From Antedon mediterranea (Eukaryota; Echinodermata; Crinoidea; Comatulida; Antedonidae), in the NCBI RefSeq assembly GCF_964355755.1, contig NC_092676.1:3020288-3084287 (forward strand): a DNA stretch of 64,000 nt, given 5' to 3'. The translations under genes and the position numbers were made by a program. Positions 1 to 64,000 of this stretch are shown here, piece by piece. Under the pieces are notes generated by a model. It made no database searches. It worked only from the letters and a program-made list of their open reading frames with translations, and was not told where the DNA came from. Position 1 is the stretch's first letter. Each line of letters begins with the position of its first letter.

Positions 1-59
1 CGAAGGCGTTCTTTCAAGTGATTTATATTTACAATATCTTTTTTATATATCGCTGTTTA

Positions 60-265
60 ACCAATGACTATCGCTCGTAATTGGTCAACTCACTTGCGTT
101 GCGCCTACGTCCTTGCGTTGCGTTGCGCCTACGTCCTTGCGTTTCGCCTACGTCCTGGCGTTGCGCCTACGTCCTTGGCTTGGTTGCGCATACGTCATTG
201 CGTTGCGCCTACGTCCTTGCGTTGCGCCTACGTCGTTGCGTTCTAGTGGGAACACAAGCTTACTG
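60..265. mobile_element. MITE family A, degenerate copy
   Basis: The stretch repeats a unit close to GCGCCTACGTCCTTGCGTT several times and ends with TTCTAGTGGGAACACAAGCTT, the right end of the palindromic MITE that recurs through the window. The left terminus is missing. Open frames here are artefacts of the repeat. It lies in the intron upstream of the DegT exon at 413. Confidence 0.8.
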
Positions 266-412
266 AAATCTCTTCAGATTCGTGAATTATTTTGTTTTCA
301 CAGTAACTAGATGCATTTTTACAATGAAACAATTAATATACAACAACTGTAAAGATACAAAGTCTTTGAAATAATGTTTTATTAAATTTTATTGCTATTT
401 TTAATTTCCCAG

Positions 413-2410
413 ATGCATCATGGTATGATGTCCTAGCAGCTGTTTCCATGACAATGAGTCTAGGTCACGATAACCGGGAGGATGTCAAACGCAAGTTGCA
501 GGACACATTTCAGAATATTAAAAACCGAAACACAGTGATTCCATGTCTGTCAGTGAGGTCAGCGTTTGACCTGTACTTACAGGTCAAGAAGTACCCGATA
601 GGGTCAGAGGTCATTATGACTGCTGTCAATATCCCAAGTATGAGTGAAATTGTAAAACATCATGGGTTAAATGTGGTTCCATGGGATATCAGTATCAATA
701 CATTGTTACCTAATCTAGACTCTTTTAAACAGATGGTATCAAACAAAACTGTTGGTGTTTTAGTTTCCCATATTTATGGCAAATATTCGAATATAGATGA
801 TTTGATATCAGTTGCTAAGCAACATAATCTTGACGTAATTGAGGACTGTGCAGAATCGTTTCACGGTCTTGAAGAACTTGGTAATGCGCAGGCAGATATT
901 GCGATGTTTAGTTTTGGAATAATCAAACACGCAACAGCATTTGGGGGTTCGCTGGTCAAAGTTCATGACCCTCAGATAGCAGAAAGGATGACCTCTCTGC
1001 ATGAAACATATCCAGTGCAGAACAGAAGTCAATACTTGCGAAAAGTGCTGAAGTATGCATTTCTGATGACGTTAGTGAATAGTCCATTTGTTACAAAGTA
1101 TGTTACAATGGTTGCTCGTGAATTGAACATTAATTACAAGGACTTGTTTGTACAGTATTTACGCACTTTTCCGGGTGACCTAATTAAGTCTATACGTCAG
1201 CAACCGTCTACGCCGTTAATGTGGATGATATACCGAAGGTATGAATAAACAAAATAATTAATTTATAACAATACTAATTTTTTAGTTATAGTGAACTACA
1301 ATTGAAAATATTATTTTAAAAAACACAAATAATGCTTATTATACCTGTTTAGGTTGAAAAATGTTGACCCAGACTCTTTCAAAGAAGGAATGAGAAGATA
1401 CGAGTATGTGGCAAATAAGATACCCAGTGAAATGTTGGTGGGGCGTGACAATGATTCGAAAAACTATTGGCTATTTCCTGTCCTTGTGGTAAGTTGTGTG
1501 GGAGATGGGCACGGTGACTACCCCTGACATTGAATAGCTGAGAGTTGATGTATAATTGACTCCTTTTTGGACCTGAGCAATCGGGAGGAAGAATCTGGTT
1601 AAAAAATAATACACAGACGATGATGAATCTTTTATATATGTGTATAAAGTTCAAAACATCTTACACTGCTATTTTATATAGAATTCCCAGTGCTGTATCT
1701 CCACTTTAACTATCTATTTCCGAAATATCATAGGAATATTTGTTAATACAGCATCTCATTTATCATGTAAGATTATGTTAAGGGTTGTGTTACTAACTAG
1801 ATACACATAAAATACATATGATGTTGTATTTCTTCTATGATACTTCGGAAATAGATACAGTACCGAGAACTGACTGAAACTGCAGTAAGTCTAAGCTAAT
1901 TTTCAGATTTGGTCCAAACACTTGTATATTGCATGGTAAGATAATTATGGTAAAACACATAGTTATTAGCCTAGGCCTATTAACAGAGTGGGTTCTCTTT
2001 TTTTTCGAACCCAGCATTGGTTTTGTTTGATTGCACATGACAACCCACTAAATTCCCAAGATATAGCCAAAATCCGAATAATGGGTACGTCTTTGTAAAA
2101 TGTTCTTTTCCAGAATAACCCAACAAAGTTCATCAAACTGTTATCGTCACTTGGTGTTGATGCCTACAGTGGTGCTACACAACTTTCCATAGTAGTCGCA
2201 ACTAACCAGACAGAAGCCCCATATCCACATGAGGCATGTAGCATGTTGGAAAGGGTTGTCTATCTACCAGTGCATAAGCATGTTCCATTCCACCATCTTG
2301 ATAACATCTGCTGTGCATTAGAAACTGCAATGAAAATGCTGGATGCATCAGAAGAGGAGTACGATGGAAAGAATCCAAAGATGCAGAAAAAGTTTAGAAG
2401 TAAATTGTGA
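413..2410 (+). CDS. DegT/DnrJ/EryC1/StrS aminotransferase-family protein, 5' partial
   Basis: Three exons are visible: 413-1238, 1353-1488 and 2114-2410 (stop TGA 2408-2410). All junctions are GT-AG and keep phase. The first exon starts at an acceptor (AG 411-412) and its frame is open right up to it, so one or more 5' exons lie upstream of the window; the ATG at 448 is probably not the true start. About 419 residues are present, near the usual length of this PLP fold. Family hallmarks seen: the motif VIEDCAESFHG, then FSFGIIKHATAFGG, whose lysine codon (925-927) sits where the PLP Schiff-base lysine of bacterial DegT/StrS enzymes lies. The family makes amino sugars by transaminating keto-sugar nucleotides; with the lysine kept, an active enzyme is plausible, but the substrate is unknown. 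Introns show that it is a real animal gene rather than contamination. An origin by ancient transfer from bacteria is an inference. Confidence 0.9.
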
Positions 2411-3620
2411 TATTGTTTAATTAAACGTTTGCTTGGCGAATAGACACCGGTAAAGTGCGATGTGCACCTTGAAGAATAGAAAAAGACGATTGTATCATAA
2501 CCGATCTCGAGACATTCTCAACCATACTTTATTCTCTTTTGAAAACACATGGGGTAACTCAAATCTAACTTTACTAGAGTATTTTTGTTCACTTAATTAT
2601 GGTTTGTAACTTTAATTTACCGCTGTGGACATTTAAGAGGGAATGTTTTATAATAATCTCTTGTTTAGGTAACTATATAGCAATGGATGATATGATGGGG
2701 AAAACGTTAAATTAATAATAAAATTCATCTTGTTGTGGTCTTCCTCATTGTTAAAAACTGCATTTGCTGTTGGGAATTTTTTTCTTCAAAATTTTTCATT
2801 ATTTTTGTATATTGTATTTCAAATGATTTGGTTTTTATTTTATTGAAAGCAATACACTTATTGCGCATGCGTAAACGAATTTCGCCAAAAAGTAAACGCA
2901 TTCTTAAAGATAAGAATCGCCGTCCAGGACAAATATGTATTTCATATAAAAATAATACCATTCAGTAGAAGATTTAAACTGTCGAGTCAGCTTTCAATCC
3001 AAATAAAAAGATAATTACAGTTCAACCTTTGGAGGTTTTGAAAACTATATATATATATGGTTTGTACTTAATTTGCTGTTACACATTGAAGATACATTAG
3101 ACAACATTTGACCTATTTAGACCTATTTAAATTACTGCGTTTGTCATGTTGTTAAGAAGCTAAGTATGCTATGCGTCTTGAAAGTCAATCACAATCCTTC
3201 ATCTAAAAGCTATAAACACGTTTTGTAGGTTGGCACGCATTATCATAAGAATATAGAAAACTACTTGAAATCATGCATGATGCGGTATTGTTGCTAATCA
3301 AATTCTCTTCATCTTGCCGATAATTGTCACGACGCAATGTTTACTCGGCAAACACATCACAACGATGACTGATGGAGTTTTCATGTTCTAGACAAATAAA
3401 AAGTCATACCGCAGCACCCTCAGACTTTATTGTTGAATGGTTAGAAGAATTTTTATTTGGTTTGGATATTAAAGAAGATTATGTGAATGAAGAGAGTTGA
3501 CAAATCTGTGCTAAGTTGCGTTGTTGCTTAGCAATATTCAACTATGGCAATTATCTAGAGTGTCGTCGTTAACATACTGCTGTCTTCATCGTCTGATTAC
3601 GAACATGAATGACATAGGCT
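2411..3620. other. intergenic, no gene seen
   Basis: AT-rich DNA between the DegT-type gene and the first unrecognised gene. I see no coding exon, RNA gene or recognisable transposon. An AATAAA-like stretch near 3001 could serve polyadenylation, but this is not firm. Confidence 0.5.
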
Positions 3621-3624
3621 CTGG

Positions 3625-4015
3625 TTGCCTTTCAGATTTTGTAAATTTTATACGCCGTATTAACGGCTGTAAGCCTACTAACGTTCCTTTAAACGATTGA
3701 GCTACTTTGGATATCTTACTGGAAAACATACTGCACAGATAGAACATGTGAATATTTCAGCCCGATCTTAAGGAACATTAACTGGTTCTTGTATGATGTT
3801 TTCATGTGTTTTATATGCACCTGTTGTCTTTCTGATTTTGTGAATTTTGTACGCCGTATTAATGGATGTAAACATACTGACGTTCCTCTAAACGATTGAG
3901 CTACTTTGGATGTTTTACTGGAAAACACACCGTACAGATACAATGATTTTGAATATTTCAGCCCGATCTTAAAGAACATTAACTGGTTTTTGTATAATGT
4001 TTTATTGTGTTTCCT
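3625..4015 (+). repeat. tandem duplication of a ~199-bp upstream block
   Basis: Two diverged copies lie head to tail (about 3625-3823 and 3824-4015). Both contain ACGCCGTATTAA (offset 199 bp), a block with AACGATTGAGCTACTTTGGA, and GAATATTTCAGCCCGATCTT. The second copy ends just before the ATG at 4033, so the duplicated unit probably contains the promoter or 5' UTR of that gene. Confidence 0.8.
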
Positions 4016-4032
4016 GCTTATGACAGACAAAT

Positions 4033-4884
4033 ATGGCATCGAGTGCTAAAAAGTCTCGTGAATTCAAGGCATTTCCAGTGTCCGTTGACATGGTTAGAGT
4101 TCAGAAAAATATTAAAACTGAAGAGAGAAAGTTAAAAGTAACGTTTGATAAGATGGAAAAGAAAAAGCACACCGATGCTGTGAAACACTTCACAGAAATG
4201 AGGGCAATTCGAAAAGAACTCCAAGGAGTCGAGCTTGCAAAGGCACAGACAACTATGACGTTTTCTTCACGTCAAGTCGCTGGTTTAGAAAAACCACCTT
4301 TTTTAACTTGTAAAAGTGTTACGAAATTCATACCTCCGACATTATGCCGACGTTACTTCGTTTCTATTGGACCGTCTGCATCCTCAACTGGAGCTGCTCA
4401 ATCCAGAGATTCGACTTCTCGGTCTTCATCTAGGAATTCAACACGACATTGTTCATTTTCAACAACTCGTAGCGAATTACTTTCCAACACTCGATTGTCA
4501 AATCACAGGTTAAGCATCGTAGAATATGAGCATATCAGAAAGCGTTCTAAAAGTTCATTGACATATAGACAGGAAAATGTGAAACACCCGTCCTCTCCTT
4601 TTAATACTTCATCTTGGATAGATGACGAAGAAGAATATGGTTTTTATAAGGAACCTTTTTCAGTTAAAAGTCAAAAGGTTCAGAAGTCAACAGAAGACTC
4701 TGTCTCACCAACAAAGACTGCTGCTCCTGAAAGGTTCACGAGTGAAGTACCTTCATCAACACTTTTGAGAATAAAAGCATTAAAACTGGACACTAAACGT
4801 CAGAACAGTGTCCTATCTGAAAGAGTAAAACAATTCATGAAGCCTCCGTCCACACCTACATTTAAGAAATATGTATACAAATAG
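4033..4884 (+). CDS. unrecognised single-exon coiled-coil-like protein
   Basis: An uninterrupted frame of 283 codons from ATG 4033 to TAG. I do not recognise a family. Residues 20-75 are rich in K, E and R with heptad-like spacing (for example KLKVTFDKMEKKKHTDAVKH) and look helical or coiled coil. Residues 120-160 are a Ser/Arg/Thr-rich disordered stretch. The tail is basic and ends in KKYVYK. There is no signal peptide or membrane segment. The length, the codon-like composition and the position after a duplicated upstream block favour a real gene, but no splice junction supports it. Its make-up (charged helix, disordered middle, short basic C-terminal helix) resembles the gene at 9323-10629. 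A distant tandem paralogue is possible but not shown. Confidence 0.6.
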   Translation: MASSAKKSREFKAFPVSVDMVRVQKNIKTEERKLKVTFDKMEKKKHTDAVKHFTEMRAIRKELQGVELAKAQTTMTFSSRQVAGLEKPPFLTCKSVTKFIPPTLCRRYFVSIGPSASSTGAAQSRDSTSRSSSRNSTRHCSFSTTRSELLSNTRLSNHRLSIVEYEHIRKRSKSSLTYRQENVKHPSSPFNTSSWIDDEEEYGFYKEPFSVKSQKVQKSTEDSVSPTKTAAPERFTSEVPSSTLLRIKALKLDTKRQNSVLSERVKQFMKPPSTPTFKKYVYK

Positions 4885-7800
4885 CGCGTCTTCTCTTCTA
4901 TTGATAATGTGTAGTGTTCTGAGCTCGTATTGTCGATAAACTCGTACTGCAGTTGCTTGGCGAATTGTTATGGTAGTAGAGAAGCTTGGTAAAATCCAAG
5001 CTTACTACTAAGTTCAAGTCGTAGGTTCATCTTGACCGTACTGTCAACGTTACGAGAGTTTTTACCAAAGCGTGTCCGAAACAGAGTGCGGTTTAAAATA
5101 AGTTGATGGAATGAGCCTATTGGCAATGACACGGTAGAAGCATGGAGTTATTTATATGGTAGAAGTATACAGAATAAAAGCAATGAAATCGCTGATAATA
5201 TGATCTTTGCGAAAATACAATCGAATAGGTTCAGTCCAACTTATTGAGGCTCATGCGCATGTCCACAAACTTGGCCTGGTCTCACCCATGTATCAGAATA
5301 ACGTTTGGTTACACTAAGATTACACATTGATAATTTAATTGTATCTTTTGACTTATCTGAAACACATGTTTAACCATGTTATTTGCTTCTGAAGTGCTGA
5401 TTACATCTTCAAACGAGTTGGAATGATATTCTACGTCGAATTTTAGAGTTGCTAAGAACAAATGGCATTTTTAAACAAAACTAGTGGACAAAAGCTATCT
5501 ATCTGGCGTCAGTCATCAGTTATAAGATAAATTGCTTTCGTCACAGTTATTTTCAGATCTTGTATAATTATTATTTAAGCACACTGTGAAATAGACCGGT
5601 GCTGTGAGGAGTTATTAAACGTTTTTCTTAATTTGTTATGTTTGCACAAAGTTTGGTGAGTTTCCATATTAAATAATAATTAACTTAGGCCTAATATTTT
5701 ATTTTATTTTTATTCTTACGCCGTTAGTCTTGTTACAATTATAGTTGAAAAGTTAATAATGGTAACATTATATAGTATTATTTTCTCGTTTCAATTATTT
5801 TCCGTCGAAATGAAAGTCGGAAAATACTTTTATGTGTTACGTTTTAATAGGTTATTGCAGTAGGTAATGTACATGGATTTATTTGTGACTTGAAATATCT
5901 GAGTCTTCTCACTATGTTCTACAACTCATTTCAGAGGCCCGTAAGAAAAATCACTTATTTTGCATTCATACTGAATTCCCTAATTTATTCAGAGGCGCAT
6001 AAAAAGTCACTTATTTTGCATACATAGGCCTACTCAATTCCCTAAGAATAATGTGTGAATATTCACCAATGAGAATTTAAATAAACGTGAGATGAACTCA
6101 CACAAGACAACAAAAAAAGGAATAATGTGTAGTGTACGGAAAAAAGAGTAATTTTGTATACACAGTCGAACCCTCCTTTGAGACTCCCCATATAAAGGGA
6201 TAATTTGATGGGTAATCTATTGTGTTGGTAATTACCAGGTACGTAGAATTAATGACACTGTATACAAATTTTCCATTATGTTAGCGCATTACCAACATTG
6301 TGCTTGTTTTTAATGTAGACCGTACTGTCAAAATATGAACACTTACCGTAAACACGGCGCGTTGTATTGTTCATGTCACCTTTAAAGTTCAAGTTACACA
6401 GTGATGAATAAAGATGGGTAAACTTTGTATATTTAGTGTTCTTGGATCTTGTTTGCACCGTTCAAATACAGTTGAGAGATCATTTTCGGTCCATTGCTTG
6501 TTGGACGATAGTTTTAAATCCTAGGCCTAATACATCGTATTGTTCAAGAAGAATTATCCTATAAGAGTTGATTTATTTGGAATATTTATCTTAAAACATA
6601 GGCTACAGTAGTACTTGGTATGGTAAGTAAATCATTTTATTGGGACATTGCTCATTATTTAAATTACCTTTGGGTTTCTTGTTGTTAGTCATCATCTAGG
6701 CCCTCCTAAATACACAGGCCTAATATCTTATTAGTATTCAGTGGGACGCCTGAAATGTGCGTTCACACTTAACGCCAAACGCTTTGTTACTTACCAAAAG
6801 CCTCCGTGTAACCAGGAGGAAATAAATCAATGAACACTTGTTGTTCTATTTCCTACGGTACGTCTTGGCTAATAGTGTTTTGTTTTTGTTTCTCTATAGT
6901 TATTAAATCTTGAAATAATTTCATTTGGATCCTAATATTATAGAAGAACAATGTTTCTTTTTTGTTGATCCAATAGATAGATTTATTTTCGATCTATTGA
7001 ATAAAAAAAATATGTCCATAGTTATGCCTACATGGCGTTTAGTCTTATTTTATTGACATTATCAAATGTTTATATTTAAAATTTAACAAAGTCATCGCGT
7101 GTTTTAAAATCAAATGTGTTGTATCTAATTTGAAAATTGTTATCAAATCTCAAATATGAAATATTTTCTACTATTATGAAACACACTGCATTGTTGACAA
7201 ACACGATAACTGTGTTTAAAGTGTACACTGTACCTATGGATATACACCTTTGTTAAATGTACACTACATCGGTTATTAACCTAATATTTATATTATAATG
7301 CATTATGATACATAAATAGATATTTATTGCATATTATTTAATTTGATCAGTTTATCAACAAAAGTAAAGAGCGTACATACTACTTTACGTGGTCTGGGAT
7401 CCAGGATTTTGAAATAGGTGGGGAGAGGGCGTGGGTATACAATTATTGTAAAAGCGCTGAACTTTATCCAATTTCCTAATCTTTTGGATTTAGCGGGGAT
7501 GGGTGAGGGGAGCTTCCTGGATCCACTTATGGGAAGGGTAATATACAGCGTTCTATCACATTAACGCAATTTACGCAACGTAAGCAAATGCCCTTCCAAT
7601 AATTGTGTTTTCCCCCGCCTGCGTTAAAAATCAAACCTGCGATATTTGCCGCACTATTGAGTCGTCGGTTCCCACTTGTGATTACGCAATAAATCACTTT
7701 GCGTCGATACGTCGCTGCGTTGCGTTCTAGTGGGAACCACGCTTTATCGTCCGGTCTACTCCAACGCATCGTTCCCCTCCCCCAAATTTCCCAACCGTTA

Positions 7801-9322
7801 ACTCCATAAGATCGGTAGGCATATTAAGATACCATTAACAATGTCTAGTTTAACCTTGGGTTAATGTTATTATTCCTAATATCGATCCAGTTCAATATAT
7901 TGCACTTGAATTAACCGTTGGTTGGTGATAGGCCTACCGATGTCATTCAAGGTCAAAAAATCACAAATCGTTATTGAACCATAGTATAGTCACTAGAGAT
8001 CTAACAACACATAATGATGTGTAGGCCTATATTCGAATCTGTGATATTCCTGCATGAGGCTAGGATAATATTGCTACGGCCCCTTTTTTGTGCAATTAAT
8101 TTCTGCGATAATGGTGAGTATTTAATAATGTATAATGTATCTCCTTTTATTTAGTCAGTATGTTGATCTGTATTATCATGACATTCTGTGGTTCTATTTC
8201 CTGGTATCCGTTTTGTCATGTTTATTTCAAAACTGTCTAATAAAGCGAATTAAGCTTAAAAGATCCACCAAATGGTGAGATGAAGGATTTTATCGTCATG
8301 TCTCAATTTCGAAAAAGATTTTTTTTTAAAGATTTGTCTAGCCCTTAATCATGCCCAATATTGTAAAACGTAAAAGGTCTAATTCACTGATGTATACCAC
8401 CACTTTATGTCGGATGCAGGATTTTTAAATTGAGTACCTCGAGGCTTATAAATGGAACCAAAATGTTATAATGTTGTGCATGCCTTTGCATTGATGTTGT
8501 TTCTTGTTATTAAAGCCAGTGCGTGGGATCCGCATGTATTTATAAAACATACAGTTATTTATAGGCCTATTGCATCAATACACTGATAAATTATGCAACA
8601 ATAAACTACGGTACATTATTTCATGAAGTAGGTTCACTGCTGCTGACGTCATTGTTTTTTTATAAACACAAACTAGATCGCCATATACAAATACAGTCTT
8701 AAGGAGATTCCAATGTCATTATCTAATGAGACATGTTATTATATATTAGCTAAATGTTTCTTTTATCGATAAACTACTATACATCACCTTGGAGATGAAG
8801 TACTAATTAGTGCCAAATCATTCCCCCTGAGACCTAGACCTTCTAACAATTGTATCAATTCATTTACTGTTTATTTGTTCTTTTGTTAGTCTTACCATTG
8901 TTAATGATGACACCATGATCTAGAACTACACACAGAGAATCGTATAATACTTAAAGTATCATACAACTTTACAATAAAGTAAATAATACAAAGGTAAGTT
9001 ACTTTTTATTTCTTAAGATTTATTTTAGGTGTTATTTTTCTCTCATCGACACAATAACACAATAATTACGAAGATACCTTTCAAATCAAAATCTGTTTCG
9101 AAATAAACTAATTTATATATTTATTAATTTTTTTGGGGATCGACAAGATTTTTACGAAAATTGTATTCTGTAATAGATAGTTGAGTCAATATGCAATGTG
9201 GTAAGATTGGAGATTGGTTGAGTTGAGTGGGTTAGATAAGTTTATAAATTAATAGTATTACGTTGCTATTTTATAGATTTATATACAACTGACACTTTTG
9301 TGGCAAAACACTCAGAATCACC
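4885..9322. other. intergenic, mostly featureless
   Basis: About 4.4 kb with no coding exon that I can support. It holds a MITE-A copy (7531-7746) and a short tandem duplication of about 58 bp at 5930-6045 sharing AGTCACTTATTTTGCATAC-like text. Open frames here are short and lack splice or family support. Confidence 0.5.
7531..7746. mobile_element. MITE family A, variant 2
   Basis: Shares ATGCCCTTCCAATAATTGTG, AAATCAAACCTGCGA and GTTCCCACTTGTGATTACGC with the full copy at 26338-26553 and ends with TTCTAGTGGGAACCACGCTTT. The left end is decayed. Confidence 0.85.
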
Positions 9323-10629
9323 ATGACACTGGACATACGAGGACATCTTAACGTTGAAAAGGTTAGAAACAACAAGGACATGCCCGCAGAAGAAGGAAGA
9401 GGGATTGGCTATTACGATGATTGTATGGCGAAATTAGCCAATCAAGAAGAGGATGAGAGATTGACAGAAACGATGGATTCCCTAAATCTTCAAAAAACCC
9501 GTATGTTGGCAGACACAAGACATGAACTGAAGAGCGTGGACAAAACATTGCGGAAGTTGCAGCGACAAAAGAAACTTCTTCGTAGAGCAACTCTGGAAAA
9601 TGTTATCAGTAGAGAAAATAAACAAGTCGTCTATAAGTCTTTTAAATCAATATCCGAAGAAGAAGAAGAGAGTGATGATACTGATATTGAGGTAAATTAT
9701 CAGTCGCTATCGTTAGGCGACGCCACAGGACAGAATCTTAGTGTGAACGTAGCTTTAACCTTAAGCCTGGTTCCCACTAGTGACGTAACCTACGCAACGT
9801 AAGAAAATGTCCCTCTAATAACTGTGTTGTCCTTCTCCTGCGTGAAATCAAACCTTGTGATTACGCAAAGTGCTGTTTTGCAATACGTCGCTGCGTTGCG
9901 TCGCGTTCTAGTGGGAACCACACTTTATATTAAATTTATAAAAACTATATTTTCTATTTTTAGAATTCGTCAAAGAGTGATGATTCGTCAACTGTCAACA
10001 AGGATGCGAGTGCCACGATGACATGCCCTGCATTTCCTGGTGTTCCGACACCAACAGACTCCAGTCTCGCAAGCTACGATACCTATTGGTTACGAAGACG
10101 TGGCGTGAATCCTCCACTTATGCCAAGACCAGCTTCAACTAAAATATTTAACGAGATAGAAAATGAAAAAACGAACAATGGAATAAATAAACGAAAAAAG
10201 TTTTACCGACAAAAGACAATGATTAATTTGAATAATAAAATTAATGAAAGTGACTCGTCAGTTAAAACAAAAACAGAGAAAGTTGAAAACAAATTTCGTC
10301 CTAAAACGTCAATTGGTCATAACCCTTCACGACGACGAAGTTCATTAAATAGTAATCGAGACCGCCCTCATACGGCTGTGGAGGTAGGGACGAGGGGTCG
10401 ATCAAGGCGGGAATTAACTCAGTTGACACACATAGATGCCGTGATGTCGTCAGAAAGAGAGTTTCGACGGAACGAATGGTTGGAAAATAAATCAATATTA
10501 AAAGCAGAGCAGGATCGCGTACTTAGAAGCAAAGTACAATCGTTTTTAGAAACTATCGAACGAGATAAAAAGAAGTTTCTTTCGGATGTAAAAGTTAGTG
10601 TAAAAAGTCGGGACTTAGACGTAATTTAA
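9323..10629 (+). CDS. unrecognised two-exon charged coiled-coil-like protein
   Basis: Exon 1 is 9323-9691 and exon 2 is 9964-10629; the GT-AG junction is phase 0 and gives a 344-residue protein. Residues 45-95 are a K/R/E/L-rich helix (LKSVDKTLRKLQRQKKLLRR), followed by an acidic run (SEEEEESDDTDIE). Exon 2 opens with a Ser/Asp stretch, continues with basic disordered text and ends in a long charged helix near QDRVLRSKVQSFLETIERDK. No signal peptide, membrane segment or enzyme motif is visible. I do not recognise the family. The 272-nt intron is largely made of a MITE. The two exons join in frame with no stop, which supports a real gene. It may be a distant relative of the gene at 4033-4884. 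Confidence 0.68.
9765..9929. mobile_element. MITE family A, variant 2, inside an intron
   Basis: Runs from TGGTTCCCACTAGTGACGTA to TTCTAGTGGGAACCACACTT and carries the variant-2 core (GAAATCAAACCTTGTGATTACG). It fills about 60% of the 9692-9963 intron and ends 34 bp before the splice acceptor. Reading through the donor enters the element and soon stops. Confidence 0.9.
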
Positions 10630-10659
10630 TTAGTAGATATTATAAAAGAAATGTAATAA

Positions 10660-10800
10660 AGCTTGGTTCCCACTAGGACGCAACGTATTGACGTAAGCGA
10701 TTGACCAAGGACATGCGTCAGTTCGGATAATACATCGCTTGTGATCATTGGTCAAATTACTTGTCAAGGTCCTTGCGTTGCGCGCGCGCGTCTAAGTGAA
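10660..10800. mobile_element. MITE family A, decayed copy in the 3' flank
   Basis: Left terminus AAGCTTGGTTCCCACTAGGA is intact; the core keeps CATCGCTTGTGATCATTGGTC; the right end has drifted (GCGCGCGCGCGTCTAAGTG). It starts about 30 bp after the stop codon at 10629, so it may lie in the 3' UTR. Confidence 0.85.
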
Positions 10801-11831
10801 AAGCAAACATTTTGAAAGCATCAATTGAAGTATCGTATCACAATTATAGTCTGAAATAAAAATATTTTAATTTTGAATAAATGTTTACCTACAATCATGG
10901 ATGATGTGTTACCTTTCATTCATTATTTTGCTAAAATCATTTTAGCAATATACAAGAAAATACATAAATAATACGAATTAAAATGGTATAAAAACATGAA
11001 CAGTAGAAAAAATGAGATAAATAATATACTACTATATAATATATAAAATATATAATAAAATCATTTTTTTGATAGTAAAAATGTAATAAAAAACATTAAT
11101 ACATTTTAAGAAAATATGGTGTTTTGTTTACCTCATTAAATTATCTTTTTAAACAAGGAAGACAATAACAAATATGCTGCAACTCAAAATCAAATATGAT
11201 TTTCACCCCCGCTACCTATGGGCCACCGTAGTTTGTTTGTTGGCAGACTACTTTCTAACCAATCGGATCTCATTGGATTCTTTACCGCCAAAGAAGATAG
11301 ATCAGAGCAAAACGTGTGAGTTATTATACTTTTTTTAGACCTATTTGAGGCCTCTAATGATTATTATATATATCTGCATGAGTTAAACAAATCATGTAGA
11401 CATGGGAAGATCAGTTATATGAATTATAGGCATTGTATATTCCATAGGATCATTTTTCCATTCTCGATGCTCAAGTCATAGCTAGCTAGGCCTGGCCTAC
11501 TTCAAGAGTGGTTAGACTATAGCTACTAGAGAGAGAGGCGAGATCAGCGCATGGCACTTCAGTCTGCGATTTAACCCTTTTTTCTGGGTTTAACCAGCTT
11601 AGCAAACTACCATGGTCAAGACCATTTCATACTTGGTAATTTAATCAGAAAATCCTTATTGGCTTGGTAAAACGTGTTCATTTGTGCTCTTAAGCACGCG
11701 CGTATATCGAGACTCGTCGTCGACGCAGCTGCAGTTACGTCATACGCGCGGTCGGCTCTGGACGGATACAACGAAAACGCCAGTTTTCCAATTTTGTGTG
11801 TTCGTATAATTCATTTTAAAGTACATATAGA
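10801..11831. other. intergenic and 5' flank of the CXorf65-like gene
   Basis: No exon is recognised. Near 11737 there is TTACGTCATACGCGCGG, a CRE-like site in a locally CpG-rich stretch about 100 bp before the start codon, and near 11262 a CCAAT box. These are plausible promoter elements of the gene starting at 11832. Confidence 0.4.
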
Positions 11832-13661
11832 ATGGGGTTCATAGTTATTCGCTTTGGAGGTAGGCATATGTTTTTTGCGTTTTCTTTTTCTTGTTTTCCT
11901 AGCCTAGTGTAGGTCTCTAGGCAGAGAGAGACCTTATATGGCTAATATTAATAGCAGTATGCTACCTACCTAGCTAGGCCTTAGGCTAGGCTTGTTAGGG
12001 CTAGGTAGGCTTAGCCTAGCTTATACTAGCCTCTAGCTAGGCTAGGCCTAGGTCTAGCCTACCTGTTTATGCCCTATAGGACTGTTGTTAGCTAGATAGA
12101 TTTAGATTTTACTTGGATCATGATAATTATGCTGTGTATTTTGTGGATGTTGAGTACGCTTAAAAATAAATATTATAATAATTAATAGCCTATAAATAAT
12201 TAATACTACGGCCTTACTACTAGCTTCGGCCCACCTAAGCCTAAGCCTAGCCTAGCTAGAGAAAAATATACAATTGTATTAATTATTGTAATAAATACTC
12301 TTCACAGAATGTAGTCTCTGTAGTTGTATTCTATCTGTCAAGTTAAATTTTTAAAATCCAATAGGCTATGCTTAGCCTAACTAGTCCTAGCCTAAGTATT
12401 AGTAATGATGGTGTGATAACGAAAAAAAGTTACTCCAGGATATCACTATTTTTAGGCCTAGTATTATATTATAATTTAATAGCCTATTTTTAATTAATTG
12501 TTAATTCGTGAGAACGTAATAACTATGTATTTATAATTAACCTTAATTACTACGTTTTCTAAAACAGGAAGTGGGGCATTTTTAGCCAATCCTGACTGTA
12601 CGGTGGCAAACCTATTGGCTTACATCAAACGCACGTGTAATGAAACCGATCCAAAAGGTACGGCACTAGGCTTAACCAATTTCAATATTTTATTTTCCAG
12701 AGTATTAATATGTCAATTTTAGTACTACTATACTGTATGTATAAACTAATTATTTGTTATTAAAATTACCTAAATTTCGCAGTTGGATTGGATCTAGCTG
12801 ATGAAGATGGTATGCTAATGAACTTATGCGATCTACACCCAAAGAGAAGGGCGTCTGGTATACTATCCACAAAGACTATGTATATACCCATCAAATTAGA
12901 ACGTAATTGAATTTACATTATATTATCCTTTTAGGCACATAGATAATATATACCGTAGGTTATTATCATATATTTATGAAGCCGAAAGACTCGTGAGTTC
13001 CTTCGTATAGAAGACGAAAAAGGGTGTGTTTCGTTGGTAGAGAAGACGAAAGAGGGATTGGTTTCTTCGTATAGACGACAAAAGAGGGTTTGGTTCCTTC
13101 GTAGAGAAGACGAAAGAGGGGTTGGTTTCTTCGTATAGACGCCAAAAGAAGGTGTGGTTCCTTCGTATAGACGCCAAAAGATAGTGCGGTTCCTTCGTAT
13201 AGAAGGCAAAAGAGGGCGTGGCTTCGTCAGACAAGACTCCCAGTACAGTTAAGATAAACCAATCTAAACGTATTCCTTTATCAATGTCTCATTCGTATTC
13301 ACTTACAGGCACAGAAGACGGTGGTTTAAAACCGTACGTTCCCCTAGTTCCAGATATGGATAAAGAAAGTCCAGAATTTATGAGTGAGTTTGCTGGCAGA
13401 CACTGACAATATATCGTCAAATGATAATAAATAACATAAAAATAATGTTTTCGTTTTATTCTTTTCATGTTATTATCTTTTATTGTATTTTCAGGACGAC
13501 TGGCAGTGCAGTATGAACGAAGAACTGGAAAAAGTATTCGAGGCTACGGCCGACTAAAGTCCCTACCAGAGGACGCTCAAACGGGAAAATCGACAACGTC
13601 TTCCAAACGCGGTACTTCAAAGGGAGGAAAGAGCGCCGGTCGGGCAGGAAAAACACGATAG
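11832..13661 (+). CDS. CXorf65-like protein
   Basis: Five exons: 11832-11859, 12568-12657, 12783-12902, 13309-13383 and 13495-13661. All four junctions are GT-AG, all interrupt a codon after its first base, and the total is 159 codons plus stop. The N-terminal half has the small ubiquitin-like layout of the CXorf65 family: MGFIVIRFGGSGAFLANPDC, then NLLAYIKRTC and VGLDLADEDG. The middle has KPYVPLVPDMDKESPEFMRR, matching the family's conserved LTPEF-like segment followed by RL. The tail is basic and G/S/T-rich. No function is established for the family, so none is assigned. Intron 3 contains a minisatellite and intron 1 a CTAG-rich tract. Vertebrate members are slightly longer (about 180 residues). 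Confidence rests on segment order plus perfect phase agreement. Confidence 0.88.
11890..12480. repeat. CTAG/AGGCCT-rich tract in intron 1
   Basis: Intron 1 of the CXorf65-like gene is packed with overlapping variants of CTAGGCCTAG and TTAGCCTAGC, densest at 11950-12065 and again at 12225-12265 and 12365-12395. Similar tracts occur at 52545-52720 and 53040-53360, near the ECT2L/TIPRL promoter, and around 63800-63865. Confidence 0.75.
12980..13225. repeat. minisatellite in intron 3 of the CXorf65-like gene
   Basis: About eight units of roughly 30 bp built on TTCGTATAGAAGACGAAAGAGGG variants. Long open frames on both strands here come from the repeat and are not genes. It ends about 80 bp before the exon 4 acceptor. 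Confidence 0.85.
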
Positions 13662-14740
13662 TACTAGCAAATTAATTCAATTCTCTACGTATTCTATTCC
13701 ACTGTAGGCCTAGTTAATACCTATAAAGTAATTTATTCCTCTCTTTGATAATACAATACAAATATTATAACGTGTATTGTATTTGTGTATTTTGTTATAT
13801 GTATTCTTTCCGTTATTAATACAATACATCATAATACTATTTTACGTTACAATAATTGTAATGAAAAGTTACTGTTTTAAAAATACTATTAGGAGAGAAA
13901 TGAAATACGGGGCTCCATGTGGACATTGATAATTGTTTAAAAATAATACACAGATGACAGAATTCTGAACGGCGCCCCGTAATGAGGTGTATTGTAAATA
14001 ATATTTAATTAATAAGATGGGTTTTTCAATCTGTGCAATTTTTGTTTGTTGTTTTGCGTAAACTGATCGATTACGCGAGGTACACAACACAAAAAATTTG
14101 AAGCTTTAGAAAATAAAAACGATCATACAGTTTCATAATAATATACCTTTATTAAATCGATTATAATATTAAAATCTATGGACATTTTCTATAAAAATAC
14201 AGTCGTTAAAAAAACTGTGATATAAATGGTATACAAAAGTCTCATTCTGTTGGAATGAGCTGTTTAAATATAATATAATTTTATAGACATCTGATAGGTT
14301 GCCGAGCTTTTCCGGGCTTTCAATCCTCATTTCACTGTTTGCAGCAAGGTAAACGTAATCTTTAAAAAAATATAACTAAAAAACAAGCATGTCGTATTAA
14401 TGCGTGGTTCCAACTAGCACGCAACGCAGCGACGTATTGACGCAAAGTGCTGTATTGCGTAACCACAAGTGGGAACCGACGACGCAATAGTGCTGCAAAC
14501 ATCGCACGTTTGATTTCACCTTTCATGAATAAATATCAGATTCCATCATTGGAAGTACAGATTTGAATTAGCACAATATATTGTAGCACCAGTTTCTCAT
14601 TTGTCGTATAAATGTTTTAAGTTTTTACAACGGCGGCGATCATAAACAAAAATTGATCCCGTATTGTGACGTCAGAGTTTTTCTTGTCAAGAAAGAGTCG
14701 TTTGTGATGACGTATTCAAATGTTTTTTACAGGCCGATCA
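13662..14740. other. intergenic between convergent genes
   Basis: The 3' flanks of the CXorf65-like gene (+) and NOX4 (-) meet here. No exon is seen. A half MITE-A copy lies at 14401-14520. A block containing GGCGCCCCGTAATGAG near 13972 recurs near 16850 and 18480, a small dispersed motif. Confidence 0.5.
14401..14520. mobile_element. MITE family A, variant 2, half copy
   Basis: GTGGTTCCAACTAGCACGCA at the left, then ACCACAAGTGGGAACCGACG and ATCGCACGTTTGATTTCACC. This is the variant-2 arm in inverse orientation; the other half is missing. Confidence 0.8.
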
Positions 14741-17700
14741 TCAAGAAAATGATTCCGTATTAAACTGCATTTTTATTCTTCGTTTTCTGTTTATCCTATT
14801 GCAAATGTTTTGAACATTATTTGAAAGTTTTTTTGGTCCGCAGACAAACAAACCGATAGAAGATCTGCAAAACAACGGGTAAGAATAGATGAATTAGCAT
14901 AACCAATCATAGAGTGCATGTATTATTGTCCAGTCAGTATATTAGGTAGTATGCATGATTTACCTATAATAGAGTTATTATACTATTACGACTCGACGTA
15001 CTGATTAGCCAATGCAATGATAGCTCTGTTTTTAAATCTGGGATTTGGTTGGAGTCGTAGTGTGGACACCGACTCAAACTGGTGTATCTGATTGGACAAT
15101 GTGATTGTGACGCTGTTTTTATTTAAATTTGGGATTTAGTTGGAGTCGTGCTGCGTCACTGAGTAGTGGACGACCAAACAGTCGTATCTGATTGCCCAAT
15201 GTGATTGTGACGCTGTTTAAAAAATTCTGGGATTTGGTTGGAGTCTTGGTACGTAACTGAGTAGTGGACGCGGCCTCAAACAGTCATATCTGATTGGCCA
15301 ATGTGATGATGGTTCTGTTTTTTTAGTCGCGTGGAAGCGACTCTATAGTTCACTATGTCGGTCGGTCTGTCTGTCGGTCTGTCTGTCGGTCTGTCTGTCT
15401 GTCTGTCGGTCCGGTATCACTATGCGTTTTATGACCTTATCTTGATATCAGTTTAATCTAGCTAAGTCAATTTTTTACAGAATATTCCTTATGGCCAGGA
15501 ATCGATGTGGTTATGTTTTCACGGTGCGCAATAAAATTACGCGGTCTACGCACGATTTAACGAAATCACGTTTGTAATCATATCTTAACAACCATGAATC
15601 ACAATTAAATAAAATTTGGTACTCATAAATTTCAGGGCATAAATCATCATATAGCAATACAATTACGTGCGTAGCGCATGTAACGCATGCGTACGCGCGC
15701 TTAAAATTTTCTAAATTTATTTTCGATGAAATAAGAGTACGTTTCAGGCAATTTTAAGCGTTTACAAAATTGCCATGAGTGCGCAGATTTTTGCGCGCGC
15801 ACTGCGCGTTAAATGTTATTGCGCACTCATTTTGCCCGATTTCTGTTTTCTTGACTTACTTTTCAACTCGAAATTACGTTATACGAGCACGTCAAAAGTG
15901 ACAGGCTACGCACGTGTAAATTAAAAAAATATAAATGTTTTTAAACATTTCAACATTTTTAAACATGTTCAGTAATTTCGGTCAGTATAGTTCACTATGT
16001 CGGTCGGTCCGTCTGTCTGTCAGTCTGTCTGTCGGTCTGTTTGTCTGTCGGTCCGGTATCACTATGCATTGTAGCACGCGACTTAATGGCTGTTGGCCTT
16101 GTTAAATTTGGGATTTGGTTTGAGTCGTGGTGCGTCACTGAGTTGTGGACGCGGCCCAAACTGGTGTATCTGGTCAATGTGATGGTGGCTCAGTTTTTGA
16201 GCTGTGATTTGGTTGGGTTTAACGCTCTAGTTTAAATATAACATCTATGGAATGTATACCTTTTATTATTTGCGTCCACTTCTCCCAGAATTTCTTTTAG
16301 ATCAGGTCTTCCTATATGAATTCTATTAGCTAGAAAGTGATCACGTGAATTGAAACCTGTCAACCTGTCTGTAGTTTCGGCAGTACGGATCTGCGCATGC
16401 TTAGACGTGACGAACAGTCGAATGTTTAGAAAATCTGGCATGTTTTCATTCCAAAACTTTAAAGAACAATATTATAATTTAGGCCTATGCATTGTTTCTC
16501 GTTTTCATATCTGTATTATATTATAATTATATAATCCGGTATAGAACACTTTCTTATATTAGTACAGTATATCAAATGATCGTACCTTTCCGTGTACAGA
16601 AGCCAGGAGGTCTGCAAACCACTTCAGATTTTGAATGTTTCGACAGACCCAAATGAAGTATAATCTTTGCAGTTTATACTTTTTTAAATCGCAATCTCTG
16701 AAAGTTTAAATCATTAAAAAGACGCATGTACATAAAGAAAGGCATTGGTAATGGTGTTTGATGTGATGGAGAATGAACTGTGCCTAAGTGACGTTTATTG
16801 AAAATACAGAGCCCCTAATAAGCGGACATTGTCAGAACCCAATAAAGTACGGGGCGCCGTTCGGGACATTGGTGTCTAAATAAATGCTCTACTGTAGTGT
16901 AACGATAAACATAATTTACGTTTTTTTTCCCATTTGCGATATAAGGGAATAATAATGTATATAGGCCTACCTTAACTGGTTTAATACAGCAGCATATGGC
17001 GTGACTCCAACTCCTCCGGCAATGCACACACTTGTATGGTACTTGAACACATCTTGATTCGGGCTACCAAATGGACCGTCTATGTATAACCTTTGAAAAA
17101 TATCTTTTTTTGTCAAATTGAGAATGTAAAATAAACATTTGAGCGTAACGCTCCATGCACATAAATACTATCCCCAGAAAATGGTCCAGACATACGTAAT
17201 TGGCAGTAAGCGAAATGACCGCTGACTCAGTCCAAACTTAAAGCTTAGTTCTTACTAGCACGCAATGCAAGGACGTAAAGCACGCGTGGTTCTCACTAGA
17301 GACGCAACGCAAGGACGTACGCGCAACGCAAGCGAGCTGACCAATGACAAGATAATCCATCGCTTATGATTGCGTCGCTAGTGGGAACCAAGCTTAACTA
17401 GCACGCAACGCAAGAACGTAGGCGCACGCGACGCAAATAATTTGATCAATCACAAGCAAGGGTAATTTGCAACGTGTACGTCGCGTGAGCAGCCGACCTT
17501 AACTGTACCTTGGATAGCGACGATCACCGTACGCATGTCGTCCCTTCTCAAGCAAAACATCTGTGACAGGGTGTAGCATATCCCTAAGTTCCACTGTAAA
17601 ATAAGTATAAATCTGAATGATTATAACACAAATTAGATTAGAACAGTAATAAGGCTATTTGCTACGTGTCATTATTGTGCAATAATTTAATTTGATCCAC

Positions 17701-20700
17701 ACAGTGTACAACACAGACCTACTTAGTTTGATGTCGTTAAATGTCTACTTTTGAAAACGCAGATATTTTGAGACGGACCTCCTTGCAACATAATAGAATT
17801 TCTTAATATTGTTTTTTGTTATTTTATAGGTAATATTTAGTGAAATATGATTGACAGTGATGATAGAAAACTTGTCAATATTGTGAATTATTTTTATGAT
17901 ATTGATAGTATGGTCTGTTTAATGCAAAGTATCCAACATGTTACCAAATATAGACTTAGACCTTAATCAATGTCTAGTCAATTTCCTCGCATAATTTAAA
18001 AAGATTTGCCTCATAAATATATTAAAGCTTTGTTTGAATTCGTTCCGTGGTTCATATTTTTAAAATCCTCGGCAGAATTAGCGAAATTTAACAAGATAGA
18101 TAGATAGATCTGTATTCAGTCTACTGAATTACACAGACGAGCGGCAACAGTAAAATAAAAAATCGGATCGGACGGGCGGTTTCCGCTCAGACGTGGGACA
18201 TGACAAGCTACGGCGCTTTTCCGCTTACCGTTACCGCTTGTTTGTGGCCTTTATGGCGGCGGGTCCTATGCACTATTTGGACTATTAAATAACGGGAAGG
18301 AAGAATCTTACCTGTCCAATCTCCAAGAACTCTAACATGTACACTGAATGAACCTGAACGTAAAGACGGACACTGAAAATATACAAAATAAGATTTAGTC
18401 CACAACAGAATCATTTAGTCAAACCCAGAGTAGGCCTACATCGGAAGATGAACAGTAGGAAGAGATAATGTCCTGAACGGCGCCCGTAATAAACGTGGCT
18501 CTGTCTACACTATCAAACTAGTTTGACAAAAAAAAGTGTAATGTGCCTAAATATGGTAGTGATATGGCCAAATATGTGATATGACATCATCATGTCGATA
18601 ATATGGGCCTATGGGCACATCACAATTTGTTTTTTTCACATTAAGTTTGATAGTGTAGACAGAGCTTTAAAGAAATAAATGATGACATTGATGATGACTA
18701 ACCTTTGTCAAAGTGAACGGATGCCATTCCAGCGCCGATATCGTAGGGCAGTTCAGTGAAATATACTAAAAAACAAAATAAAAAACCTTTAAAAACTGTT
18801 TACAAAGCTGATAAGTTACGAGAATAGTTAATTAGAATAATGATGTCTTACTTGTCCAGGTTTTGCTTGGAAACCTTTTTTGCTAATTTGAATTTCAATG
18901 ACGTCAGGATAATGATAAATTGTGCTGTTGATCTCAGCTGTCTGTCTCCCTCTACATAATCGGATAAACCTTTCAATTATGTAGAGAATCAATGGAAATA
19001 CAACAAAACACCACGTCTGAAAAAGAGAAAAAAAATGACAATTACCAAATAGCGGAATTATTCCTAATTTTAATATAGGCCTATGTACATTATTTTTGTT
19101 TATATTTTTTTGTGTAATGATTAAGCTCTCTGAAATTATCATCATTTCAACATCAGTATAATATAATTGTTTTGTATATTTTATACATATTATATACCAA
19201 TCAAACAAAATAAAAAAAAAAACTTCGATCCATCTTCAACTTATTGTTAATTGACCCCGTCGCCGGTCACAGATCAATCGCCGAAATTTCATCATTTGGC
19301 CAGATGATACGACATGGATAGGACGTTGTGAAACGTCGCAGTTATACAGTATTATTCAAGTAAGTCCAGTTGACTTATTTTACTTTTCCAAACTTAAAAC
19401 CCGGATGACAATATCCATACCCATGTGAATAATACTGCACGTATATCTTATAATTACCTGAGAAGGATGAGACTTGAAATAAGGTGGTTCTTTACATGTT
19501 CCAGCCATTTTAATTTCTGTCATGCCAAATAGTTTAAGTTGGAATGGTGCGTGCTCAGGCTCTGGCTCCGGTTCAGGTTGACCACCACCTGTGGAACATC
19601 CAGGTGTGTGGTATGCTAAATTTGTCTGTTCTTTCAGTACACCGCTATCAAAAAAATAAATAAAAATTGATAATTAGTTATTTGGTCCAATTTGAATAAG
19701 AACAACACAAGAACGTATTACAAACAATGCACGTTCTAGAAATGTTTTAGTTTATTTTTTATTTGTTGATCATTCATAAAAAATACAATATTACAAATAC
19801 ATACAAATGACAAGGTGAGATCAAGAGGATAACCATATAAGCTCTAGAGCTTCTTTTCATAAGTAATGGTATAATTAAAATTGTTAATATATATTTTATT
19901 ATCGTATTATTAATATTGTTACATTTTTGAATGAATATATTAAGCTCGGTCTACACTATACAACTTTGTGGAAAAAAAAAAATTGATATGCCCATATATG
20001 GACATGATGTCATATCACTACCATATCTTGGAATATCACTACCATATTTGGGCACATCACACTTTTTTTGTCAAACTAGTTTGATAGTGTAGACAGAGCA
20101 TTCGGAAGGGGAGCACTGTGATACGCTATTTAAGAGATGGCAATATTTAATATTCATTCATTCATTCATTTAATAAATTGACAGTTTTTTTTATTACATT
20201 TCATTGTATATGAGTTAACGATTTCCATATTTTGAATTTCCCTAAGGAGCTTCATACGTGCTCCTGTCATATACAATTTAGGTTTGCAACTATATTGAGC
20301 AAAATATAAAAAAAACATAATTCAATTTAAGTAAAGACTTCCGATACATTAAAAGCCACAGCAGCATGCAAAGTATAGTTGCTTAGCAACGGCCATAACA
20401 CGACACTGTACCTGTTGTAAATAGGAAACAGTTATAGCTGTGATGTTACCGACAACTTTAAGGTACGTTTGTTCATTATCGCGAAATAAGCGCGGGTGTA
20501 TTTAATCATGAATTAAAATTGATTTAATTATGAGTAAGTATACCTAGAAGCTAGTCTGGGTTTCAGACGGAGTTTTGACTTAATATTAGTAAAATAAGAA
20601 AAATGTTGGCACATATGGCGTTTCATACGTATACTACGATTTCAGGCAAACATCGAAAAGCCTTGAAATAACTATATTACAGGCAAGTCTCACCTAGAAT

Positions 20701-23700
20701 CGTACACATTACTAAACTAACTGCATGGGTCAAAACAATGCACTATTACAAACATTAACAACGAACTTGTGCTGTTTTTACATCCTAAAATAAGAATATT
20801 CATAAAGAAATGAATACCTGGCGGAATGCATCAATAGTAACCCATAGAAGACAACAAAGAGGTGATGTGTGTACCAAAACAACTCATAATGAACTAATCT
20901 GAAATCAGAAAATATTAAAATAAAAAAATATATATTATACATAATATAACTCATAGACTCATCAAAACCAAGGATTGCCTAAAGATGTATATTCCACCTA
21001 AACAAATTTGTTGAATTTTTTTTTGTGAATATGCCATTTTAATGTCGCATAATAGTTATTCACTTTGACCAAAAATTGGATCGAAAAAACATTACCTGAA
21101 AAAACTGTATTTTAAAGCAAAAAAGTAGTCAAATTGGCTGCCAGCCAATTGATTTTTGGTTGAATTTAACTGTTTTATTATTTTTTTAAATAAGAGAAAA
21201 CATTTTTTTCCTACGGAAGTGATTAACTTTATTAAAGCTTTAAAATAACCTATTCAAAGTCTGTTTAATTAATATTCATTTTCATGTTTTTGGGGGACAA
21301 TACATCTTTAAACAAGAAAACCAGTCCTTGGGTTTCTTCCCACGTTTCGTAAAATACATGTAAAGCAGTTAATTTTACAATTGTTATCATCCCCCAACCC
21401 CACCCGCCACTGTGGCAAACCAAATGATTGTCAACAGAGAGGAAACATGTGAAAAATGACATATACAAAAAGACAACATTACTAAAAAATGTCATGTCAT
21501 GCATATTTTAAGGAAATAAGATGACTATTACTCCAAGATATTAAGACAGATGATTAGTTGTCATTTCCAATAAAATATTGATAGCATTATTGACCACACA
21601 GATTGATCACAAAACCTCCACCGTCAATTATTACGTCATCTTCGTATACCATGCAGAACCTCATTTAAGTATAGCCTAGTCGCACCTGGTTGAATTGAAT
21701 TGATCTAGAGGGCCCAGTTATGATCAGTTTTCGTTTGTTAATATTTATTTATACTGGGCGACCTCTTCAGATAAAGACTGTTCTCCCTGAGGGCTCAGTT
21801 ATGATCAGGGGCTGTGATGTACTAGACTAGTAGGCCTACACCGCGGTAACCCCCTACTCGTCTCAAAAGATGTACTAGGTTCTTTAAAGTGTACATGAGC
21901 TAGTATTGTTATACGATAGTTATTTTGTGTGTGTTACGAATTGTGACGTCACGGTTAAATGATGAAAAAAATCTTTTACCTTACGTGTTTCGACGAAGCT
22001 ACGATAATTAGAACCAGGATGAGCACCATCAGAACACCCGTCAGGCCAGGAACTATAGTGGCGATAAAATAAGAATTGAATAAATGATTAGAAACCAATG
22101 TGTGCGTCATAATGATCGATTTCTGTCCGACAGCGCATGTTCGACTACGGCTTACAATTATGTTCACACATATAGCGTAAGGCTAGCGTAACGTACGCCT
22201 TCGCGAATTTTTGCATGTGACTTCAGTAGGCTACGCCACGTCGTTGGTAATAAGGCTAGCGTAACGTACGCCTTCGCGACTGTTTGCATGTGACTTTAGT
22301 GGCGTTGTGAAAGCCACTCACTACGCCACGTCGTTGGTAATGGTATTGTGTATGACAGGCCTGCCCGCAGATCGACTACAGCTTTATCAAATGGAGCTTC
22401 TTTAAATTTTGATATATGTATAGTCAAAATACAAAATATATAACATAATTTCTTTCTTCGCCTATATCTAGACAATATTATTTCAGTTGTGTAGTAATAG
22501 GTCTATAGGAGTAGTAATAGGCATAATAGAGTAATGGTACGCCTATAGTAGTAGTAATAATATTTGGTTCCGTCCTGAGGGCCCTGGATGAAAACATATC
22601 GTATTTTATATATGCGCGTGCTGAACCGTGTTTCTAATATAAATAGTTGATGAGCTTGTTAAATCGAATCTTTGGGCTTGAGGCATAAGAGTAACATAAG
22701 ACTTAAATTGTAGCGATAAGAACCAAAACGTTTCCGTTAAGGTTAAGACTATCGCCGAACCCTTTTACCCTGTCACTGGATTCAAGCTCTTTTGGATGAC
22801 TTTCATTTAGCCCCGTGGCTTATGGAGATAATAATGTAATTTAGTTCATCAATCATGCGTACGATTTAGGCTAATTTAAGGTTATGTTTAGTTTACTTAA
22901 CATTATAGGTCATTTAAAAATATAACATAATAATGTATTCGGTCAAGTGCGTTAAAGTAATGTAGTTCATGTGAAGTGTAGTAGGCGAAACGTCATATTG
23001 TGTAGCACTACTAAAACAGTGTTGACATGAAATTATGATGTTTTTCCAATTTTGTATTAATATTTACATTGTTAGAAAGGCCTTTGAAAAAATACTCTTG
23101 TGTAAAGCTCTGTCCACACTATCAAACTAGTTTGACAAACAGGTATGATGTGCCCAAATATGGTAGTGATGTGCCCAAATATGGTAATGACATGTCCAAA
23201 TATGGTGGTGATATGATATCATCATGTCCATATTATTATCACATCACATTTTTTGTAGAACAGTCGGCTATTTTATGGTCAGTCGGTCTATGCGTCAGTT
23301 TGTCGATCAATCTGAGATATCGTGATTAATAATTTACCGTATATACGTACCTGTACAAAATAGTATTCGAAATGGTTCCTAAAAGTTAATAGAAAAAAGG
23401 TTGTTTTACAATTTTAAGCATAAGCAGATACATTTAGAATCCCAAGACATTACACCATTATTACATACAATGAATAACATTAAATAGGTTACCATGTACT
23501 AATTTTGCGTTTCAATTGTGTAATTGTTCGCATAATTGCGTTGACAGGTGTTTACAATATATCACATTTCTATTGTAAACGATTTATTGCGTTTCAAAAT
23601 ACGTCAGCATTTAAGTACTTATTATACGTTGATAGATTTAAAATAAATTGTGTTTATGTTAAAGTAGATAACTTTTTAAATAAATATAAATAGACAAGTA

Positions 23701-26700
23701 GTGATGACGCATTTAAATTGCTAATAATAGGGGAATCTATCATGTTGTTATTACTACCTCTTTCAAATATTAAGTCTTCAAACAATCATTTCATATAATT
23801 TACGTTTTTTAGCACTCAATAAATAAACGCTGAATAATGCGATTTATTCTATTTTATATTCTGGAATAATGTGCCTATGTCAAGTTGTATACAAAAGATC
23901 AACATGTGACATCACAAAGAGGCAAAATGTTGACGCGCGCGTACACAAATCGTACCATTTCATATAATTTAGCACTCAATAAAAATTTACTGAATAATGC
24001 GATTTATTCTATGTTATATTCTGGGATAATGTGCCTATGTCAAGTTGTATACAAAATCAGATCAACACGTAACACCACCAAGAGGCAAAATTTCGACGCG
24101 CGCGTACACAACCATTTTTATCAGTATTTGAACGCGTCAAGTGTGCATACCTTTGTGTCGCTGACGAATTATTTCTGCACTTCTCTAAAAACATATACAT
24201 GGTTTATATATATTTAGTTTAGCCATGGATATAATACAACAATGCAATAAATCATTATTTTATCCATGGTTTAAAACAGGTAACATTTAGAAAACAATTA
24301 TTATATGGGGATGGGATTTCAAACAGAATTTTAAAAGTGTGCAATATCCAACTATGTCCAATTTTTACTCATATTTTTAATATTATTTTTAGAAATGTTA
24401 CTGTTCCACGCATATGGAAAACTTCTATCATAAATCCATTGCCTAAAGTTAATAAACCTAGTGTACCAAAAGATTTTAGACCAATTGCAATTACTTCAAA
24501 TTTAATGAAATGCTTAGAAAGGTTGATTGTTTCTAGACTTAAGGAAAATATTGGTAATGCAGATAAGAATCAATTTGCATACAAGAAAAATAGAAGGGTT
24601 GAAGATGCTGTTAATTCTTATCTCCATGATACATATCATCACCTTGATTCAAAAAGAAATTATGTACGGTCTATATTTTTCGATTTCTCCAGTGCTTTTA
24701 ATACTATTTTACCACATGTTTTAATTGATAGATTATTAAGTTTTAATGTCTCACCTCAGCTCACCAAAGTTATATATAGTTTTTTGATTAATAGACCGCA
24801 GATGGTTAAGTGCAATGGTATCCTATCCAACAAAGAATCTACCAGTGTTGGAGCTCCTCAAGGATGTGTTATCTCTCCAATTTTGTTCTCTTTTTATTCT
24901 AGTAGTTTTAATATTTTAAGCAAAGATTGCAATATTGTAAAATACGCTGACGATACTGTAATTAGTGGTTTTCTTTGCGATAGTAAGCATAATGTAAATG
25001 AATTTGTTAATGAAGTTGGAAGATTTGTTAATTGGTGTGAAGATATGAACTTAATACTTAATATTACTAAAACCAAAGAGATGATAATAGATTTTCGTAA
25101 AACTGCAGTTGAACATAATGTAATAACTATTAAAGAAACCGAGGTTAAAAGAGTAACCCAATACAAATACTTAGGTACTATAATTGACAACAAATTAAAA
25201 TGGGAGTCAAACTCTCTCATGATTTCCAAGAAGGCATCTCAAAGGCTCTACTTTCTCAGAAAACTCAAGCAAATTAGAGTTGATAACACTATTTTAATTC
25301 TATTTTATCAAAGTATTATTCAAAGTATTTTATCTTTTAGCATTGGATGTTTTTATGGTAACTTTACTGAAAATGATAAGAAAAATATTGAGAGACCACG
25401 TAAAATTGCACAACGTATTATTAAAGCTGATCTTACGCCTTGTTCATTTATCTATGAAAAGAGTATTCTAAAAAAAGTAAACAATATTATGAAAGACCCC
25501 ACTCATCCGTTACATTACTGTTATAACTTAAATAGATCAGGCATTAGGCTACGACCTCCAAGAGCAAATCTTTGTAGAACTAGAAAATCCTTCGTTGTAA
25601 ATAGCATTCATATTTTTAATTCTAATGTAAGACGTTAATACAATTTTTAATAGTTTTACATTTTTAACAGTATTTTTAACTTTTTATCTTGTATTTTTAA
25701 TCTGTTATAATACTGCACGTTTTTAAATTGTTGCAATATTGTTGTTTTAATCTACCAAGCAAAGTGAATTTCCATTTTTATGGACAAATAAAATTTCTTG
25801 AATCTTGAATCTTGAATCTTATAGATACCCTCAGTGCAAATTCGTTTACTTTTGTCTAGTGGGAACAAAAATAAGACATATACCTCGTTTTGCTTTGTCG
25901 CTACGTTTACCTCGACGACATCGTCATTGTAGTAGATAGTGAAATTAACGGCATTCATTACATGTGCTGTACAGTGCACGGCTAAATAAAAAAAAAAATG
26001 AAGATTCAATTTTGTTATTAAGATAGATATACTTATATTTTCTTTGAAAGTTAGATTATGTACATCTGTCAACACACATGTAATATAATGCTAATGTAAG
26101 CTTGGTTCCCACTAGAACGTAAACGCAACGCAAGCGTTTTAACCAATGACAAGAGAAGTTATAGACAGTTAGCAATCACAAGCGAATAAGCCATCGCTTG
26201 TGATTGGTCAATTCACTTGCGTTGCGTTACGTCCTTGCGTTGCGTCGCTAGTGGGAACCACGCTTTAGCTAGGCTCCCTTTGACAAAGGGGCGTACGCGC
26301 AAAGCAATCAAGTTGGCCAGTCACAAGCGACGACAGTAAAGCTTGGTTCCCACTAGCGACGCAACGTAACGCAATCTACGCAACGTAAGAAAAATGCCCT
26401 TCCAATCATTGTGTTTGGTCCCACCTGCGTGAAATCAAACCTGCGACTTTTGCAGCATTGTTGCGTCGTCGGTTTCCACTTGTTATTACGCAACACAGAA
26501 CCTTGTGTCGATACGTCGCTCTGCGTTTCGTTCTAGTGGGAACCATGCTTTAGTTGTTCGGATCGTCCTATCGCGTCGTGATTGGTCAACAATTACTTGC
26601 TTCACGTTTTCTTGCATTGCGTCGTCGAGTGCGAACCAAGCTCTAGTGTGTACACAGCAGTAGGGCTTGTAGTCAAAGTACAATGGAAGTAGTTACATAG

Positions 26701-29700
26701 GGCAATAATTTCAATTTGTACGTTATTATTACATAGTAAAATTAATAAGTCAGCAACATACACATTTATCTCGAGTGCACACTCATTATTATGACTTACA
26801 TTTTAATAGACGTGTAGGCCTATCATTAACTTAACTTTTAATAAATGTTGACAATATAGATTTATGAACGTAACTTTTACGTCAATTTCTGTTTAAAAGT
26901 AGACTGACATCTTCCTCACAAATTATGATTTTAACAAAACATAATACCACAAAATGTGTTCTTGATCAATAATTTGGTTTGATTTTAAAATGAAATGGAT
27001 GTGGTTTAACTGAATTAATCATGCGTGCAACCCAATGACGTCATATTTAGCTTTCTTTTAAAGACATTTATGATGTTCGAACAAAAGATATTAAAAAAAT
27101 TAAATGAAAAATGGCGATGCAAAAACTATAGAAATCTTGGAATTATATTTCATAAAATTGGAATTGAAAACTTTTCAAATCCAATGTTTATTTTTAAGTA
27201 GCTAAATTTAGATGGATGGGCGACTCACTTTGTTCTTAAGCTCTGTCCACTATAAAACTTTATGTGACAAAAAAATGTTATGTGCCCATTATATGGGCCA
27301 CCTTTGGTTATATTACTACTACTACTATATTTGATCACATCACAGTTTTTTTGTCAAACAAGTTTGATAGTGTAGACAGAGCTTTACGACTTACCGGCAG
27401 CTAAACAAATTAATACGGCACACAGTACGTGTAGTATAACACCCCGGTCAAGACATCGTCTGGCGTACCGCTTAGCCTGAGATAGAAGAAGAAAGGCGAT
27501 AAGTTAAACATTACATGTCCACATTCACATGTTCCTATAGATAACTAAATGATAAAACGCTACCTATTAAAGATTATATTCGTATTCCCGAAAAGGAACA
27601 CGGCATCGATAATATTACAAATGATAATCTAATGCACCGTTTTCAGAAAATATGTGCTCCAAATGACCATTTTTTTCGTCTGAGTTTGACGATCCTCATG
27701 TACAATTGTGGATAGACAATTCTATATTTCATAACTTTATAGCCCTGTGGGTTAATTACTACTACAGTACAACCCCTCTAAAGCGTGGTTCCCACTAGCG
27801 ACGCAACACAAGGACGTAACGCAAGTGAATTGACCAATCACAAGCGATGGCTTATTCGCTTGTGATTGCTACTGTCCATAACTTCGCTTGTCATTGGTAA
27901 AAACGCTTGCGTTGCGTTTACGTCCTTGCGTTACGTTCTAGTGGGAACCAAGCTTTAAGCTTGGTTTCCACTAGGACGCTACGCAAGGACGTAAGCGCAA
28001 CGTAAAGCGTGGTTCCCACTAGCGACGCAACACAAGGACGTAACGCAACGCATGTGAATTGACCAATCACAAGCGATGGCTTATTCGCTTGTGATTGCTA
28101 ACTGTCTATAACTTTGCTTGTCATTGGTTAAAACGCTTGCGTTGCGTTTACGTCCTTGCGTTACGTTCTAGTGGGAACCACGCTTGAGTAACTTGACCAA
28201 TCACAAGCGATGGATTATCCAAACTGTCGCTTGTCATTGTCAATCCTTGAGTTGCGTCCTAGTGGGAACCAAGCTTTACAAGACACCGTCTCCTAAAGCT
28301 TGGTTCCCACTAGAACGTAACGCAAGGACGTAAATGCAACGCAAGCGTGTTGACCAATGACAAGCGAAGTTATAGACAGTTAGCAATCACAAGCGAATAA
28401 GCCATGCCATCGCTTGTGATTGGTCAATTCACTTGCGTTGCCTTACGTCCTTGCGTTGCGTCGCTAGTGGGAACCACGCTTTAATAGGGATGTCCGATCC
28501 CCCGAATATGGGTTGGCCGAGTGTTAAAAACAAACATTTCCCCGTTCGTTTAATTCACGGAAAAGTGTCTTATTCGAACCGGGATGTCCTTTGAATAGAG
28601 AGTTTCACTTATATCACAATAGAATATTCGACAGTAGTAGTTTGTACAGAGAGAAAGACCTTTCATTCACAGTTTAATCCTTTGTACAGACTGAAATATA
28701 ATTGCATATCGCATGTCAGACGGTACATGATTTGTATGATATCTGTATTAGGTATTCGCGCGCGGACTGAATAGTGTTAACGTAGTGTCGACGTTCTATA
28801 AACATCAGGCGACCCTGTGGAGTGGCCGCTAGACTTTGATGCAAATACTATTTATCTTTGAAGGTTTTAAATGGCTCTATTTGAGGTTTAATACATAAAC
28901 GTTTATTTAACATCGTATACGACGATACTTTACAGGTAGAAACAAAATGTAAATACATAAAAGAGTGGGTAATGTGATTTATTGAACTCAAGTAGGTTTG
29001 TTTGAAATATCGTTTAACGTGTTGAAAACACTGTCTCCACTAACGAAAATAATGTAATATCTATTTATATGAGATACCTATAACTCAAAACATGTTAAGG
29101 TTCTCGTTATAATTGATTGAGTTCACAAAGTCCGCAACAGTGTGGATTTAAGGGGTTCAATTCCGTCACCCTCTTGGAAAAAAAACTTTCTCAGTCTGTT
29201 GTAATTGTTGTTTCGTATGGCGCGCCAAGCTGTCATTTATTCAAGCAATAGAGATACAACTAAGATATCTTTATTTCCGAATAAATGACAGCTTGACGCG
29301 CCATAGTTTCGGTTACTTGCTCATTGTTTCCTATACCACTGGCCAGTTATCTTTTATTAACAGAAGGGGTGAATATGGTTTCCGAACAAGGGACACTTTG
29401 TGCTCAGTATAATTGGCCAAGAAATGCCTTTAAACATTATTTCCCTGTTAAGTGGTCTGAAGTTATATATCAATATTTCAAATACATGGAAGGTGTATCC
29501 GGTAGGTGTGATTTATGTGGCTCATACGTGTCTTCATATTACGCCTAATTAAAAAATGTACTAACAGTACGTTAAATTTGAAAAACGTTGCCAAAATTCG
29601 ATATATAGTTCGATTTATGTCCGAAGTGGCGCTTTCGTTTAACAGGTCGGTTGTAACAAATGTAACGGCCACTATTTGTTTATGTGTTTTGTCGCAGTTA

Positions 29701-32700
29701 AAACGCTACATCGTACCACAATATCGCCGCCTCTGTGTCTCATAAGCTCTGCCGAATCTGTGGAATGGTGGTAGAAAGGCAAGTGATGGTACAACCATTG
29801 GTGAATTTAACAAACGCTCTTGATGGCACATTTTCTTCTTTGATTGGTTGATCAAATTGGTTGAAATTTCCAAATGCAGTATATAACCAGGGACAGTTTA
29901 CCATGATGCGTTTCCCAAAAATAACTTTAGAATGAATATGCATTCCTTCAACAATTGAATCCACTGAAGCAACATTAACTATACTTTTATAGGAATGTTT
30001 TTGTCGGCGTTATCAGTGTAATCTACCGCATCCTAATTCCGACTATTGTTAGGCCTACTTACGAGTCGTGAACCTCTGCACAAGGAGACAATGCACCGGC
30101 ACATTGGCAGCAAGATCATGGCACAATTGAGGTTTAAAACTGCGGCACTGCCTCTCGATATGCACAAACCAAGCTGAAACATTAACCATGATAATATTTT
30201 GATATGATATTCAAAGATCATCGTTACTATTGTCATTCAGCTTTCGTCGTTGTCATCATATTCGTCGTCGTCATCATAATCGTCGTCGTCACCATAATCG
30301 TCGTCGTCATCATAATCGTTGTCGTCATCATATAATCGTCGTCGTCATAATCGTCATCACAATCGTCATAAACGTCATATATGTCATGTCATCATAATTG
30401 TCATCGTCATCATAATTGTCATCGTCATCATAAACTTCGTTATCATAGTTATCATCATAAACATAATCATCGTCGTCATCATCATCATCATCATCATTTC
30501 TTTACGCACTTTCCCAACACTAACACTACCTACAAGAGATCGTACAGTACAGTGGTACCCTAATGATCGAAGATTAGGATAAACGGAGAACGGAACACGA
30601 TCTGTACCTCTCCATCATAACTATTATCATCCATTCATCCCTTAAAACATAAAGAATACTGTAATGTAGGCCTGTCATACTGTACTTTTTATCTTTATTG
30701 TATCTGGCATATTTCAATAACCAATTAGGTCACTGCATATTTTTAAGGTTTAGGTGGATATAATTTTTCGATTGAATAGAAAAAAGAAACCCAAATTGTT
30801 TTCAAATCGTTATGGTACCGGTATAGGTAGGCCTACAGGACACAATAGTTTAACCATGACTTAATTGAGTCATTAGACGGGGAGCAAACAAATTTGTTTG
30901 TCTAACAACCGGATTATCATACCGTTACGGTATGCATGGCCAAACTCAAGGCTTGTAAATATTATTATCTATTTGTTGCGATGTGCGACCATTGCAGAGC
31001 CGCTTATTGAGCTTACAAAATGTCCTATTGGCGCCCCATAATCCACAATTGAAATAGAAATATCGGCAAGGTATTACAACGTTAATTATAACGACGGTGA
31101 TGTAATACATTTTGTCTGATAAAATTGTTTACCGTAATAATAGGTATGTGTTGATTAATCGAAAAATGTTGTGGTTTTGAAAGATTAAAATTTCTGACAG
31201 TTACGGTAATGGAAAATAAGGATAAAGGACATCCTTTCTACCGTGCTTTGGTTAAAATAGTTTGTTTCATTTTCAAAGTCCTGTTTTCAATTTTTGGATG
31301 CGCGCGTACTAAAGATGTACCATTTTAATCAACTTTTGAACGCGCGCGTACGAACAATATATGGTTTTAACCAACTTTTGAACGCGCGCGTAATAAAGAT
31401 CAAGCGTACATCAGCATTTGGATGCGCGCGTACAAGCGATGTATCATCGTGCTTTCACTGGTGGTGATACTACAAACAAGACAACGTTGTATTTCAATTA
31501 ATATTATCGTCCGTTTTTATAACTACAATTTCAGTTCATACTGGAATAGTATTCTTAATTGTCAAAAGTGTGTAAAGGTGAAACTCCATCTCAAAAAGTT
31601 GAGAAGTGTAAAAGCAAATTTAATTGACGTCACACTTTAGAATTCTTAACATAGTTTTGGAAGGCTATTTTTTTTTTCAATCGACATCAAGTAGTATTTT
31701 TTATAGATAGTTTGATTATAAATACATTATGATCAGACTTGGCTAAAAGTGCACTTGGCGTCACAGTACTCGTATCAATTTGCCAATGTTTGTTTACAGA
31801 TCAGGTACTGTAATACATTAAAGAATTAAAATAATACTGTTATTATAAAATAAATCTTTCTTGGTGGTGGCGGAAAAAAATATTGGGTGAAAGTTTACGG
31901 AACTAATTTCTGTTGAAAGATATTACAAAGTATCGCTTATTGCACCAATAGTTATTAATGATGTGTCGGGGTATTTATCGCACATTTTGTGTCTCTATTT
32001 ATCTGCTGTTATGGTAAATTTTATTATCCTAAGACAATCTAAAAACCGCCTTTACGTGAAATTAGGATTTGCGCAGAGATAAGGCCAGTTTACACATACG
32101 AGCGGTAATGCTAAGCGCAAAACCGCGTGGCTTGTCCCATGTAGAATCTGTATATCTTATAGTGCGACCGTCTGGGGACACTTGGCGACGATCGCCCACA
32201 TGCTAATGAGTACGAGGGTCCGTCCTGTCGTATAGCACACTCCGGGTACTTAGTTTGTCGTGAGTAACTCGCGAGTACTGTATGTACTGTAAACGGATAG
32301 GATACGCGAGTACCGGTACTGTACCATCATAGACGCACTGGGGCGCCACGACGCATTAGCCGCCATTCTTTTGTCCAAATCTCAAATTTGTTCAGTGGGC
32401 CTAGCGTACTTACCCCTAACATTTCTCTCAAATAGTGATACTTAGGATGCAGTTTAAATTCGTAGTATTTAAAAAAGAACAAAATGCCATTTAATGAGCA
32501 CCAGAATATCTGAAAGAAAAATGTGATATGCCTACATTAATCAATTAATACGGAAAATGGTCTAATGATAATTTTACTCTTAAATTCAACAATTGTAATA
32601 TATGAATTATTTAAAAGCTGTACGTATTTTATACGACAGCAAACAGCAACGTATACTTTATTAATATTATTTATTAATAAGGCCTATTTAAATTTGACCT

Positions 32701-35700
32701 CTTCCTACAGTGCATCCTGGGAACTTTTTTGGATCAACCTGGGCCCTGTCAAACTTGCAAAGTAAAAATCAATTAAACAAGGCAACTATGACAATGGATA
32801 TGTTACCAATTATCAAACAGCTGATTTGAACAGGAAAATATAGGGAACGTGATGTTTCCTCAATAGTGACACGATTAAAACGTGAGCTAGTGCTGTTAAA
32901 TACGTGAAGCCTACATTATATGTATAATGTCAACTGTATAACATTCACGGTAATGTTATATTAACAATGAATGTATTATTCGATGTCCCGTCGAGTGGAC
33001 AGAACTATCTTGTTTTACACCCCCATACAGATTTGGTAATCAAGCCCCTTAAGACGGTAATATTGCGGTAATTCATGAACGCCGGCCTAGGTAAAAACCC
33101 CTTATTGCCGGTTTCGGTTAGACCGCCTCTGGACCTTTCGGTAATATATTACCGTCATAAGCCTGTAATGCATTAGATGCAATTATTTATGATATAAATA
33201 TGAATGCTTTCACGTAATATGTGTCACTCGGAACCAATGTGTTTTTTTATTGCGTCATTTTTTAAATCCCAGGCCAGTCTAGGTCTTTTGTTATTTTGAT
33301 AGCCGTTTATTGGTGTCATTATTCGTGTTGGCCTACAGAACGTACCAGGGAAAACAACATGCCCAATAGTGTACCTAATGTTGTAATTCTGACATAACCA
33401 TTGACATGTGGATTTACATAGGCCTAGGAGCAAACGATGGTTTTAATCAATTGCTAAACTAGGTCAGATTTTTAATGCAATCAAGGCATTGCAAATTGGC
33501 CTGCTGGCGGGTAAGACTGTACTAGAAATCCCGGTATCCTTATTGTGGTTAATCCGAACAAACTTGTATGTTTGCAGTGTTACTTTATAATACAGTGTGT
33601 TTAAATGTCCTTGTAATAGAATGGTAAATGTTTACAATTCAGTAGAAGAATAAAAGTCAAACGTAAATTGCCAATAAATAGTGCAAAGATAATTGTGATT
33701 AATCTTGATTGTTTTCATTGAATACATTGATTTGAATGTACGAACGATAACACAGTTTTCTGGTGTCACTGAAAATGCGTACTTACTTCGTACGACAATG
33801 GAGGTATAATTAAACTTCCATGGTATGACAATGTCGCGAAATTGATGGGTGGGGATGGATGCGAGCGGTATTTGACAGAAAAAATGTATAAATTCAAACA
33901 AATAAATTCACAAAATTAATGATAGGCCTACCAATAAAGTTGGGCTTGAACCATTGTCAGTCGTAGGCCTACTGGCATGTTATTTTTAGCACTGTAAGGC
34001 TTTATAGGCAGTAAGACAATGAAATCCATGTTTGTCATAATTGTAAACGATTTTAAGTTTAAGACAGTGACGAGATCAATTATTTTTTCTTTATCTAACA
34101 AATGTACTAAATGTAGACGTCCCCCGATCATTAAATTAAATTACAGTAATATATGTGAACATAGTTAATTCTAGGATTGTTTTGGTGTACTGTTCTCCTG
34201 CAGCGATGTAAAAAGAATGAATGTATTTAGGCCTCCATACATTTTGATTGACAGCGGAGTAGCTAGCTCGAGGGTATTGTTGAAATTATCAAAATGTCAA
34301 ACTTAACATGTCAACGTTGGTGGTATGAATCATGTAAATGAAATCATAACAATACACCAGTTGTTAGTAATATTAATAAGCCTACATGTTACATGGGTGC
34401 AATAAACAACGTTGAAGACCATGTCAAAATGATATTACTGCAGTTAAGCTTGGTTCCCACTAGAACGTAACGCAACGCCGTAAACGCAACGCAAGCGTTT
34501 TAACCAATGACAAGCGAAGTTATAGACAGTTAGTCAAGTCAAGTCAAGTCAAGTATCATTTATTATCATTTGTTTTAGGAAAAACATAGAAATTCTGTTT
34601 GCTCTGTTGGCGGAGCACAATATCCAACGGACACAACACGAACTAAAAAAACAAGAACATTACAAAAAAAAGTCTACATCATATTCAAGGCTCTAATAGA
34701 TCCTGGAAAGAAACTATTTGTAAATCGTGCCTTATTGGCCTTAATAGAACGAAATCGCCGACCGCTGCGCATCAACTGGAACATACTAGAGGCCGGATGA
34801 AAATGATCATCTTTGATAGCCACTGCCTTTTTCAGAAGACGATCCGAAAATATGTTCTCCAAAGGCAGTTGTGTAGATCCAATTATACGCGATGCGGTCT
34901 TGACTATTCTATTTGGTCACGCTTTTCATTTTCGCAATCACAAGCGATGTGTTAATGTAAAATAAACCACGAAATAGCCTAAGAAAACCGAATAAATTGA
35001 CCAAGACAACAGAAAAAAAATCATTATTGCATTAAAACAATGTAGTTACTGCAGTGACTGCAGTAGCATACATTTTACATACCTTAATGATCTACCGTAT
35101 GTTATGTGATGTTGATACTGTGATCATTATCATCATCATTATCATCACGCGTACGGCATGATACAAATAATTTGAAGTACATTTGATTTATAACATTTAC
35201 CGTACGTCATTTGATAATGATTTAAGATAATTGAGATAACAATCATAATCATCTATTTAAATATTGTATTAATTATTTGTATTATTGTTCTAGCTCTTCG
35301 GTGTTACAATACCTTTACTCTACTTTCCATACTGAGTGAAAAGTTTGACGAAGATTTGAAATAGGAAAAGTAATAGGCTTTTAGTGTTTAATAATAATTA
35401 ATATACGGACAGACGCTCGTGAGTATTTGAACTTAGCTTGTTAGTTAGTGTCATGTATAATAATGACATGTGTTGTTGTACATATGTACTTCCAACAAAT
35501 ATAGCAATTGGCAGTTTTTCATTAGGTCTCGTATAAATACGAGAAAAAAAACCTGACTCTACAACGAAATTATTTGACGTAAAGGTTGGTTCCCGTTATG
35601 ATGCAACGCAAGTAATTTGACCAATTGATCATCCGAACTGTCGCCTGTGATTGGTCAATTTGCTTGCGTTGCGCTTGAGTCCTTGTGTTGCGTCTAGTGG

Positions 35701-36148
35701 GAACCAAGTTTAACTAATTTGACTAATCATGACGTGATGGATCATCCGAACTGTCACGTGATTGGTCAACTCACTTGCGTTGCGCTTCGTCGTTGCGTTA
35801 AGCTTGGTTCCCACTAGGACATAACGCAAAGACGTAAGCGCAACGCAAGCGAATTGACAAATGGCAAACGTATTAATGATCTATTGTGTCGTGGTTGGTC
35901 GAATTACTTGCGTTGCGCTTACGTATTTGCGTTACGTCCTAGTTGGAACCACGCTTTATAGCGCATCCATGCTGAGTAGTAGCAGCACTATTTAATTTTG
36001 GTCCAAGTGGGAAACCAGGTCTAATACTTACTGTTAGTAAAATGGTTCCCGAGTGTCTTTGTAACCAATCGATGGCAGAACTAACGCCCCAACGAGACAC
36101 ACGTCCTTTCGAAGATTTCTTAGAATCCGATTTCATTTCTGATAACAT
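14741..36148 (-). CDS. NOX4: NADPH oxidase 4
   Basis: Seventeen exons, in transcript order: 36032-36148, 32414-32509, 30063-30173, 27395-27476, 25884-25981, 23351-23378, 21980-22052, 20818-20898, 19458-19644, 18852-19016, 18703-18765, 18312-18372, 17509-17593, 16971-17090, 16586-16697, 16260-16456 and 14741-14864. Every junction is GT-AG and in phase; the product is 599 residues (human about 578). It is a membrane flavocytochrome that passes electrons from NADPH through FAD and two hemes to oxygen; NOX4 types make mainly hydrogen peroxide with p22phox. Visible: heme histidine pairs H124/H138 and H213/H226 with spacings 14 and 13, FAD motif HPFTLT (361-366), NADPH motifs GPFGSP (421-426), GGVGVTP (441-447) and VCGP (566-569), and the C-terminus NTESFS. 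There is no EF hand, so it is not NOX5 or [18 protein letters not shown] and VPGLTG are NOX4-like. The E-loop exon (19458-19644) carries a PEPEPEPE run. ATG 36148 is the first in frame; 36136 is an alternative start. Confidence 0.96.
14990..15327. repeat. ~100-bp tandem repeat, left part
   Basis: About 3.4 monomers of 87-102 bp sharing GGGATTTGGTTGGAGTCGT and ATCTGATTGGCCAATGTGAT, in NOX4 intron 16. Each monomer has a CCAAT/ATTGG box. Another monomer resumes at 16083-16230 after the inserted element. Confidence 0.85.
15328..16082. mobile_element. DNA-transposon-like element inserted in a satellite
   Basis: Ends GTCGCGTG and CACGCGAC are inverted, with TTA outside both ends as a possible target duplication. 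Subterminal direct repeats (15347-15430 and 15988-16066) both read AGTTCACTATGTCGGTCGGT, a CTGT-rich run, then GGTCCGGTATCACTATGC. No coding frame is inside, so it is non-autonomous. Satellite monomers on both sides show insertion into the array. Confidence 0.7.
16083..16235. repeat. ~100-bp tandem repeat, right part
   Basis: Contains GGGATTTGGTTTGAGTCGTG, GTCACTGAGTTGTGGACGCG and AACTGGTGTATCTGG, matching the monomers left of the inserted element. Confidence 0.8.
17238..17490. mobile_element. MITE family A, composite of overlapping copies
   Basis: Three left termini (CTTACTAGCACGCAATGCAA, TTCTCACTAGAGACGCAACG, CTAGCACGCAACGCAAGAAC) and one right terminus (GCTAGTGGGAACCAAGCTTA) lie within 250 bp. 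It ends about 19 bp from NOX4 exon 13 (17509), on the donor side. Confidence 0.85.
18498..18668. mobile_element. MITE family B, full copy
   Basis: Terminal inverted repeats CTCTGTCTACACTATCAAAC and GTTTGATAGTGTAGACAGAG, with internal GTGCCTAAATATGGTAGTGA and GGGCACATCACA. It lies between NOX4 exons 11 and 12. Confidence 0.92.
19942..20100. mobile_element. MITE family B, full copy
   Basis: From AAGCTCGGTCTACACTATAC to AGTTTGATAGTGTAGACAGA, with core ATGATGTCATATCACTACCA. NOX4 intron 8. Confidence 0.9.
20980..21312. mobile_element. MITE family C, long copy
   Basis: Starts TAAAGATGTATATTCCACCT, ends GGGGACAATACATCTTTAA; core CAAATTGGCTGCCAGCCAAT and TTTTTGGTTGAATTTAACTG. The termini suggest a TTAA target. 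NOX4 intron 7. Confidence 0.85.
21705..21925 (-). mobile_element. SINE 3' fragments (same family as 62463-62790)
   Basis: On the minus strand it reads ACTTTAAAGAACCTAGTACA, ACGAGTAGGGGGTTACC and CTGAAGAGGTCGCCCAGTAT, matching the downstream part of the tRNA-derived SINE at 62463. The GGGCCCAGTTATGATCAG end occurs twice, so two fragments or an internal duplication are present. Confidence 0.75.
22184..22345. repeat. short tandem duplication
   Basis: AAGGCTAGCGTAACGTACGC and CTACGCCACGTCGTTGGTAA each occur twice, about 75-90 bp apart. The second copy has an extra TTGTGAAAGCCACTCA stretch. NOX4 intron 6. Confidence 0.8.
23104..23260. mobile_element. MITE family B, right end decayed
   Basis: Left terminus AAGCTCTGTCCACACTATCA is intact and followed by three tandem ATATGGTAGTGATGTGCCCA variants; the right terminus is not recognisable. 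Confidence 0.85.
23351..23378 (-). other. NOX4: 28-nt microexon of NOX4 (exon 6)
   Basis: Flanked by TTTTAG and GTACGT on the minus strand. It encodes EPFRILFCT plus the first base of a Val codon, exactly bridging exon 5 (ending KQNE, phase 0) and exon 7 (starting PGLTG after a split Val). Without it the two neighbours do not join in frame. It fits the NOX4 segment that precedes VPGLTG. Confidence 0.9.
23790..24112. repeat. tandem duplication of ~170 bp
   Basis: Both copies contain TAATGCGATTTATTCTAT, AATGTGCCTATGTCAAGTTG, and end in GACGCGCGCGTACACAA. It lies directly upstream of the LINE in NOX4 intron 5. Confidence 0.85.
24241..25638 (+). CDS. LINE reverse transcriptase, 5'-truncated but open
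   Basis: The frame is open from at least 24241 to the stop at 25638 (about 465 codons; the first ORF-style start is a GTG at 24337). The N-terminal text [16 protein letters not shown] and the order of motifs follow CR1/Rex1-group LINE polymerases: [41 protein letters not shown], the catalytic YADD box in [11 protein letters not shown], then [20 protein letters not shown] and [14 protein letters not shown]. The endonuclease domain and the true start are missing, as expected for a truncated copy, so the copy cannot move itself. The lack of any stop or frameshift in the polymerase suggests recent insertion. It is antisense to NOX4. Confidence 0.88.
   Translation, partial: NAINHYFIHGLKQVTFRKQLLYGDGISNRILKVCNIQLCPIFTHIFNIIFRNVTVPRIWKTSIINPLPKVNKPSVPKDFRPIAITSNLMKCLERLIVSRLKENIGNADKNQFAYKKNRRVEDAVNSYLHDTYHHLDSKRNYVRSIFFDFSSAFNTILPHVLIDRLLSFNVSPQLTKVIYSFLINRPQMVKCNGILSNKESTSVGAPQGCVISPILFSFYSSSFNILSKDCNIVKYADDTVISGFLCDSKHNVNEFVNEVGRFVNWCEDMNLILNITKTKEMIIDFRKTAVEHNVITIKETEVKRVTQYKYLGTIIDNKLKWESNSLMISKKASQRLYFLRKLKQIRVDNTILILFYQSIIQSILSFSIGCFYGNFTENDKKNIERPRKIAQRIIKADLTPCSFIYEKSILKKVNNIMKDPTHPLHYCYNLNRSGIRLRPPRANLCRTRKSFVVNSIHIFNSNVRR
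24241..25826 (+). mobile_element. 5'-truncated non-LTR retrotransposon (CR1/Rex1-like)
   Basis: Comprises the reverse transcriptase frame, an AT-rich 3' UTR, and a tail of about three CTTGAAT units (25796-25820), a tail type typical of this LINE group. The 5' boundary is set only by where homology-like text starts. It lies in NOX4 intron 5, about 60 bp downstream (+ strand sense) of which is exon 5 at 25884. Confidence 0.88.
26098..26274. mobile_element. MITE family A, variant 1, full copy
   Basis: AAGCTTGGTTCCCACTAGAA at the left, GCTAGTGGGAACCACGCTT at the right, flanked by TA on both sides. The core carries two inverted CCAAT boxes (TTAACCAATGACAAG and TGTGATTGGTCAATTC). Confidence 0.93.
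26338..26553. mobile_element. MITE family A, variant 2, full copy
   Basis: AAGCTTGGTTCCCACTAGCG to TCTAGTGGGAACCATGCTTT with the variant-2 core ATGCCCTTCCAATCATTGTG and GTGAAATCAAACCTGCGA. Best reference copy of this variant in the window. Confidence 0.93.
26554..26646. mobile_element. MITE family A, right half copy
   Basis: CGTGATTGGTCAACAATTAC followed by TTGCATTGCGTCGTCGAGTG and GAACCAAGCTCTA; the left half is absent. It directly abuts the previous copy. Confidence 0.8.
27238..27385. mobile_element. MITE family B, full copy
   Basis: AAGCTCTGTCCACTATAAAA to GTTTGATAGTGTAGACAGAG, ending TTTA. It stops 10 bp from NOX4 exon 4 (27395), so it forms most of the sequence just after that exon's splice donor. 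Confidence 0.9.
27779..28483. mobile_element. cluster of MITE family A copies
   Basis: Full copies at about 27780-27955, 28004-28185 and 28296-28482, plus partial copies at 27957-28003 and 28186-28275. Each full copy has TIRs of the type AAGCTTGGTTCCCACTAG and paired CCAAT boxes. The first and third pieces are nearly identical, which suggests a local duplication. NOX4 intron 3. Confidence 0.92.
29216..29305. mobile_element. 90-bp hairpin with target-site duplication
   Basis: Arms 29216-29242 and 29279-29305 are inverted copies of 27 nt with one mismatch (core GGCGCGCCAAGCTGTCATTT against AAATGACAGCTTGACGCGCC), separated by 36 nt. GTTTCG flanks both sides as a candidate 6-bp target duplication. 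NOX4 intron 3. Confidence 0.8.
30240..30505. repeat. CATCAT/CGTCGT triplet microsatellite
   Basis: Irregular run of TCGTCGTCATCATAA units. Long open frames here (His-rich or Ile/Val-rich) are products of the repeat. It starts 67 bp beyond NOX4 exon 3. Confidence 0.92.
31290..31440. repeat. repeated GCGCGCGTAC motif
   Basis: ACGCGCGCGTAC or a close variant occurs four times about 35-55 bp apart, preceded by AACTTTTGA. The same motif ends both copies of the duplication at 23790-24112. Confidence 0.7.
34445..34950. mobile_element. MITE family A split by a LINE fragment
   Basis: The MITE runs normally to GAAGTTATAGACAGTTAG (34533), is interrupted for 401 bp, and resumes at CAATCACAAGCGAT (34935). 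The undisturbed order is seen at 26150-26190. After 34948 the MITE's right half is missing. Confidence 0.88.
34534..34934 (-). pseudogene. LINE 3' end fragment
   Basis: On the minus strand a frame from about 34919 to the stop at 34674 reads [13 protein letters not shown], then [20 protein letters not shown] and [10 protein letters not shown], the typical C-terminus of CR1/Rex1-group LINE proteins. A tail of about four CTTGA units (34534-34553) marks the 3' end. Only the last ~80 codons remain, so it is not functional. Confidence 0.85.
35581..35956. mobile_element. three adjacent MITE family A copies
   Basis: A full copy at 35581-35712, a right half at 35713-35798, and a full copy at 35799-35956 (AAGCTTGGTTCCCACTAGGA to CCTAGTTGGAACCACGCTTT). 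It ends 76 bp after NOX4 exon 1 (36032) in transcript order. Confidence 0.9.
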
Positions 36149-37096
36149 TTCTGAGAATAAAATAACGAAAAAAAGTTGATATTACTTATATATCTATGGT
36201 TAAATACGAATGTTTAAATTCACAAGCACTTTTTTTAATGAGCAAAAGTAAGAGTCGTTGCTAAACCTACCAATGTCAGATTAAAAAAAATATGTATAAA
36301 AATCATTTGAAGCTAAAGGTTCCATTAATAAGGTTGATATCATGATTATATAAAACAATCTCAGAAAAAAAATTAGACAAGTCATTATGATTCAATATTT
36401 TGAATTTCATTTCAGGAAAGATTTACACAAAAGGGGTACGGTCACAGATACGATGTGTCATTCACCTTGTTTATTGTTGTCCATTACGTTATCGTTTTGA
36501 AATTGTGTGAATTAAAATAATTTAAAAACGACACTTTAAGCGCTGCATTATTGAAATGCTATACATGGGCCCTGTTCAGACCCATGGCGTTATAGCGTTT
36601 TAGCTAACGATATTTTTGTTATTTCAGGGAAAAATTTCATTTTAAAATTTTGTTTAGCAATTATTGCTAATCAAACTGATTTTTTAGTCGAGAAACATAG
36701 TTTTGTATTGTCTTTTTTGCTACACAATTTTAGAAATGTGTAGCAATAAGGTTGTTTTGTATAGCTTTTTGCTATGCTACACTGGCGAAATTATTCCCTG
36801 TTATTTACATATTATTCTGAAGTCTACAAATCTGATCCGTTATGGGTCACACCACATTTAAGGCGATCATCAATGAATACAGTAATAGAGTCTAACTTTG
36901 TTTTATCATTTCTTTGTTTGTTTTAGCCTTCAATTTAAATTGTTGTAACGCTATTTTATGGAATCATTTGAAATTGCGACAGTTATTCTTGTAGAACACA
37001 ATGACATGTTTTTCTAACAAAGAACATCGTTTCATTGTTCAATTATACATATAAATATTTTGTACAAATCATGAGTTGTAGTGTGTCAGTAGCTAT

Positions 37097-37253
37097 GTCT
37101 ACACTATCAAACTTTATGTGACAAAAAAATGTGATGTGCCCATATATGGACATATGATGTCATAGCACTACCATCTTTGGGCATATCACTACCATATTTG
37201 AGCAAGTCACTCTTTTTTTTGTCAAACTAGTTTGATAGAGTAGACAGAGCTTT
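37097..37253. mobile_element. MITE family B, full copy
   Basis: AGCTATGTCTACACTATCAA to TAGTTTGATAGAGTAGACAG, core ATGATGTCATAGCACTACCA. About 1 kb upstream of the NOX4 start. Confidence 0.92.
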
Positions 37254-40005
37254 AGTGTTTATACTCTCAAAAACTAATAACTTTGATATTTCTTGTTAAG
37301 AAGTAAAGTATTCTTACAACTTCCGTATCAATTGTTGGAGTAAAAAGTTTCTCAAATTGTATTGAAATTCATACAAATATAAAACGTTCTAATACACTTT
37401 ACAAAACTTTACAATAGGAGGTTAAAATAATATAATTTGCTGAGCTTAACCGCAAATATTTTGCTGAAATAGACCTATAATGTGAATGATTCTACAGGTG
37501 TGTTTTTATCTTCCCGTCTAGACCTATTTACGTGGGCACGGTTTGTAGGGCAGGAAATCTTCGTAAAGGAAAAACATGATAATATAATGTTATTTATATG
37601 TGATTTTGAAAAATTGTCAACAGTGGTAATTTAATTGTCCTAAAAGTGCTGGAACAACGAAGGCCTATAGAGAAACATAATCGCATAAAAAGAACGCTCC
37701 AAGGAATACAATGAAATTAGGATGTGATACATTAAGCCTAGCAGATTATTGTAGGCCCTTAACACATTGTCATATTGACGTTCTTATGAATGGGAACGTT
37801 TTAGTGCTCAGCATATGCCTATTATTTTCTTTTTAATGATGTATTATTTTTTTGTATACAAATCGTAATAATAGTCAAGTGGTATTATTGTACATTAACG
37901 TTAGGCCTGTTCCGTCTTTAGTCTTGTTTGTTTTTATAATTCATATGCGGGCTAATTTAACCTCAATATTTAACAGCTTAGAGTTGAAAACTATTCAACT
38001 ACAATTCCCCGAACTTCCTCAGTTGGTTGGAAAATCAATTGTTATCAATATTAATTAAGTAAACGATATAGGTCTAAACAACCGCGAAGAAACTGTTTCA
38101 TGTTTGTTGTGGGTGGTCTACACAATGGGGATAATCCGATATCTAAGGACATACACATGAATAAAGAAATAAAAGTGTCGAAAAAACAATGATACATAGG
38201 CATACGAAGCAACAGGTTCTTTTCCTATCTGAATGTGCTACTTCTCACCTAGGTTATACGAAATTTATAAAAAGAATTCTGACTCACCCGGTCTTCAAAA
38301 AAGCTTTTGTCTCAATGCAAGTAATTTAATGATACAGACAGATTGCCAGCCAGCACTCGACGATAAACTTTGAATACTGAAATGGCAATTGGTCTGTCCA
38401 GACGAGATTTAATTAAATGTGTAGGCCTACCGGTCGACAACAATCTGGTTGTGTAAGGTGTGCGAGATCCTTCTCCTCTGGGACATATGACAGACATTTG
38501 TTCATGTTGTCCCGACTTTATAAATCCCTTACTTTTCATGGGTTTCTCATTGACAGATATCTCCTGGTGTTTCCAGATTTTGGACTAATCCATTTTAAAT
38601 CTAGGGGTGTTCAATACATTAAAAAAACAATCGTATCAAGATTAATATCTTCCGTTGTTCGCAGATACAGTATAATTGGACTCGTCGATTTTAATCTTAG
38701 GGTGTTTAATTTCCATCAATAAAAGATGTGAACTTTTAGCCCTTTGGCAATTTGACAATCACAATAAGAACAAAATACAGGTACACTACTAAATTCGTTC
38801 TTTCTTATATGACCTTAATTTGACCTTCCCTGAATCTATGGATACCCTTGTAACAAGGTCTGTTACGGTTACTAGGAGAAAGTGTAGGAATCCTGCTTAT
38901 TGTTTAGGTCCAATCATATTGTAGTGACGTAATCAAAACGTGATTTACTTTTTGATTTCTTTAAATTCTACAATTCCCACTTGAACTCCCAATCCCCACT
39001 TGAACTCCCAATCCAAGATAATATTATTATTTTAAACTTTGTAAAAACTTTTAGAGAGCAAATTTTTGGAAAAAATAGAGTTAAATTAAAGTTCTTTTGA
39101 TTGTAATCAGGTAAAAGAAACTTTTAAAGAGAAAAAAAAATAAAATAAAAAAAATTATAAAGTGTAGAGTTTCTTTAAACTATGTTCTTTAATTGTACTC
39201 AAAGAAAGTATAGAAAAGATTACAAAAAGAATATAGTCATATTATTTACACAAAAAGAAATTCATAGTGAGTGTAACTAGCAGATAGATTTATTTGAAAA
39301 ACAGTACTTTAAAGATAAATGAAAGACTATATATGGCAAAATTACAAAAATAACCAAGTTATGACAAAATATAATACTGAATTTACCTCTATTGAGCGTT
39401 TGTAGAGAGAATTGAATAGGAAATATTAAATTGCTAACTTACATACGTACACAAAAATATACATCAATCAATTGAAAACTAGCTTAGCTAGGAGCAAATC
39501 AAAGATGTTAAGGAAGGGGAGATTAGTGGGTATGGCGGTCTCTTTGCCTATAACAAAAATGGTCTTGTTTTTACATTTAAAGAATTTGGGATGGAGGAGG
39601 AAAGTATTTTGATACAATGTAATCAAAGAAATAATTACGGTACAATTTGTCATACAATGTTTTTTGGTTATACTTATTATTATTAAATACATTGTTTATA
39701 ATCTACTATTTACTTTATTAACATATCATATCACATCATATTTAAACATTGCATATTGGTTTGTCATACAAAGATATATTTTTTTCCATTTAAAAGAGCA
39801 GATTTGTCTCAAGCACATTTAGCACTACAGTCAGCAAACTACATTCTAATATATTAAAAAACACTACAAACAATACAAAATATATGTGTAAATGAAAAAT
39901 ATATCAATATATATGTTAGCACAAAATACATTATACTGTACGTTCTTGAAAAAAAATACTTTGGTTACCTCAACAGCACACTATTTACAATAGTTAGAAA
40001 CTAGA

Positions 40006-40113
40006 AGGCTCGGTTCCCACTAGGATGCAATAGAAGGACGTAACAGAACACGAATAATTAATTCAAATTGCACTTATGTCCTTGCGTTGTGTCCTAGTGG
40101 GAACTAAGCTTTA
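40006..40113. mobile_element. MITE family A, short copy
   Basis: CTCGGTTCCCACTAGGATGC to TCCTAGTGGGAACTAAGCTT, with the CCAAT core deleted. It lies about 400 bp beyond the ECT2L stop codon. Confidence 0.88.
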
Positions 40114-40521
40114 GGTACATATTGTACTTATCTACTCAACTAGTTCGATCATGACTTAATCATGATGAATACAGTACTATATGATTTTCATTATAATTAT
40201 TACTATTATCAACATTTATTTTTAAAATAAACAGTTCCTTCTTAATGTTTGGCATTATTATTAGCTATGCATTTGTGATTATCAGTAATCAATATTTATC
40301 AATATCAATCAATTATAATTGTACTTAATTTAGAAAAAAAAAAAATAGTGTATATAGTACTAGATTTAAAAATATTGTTTATATAAAATTGTATAAAAAC
40401 AGTTAGAAAAATTGTTCAAATTGTTTATGCATAACAATTAATTTTGTTCGTTTACTTAGTATTTATGGATGCCCTTTTGTATTATCAGGGAAAAGTGACA
40501 TTACACCTGAAATGTAGATTT

Positions 40522-43500
40522 CTAGTCAACATCCATGGCAGCCGTTATAGCCCCCTCAAGTGATGTAATTATTGCTAGTTTGTTGCTATAGCTACATGCA
40601 GAACAAACCCATTTCCTTTTTGGTGTTGTCATGGAAAAGACGTTCTGATTGTCTGCAAGTACAAACAAAAAATAATGTAAGCATTAAATTTGGATAACCC
40701 ATCACTTGTGATTGGTCACTTAGTTTTGGAATGCACTTATTGTTATCAGTTTTTGTATGCAAATATTGTAATATGCAATATTTTCTAGGCCTTTGTTCAA
40801 CTTCAATCTGTATTTTATATTTACGATTTCTTACATCCTTATGTTACATCCTAGTGGAACCAGGAATGTTAAAAATCTTGAAAAGATTCTTTGAGTTTGT
40901 AAAATAATTTTGAAAAGAAAACAAGAGAATGGGAAAGAGCTTTATATGCTTTAAGGGTTGTTAAGGAAGCACAAATTAACTAATTACGACTTCTATTTAG
41001 GTGTAACAACTTGCTTTTGTTATAGTAATTGACCATAAATTTCAACAAAAGAAACAATTTACACCTAATTCCTCAAACTTAAAGATGCATTGTCTCCCTG
41101 AAAAAAATAATTCTTAAACATTTTTTTTTTGACTCTATGTTAATTTTATATACCTAAAAACAACTATAATTTAAAGAAAAAAATAGTCAACTTGGCTGCC
41201 AGCCAATACATTTTTGGTTGAATTAACTGTTTATTTTGTCATTCTTTTTTTATGTTTTCTTTTCTACGAAAGTGCATAATTTTATTAAAACTACCAAATA
41301 ACCTATTCAAAGTCTGATTTAATTAATCTTCATTTTTCATGTTTTTGGGGGACAATACATCTTTAAAGTGTCAAGATAATAAAACATGGTACTTACATTT
41401 GGTATCTGGCATGTCTAGTACTTTAAGTTTGGTAAGTGCGAGTGATGCTAAGAATGAATGCTTGACATCTATGCAACGCTCGTATGGATACGGTTTATTG
41501 GTTGTCATGGTGATCACAAGCGCATCATTAAACAAAAACAATCCTATGTTCTCAATATGTTGATACACTCTAAAAGAAAATAACGAAACAAAAAATACAT
41601 ACCAAATACAAGTTCTTCTATTGGCATTCGTAAAGATGTATTGTCCCCCTAAAAAAATAATTCTTAACAAATTTTTTGTTTTTGAATATGCAATTTTAAT
41701 GTCACCTAATAGTTATCCACTTTGACAAAAAATTGGATCGAAAAAAAAATGTATTTACCTAGAAATTTACCAAGAAATAGTCAAATTGGCTGCCAGAAAA
41801 TGGGTTTTTGGTTGAATTTAATCATTTATTTTGTCATTTTATAAGTGAAAGGCCCAGGGAGCTAATAGAAACAACCATTGCAAGGCTAACCAAATATTAT
41901 TAATTTTTTGATTATTGGGAAAGTGGCTTTGTGACATGAAATACGGTTTTGAACGATGTGAAAGCAGGCCTGACTATGTATTTTATGCTTCTCAAAAAAT
42001 TTCATCTGGTTTCAATGGATATTAAATAAGTAAAGGTTAACTTTTAGTTAAACCAGTTGACAAGTACTTACTTGCTACGTTTCAGCTACTTTCAGTAGCC
42101 TTGTTCACGCAAATGACGTTGACATGATATTCGTCATAGTTCGGTTATTTTATGATTTTTCATTTTGATGATACTAGCTTGTTTGGGTGTTTTTTTCTTT
42201 AACTGTATGGCATTTTAGGAAGTTTCAATTCAATCAAGACTTACCTACATTAAGTCTGGTGTAGGATCATTTGGAGGTGGTTAAAGACTTACCTTAATCT
42301 GGTCTTGGATAATTTGGAGGTAATTTAAAGATTTACCTTACTGTAAGTCTGGTATAGGATCATTTGGAGGTGGTTTAAAGACTTACCTTAATCTGGTCTT
42401 GGATAATTTGGAGGTAATTTAAAGATTTACCTTACTGTAAGTCTGGTATAGGATCATTTGGAGGTGGTTTAAAGACTTACCTTAAGTCTGGTCTAGGATC
42501 ATTTGGAGGTGGTTTAAAGACTTACAATAAGTCTGGTGTAGGATCATTTGGAGGTGGTTAAAGATTTACCTTAAGTCTGGTCTAGGATCATTTGGAGGTG
42601 GTTTAAAGACTTACATTAAGTCTGGTGTAGGATCATTTGGAGGTGGTTAAAGATTTACCTTAATCTGGTCTTGGATAATTTGGAGGTAATTTAAAGATTT
42701 ACCTTACTGTAAGTCTGGTCTAGGATCATTTGGAGGTGGTTTAAAGACTTACCTTAAGTCTGGTCTAGGATCATTTAGAGGTGGTTTAAAGACTTACATT
42801 AAGTCTGGTGTAGGATCATTTGGAGGTGGTTAAAGATTTACCTTAAGTCTGGTCTAGGATCATTTGGAGGTGGTTTCAAATGAGCAACAATGTCTTCTCG
42901 AATTAGAAATCTGTTAGCTTCCAGTAGATTTGGACATTTAAGAATCCTCTTCTGTAGCAATATCAGTCTGTGCTCTCTCTCACATCGGAGCTTACACTGT
43001 GGAAAATATGTATATGTAGTATTAATAGAGTAAGTATTAGCATACACATGAAACATCTATTAGTTTTCATATTGAGAAGCGCCCTCTGTAGTTTCCTTTA
43101 TTTATAACGTACTTAAACGTTAATTGGTAATAGTATACCTCATCAACAAACTTCTGAAGTTTTCCAAAAGTTTCAATGGCGCCAGCAATATCAGCACGAT
43201 CAGAGTGGTCTGGTGAAGTATGGAGCTCAAAAGCTGACAAAAGTCTTATGTACTCCTGAATCCTGCGTGTTGGTACTAACAGAAGATCCTGCAGGCTTAG
43301 CATCTTTGTCTCTGGTGTCTTGTCATGTTGTCGTAGGAAAGATCGGAATGCTGGGTGCTGTTCACGACACTAAACCAAATCAAGCAAAATACATGATAAT
43401 TTTTTGCTTAAATTATTTTTTCCAATAAAATGCAAGAGCACACACTGATTAGCTTCCAAAATGCCCCTAATTAGCTTACAAAGGACACTAATTTTACTTC

Positions 43501-46500
43501 AAAAGGGAACTAACTAGCTTAAAAAATGGCATTAACTAGCTTTCAAAAGGGCACTGAGTAATGTAGCTTCTAAAGAGGCACAAAATGCTGAATTGACAAT
43601 ATTTCTCATGCAGTCGTTTGTCTAGAGTTTCTCTTTATTATTTACTATTCGGATATAGTCTTACTCATGGTGGTATACCTCCATGGTCTTACTGAATGGT
43701 TAGCTGATATCAGTGGCTGTTTTATTACTTTACAGTACATTATTCTTGCCTGCTTTATTATTTAGCTGTCTGCACTTTATCATTTAGCTTCTTCCAAACC
43801 TTACCTTCTCAATTGTTGCAAGCACAATAGGATAGTTATTGTGAAAGTTTGTGTAAACCTTCAGTTTAGATTGCATCTTGATGAAGGCATCTCCAAGGCA
43901 TTGGTGAGGTCCCCACTCATCTAAACGTGATTTCAGGTCAGCAACAAAATCACTATAGTTTACAAAGAAAGGTGTTCAATGTATTGTACGAATTTTTTTG
44001 GATGATTTAAATATACCTTCATTATGAAATACCCTACTGTACTATAATAGTAAACTTTTCCAAGACTTGGCTTCGAGGAAACTTCCCAAATCCACTTAAT
44101 TTCCATTTAAATATTCTTAAAATGTATTTGAAATTAAATATGCAAGTTTTGATATACAAAATATAAACAAGAATATAGCTATCAAAAGAGTTGAATTTGA
44201 ATCATTTAAACAATTCAAGTGAAACATTCTTCACTGAACTTACAAAATAAAAAAATCCTACAGAAGATGTAGATGACATTGATACCACATGCCTCATTCT
44301 CACCTTGTTACTTTTAAGATGTTGATCATATCAGAAAATATCATTTGCAAGTTTGGTTGGTTTATGATAGCATGGTTCGTCTTCAGTGCTGCTTGTAGAG
44401 GCCTTACGTATACATCTTTAACCGTCCTTAATAAATTCAGGTATGTCCGCTCAGTGTACAAAATTTCTCGTGCTATACGAGTCCTTATTTCTGGCTGGAA
44501 TTCCGTACCAGCATTTTGGATTCCATTCTATGAGAAGATACATAGTATTGTTTAGTTGGAACATTATTTATTTGCAGAGTTTTAAGATTTAAAAATGTGA
44601 CCTTTAGAAAAACAAGAATGGCACTCACAAGGCACCCTAGGCCTATTCAGAAAATAGACCAAAACCAAAATAACGGTGTAAAAGTCTATGTGCCTTAACA
44701 ATACACTTAATTTGCAATGACACTGAAACTATTAAACTTCAGGAAATAATGTTGGAAGATAGGCACAGCGACTTTTGCATTATATTTTCTGCTGCAGGAG
44801 TGGAAAGAGCATGTGGAACAAGTTGTAAAGCTCTGTCTACATTATCAAACTTTATACGACAACAAAATGTGATGTGCCCTTATATGAATGTGATGATGTC
44901 ATATCACTACCATATTTAGATATATTTAAAGTGTATAGACTTACATTAGGTTTTAAAATAATGCATGGCCTCTGTCCATCATCCTTTAATGAGTTTGTGA
45001 GATCAAGTGAGAGGTGTGAAGGGCGGTTAATACATTGGAAGGCAAAGACGAATACATTTTTAAATTCATCGTTTGTTATTTTCCCTAGATTATGGGAGCA
45101 ACTTCCCAATGAAATTAAACAATGTGCTACAATTTCAGACTTTAAAGCCCAACTCATCAAACATTTGATCTCAAAATATTAAGTTGTACTGTAATTGTTT
45201 ATATTGTTTATTCAATGCAGCTTATTTTTAATTGGCGTATCTCATTATAACTTTGTTTTGTTTTGTTTTATTTTGACTTAATTTGTGCTACTTAGTTTTG
45301 TTATTTTTGTATTTTATAAGTAATGATGGAGTAAGAGCAGTTTTCTGTTTGGGCTCATGCCTATTACTTGCTCCTGGCAAGATGAATTGTAAAATGTACT
45401 TTATGAACTTTTGCCGAATAAATATTATTATTATTATTATTATTATATTTGGGCACATCACACTTAAAAGGGCTTACAGAGCAGTTTAACTAACATGTTA
45501 ATATATTCAGTACAGTACAAATCTTAATAGAAAGTAAAACATTCTCACAATTCTTGTAAAAGACTTGATTGATGACGTTGAAATAGGCTGGATGTGAGCT
45601 TCTGCTAGGCTTGGCTGTGCTATCTGTACTCTTTCTTTCTTAGGGCTTCCAACTGACAATAGTTCTTCAATGTCTGAGGCTATCTCTTCAACTATATCTG
45701 AACTCTAAAAACAGGGCGAGATACAGACTTTCTAGTATACTATGCCATTTGCTTAGTATTAGTTGATTAAGCTCTGTCTACATTATCAAACTAGTTGGAT
45801 AAAAAAGTGTGCCCAAATATGATGGTATATGATGTCATCGTGTCCATATATGGGCACATCACATTTTTTGTTGTCACAAAAAGTTTGATAGAGTAGACAG
45901 AGCTAAAAGTATGTCATGACATTTGCTTAGCTTAGTTCTTGAAATACAAATCTAGCTGTTGAACAATGGTAATCTGGATGGTGCAGATCTCCAAACCATC
46001 ACAATGAGATAATATAATATTGCCATATTAAATTCGCTCTTTATATTAGAATACCAAAGACAAATATCAAGCAAAAATCTAAGAAATAATCTAATATAAT
46101 TATTTATATATTATTTAACTCACATCGTCATCTTCAATGGTTTCTGATAACTTCTTAGATTCAGTGTTTGTTGTATCCATGGTATGTATGGACTTGGCAA
46201 CTTTTACAGACTTTTGTAAGTAACTGATTAGAAATTCTAGTGGGTTTTCCTAAAAAAGCAAGAAAAAATGTATAAGGACATTGCACAGCAAGTGGATTAA
46301 AAAAAGTCGACAAAAACAAGTTTGAGATGATTCCGAAATTATGTAGCCTTGCTGAATGTGACAGATAAAACCTATGAAATATTTGACTTATTTTGATATA
46401 GATTTTGCATCTCTCATTGTCAATTTACTCTTGTTCTACGGACTGGTTTTCAACTTACAGCATTTTGATTGGCTATTTCTCTAAGGCCCTCATTCAAAAT

Positions 46501-49500
46501 AGGGGCCACATCTCATAAAAAGTCTAGTTTGAGATGATTCCGAAATTATGTAGCCTTGCTGAATGTGACAGATAAAACCTATGAAATATTTGACTTATTT
46601 TGATTTAGATTTTGCATCTCTCATTGTCAATTTACTCTTGTTCTACGGACTGGTTTACAACTTACAGCGTTTTGATTGGCTATTTCTCTTAGGCCCTCAT
46701 TCAAAATAGGGGCCACATCTCTGATACTTTGTAATTCATCAAGTCCCATTGCTCTGTAAACTAACTCTCCTGGAAAGGTAACAGAAACATAACTAATCAA
46801 GTAACAAATCAGTAAAAAATATTCAATCAATAAAAAATCATCTAATCAATAATCAATCAATCAATAACCTATCAATCAAAATCATCTAATCAATAACCTA
46901 TCAATCAAAAACCATCTAATCAATAATCTATCAATAAATAACCTATCAATAAATCATCTAATCAATAACCTATCAATCAATAACCTATCAATCAAAAATC
47001 AACTTTATTACCTGTGACCCTGTCAATCATATTTGAACTTTCCTGATTGAAATAATTCTTTACTAATTGTCTGCTAACAATTGTAGCCTCGGTAACATGT
47101 TCAGCCATGCATATCCACTCAGACAATCGTGTTGTATTGAAATACAGTGCAGGGGGAGATAGCCCATCAAATGATGTGGACCATTCACTCAAAACTATAA
47201 ATATCCAAAGCATGTAATCACTTACAGAACATTAAATTTTCGTGACATCATAACCAAATATGGGACAATTCATGTAATCTTTTTTCCCCAGGTTACACTA
47301 AAAATAATAAAAACTGTATTTTATAAATTAAAAAATAAATAAATAAAATGTTTACTAAAACTATTTTTTTTTGCATTTTTTGGTTATACAAACCTCGTGA
47401 GTAAATTGGTCCAGATACTCCAGTTGGGGCAGCAAACTCCATGTCAGTAAGGGCCTCTAGTTTCTGAAGCAAGTTTAAGCCATCCTCTACAATATAGAAA
47501 CAACAATTAGTAAAGGAGTTATTATATATCACATGTTAAACAAATTTCCAACACATCTAAATTTAAAACTGAATTGAAACAATATTACAAAATTAAACAT
47601 AGATAAATTATTATTGTGCCATTATATCAGATGTTTTGCTTATATGCTTATATATTTATGAACCCCGTCTTATAATGTTTGTTTTGTTAAAATTATAATT
47701 ACTATCTTTTTAGGGACCACATTGGAATTAAGTTGTTTTACTTTAAACGACTTTATGTGTTTTCCCGTGCATCGTCAGACTTCATTAATCCATCCATTTT
47801 TATTTGCTTTTTTGATGTATATTAATATTTAAGGTGATTTTATATATTATTGATGTATTTTTAATGTTATTTATTGAGATGCCAAATAAATGAAAGAAAG
47901 AAAAAATGTTAAAATTCAAGAAATATTATTGGTTAATAGCCATCATACTTTTTTAACCATATCCCTGCAATAGTTTTTGTCTGTCTCTATCTACACTATC
48001 AAACTTTGTGACAAAAAAAATGTGCTCATATGTGGATGATGTCATATCAATACCATATTTGGGTACAATTTCAATGATAATAGAAATATCTCTCGGGTGG
48101 TAGAGCATTTTTTAATTGAACGGATAACAGTTACACTAGCACCTAAAATTTGTCAAACAAGTATATAAAAACAAGGTTGAGACTTTACCACTTGCAGCTA
48201 GTGGTGGAAAGATATCAATGTGACCACCAAGAGAAGCTGGCAGTGTTGAAGTGGTCAAAACCTCCCAAAACTGACGTATCTCAGGGTGTTCCAGGTTGGT
48301 CAGTGTGCATGTCATGTGATGCACTAGTCTCAGTTGTCCAGGACTTCCATCAACAAAGAATCCAATACTCCTGAAAAATGAAGTTTCTGTTAAAATATGT
48401 TACTTTTTTACCATAATTATTTAAGGTGTAAAGTCATAACTTTTCAAACAAAGAAGTGCCATTTTTTGTGAGAGATTTGAGCAGAACATAAGTACACTAC
48501 CCATAAAGTCACAATCCAAAAATCTCACACAGTTTAAAATAACATGCTCCTTTATAAAACAGTATTCATCACCTGGCAATATGTAAATTGCATGCAAGTA
48601 TGCACCAATAGGAACTTACTTTGCATGTCTTCCTCTAAGTGCCTCCTCAACTTGCTGTATTAAGGATTCTAAGGTTGTTCCTTCATAGTTATACACAACT
48701 GGAATAACTCCAAATAGCACAGCACTAACAAGCACCTGGAAAAATAATGTTACGATCCCTCTTAAATAAAGAACTTCCATAACAGTGTTTAAAAAAAAAG
48801 AAAAAGCAGACTTTGTAGAAACTTAGATATTTTTACTAAAGTGTGTAAAGTGTTGGAAGAGTTGACAGTTTTTGCCTTAATTATTTAGGAATAGTAATTA
48901 TGATGTCCTGGACTTGAAGTAAAAAACCTTTCATAATTAATGTTGTTGAGTTTTGTTTATTTCGTGCTGATCATTGCAAACTTGAATATACTTAGATTAT
49001 TACCTCTCTTGCAGGAACACTAGATGAGATTAGGATTATCCTTGGATTAGGGTGACTGGGATAATTCTGATTCTGCAAATTAGTTTCCATGGTAACAGAT
49101 GAGTAATCTCCTCCTCCTGATAAATCTTTTCTGTTGAAAATGAAATAATTTAATATTTACAGAAACGAAAATACATTTTCTTTATATTGAGGTAAAATTC
49201 TATTACTTTGATTTCCAAATAATGGCACTCAAAAATACTGGTGATTCAATTTGTTATAGTCAGGAGCAAACTAATACATACCTTCTGGATATGGGTCGCT
49301 TGACAGGACCAGACCAAGACTGTTCATACACACCAGCAATGCCAATGTCTGGTCTCAAAGACTCCAGCATCATGCTCTCTGAAAGAGTGGACTGTTGTGA
49401 TCTCTGATTCAGATCAAGCTCCTCTCCAGTCTAGACAAAAAAAAAATGTATTATCAAATTATTGATTGTGTTGGGAAAGTTTTGCAGATAGTGATTCTTC

Positions 49501-52297
49501 AGATAGGTATCTCGTTTAGAAATGTATGTTAACAACTTGTTGAAATCCAACTATACCACTATCAGTGAGCGATACAAAAATCTGTCCACAATAAGCCCTT
49601 TGAAAATGCCAAATTCATTATTTAAAATTGTATGCGTATTTAACATCGAGTAACTCGCAAATTACAGGATGTAGAAACTATTTTATAATTTATCATGCTT
49701 ATAAACTAAAAAATAATAATAAACTTATATAGTCTCATTTGAGGGCTAGGGAGTGGAGTTGAAAGAGTCGTGAGTTACAACCGTGAAACTACTGTAGGTC
49801 AGGATTGAACCCTGGACCTTGGAATTAGAAAGCAATCATCTTAACCACCAAGCTACAGCTCCACTAATCTTATTAGTGACTCAAAATGGTTTTTTAGCAG
49901 TATTCATTACCGTGAATGCTCTGTGTTTGTCCTTTCTGTTTAAACCTTGAAGTCCATAATCAAACTCTCTTGAAGGCTCTGTCCATGACCTTGAATGACC
50001 TCTCCCCCCTGACATCCCCCATCGTCCAGTATGTAGATAAGCATGTGTTGGCATCGTAGGGTCATTTGGATTGACAGAGGATACCATAGCATTATAGGAC
50101 TGTTGAAGGTCAACTGGTTTGGGATCTGGATCAAGCCAAGGCCGACGATTTCCAATACTACCTGTCATAAGAATATTAATGATAGATAACTTACTAGTCA
50201 ATGATAGATAACTTACTAGTCAATGATAGATAACTTACTAGTCAATGATAGATAACTTACTAGTCAATGATAGATTACTTACTAGTCAAAAATAGATTTC
50301 TTACTAGTCGCTGTCTCTCTCTATTGTTTTTTTTTTATATCTGAGACAAAATAAATGAAATGAAAAATGAAATATTAGATTACTTACTAGTCTGCAGAAC
50401 AACTGATTGAGTCTTTCTGTGCTTTTGTTTTGACGTAACTGATATTTCCTGTTCAGTCCCATCTCCAAGTTTTCCATACACATTTGACTACAAAAAGTTA
50501 TAAAATATTTTACAAGAAACTGTTAGTAAACCAGTAAAACCAGCCTCACTAATCATAGAATGGGAACAAAACTATGTCTCTGGTTGTATGACTACCATAC
50601 AATTCAACATCAAGGAAAGAGTTTTCAAAGTGAAACTGCTGCATTTAAATGTAAAAAATGTGACCCACCTTTTCTGCATTCTGTACAACGTCTAATGTTA
50701 ATAGACAATGAATGTAATGCCTTTTCCATGCTCCAAACTCATTGTCACTGGGAGAGTATGGTAAATACCAACCAAATTTGACACATTTTGCACACCATAG
50801 ATCATCCTATATTACAAAAAGTTAAAATATTATTGTTTCAAAATCTCATATAATTAAAAAATGTGTCTCAGTTTAAAGGATAATGTTAAGCACTTTTTAC
50901 CTGTTCTGTTAAAAACTTCCAATGCCATGACACTTTACTTGCTCTGCATAGACTTCTTGGATCGAGGAAAGAAAATATGTACAGCGATAAAAACTTTGGT
51001 AAAACTGTTGTAAAATCAAGGTTTTTAACAGGAACGCTGTCTTGAAACCAACGTTGAATAAAAGAAAGTTGCGATTTTTTTGATCGATGTAGGAGAAAGT
51101 TGAAAAATCGTTTCCGTTGCGAGTCTGTCCAGAGATCAAACTGAGGTAAAAGAAAATTAAAAATTATTTTAAAATTGAAACATTTAGGCTGGTTCATGGA
51201 GTTTTTAGCTTTAAAAAAATCGAAATTATTATATTGACTGATCGATTGATGTTTGGTGTATTATTTCAGTTATCTGCTAAGTTAATAGCCTATAGATAAT
51301 CATCATAAGTTTGTATACTACACACACGATGAAATAACTATGCATTATGTATGTATGTCAAACTAAACAATAAAACAGTTTGTTTACCCTCCCAGCTCTC
51401 TTTCAGAATGGCTATGAATATACAGTAAAGCTCTGTCTACACTATCAAACTAGTTTGACAAAAAAAGTGTAATATGCCCATAAATGGTAGTGATATGCCC
51501 AAATATGGTAGTGATACAGTATAAACTAGACTTACCCAGTGAGCTACCAAGTCTCGTCTTTCAACAAAAATCTGAAAAAGTTGAAATTGTATCATTTTAA
51601 ATAATATCAAAATCCTTGTATTTGGTTCTCAAAAACTTTGTACCTTAAACACACTGGAAAATCCTATGAGCACATATCATTTTCCAATCTGTTTAAGGCT
51701 TTTAAACTTTGCAATAAATTGAAATGTAATACACAAGTTTATACAATCTGCAATCTGGAGGGGCGTACTCTATACCCATGTATTTGTACCCCCTCCTCCC
51801 CATACCATGGATCTATCTTTGATGTGTTTTCCTTAAATGATAATTAACAGATAAATGTATAACAAATTAAACAAATTTAAAATAAAAAATAGCAATTAGA
51901 ATCAAAACCAAAATGTTTAGTACGGTAGTAATTTGTTTTGCTTTTTTAGAGGACCCTCTTCTCTGCATTATTATCTTCTTTAAAAATGGTATAAATAAAT
52001 AATTTATAAATTTAAACAGATAATGAGCAAATAATAACATAAACTTGCAAGAAAAGTTGTATTAATGATATTTACTTGTTCATTTGATGGCTTATTTACT
52101 ACAGGTGTCCACTGGCTCATTTGAGTTTTCATGTTTCTTGTATGATATTGTCCGTTGGTGACTGGATTCACAACAGCAGTTTTCTTAACAGATTGCGTCA
52201 TGCGTATGGTTGGATAAGATGGTTCCTTTAGTGAAGCTATTTGCGACTTTTCTTGTGTCCTTTGGCCGTCTTTCGTAGTAGTTTTTAAAGTTGCCAT
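40522..52297 (-). CDS. ECT2L: ECT2L: F-box, RhoGEF (DH) and PH protein
   Basis: Twenty-one exons in transcript order: 52076-52297, 51536-51571, 50901-51140, 50669-50806, 50388-50487, 49911-50161, 49282-49430, 49004-49130, 48620-48735, 48189-48370, 47394-47486, 47012-47194, 46666-46769, 46124-46249, 45549-45704, 44304-44527, 43805-43952, 43139-43369, 42842-42996, 41397-41569 and 40522-40652. All junctions are GT-AG and in phase, giving 1094 residues (human about 904). The F-box is at 127-166 ([20 protein letters not shown]); the following [17 protein letters not shown] is typical of this protein. The DH domain spans about 750-930 ([35 protein letters not shown]) and the PH domain about 945-1085 ([13 protein letters not shown]). 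By family it should activate Rho GTPases and perhaps link to SCF ubiquitin ligases; both are inferred. ATG 52297 was chosen as the first in-frame ATG. Extra length lies in Ser/Pro-rich text at 213-400. Introns 5, 13 and 19 carry copies of neighbouring exon ends. Confidence 0.96.
41079..41366. mobile_element. MITE family C copy beside ECT2L exon 20
   Basis: TTAAAGATGCATTGTCTCCC to GGGGACAATACATCTTTAA, with core CTTGGCTGCCAGCCAATAC. It ends about 30 bp from exon 20 (41397) on its donor side. Confidence 0.87.
41630..41850. mobile_element. MITE family C copy, right end missing
   Basis: TAAAGATGTATTGTCCCCCT at the left, then AAAATTGGATCGAAAA and AATTGGCTGCCAGAAAATGG. It starts about 60 bp upstream (transcript sense) of ECT2L exon 20. 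Confidence 0.85.
42245..42880. repeat. minisatellite seeded from ECT2L exon 19 and its splice donor
   Basis: About 13 units of 43-50 bp fill intron 19 next to exon 19; the exon end itself is the fourteenth copy. Each unit contains TCTAGGATCATTTGGAGGTG (complement of exon codons for PPPNDPR) and TTTACCTTAAGTCTGG, the complement of the exon end plus its GTAAA donor. Most units keep a GTAAGT- or GTAAAT-like donor. In transcript sense, use of a distal donor would read through the first GTAA and hit an in-frame TAA. Confidence 0.9.
43445..43560. repeat. degenerate ~27-bp repeat in ECT2L intron 17
   Basis: Five variants of AACTAGCTTCAAAAGGGCACT. Low conservation. Confidence 0.65.
44828..45488. mobile_element. 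MITE family B split by a LINE fragment
   Basis: The left half runs 44828-44917 (AAGCTCTGTCTACATTATCA to CACTACCATATTT). The right half resumes at ATATTTGGGCACATCACAC (45445) and ends CTTACAGAGCAGTTTA. ATATTT on both sides of the insert is a candidate target duplication. Confidence 0.87.
44918..45444 (+). pseudogene. LINE 3' end fragment with TTA tail
   Basis: A frame from about 44922 to the stop at 45182 reads [20 protein letters not shown] and [20 protein letters not shown], the C-terminal RT-flank text common in LINE proteins, then [12 protein letters not shown] 3' UTR and a tail of TTA repeats (45422-45444) follow. Its tail differs from the CTTGAAT-tailed LINE, so it is a different family. 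ECT2L intron 15. Confidence 0.82.
45769..45904. mobile_element. MITE family B, full short copy
   Basis: AAGCTCTGTCTACATTATCA to AGTTTGATAGAGTAGACAGA. It starts about 65 bp from ECT2L exon 15 (45704). Confidence 0.9.
46321..46721. repeat. tandem duplication that includes the end of ECT2L exon 13
   Basis: Copies 46321-46514 and 46528-46721 (offset 207 bp) are about 96% alike. The right copy contains the real 3' part of exon 13 with its donor (exon end 46666). The left copy holds the same coding text ([17 protein letters not shown]) and donor, but lacks the exon's acceptor and 5' part. Confidence 0.9.
46795..47000. repeat. ATCAATCA/AACCTATCAATC repeat in ECT2L intron 12
   Basis: Units of about 24-33 bp such as CATCTAATCAATAACCTATC. 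The array fills the intron between exons 12 and 13 and ends 12 bp from exon 12's donor side (47012). Confidence 0.88.
47984..48070. mobile_element. MITE family B, left half
   Basis: CTCTATCTACACTATCAAAC, then ATGATGTCATATCAATACCA and TATTTGGGTACA; the right end is lost. ECT2L intron 10. Confidence 0.8.
49590..49866 (-). mobile_element. tRNA-derived SINE
   Basis: On the minus strand the head has a Pol III A box (TAGCTTGGTGGTTAAGA) and B box (GGTTCAATCC) in a tRNA-like order, followed by CCACTCCCTAGCCCTCAAAT and TTTATAAGCATGATAAATTA. The body is shared with 57385-57540. It is not a functional tRNA because the cloverleaf is degenerate. ECT2L intron 6. Confidence 0.75.
50175..50310. repeat. minisatellite seeded from the ECT2L exon 5 splice donor
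   Basis: Six units of about 22 bp. In transcript sense each holds GACTAGTAAGT, and the unit at about 50270-50288 shares 17 identical bases (GACTAGTAAGTAATCTA) with the true exon 5 end and donor at 50376-50392. The array occupies over half of the 226-nt intron 5. Confidence 0.88.
51428..51520. mobile_element. MITE family B, left half
   Basis: AAGCTCTGTCTACACTATCA, then two ATATGCCCAAATATGGTAGT variants; no right end. It ends 16 bp from ECT2L exon 2 (51536). Confidence 0.85.
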
Positions 52298-53000
52298 CAC
52301 GGTTTGTTTCACAATATAACTTTGGAGCAGAATACTACTGTAAGTAAGGATATATTGAAAAATAAATTAAAGCAGACTTTCATATACTGTATACATTTGG
52401 AATAAACTCCCCGGGTCTTGTTCTTTATTAAAATATTAGGCCTCTCTATTCTAACACATTTCTATTTTTTAGATTTATTGATTTTGGCCTCCATCATCTC
52501 CAATAAAAATGTTTAATATATTTTTAGTTTTAGTGTGCCTAGGTCTAGCATAAGCCACCTCAATCAGGCTCTGCAGACTCAAGGCCTAGGGCCTAACTAG
52601 GCCCTAGGCCTAGTCTGAGTTCAGTGCTTCCTGCTACTCTCTCCGTCCCCCCACCGCGCGCATCGCTCGCATGCTGTCGAGACTGGCTAGACCTACTAGC
52701 CTAGGCCTATTCCCCTTTTTCGCACCTGTTTTTACTTTTGTATTTCGACTCCAAATTTGTTAACTAACTTTATCGAATATCATTCTTATGTTTCTGACGA
52801 CTTTCCCCCGTACATTATATAGGCCTAGGTATACAATTAGGCTAAAATATATTCGTAACTATGGACGCTTCGTGAAGGTAAAGTTTCTACGCCATGTTGT
52901 AAACGCCGCCAACGAAAGTAAAAAGTTATCTGCCATCGTAGGGGGCGACATTTAAATTTTGATTCGGATCGAGTCAAGCGAGCAAGCAATTCAATCGAGT
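52298..53000. promoter_or_regulatory. divergent ECT2L/TIPRL promoter region
   Basis: ECT2L starts leftward at 52297 and TIPRL reads rightward, with its probable 5' UTR exon ending near 52998 (CAATCGA before GTAAGT). Between them lie a CpG-richer block at 52640-52680 (CCACCGCGCGCATCGCTCGC) and CTAG-rich text at 52545-52620. No TATA box is obvious. Shared control of the two genes is inferred from spacing alone. Confidence 0.6.
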
Positions 53001-53219
53001 AAGTTTATTTTTTAATCAAAAAAAACCTTTCTATCGTTGAACATAGGGCTCTAGGTATAAATTAAATACAGTTAGTCTAGGCCTAAACTAAGATTAGTCA
53101 TACGAATACCCAATTAAAACTTAATTACTCTTGTCTAGGCCTAGGTTCTAAACCTTCTACTTTCTAGGCTAGTAGGCCTAGCTAGTAGTAGTAGGCTAGT
53201 AGTAGCCAGCAGATCAGAC

Positions 53220-53285
53220 ATGACTTCTCAAGATCAACATCATGCAGGAGGCCATGCCAAGGAGGGTCAAGCCTCCACCTCATAA
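53220..53285 (+). CDS. possible 21-residue small ORF in the TIPRL 5' region
   Basis: ATG 53220 to TAA 53285 would encode MTSQDQHHAGGHAKEGQAST plus S. Its base composition is richer and more codon-like than the surrounding CTAG-rich intron, and a CAG acceptor-like site lies just before it. It sits between the putative TIPRL 5' UTR exon and the first coding exon, so it could be an upstream ORF in an alternative exon, or chance. Confidence 0.2.
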   Translation: MTSQDQHHAGGHAKEGQASTS

Positions 53286-53445
53286 ACTTGTTAGCTAGGC
53301 ATACTACTACTACGAGCCCAAGTACTAACTAGCTTAGCTAAGCCTAATACAGTACTACTAGTAACTAGCCTAGTGCATACTCTTTCTGCATACATTTTGA
53401 ATAAGATTAATTCAATGCTTTTTAAATCTAATTTCAGATTACAGT

Positions 53446-56335
53446 ATGACGGAACCTAAGGCCAAGGCATCAAAAAAGACTGAAACATTTGCATTTGGTC
53501 CCTGGACAATAACAAGTGTCAAAGGTCATATATTGAAGTCGCACTGTCAAAGCCCACAGAAGTGTACAACAGAAAATGACTCGAATCAAACACCTTGTGT
53601 TGTCTGCAGGTTAAGATTAACTTTGTTTATTTTGCACTACTTTGTGCTCATACCTAAGATTCTCACACTTTCGGTGTGAGAATTACATTTTCAGACCTCT
53701 CTTACACTCTCACACATATAAATTCCGAAAAACTCATAATTTCTTCTACAGAGAACTTGCATTATTTATTTGGTCATGTTTAGGTACAATATAATATTTG
53801 CCAAAGAAATAATAATGTAATTTACTACGGTATAACATTATCCTCAATATGTTTATCTTGTTATTTTCTACTGTATGTCGGGATGGATGGAATCAAAACA
53901 CATGACCCCTTGGTGACGATGACCTACCGTGACCTTGTGGTAAGGGGTGGGGGACACTTTTCAGAAAAGTTACCATCCCTGTCCCCAATGTCTCTCTTCA
54001 CTCAATATAGCTCCCACTTGGAAATCTCATACATATGCTTGTCTCAACTTTACATGTAGTGCCAATTTTTCTTTTAATATTTATATACTAATGTACTATG
54101 TGTGTGAAATGGAGTGGAGAAAATGTCTGAAACAGAAATAATACTGTACTACTTTATTTAGGTACCAACGTTCACTAGAACTTCCCCAACTACCTGAAAT
54201 GGTATTTGGTGACAATGTGTTGAGAGTTGAGCATCAAGCAGGCTTTGGTTTAGAGTTCACAGCTCTGGAGGCTTTGAAACGGGTAGATGCTCACCACGAT
54301 CTACTGCAGGTTGCGGCAGCTAAGGCTTGGCAAGAGGCTAGGTAAATTCCTTAAATTACCTTCTAAGCAGCACTATATAAAATGTTTATAATTATAATTT
54401 GATGTATTCCTTGATTTGAAAGATTATTGATATTGCTTAATGGGAAGCGTGTAAATGGGGGAATAACCTGCGACTAGGCTGGATTGCACGCGGATGTAGA
54501 TGACACATACCACAACTTTTTTTACCATATTTAATGAGGATGATTCATCCAGCAATTGCTGATCATTAGGGACCCTCAAAGGTTCACAAGACAAATGTAT
54601 ACACAAGATGCTCTACATAAACAAAGTCTTATTACAAGTTTTTGGGAGTGTATTTGTAATTTTGTCCATAGAAAAAATCCTGGCATGTGACGGGACTTGA
54701 ACCCAGGACCCTTGGAGTGGTAACCAAGCATCATAAGCACCAAGCCATAACTCCACTCCTATTAAACCATATCGTCTCCCCTTTGTGTCGAGTGCTGCCA
54801 CCAAACAGCGGAGCACCACATTTATTTCTTTACTTGCATTTTTAAACATGAAGCTGTCAGTTCTGTATGATGTCATACAATACACATGTGTATAATAGTC
54901 TTTATCATACACTTGGCACACAAAAAATGTCTACATTTTTTTATACAGTACCGTACCTTAACTTATTATTAATACTATTACTTATAATTATTTGAATTTT
55001 CTAAATGTGTTCAGGAAAACAAGTGATTTTATCAAAGAAGTAGTAAAACCATTTGATTGGACTTACACAACAGATTATCAAGGGACATGTCTAGAATCTA
55101 TATCAAAAATGCAAGTAAGAATAACTGAATGTATTTTCTTAAACCTCTTTTAGTCATTGTCGACTCTGTTGTTAGTGCACCCTTTACAATATTGTGATCC
55201 ACTATAGCTGCATTGCATGAAACCTTGTTGAACCTAACCAAACAGACTGCAGATTATTAAGTAATAAGAGAATAGAATATTGTTTAAAGGAGGAGGGGGT
55301 GCGGTAGATCATTACATGAAACCTTGTCGAACTTTAACCAAACAGACTGGAGATTATTAAAGAAAAAGAATATTGTTTAAAGCGAGGTTTAGTAGATCTT
55401 CCAAGTCAATATCGCAAAACAGTCTTGTGCTGAAATTTCTCTAAATTGTGTACAAAAACACAACCCAATAATGCATAAATTTAGCATTTTATTCAAATGT
55501 GTTTGTAATTCGAGTGTTTTTTAGAATTGTTGCCTTAAAAAAACATATATCTTTTACTTTCCCACAGACAATAAATCCTACAGATCTTAAAATAGACGTA
55601 GAAAAGTTAAAAGTCAGAGAGAAGATTTATTTTTTTGAAGAAATTGTATTGTTTGAAGATGAACTGGCAGATAATGGTTGTGCAATGCTAACTGCTAAAC
55701 TTGTGAGTACTGCTCAATGTGCTTTTATAGATTGGCTAGAGCTGGACGGACTTCTCTGTCAGGAGTTCACCCTCTAGCCAATCTATATAAGTTCATTGGT
55801 AACACCAGATAACCATTTAGTCTTAAGTATAATAATATGTATAATACACTTGCTTTCGAATCCTTTAACTTTGTAGAATTGTCAAATTGACACCCCACAT
55901 TTTGCTTCCTTTGTGTTTTTTAACAATGCTGCTATTGTTTGCTTTGTTTCAGAGAGTTATGCAAAGTAGTTTCTTTGTTTTATTAAGATTTTATCTTCGG
56001 GTGGATGGTGTTTTAATTAGAATCAACGATACACGTGTTTACCATGAGGTAGGTTTTGAGAAATTTCTGAATCTACAACATGTTACCAATTTTCACCATC
56101 TTGTAACATTTGTTTTTCATTTATAACTACTGTATTTCTATTTGAATTCTAGGCAGATAAAAATTACATGATTCGTGAGTACACAAGTCGTGAGAAGAAA
56201 ATCAGTGACCTGAAAGTCTCGCCTTCAGTCTTAACCGATGCCAATCAAATTCACCATCATTTAGACATAACAAAAGAGGTCACCGAGAAGCTAGAGTTCC
56301 CACAAGTCACAAACAGTGTAGCAGATATTTCATGA
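53446..56335 (+). CDS. TIPRL: TIP41-like protein TIPRL
   Basis: Six coding exons: 53446-53609, 54162-54341, 55015-55114, 55568-55702, 55953-56048 and 56153-56335 (stop TGA). All junctions are GT-AG and in phase; the product is 285 residues (human 272). TIPRL binds the catalytic subunits of PP2A, PP4 and PP6 and regulates their assembly and stress signalling; it is soluble. Conserved segments: [18 protein letters not shown] near the N-terminus, [48 protein letters not shown], and [20 protein letters not shown] with [20 protein letters not shown]. The start is the first ATG after an acceptor at 53437; a non-coding first exon near 52860-52998 is likely. The extra N-terminal and central residues ([18 protein letters not shown]) explain the greater length. 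The C-terminal coding text is repeated downstream of the stop. Confidence 0.97.
54690..54768 (-). mobile_element. tRNA-like SINE head
   Basis: On the minus strand GGAGTTATGGCTTGGTGCTT and GGGTCCTGGGTTCAAGTCCC give A-box and B-box text with a tRNA-like spacing. It resembles the SINE head at 49780-49866. Not called a tRNA gene because the arms do not pair well. TIPRL intron. Confidence 0.65.
55207..55400. repeat. tandem duplication of ~96 bp in a TIPRL intron
   Basis: Both copies hold CATGAAACCTTGT, CCAAACAGACTG and AGAATATTGTTTAAAG. In the intron between the third and fourth coding exons. Confidence 0.85.
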
Positions 56336-56640
56336 TGATACATAACAAGAGAGGTCGCTTAGAAGCTAGAGTTTCCACTAATCACAAACAGTGTAGCAGA
56401 TATTTCATGATCAGACATAACAAAAGAGGTCACTGAGAAGCTAGACTTTCCACCAATCACAAAGAGTGTAGCAGATATTTCATGATCAGAAATAACAAAA
56501 GAGGTCACTCGGAAGCTAGAGTTTCCACCAATCAAAAACAGTATAGCAGATATTCATGATCAGACATAACAAAAGAGGTCACTCAGAAGCTAGACTTCCT
56601 ACCAATCAAAAACAGTATAGCAGATATTTCATATTGATTT
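56265..56640 (+). repeat. five 75-bp units copied from the TIPRL coding end
   Basis: The first unit is the last 23 codons of TIPRL plus the stop; four more follow at offsets 75, 75, 75 and 74 bp. Each keeps AACAAAAGAGGTCAC, GAAGCTAGA and GTAGCAGATATTTCATGA or close variants. The 75-bp period equals 25 codons, so the first units stay in frame with TIPRL and are separated by TGA (plus a TAG in unit 2). Confidence 0.93.
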
Positions 56641-56689
56641 CTGATCCCCTCCTATATAAATAGAAGATAGAATATTTTTGGTTTTGTAC

Positions 56690-57000
56690 ACCAAGGATAA
56701 CCCACTATTAAGTCCTTAGACATGTTTCAGATGGGGACCTTCTGCTGGTGAACTGGGCAGTACACCGATCCTCAACTCTCTGCGTTCTTTAACGTGCACA
56801 TAAGCAATGTTGCACACAGGACCAACAGCTTAACGTCTCATCTGAAATCAATGCGCTATCTACATGTATTCCAACCTGCCAGTTAGAACACATGGAGAGC
56901 GACGATAGGATTTGAACCGTTGACCAAGGAAACCTGTGGTCTTTCAAGGTTCAGTGCACAACACCGTGCCTACCACCAGTTTAGCTGACTGCACTATTTC
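56690..57000 (-). mobile_element. tRNA-derived SINE with conserved central domain
   Basis: On the minus strand: TGGTGGTAGGCACGGTGTTG, GTCAACGGTTCAAATCC (B box), then TCAGATGAGACGTTAAGCTG, GGTCCTGTGTGCAACA and GTGCACGTTAAAGAACGC. The central text matches a domain shared by many metazoan SINEs and is also present at 62560-62645. Confidence 0.78.
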
Positions 57001-57384
57001 TTACATGACGTAATCTAAACAATTAAGTACCAGTTTAATTGGTCAACTAGTGCTCCTCATTCAGACTTTCTCCGTTCATATTTTATGAAAGAAAGTCTGT
57101 CTCGTAATGACTTTGGCTGCATTTAATAGAACATTTTGTTATACACTAGAAATATAAGATATGTACATAAATAAATAAATGACTCTAAAGTTAAAATTCA
57201 CTTATCAATCATCAGTTGCTAGGCTGATTTATACATTATTACAAAATTATTGGAATATTATTCTGCTTTTTAAAGTCATAAGGAAGTCAATATCTTATTT
57301 CAATTTTTAGATATTACATTTAATTATGATTATTATCAACAAAATTGTAATATCTATTTTGATAATATTTGTCTAGGTATTTGT

Positions 57385-57540
57385 AATGGAGAAATCCCAA
57401 GGTTTCAATTCTGACCTATTGTGCCAGGGTTGTAATTTGCTCCACTCCACTCCCTAAACCTCAAATGAGACTTAGTTTATAAGCACGATAAATTATAAAA
57501 TAGTTTGTCCATCCTGTCTTGGCAAGTTACTACCTGCTGG
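57385..57540 (+). mobile_element. SINE body fragment
   Basis: CCACTCCCTAAACCTCAAAT, TTTATAAGCACGATAAATTA and TAGTTTGTCCATCCTG match the body of the SINE at 49590-49866 in opposite orientation. The tRNA-like head is decayed. Confidence 0.75.
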
Positions 57541-57885
57541 ATAAGTATGAAATAAAAAAAAAATAAGGACAAAAATGAAATGGATCAAGGAATAGATATC
57601 CCAGAATGTAAAATATTACTAATAATGTAAATAAATTGAATACATTTTGTGAGATTGTATTAAAAAATGCTAGATCTAGACTGTCGTGATAAATGTTCAA
57701 CTGTTTTTGCAATAACCTTTGTTTTTTTAACTCATCTCAGTTTGCCACATATTTTTACAAAACTTGCTATATCATTCGAATTTGACTTGAATCCACCCCC
57801 TAAGCTCCTCAATATAGTGTTGCATTTATTCCCATACTCATTTAAATGGTTAAAACGGCATAAAGTGCAACCTACTGCAGGGCCG

Positions 57886-57985
57886 TAGCCACCAGTACGG
57901 TTGGTATGGTTTCAACCTGACCATTTTTTCACAGAGGCCTTTGACAACAAAGTGGCCTGCACAGAGATTGTTTCCCCTTTCACGC
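57886..57985 (+). repeat. dispersed repeat copy
   Basis: GGGCCGTAGCCACCAGTACG, GTTTCAACCTGACCA and TTCACAGAGGCCTTTGACAA also occur at 62227-62320. Family not identified. Confidence 0.75.
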
Positions 57986-58467
57986 GAATACCGCACTGTA
58001 TTTATTAATCAGTTGAAAAAAAAAAAGCTGCAACAAACCAACACGATAAAGCAATATATTGAAGGTTTAGAGGTAATTTATATACTAATATTTTTTCATG
58101 AACTTGGGGGGTAACACAGAGAAAGAAAGATGGAAAATATTAATGCAATAGACAAAATATTTTAATACCATGATTAAATTGATTAATAAACCAAATTATT
58201 GCTATTAATAGTAGTTGATTAATACTTGTTATGATATACAATTTCTTTATTTCAATCTTTATTTCAAATTTCAGTGACTATACAGTATGGCAGGTTTGTG
58301 GTACTTGGTTTCGTAGCATATCCTAACAGAACAGTGGAATGTATATTTAATTGGACTTCACAGATGACATGTCTCCTGTAAGTTAACTAGCATTTAATTA
58401 TATCATCAAATCAAAATAACTATAATGATGTCATTTATATATATTATTAACCTTTTACTCCAGCACT

Positions 58468-58556
58468 ATTGCATCGTTGGTTCCCACTTGTGATTATGCA
58501 ATACAGCACTTTGCGTCGATACGTTACGTTGTGTTCTAGTGGGAACCACGCTTTAC
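58468..58556. mobile_element. MITE family A, variant 2, right half
   Basis: GTTGGTTCCCACTTGTGATT, GCACTTTGCGTCGATACG and TTCTAGTGGGAACCACGCTT. Confidence 0.87.
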
Positions 58557-58752
58557 TAATGTTCTTCCAGTAATTTGAAAATATAGTTTATAAGCTTTTC
58601 AACATTGAATACCGTTTTAAATTAATTGGTGGTGGCAGATACAGTTGGATACAATGATATCATCTTTTAAATAGGATCCACTTCTTGTGTATATATATAC
58701 TGGCACTTGCCAGTTTTTATACTATGACTTTATCCAAATTCCTTCACTTGCA

Positions 58753-58790
58753 CTGATGAAGGGCTAGTGTTGCCCGAAAGCTCTGCTAAC
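58753..58790 (+). ncRNA. hammerhead-ribozyme-like motif, probably inactive
   Basis: CTGATGA is followed by a GGGC/GCCC stem, then GAAA, then AGC-TCT-GCT which could form a short stem III. The order matches a hammerhead core. Against activity: an extra A sits between CTGATGA and stem II, and the flanks do not pair into an obvious stem I. Such motifs occur in Penelope-like and other retroelements; the surrounding repeat-like text (58680-58950) may be one. Confidence 0.3.
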
Positions 58791-58934
58791 TTTTCTGGCT
58801 GTTTTACTTTATCGTTTTGCTTTTGATTTAGCTTTTCGCTTTTTTTTGTATCTCCATTGAGATCCAGCCACTGATACCCACAGCATTGTCATTTTTTCAG
58901 TATTTTGCCTTTGGATTTATATATATATATATAG

Positions 58935-59242
58935 TTATACTAGTTAAAGTACAGTTATTACATAACCCCTCATAAAATAAATCATGCAGCATTCATAGTA
59001 TATTAATTTGATGAACAAAAATGAGTACTGTAATACTTAATACTGTGAGGGAGCTTTCCTTTATTAGATAATTATATAAAATCAAGTTTATTCTAGTTAA
59101 ATCAAGTACAGCAATCTACATAACCCTTCATAATATAAAATCATGTAGCATACATAGTATATTTTTATGAAAAAAATTAGTACTGTAATACTTAATACTG
59201 TGAAGGAGCTTTCCTTTATTAGATAATTATATAAATCAAGTA
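58935..59242. repeat. tandem duplication of ~150 bp
   Basis: Both copies hold TACTGTAATACTTAATACTG, GGAGCTTTCCTTTATTAGAT and AATTATATAAA. Confidence 0.88.
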
Positions 59243-59366
59243 GATAGATAGATACTAGTAGTGTGTACTCTACTTTTAAAATGTGCATGTACGCAATTTA
59301 GTCAGCCAGCTTAAGCATGGCTATTGTAACCAAAAGCTGAAATCACCATTTAATCCTATGACATGA

Positions 59367-62300
59367 CTATGTGTAGAGAATTTTGCGTACTCCAGCAACG
59401 TAAACGTCATCTGGCTGCGGAAAACGTTTGTTACTGCTTAAATATGCCGATAGGTTTGCGTTGTTCTTCATTTTATCAAAAAATATCTGTGAAACAATAA
59501 GAATGTATTTAAAAAAATGCATTATACATACATCATGCAGAAATTGTTTTTTTTTTCGTATAAAAAATGTTTAAAAAGTACTATTAAACAATAGTTTACT
59601 AGTGCAAACTATTGCGCGCTATGTGACCCACAATCGTCCAATCAAATGACAGGAATTTATTTAGGTGTTATAAAAAACTGACTAATATATACTGTACCTG
59701 CAGTTTAGGATATGCAGGAATCAGGCTTGGAAAATACTCGTCCATTGAAAGAAGGTTTTCAAAAACAACAACATCGGCTGCAGTTAAGCTATCACCAACG
59801 AAGTAACCTGAATTGTTGTCTGCTAATACCTGAAAAAAATATAATCTAATGTGATATGTTTGTGGAATTTCATTTACAAAGGTACAATGGGACCCAATAA
59901 AGGACAAATGCCCCCTGAATAGAAATTGGCAGTATAGTGTTAAAATTTATTCTCCCTTAATCATTTTTATTAATGTACTGACATGCTTTAGTCATATAAA
60001 AAATACCCCACTAAATATTTAATCGTTAGCAATGTATGGTAGTAGATATTAGGGTTTTTTTCACTAATGTTAGTATTTTTTAGTAAATCTATATATAAAT
60101 TTACGTAAGGGCAAAATTCGGTAAATCGCGCCTTACTTCTAGAATTTTCACTCGATGGTATATAAAGTTGGTTCGTACTTTCGGTACTGATTTTAACCAC
60201 CTGATGTAACCCTGTTTACTAATTAAATTATGTTAGATAATTAGTTATTGACGATTAAAACGAATTTAGGTTCAACGATTTGCCCCAAATAGGGGTGTTT
60301 TCCGATCCTGGTATACACTGTCTAATGGATGTCCATCTTGAAAAATACCCGCCACAAAAATACGAAGAGGCTTCGCATTTTCCTATCTCCTCCTACGATA
60401 ATTGTTTTTAATAGCTGAAAACCGGTTGAACAGCTAGAGTACAGCATCATAATGTTGAAGACAGGCTGATTTTCTTAAAAAATACTATTTTGATAGATTT
60501 AATATACGATTATACAAATGTATTGATTTGCAATGAATGGAACATCCCAATCTCTCAGTCTGCCAGAGTTTGGTTTAACACAAGTAGGTAAATTTATGAG
60601 CCCTTGGTTTAACACATACAGTAGGTAAATATATGGGCCCTTTGAGAATAAACTTGCAATACTGTACTTTGACAATACTGTAAATACCTATTAACTATTT
60701 TTGGTCCTCATTTGAATCGGGCATTTCTTACTGTGAATGTTCGTACTGTTAGATGTAATATAAAAATATATACAAATAAACTTTATTACTGAGATTGTGG
60801 ATAGGCTCTACTGTTAGATATACAAATAAACTTTATACTGACAGTTCCTTCTCAACGTTTGTATTAATTAATAATTACCAGTAATATAAACGTCGTAGTG
60901 GTGTATCGTGACATGTACTTTAATATTTCAATCGATTATGACAGTGACAGTTTTAACAAAGTATTAAATCGCAAATGTTTTACTGTATTTAGAGGTATAT
61001 ATTATTTATAGGCCTATAAAACATGAAAAAAATATTTCGTTACTGAGTGGATAAAGAATATATTTAAAAATTGTTTCTCTTTGTACCTATCCGCTTTCCC
61101 ATCCCTCAACCCTATTACATACAAAACACAAATTCAAAAATTTGGACTCATTTTGTGGTAAGTTTCTCCTTCGGAAGTAATTCCCAGGGTGCTAATTTTA
61201 GTTGACTACATAAATCATCGTGTCTATTTATTCGTTTCTGTAAACGAAAATGTATTATAGTCCTGCGGTACGTACATTTGAAATCGCCAGTTTTGTTACG
61301 CTGAAATTACTGTGTATTCGAGAACCATCTGTGGGCACGACCTAGATGGTCCATCTAGTTAAAGATAAGTTTACTTCTTTTTTTTTTTAAGTATTAGTTA
61401 CCGAGTAATGAATGATAATTTTTTGCAGGCCAGCATCACATTAATTAAAGTAGTGAATTCATAAATTATTCATATTTATTTTGTAAAACTTGATACCTTC
61501 TCAAAAGCTGGTAAATATCTATCCTCGGCTTTCTTCTTGTTTTCATTTAGCACACCCTCTTGAGATTCTTTAGGATAGAATGGAATAGAGCCATACACAC
61601 CAAAATCCTTAGCCCCTTCTAGGACCATATTTACCCTGTAAATTGAATATAGATCTACGGTTCACTTACTAAATAACATGATAAATGGTTAAATTCAACC
61701 AAAAATCCATTGGCTGGCAGCCAATTTGACCATTTTTTGCTTTAAATTGCAGTTTTTCCGGTAAATAAATATTGTTTCGAACTATTTTTTTGTCAAATTT
61801 TTGGATAACTATATGTGAAATTAAAATTGCATATTAAAAAAAAAAACGTAAAATTTAATTTTCCGGGGGGCAATACATCTTTAAATGTTCCTAAAACTAT
61901 TTGTTAGCCATGCTTCCTTCCACCTACGTTGCCTTCTCTGCAGCTGTTTTTCCTGCCAAGTTGTACTTATTAGCTAAATAATGAATGATAGCCCTGGACT
62001 GTACTAAATTCAATCCGTCGATCTGCAACAATGGAATCTGATCAAACATGAGTACTCCATCTAGAAGAAAGCACACCAAATGTCAGACATGCAAATATGT
62101 GTTCACTGCCATCACCAGCAATAAGTAACATAACAAACTTAACTTAATAATGATGAAAGTTATATTATATTCAATTGTTCTATTCAACGGCCAGCTCAAT
62201 TTTGACATTTTTGTGCTATGCGCTATAACAGGGCCGTAGCCACCAGTACAGTTGGTAAGGTTTCAACCTGACCAATTTTCACAGAGGCCTTTAACAACAA

Positions 62301-63349
62301 GGGCCTGCACAGAGACTTTTTTTTTTTTTTTTTTTTTTTAAAATAAAATGCGACAACAAAAAACATGTATAATTACTTTCTCAACTTCAAACACAGGTGT
62401 TAGGTCCTTCTCCCAAAACATTCATATATAAGTCACGTTTTCTATCTATCTATCTATCTATCTATGAGTGAGTGAGTGGCCGAGCAGTTAAGACAGTGGA
62501 ACCGTAATTACGTAGCCATAACATCGGCAGGGGTTCGAGGCTCACTCACTCCATGGTTCTGGTGTTAGAACGAGTCTTCTCGGATAAGGACTATAAACCG
62601 TAGGTCCAGTGTACACAACTTGCTCGTGTGCACTTTAAAGAACCTAGTACATCTTTCGAGACGAGTAGGGGGTTACCCCGGTGTATTAGTTCATCACAGC
62701 CACTGATCACCAACTGGGCCCTCTGGGAGATCAGTCTTTGACTGAAGAGGTCACCCAGTATAAAGATAAAACAAACAAACAAAGCATTACAAATCTCTCA
62801 ATGAATGAATATGTAACAACTTACCTTTTCTTAATTGTTCAATTTCTGATTTGTCTGCGAGGTGTCTTTCTTCCCACTGTAACATAAATTAGAATTCACC
62901 TCTCAAAAAATGTCAGAAACCGCATTGTTTCAAGTGTGTATTTGTTTAATTAGTAATTCAATTTATTTGAGAGCTTGAGAGCATCAACATAAACTGGTTG
63001 GATAATAATACTGTAATGTCCTGGATTTATGTAGCGCCTAATATTGTGAAACCTCCAAGCGCTGAACATTATTACACCAGTCATTTTGTTTATATCAAAC
63101 GCGTACTCCCATATGCAGCTAGTAATCAGCCTAAATTGTGTCTTGATCAACTGGATTCCCATTTATACCCTGGCTTGGGTCCATATATTATTTTGTCACT
63201 TATTTTGAACATTAAGATGTTTAGTAGAATTAGGACTTTAACTTTGCAATTAAAATATTTACCTCAACACCAGCGGCTGCCATAATCATTCTGCCACTTT
63301 CTGCCAAGCCACGCCCATTTACATATGTTAGTTTAATTTGACTAGTCAT
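59367..63349 (-). CDS. cytosolic glutathione S-transferase, alpha-like
   Basis: Six exons in transcript order: 63263-63349, 62825-62876, 61928-62060, 61497-61635, 59698-59829 and 59367-59486. All GT-AG and in phase; 220 residues, the usual length. Cytosolic GSTs add glutathione to electrophiles, working as dimers. The N-terminal thioredoxin-like domain has Tyr9 (KLTYVNGRGLAE), the usual catalytic tyrosine position of alpha-like classes, DQIPLLQIDG with the cis-proline, and VQSRAIIHYLANKYNL in the glutathione site. The C-terminal helical domain has AEDRYLPAFEKVLADNNSGY and GDSLTAADVVVFENLLSMDE. ATG 63349 is the only good start and gives the family's normal N-terminus. Class is not certain: residues fit alpha best, but sigma or another invertebrate class cannot be excluded without a tree. 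A hairpin lies about 170-230 bp upstream. Confidence 0.95.
61667..61884 (-). mobile_element. MITE family C copy, inverse orientation
   Basis: AAATTCAACCAAAAATCCAT, TTGGCTGGCAGCCAATTTGA and GGGGGGCAATACATCTTTAA. GST intron 3, about 45 bp from exon 4 (61928 on the other side). Confidence 0.85.
62227..62340 (+). repeat. dispersed repeat copy with poly-T end
   Basis: GGGCCGTAGCCACCAGTACA and CACAGAGGCCTTTAACAACA match 57886-57985. It ends in a run of about 23 T. Confidence 0.75.
62440..62790 (+). mobile_element. tRNA-derived SINE
   Basis: After a TCTA microsatellite, GTGGCCGAGCAGTTAAGACA (A box, Ser/Leu-tRNA-like) and GGGGTTCGAGGCTCACTC (B box) form a tRNA-like head, then CTCGGATAAGGACTATAAAC and GTGTGCACTTTAAAGAACCT (conserved central domain), and a tail AAACAAACAAACAAAG. 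It is a SINE, not a tRNA gene. GST intron 2. Confidence 0.85.
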
Positions 63350-64000
63350 AATTAAGCAGCACTTAGCAATCAATTTCTAAAAAGTTTGATATTGAATAAT
63401 GTGTAAGTTAAAGATGTATTTTTCCCCTTAAACATTAATTTAATATAGGCCATTTTATTGTCGCAATTGTTAATGTCGACAATTAAAAAAAAAAAATCGA
63501 CAAAGCAGAAGACAAAATAGGTAACCATAAGGGGTGTCTAGAAATCTGAGTTTTCTAGACACCCCTTAGATGGTAAATGATTATCATAAACCTATTTACT
63601 GTAACTCAAAAGGGTTCTCTTCTTTATTGTTTATTTTGTCCATTTTCAATGCAAACATGATTATTTTATACATTTCGGAAAGACACTGTCTGAGTGTTTT
63701 GCAATTACAAATAATTATATATCAGCTTCGGCAGGTTTCTTATGTAAGTTTATCGAACCTGAACTGAACTTCCACACAACAGTACACCACAGCCTTGGAA
63801 CTAGGCCTATACAGAGCCTATATAACCACTTCGAATAAACAAAATGGTAGCCTAGGTCTAGCTAGTTATGTTGTTATACTGTATTATTGTATGTTAACAG
63901 TATAATGGTACGGCGGTCTCGAGTAAAAATGGCCATCTCTCACCTAATAATGTGGATGTCAAAAGATTTAGGAGCTAGCAGCTAAGCAAGGGCAACACCA
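63350..64000. other. GST 5' flank
   Basis: No further exon is seen. A MITE-C left end lies at 63407-63500 (TTAAAGATGTATTTTTCCCC), a hairpin at 63521-63578, and CTAG/AGGCCT-rich text at 63800-63865. Confidence 0.55.
63521..63578. repeat. inverted repeat (hairpin) upstream of GST
   Basis: AAGGGGTGTCTAGAAA and TTTCTAGACACCCCTT are perfect inverted copies; CCAT and ATGG extend the arms after a 2-base offset. The loop is about 8 nt. It could be a small MITE or a structured promoter/5' UTR element. Confidence 0.75.

Follow-up and report, generated by a model that had tools for sequence, protein, structure and literature searches.

The ECT2L orthologue on the minus strand of the window (the whole stretch of 64,000 nucleotides that was analysed) carries a tandem array that copies the end of one coding exon together with its 5' splice site. 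With a probability of roughly 80%, this array is a mirage: a minisatellite that was born by tandem duplication across an exon-intron junction, is tolerated, and leaves the first donor as the one mainly used. Judged by its sequence anatomy, it fits the definition of a kind of repeat that has already been published, and the recurrence of such arrays across the genome (a 354-Mb animal assembly in 18 contigs) is the most interesting part of the result.

The ECT2L orthologue and the exon at the edge of the array

The initial annotation had assigned the gene to ECT2L, and the assignment was confirmed: its best PDB sequence match is ECT2L (11xu, E=1.3e-83), far above ECT2 (1.3e-25). Pfam models detected an F-box-like domain (3.1e-9) and a RhoGEF domain (2.1e-38) in this one gene, which is the make-up of ECT2L. 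The F-box exon lies near 51,000, and the N-terminal pieces of the orthologue likewise match 11xu. No Pfam PH model scored above the cut-off in the orthologue; the alignment to the solved ECT2L (11xu) runs on into the PH region, and the PH assignment is based on that alignment.

The exon from which the repeat derives (42842-42996 of the window, minus strand, 155 nt) comes after the DH exons and directly before the exon that starts at 41569. It is bounded by a CACAG acceptor at 42997-43001 and a donor at 42841, ends in GACTTAAG/GTAAATC, and shares its last 35 nt with the repeat; the intron that follows is in phase 2. The next exon (41397-41569, minus strand) begins the PH region and has the acceptor ttttag/AGTGTATC. 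When these two exons are joined at the native donor, the product is in frame and aligns without a gap against LRLYEHIHDLSLFLFND of the solved ECT2L; therefore, the first donor is the true donor, as had been proposed from the first reading of the DNA. At the edge of the array, an authentic exon is present and its reading frame is intact.

Structure of the array

TRF, repeat finding and alignment placed a minisatellite of 14 units of 44-50 nt (one exonic and 13 intronic copies) at 42244-42876 on the minus strand. In each unit, roughly 35 nt from the end of the exon are followed by the 5' splice site and roughly 10 intron nt. TRF returned a 45-bp period with 13.8 copies at 42246-42876 (score 868) as well as higher-order periods of 89 and 272, and a separate repeat listing gave 14 copies. 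The count of about 13 tandem copies in the initial annotation agrees with the 13 intronic copies that lie after the native donor at 42841. Its description of the unit as exon end, donor and a few intron bases also holds, except that the exonic part had been put at only about 25 bases. The span that it gave, 42245-42996, contains a real array, of which the array proper occupies 42244-42876; positions 42877-42996 are the remaining exon.

Between 42841 and 42244 there are 18 GTAA/GTAG sites, and several copies have doublet donors. Aligned over 50 columns, the intronic copies show 80-100% identity to the exonic unit, and one of them, which ends at 42569, matches it in every column. As a sequence pattern, the repeat is far beyond chance. 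Blocks of 233 nt within the array repeat at 98% identity, which suggests recent unequal exchange. A dispersed repeat or transposon was considered as the source of the unit and was ruled out by a genome-wide search, in which the unit was found at a single locus. The unit spans the exon-intron boundary of its own gene, and the series of 14 opens with the exonic unit, which is the anatomy of a mirage. At its far end, the last unit runs into GTAAGTCTTGATTG, which may be read as the ancestral intron start.

Donor strength and predicted splicing outcome

Donors were scored with a position weight matrix in bits (human values) and by the energy of the duplex with U1; the U1 genes of this genome contain ATACTTACCTG. 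At least 42 U1 snRNA genes lie in a tandem array at G000:C5:15664856-15752909, with a spacing of mostly about 1.86 kb. The native site AAG/GTAAAT (exon/intron; 42836-42841, minus strand) reached 5.05 bits and -6.8 kcal/mol. The nearest strong copy, AAG/GTAAGT at 42747-42752 on the same strand (+89 nt), reached 8.63 bits and -10.6 kcal/mol, and the same site with the same values is found at 42480, 42386 and 42292. The last donor of the array, TAG/GTAAGT (42239-42244, minus strand), reached 7.01 bits and -10.7 kcal/mol. These five copy donors outrank the native one in both matrix score and U1 energy; since they pair better with U1, sequence strength by itself does not account for a win of the first donor.

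Folding predictions placed several strong copies within a 7-bp hairpin and left the native donor without one. RNA structure that hides the copy donors was therefore considered as the reason why the first donor wins, and was rejected: with the opening cost added, the gap became smaller, but strong copies were still ahead of the native site. Hairpins may explain the first-donor preference in part at best.

Directly after the native junction, the first intron bases include a TAA in the reading frame (AG/G TAA), so that every distal donor would yield an identical truncated protein with its stop directly after DPRPDLR. Because every copy donor meets this TAA, a protein change other than truncation is impossible. 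The earlier expectation that use of a distal donor would end the reading frame at a TAA ahead of the PH region was thus borne out, and the stop is the same from each of the copies.

Similar arrays elsewhere in the genome

When the whole genome was scanned for the pattern of three spaced AGGTAAGT words, 13 non-simple arrays were returned, the units of which are mostly unrelated (two arrays share one). Four of the 13 start exactly at recognisable coding exon ends, namely in DHX8, TDP2, HUWE1 and OTUD5. The array in DHX8, the PRP22 helicase (L040; G000:C1:17775700-17777400), has 37-nt units at the exon end LTEPPG/DILMFLTGQ; DHX8, a host of a donor array, is itself a splicing factor. In TDP2 (L043; G000:C1:41207400-41209400), 31-nt units with 27 exact donor words follow the exon end GDTNLRDSE/. 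HUWE1 (L047; G000:C9:24970500-24971700) has three donors 30 nt apart at LYNSIE/HLTTLLASS, and OTUD5 (L052; G000:C9:1703500-1705300) has 47-nt units with four donors at VFVYSL/EPINTFHG. In DHX8, HUWE1 and OTUD5, it is the first donor that yields the conserved junction; for TDP2, the upstream exon was checked. The 30-nt units of HUWE1 are open and in frame, and splicing from its copy donors would give a protein with one or two VSPFLYNSIE inserts. Boundary arrays, in short, recur in unrelated genes with unrelated units, as mirages do.

Four further arrays (L041, L046, L049 and L050) are probably located at first exons. The exon end at L041 reads ATGTCCAAAGATATTAG/, and the array of L046 has a TATA box upstream and an exon with an ATG downstream. 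L049 and L050 are paralogous loci about 23 kb apart on G000:C6; in both, an open frame that resembles a signal peptide is followed by the same 53-nt donor array. At the start of the remaining five of the 13 arrays (L042, L044, L045, L048 and L051), no clear exon was found, nor was one found at two longer-period arrays (L053 and L054). The acceptor side can also be struck: in a random 100-kb sample, an exon of a diacylglycerol kinase gene bears a boundary array on that side (76 nt x 8.1; L055:1878-2497).

The number of such arrays was compared with controls. The genome contains 12,558 occurrences of AGGTAAGT and 20,543 of the reversed word TGAATGGA; the reversed word gave roughly ten arrays among the matches listed, against 13 for AGGTAAGT at the spacing searched. 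In the random 100 kb, a strong donor word was present in one of 27 arrays, and that one was the acceptor-side mirage. Donor words in tandem arrays showed no clear excess over the reversed-word control or over shuffles in the random 100 kb. In the window, two or three of 20 arrays are boundary arrays, and boundary density predicts about one, by a rough estimate. Tandem duplication seems to strike junctions about as often as expected; given the small size of the random sample, there may still be a modest excess. It is unlikely that this genome makes junction-spanning minisatellites at a raised rate and that some of them serve as copy-number-variable splice modulators, through ECT2L dose via NMD or through in-frame 10-residue inserts in HUWE1.

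Comparison with known systems

Amphioxus mirages are tandem repeats across exon-intron boundaries in Adh3, troponin C, the globins BflGb6 and BflGb9, and PGBD5; regular splicing is said to be undisturbed in them, though many units hold AG/GT signals (PMC3087553, PMC3902484). The arrays found here are likewise minisatellite-like, carry splice signals in their copies, lie at both 5' and 3' boundaries, occur in unrelated genes of one genome, and have homogenised copies. They differ in that other genes are involved, probably in another lineage. Branchiostoma has a GC content of about 41%; that of the present genome is 33.5% in a 100-kb sample. Searches for GFP and COX1 gave no match, a result that does not show either to be absent. 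Neutrality at the RNA level and somatic instability were shown for some of the amphioxus mirages, whereas the ECT2L array is known from the DNA of one haplotype.

In the human IFI6 gene (6-16/G1P3), minisatellite units serve as extra donors, according to a later paper (PMC4526556, citing Turri et al. 1995). As far as that account goes, IFI6 resembles ECT2L in having a tandem array at an exon end with one donor per unit, the first being the standard one. It also indicates a difference: two downstream units of IFI6 are used and yield proteins, whereas each ECT2L copy donor leads to an immediate stop. Intron gain through tandem duplication of AGGT segments was reportedly described by Rogers in 1989 and by Gao and Lynch in 2009. 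An instance is known from potato RdRp (PMC4974935). Such duplication resembles the ECT2L array in that tandem duplication carries splice signals; it forms a new intron, whereas the ECT2L array lengthens an existing intron and none is formed.

Mirages provide a natural series of near-identical competing donors, in which the reason why the first donor wins over stronger downstream copies could be measured directly. They also show how tandem duplication can lengthen introns and may perhaps create new ones. Their recurrence at housekeeping genes of one genome suggests that they are an ordinary, under-annotated feature and a likely cause of gene-model errors.

Origin of the array and alternative explanations

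Slippage, or an event like it, may have started the array by duplicating a 45-nt segment (35 nt of exon and 10 nt of intron). The exon (CATTTG/AAACC) and the intron (TCTTG/ATT) have TTG in common, and slippage between the two TTG words would give a 45-nt unit. Growth by unequal exchange would then have produced the 14 units and the observed periods of 89 and 272. The copies all stand downstream of the native donor and leave the coding sequence intact. The spliceosome would mainly use the first donor, the sole one with an in-frame product; use of a copy adds the TAA directly after the junction, and such mRNA would be removed by NMD. The array would then be a length-variable neutral sequence, probably tolerated, and arrays of this kind would be kept because they do not disrupt the coding exon. 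Given the arrays at unrelated exons of this genome and the harmlessness to regular splicing reported in amphioxus, chance birth with tolerance suffices as an explanation. Low-level use of the copies, giving NMD-targeted or DH-only transcripts, is possible.

The strength of the copies, five of which surpass the native donor, gives some room to a tentative alternative, in which a sizeable share of the transcripts uses a strong copy donor (the nearest at 42752, +89 nt), meets the stop and is degraded by NMD. ECT2L output would then fall with unit number, as a by-product of a neutral array and not as an adaptation. The extra donors of IFI6 described above, as far as the source relates them, are a precedent for this; the undisturbed splicing reported for amphioxus mirages and the local hairpins around several strong copies, from which the native site is free, speak against it. 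The initial annotation suggested that the array could tune splicing or give rise to DH-only isoforms. A functional decoy series of this kind, or a stable DH-only form of ECT2L, is permitted by the anatomy, as every copy donor truncates after the DH region. However, intron retention would reach the same stop, and the array is thus not needed for it; the stop lies far upstream of later exon junctions, which predicts NMD and not a stable protein; and unrelated arrays of like kind are found at housekeeping genes. With amphioxus mirages published as harmless to regular splicing, this suggestion is not upheld and a functional role is very improbable. An assembly artefact, with an inflated unit number or a wrong order of units, is even less probable: a misassembled mirage was reported in the amphioxus draft (PMC3087553), but here the whole array of about 0.6 kb lies in a chromosome-scale assembly without a gap, and its copies have individually diverged. 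The junction-spanning minisatellite with a favoured first donor is therefore the preferred reading.

Further donor duplications within ECT2L

Two more donor duplications were found in the same gene, both on the minus strand. One, at 46319-46721 (207 nt x 1.95), takes in the final 56 nt of an exon together with the donor, with the native donor at 46665 and the copy at 46458. The other, at 50178-50309 (22 nt x 6), has units of the form GACTA/GTAAGTNATCTATCATT, which have 17 nt in common with the native junction GACTA/GTAAGTAATCTA (donor at 50387) and lie shifted by about 65 nt into the intron. Three donor duplications in ECT2L are more than the naive expectation of about one, but not strikingly so. 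Elsewhere in the gene, a 24-nt inverted repeat (96%) lies on both sides of the PH-region exon 41397-41569, at 41342-41365 and 41631-41654 of the window.
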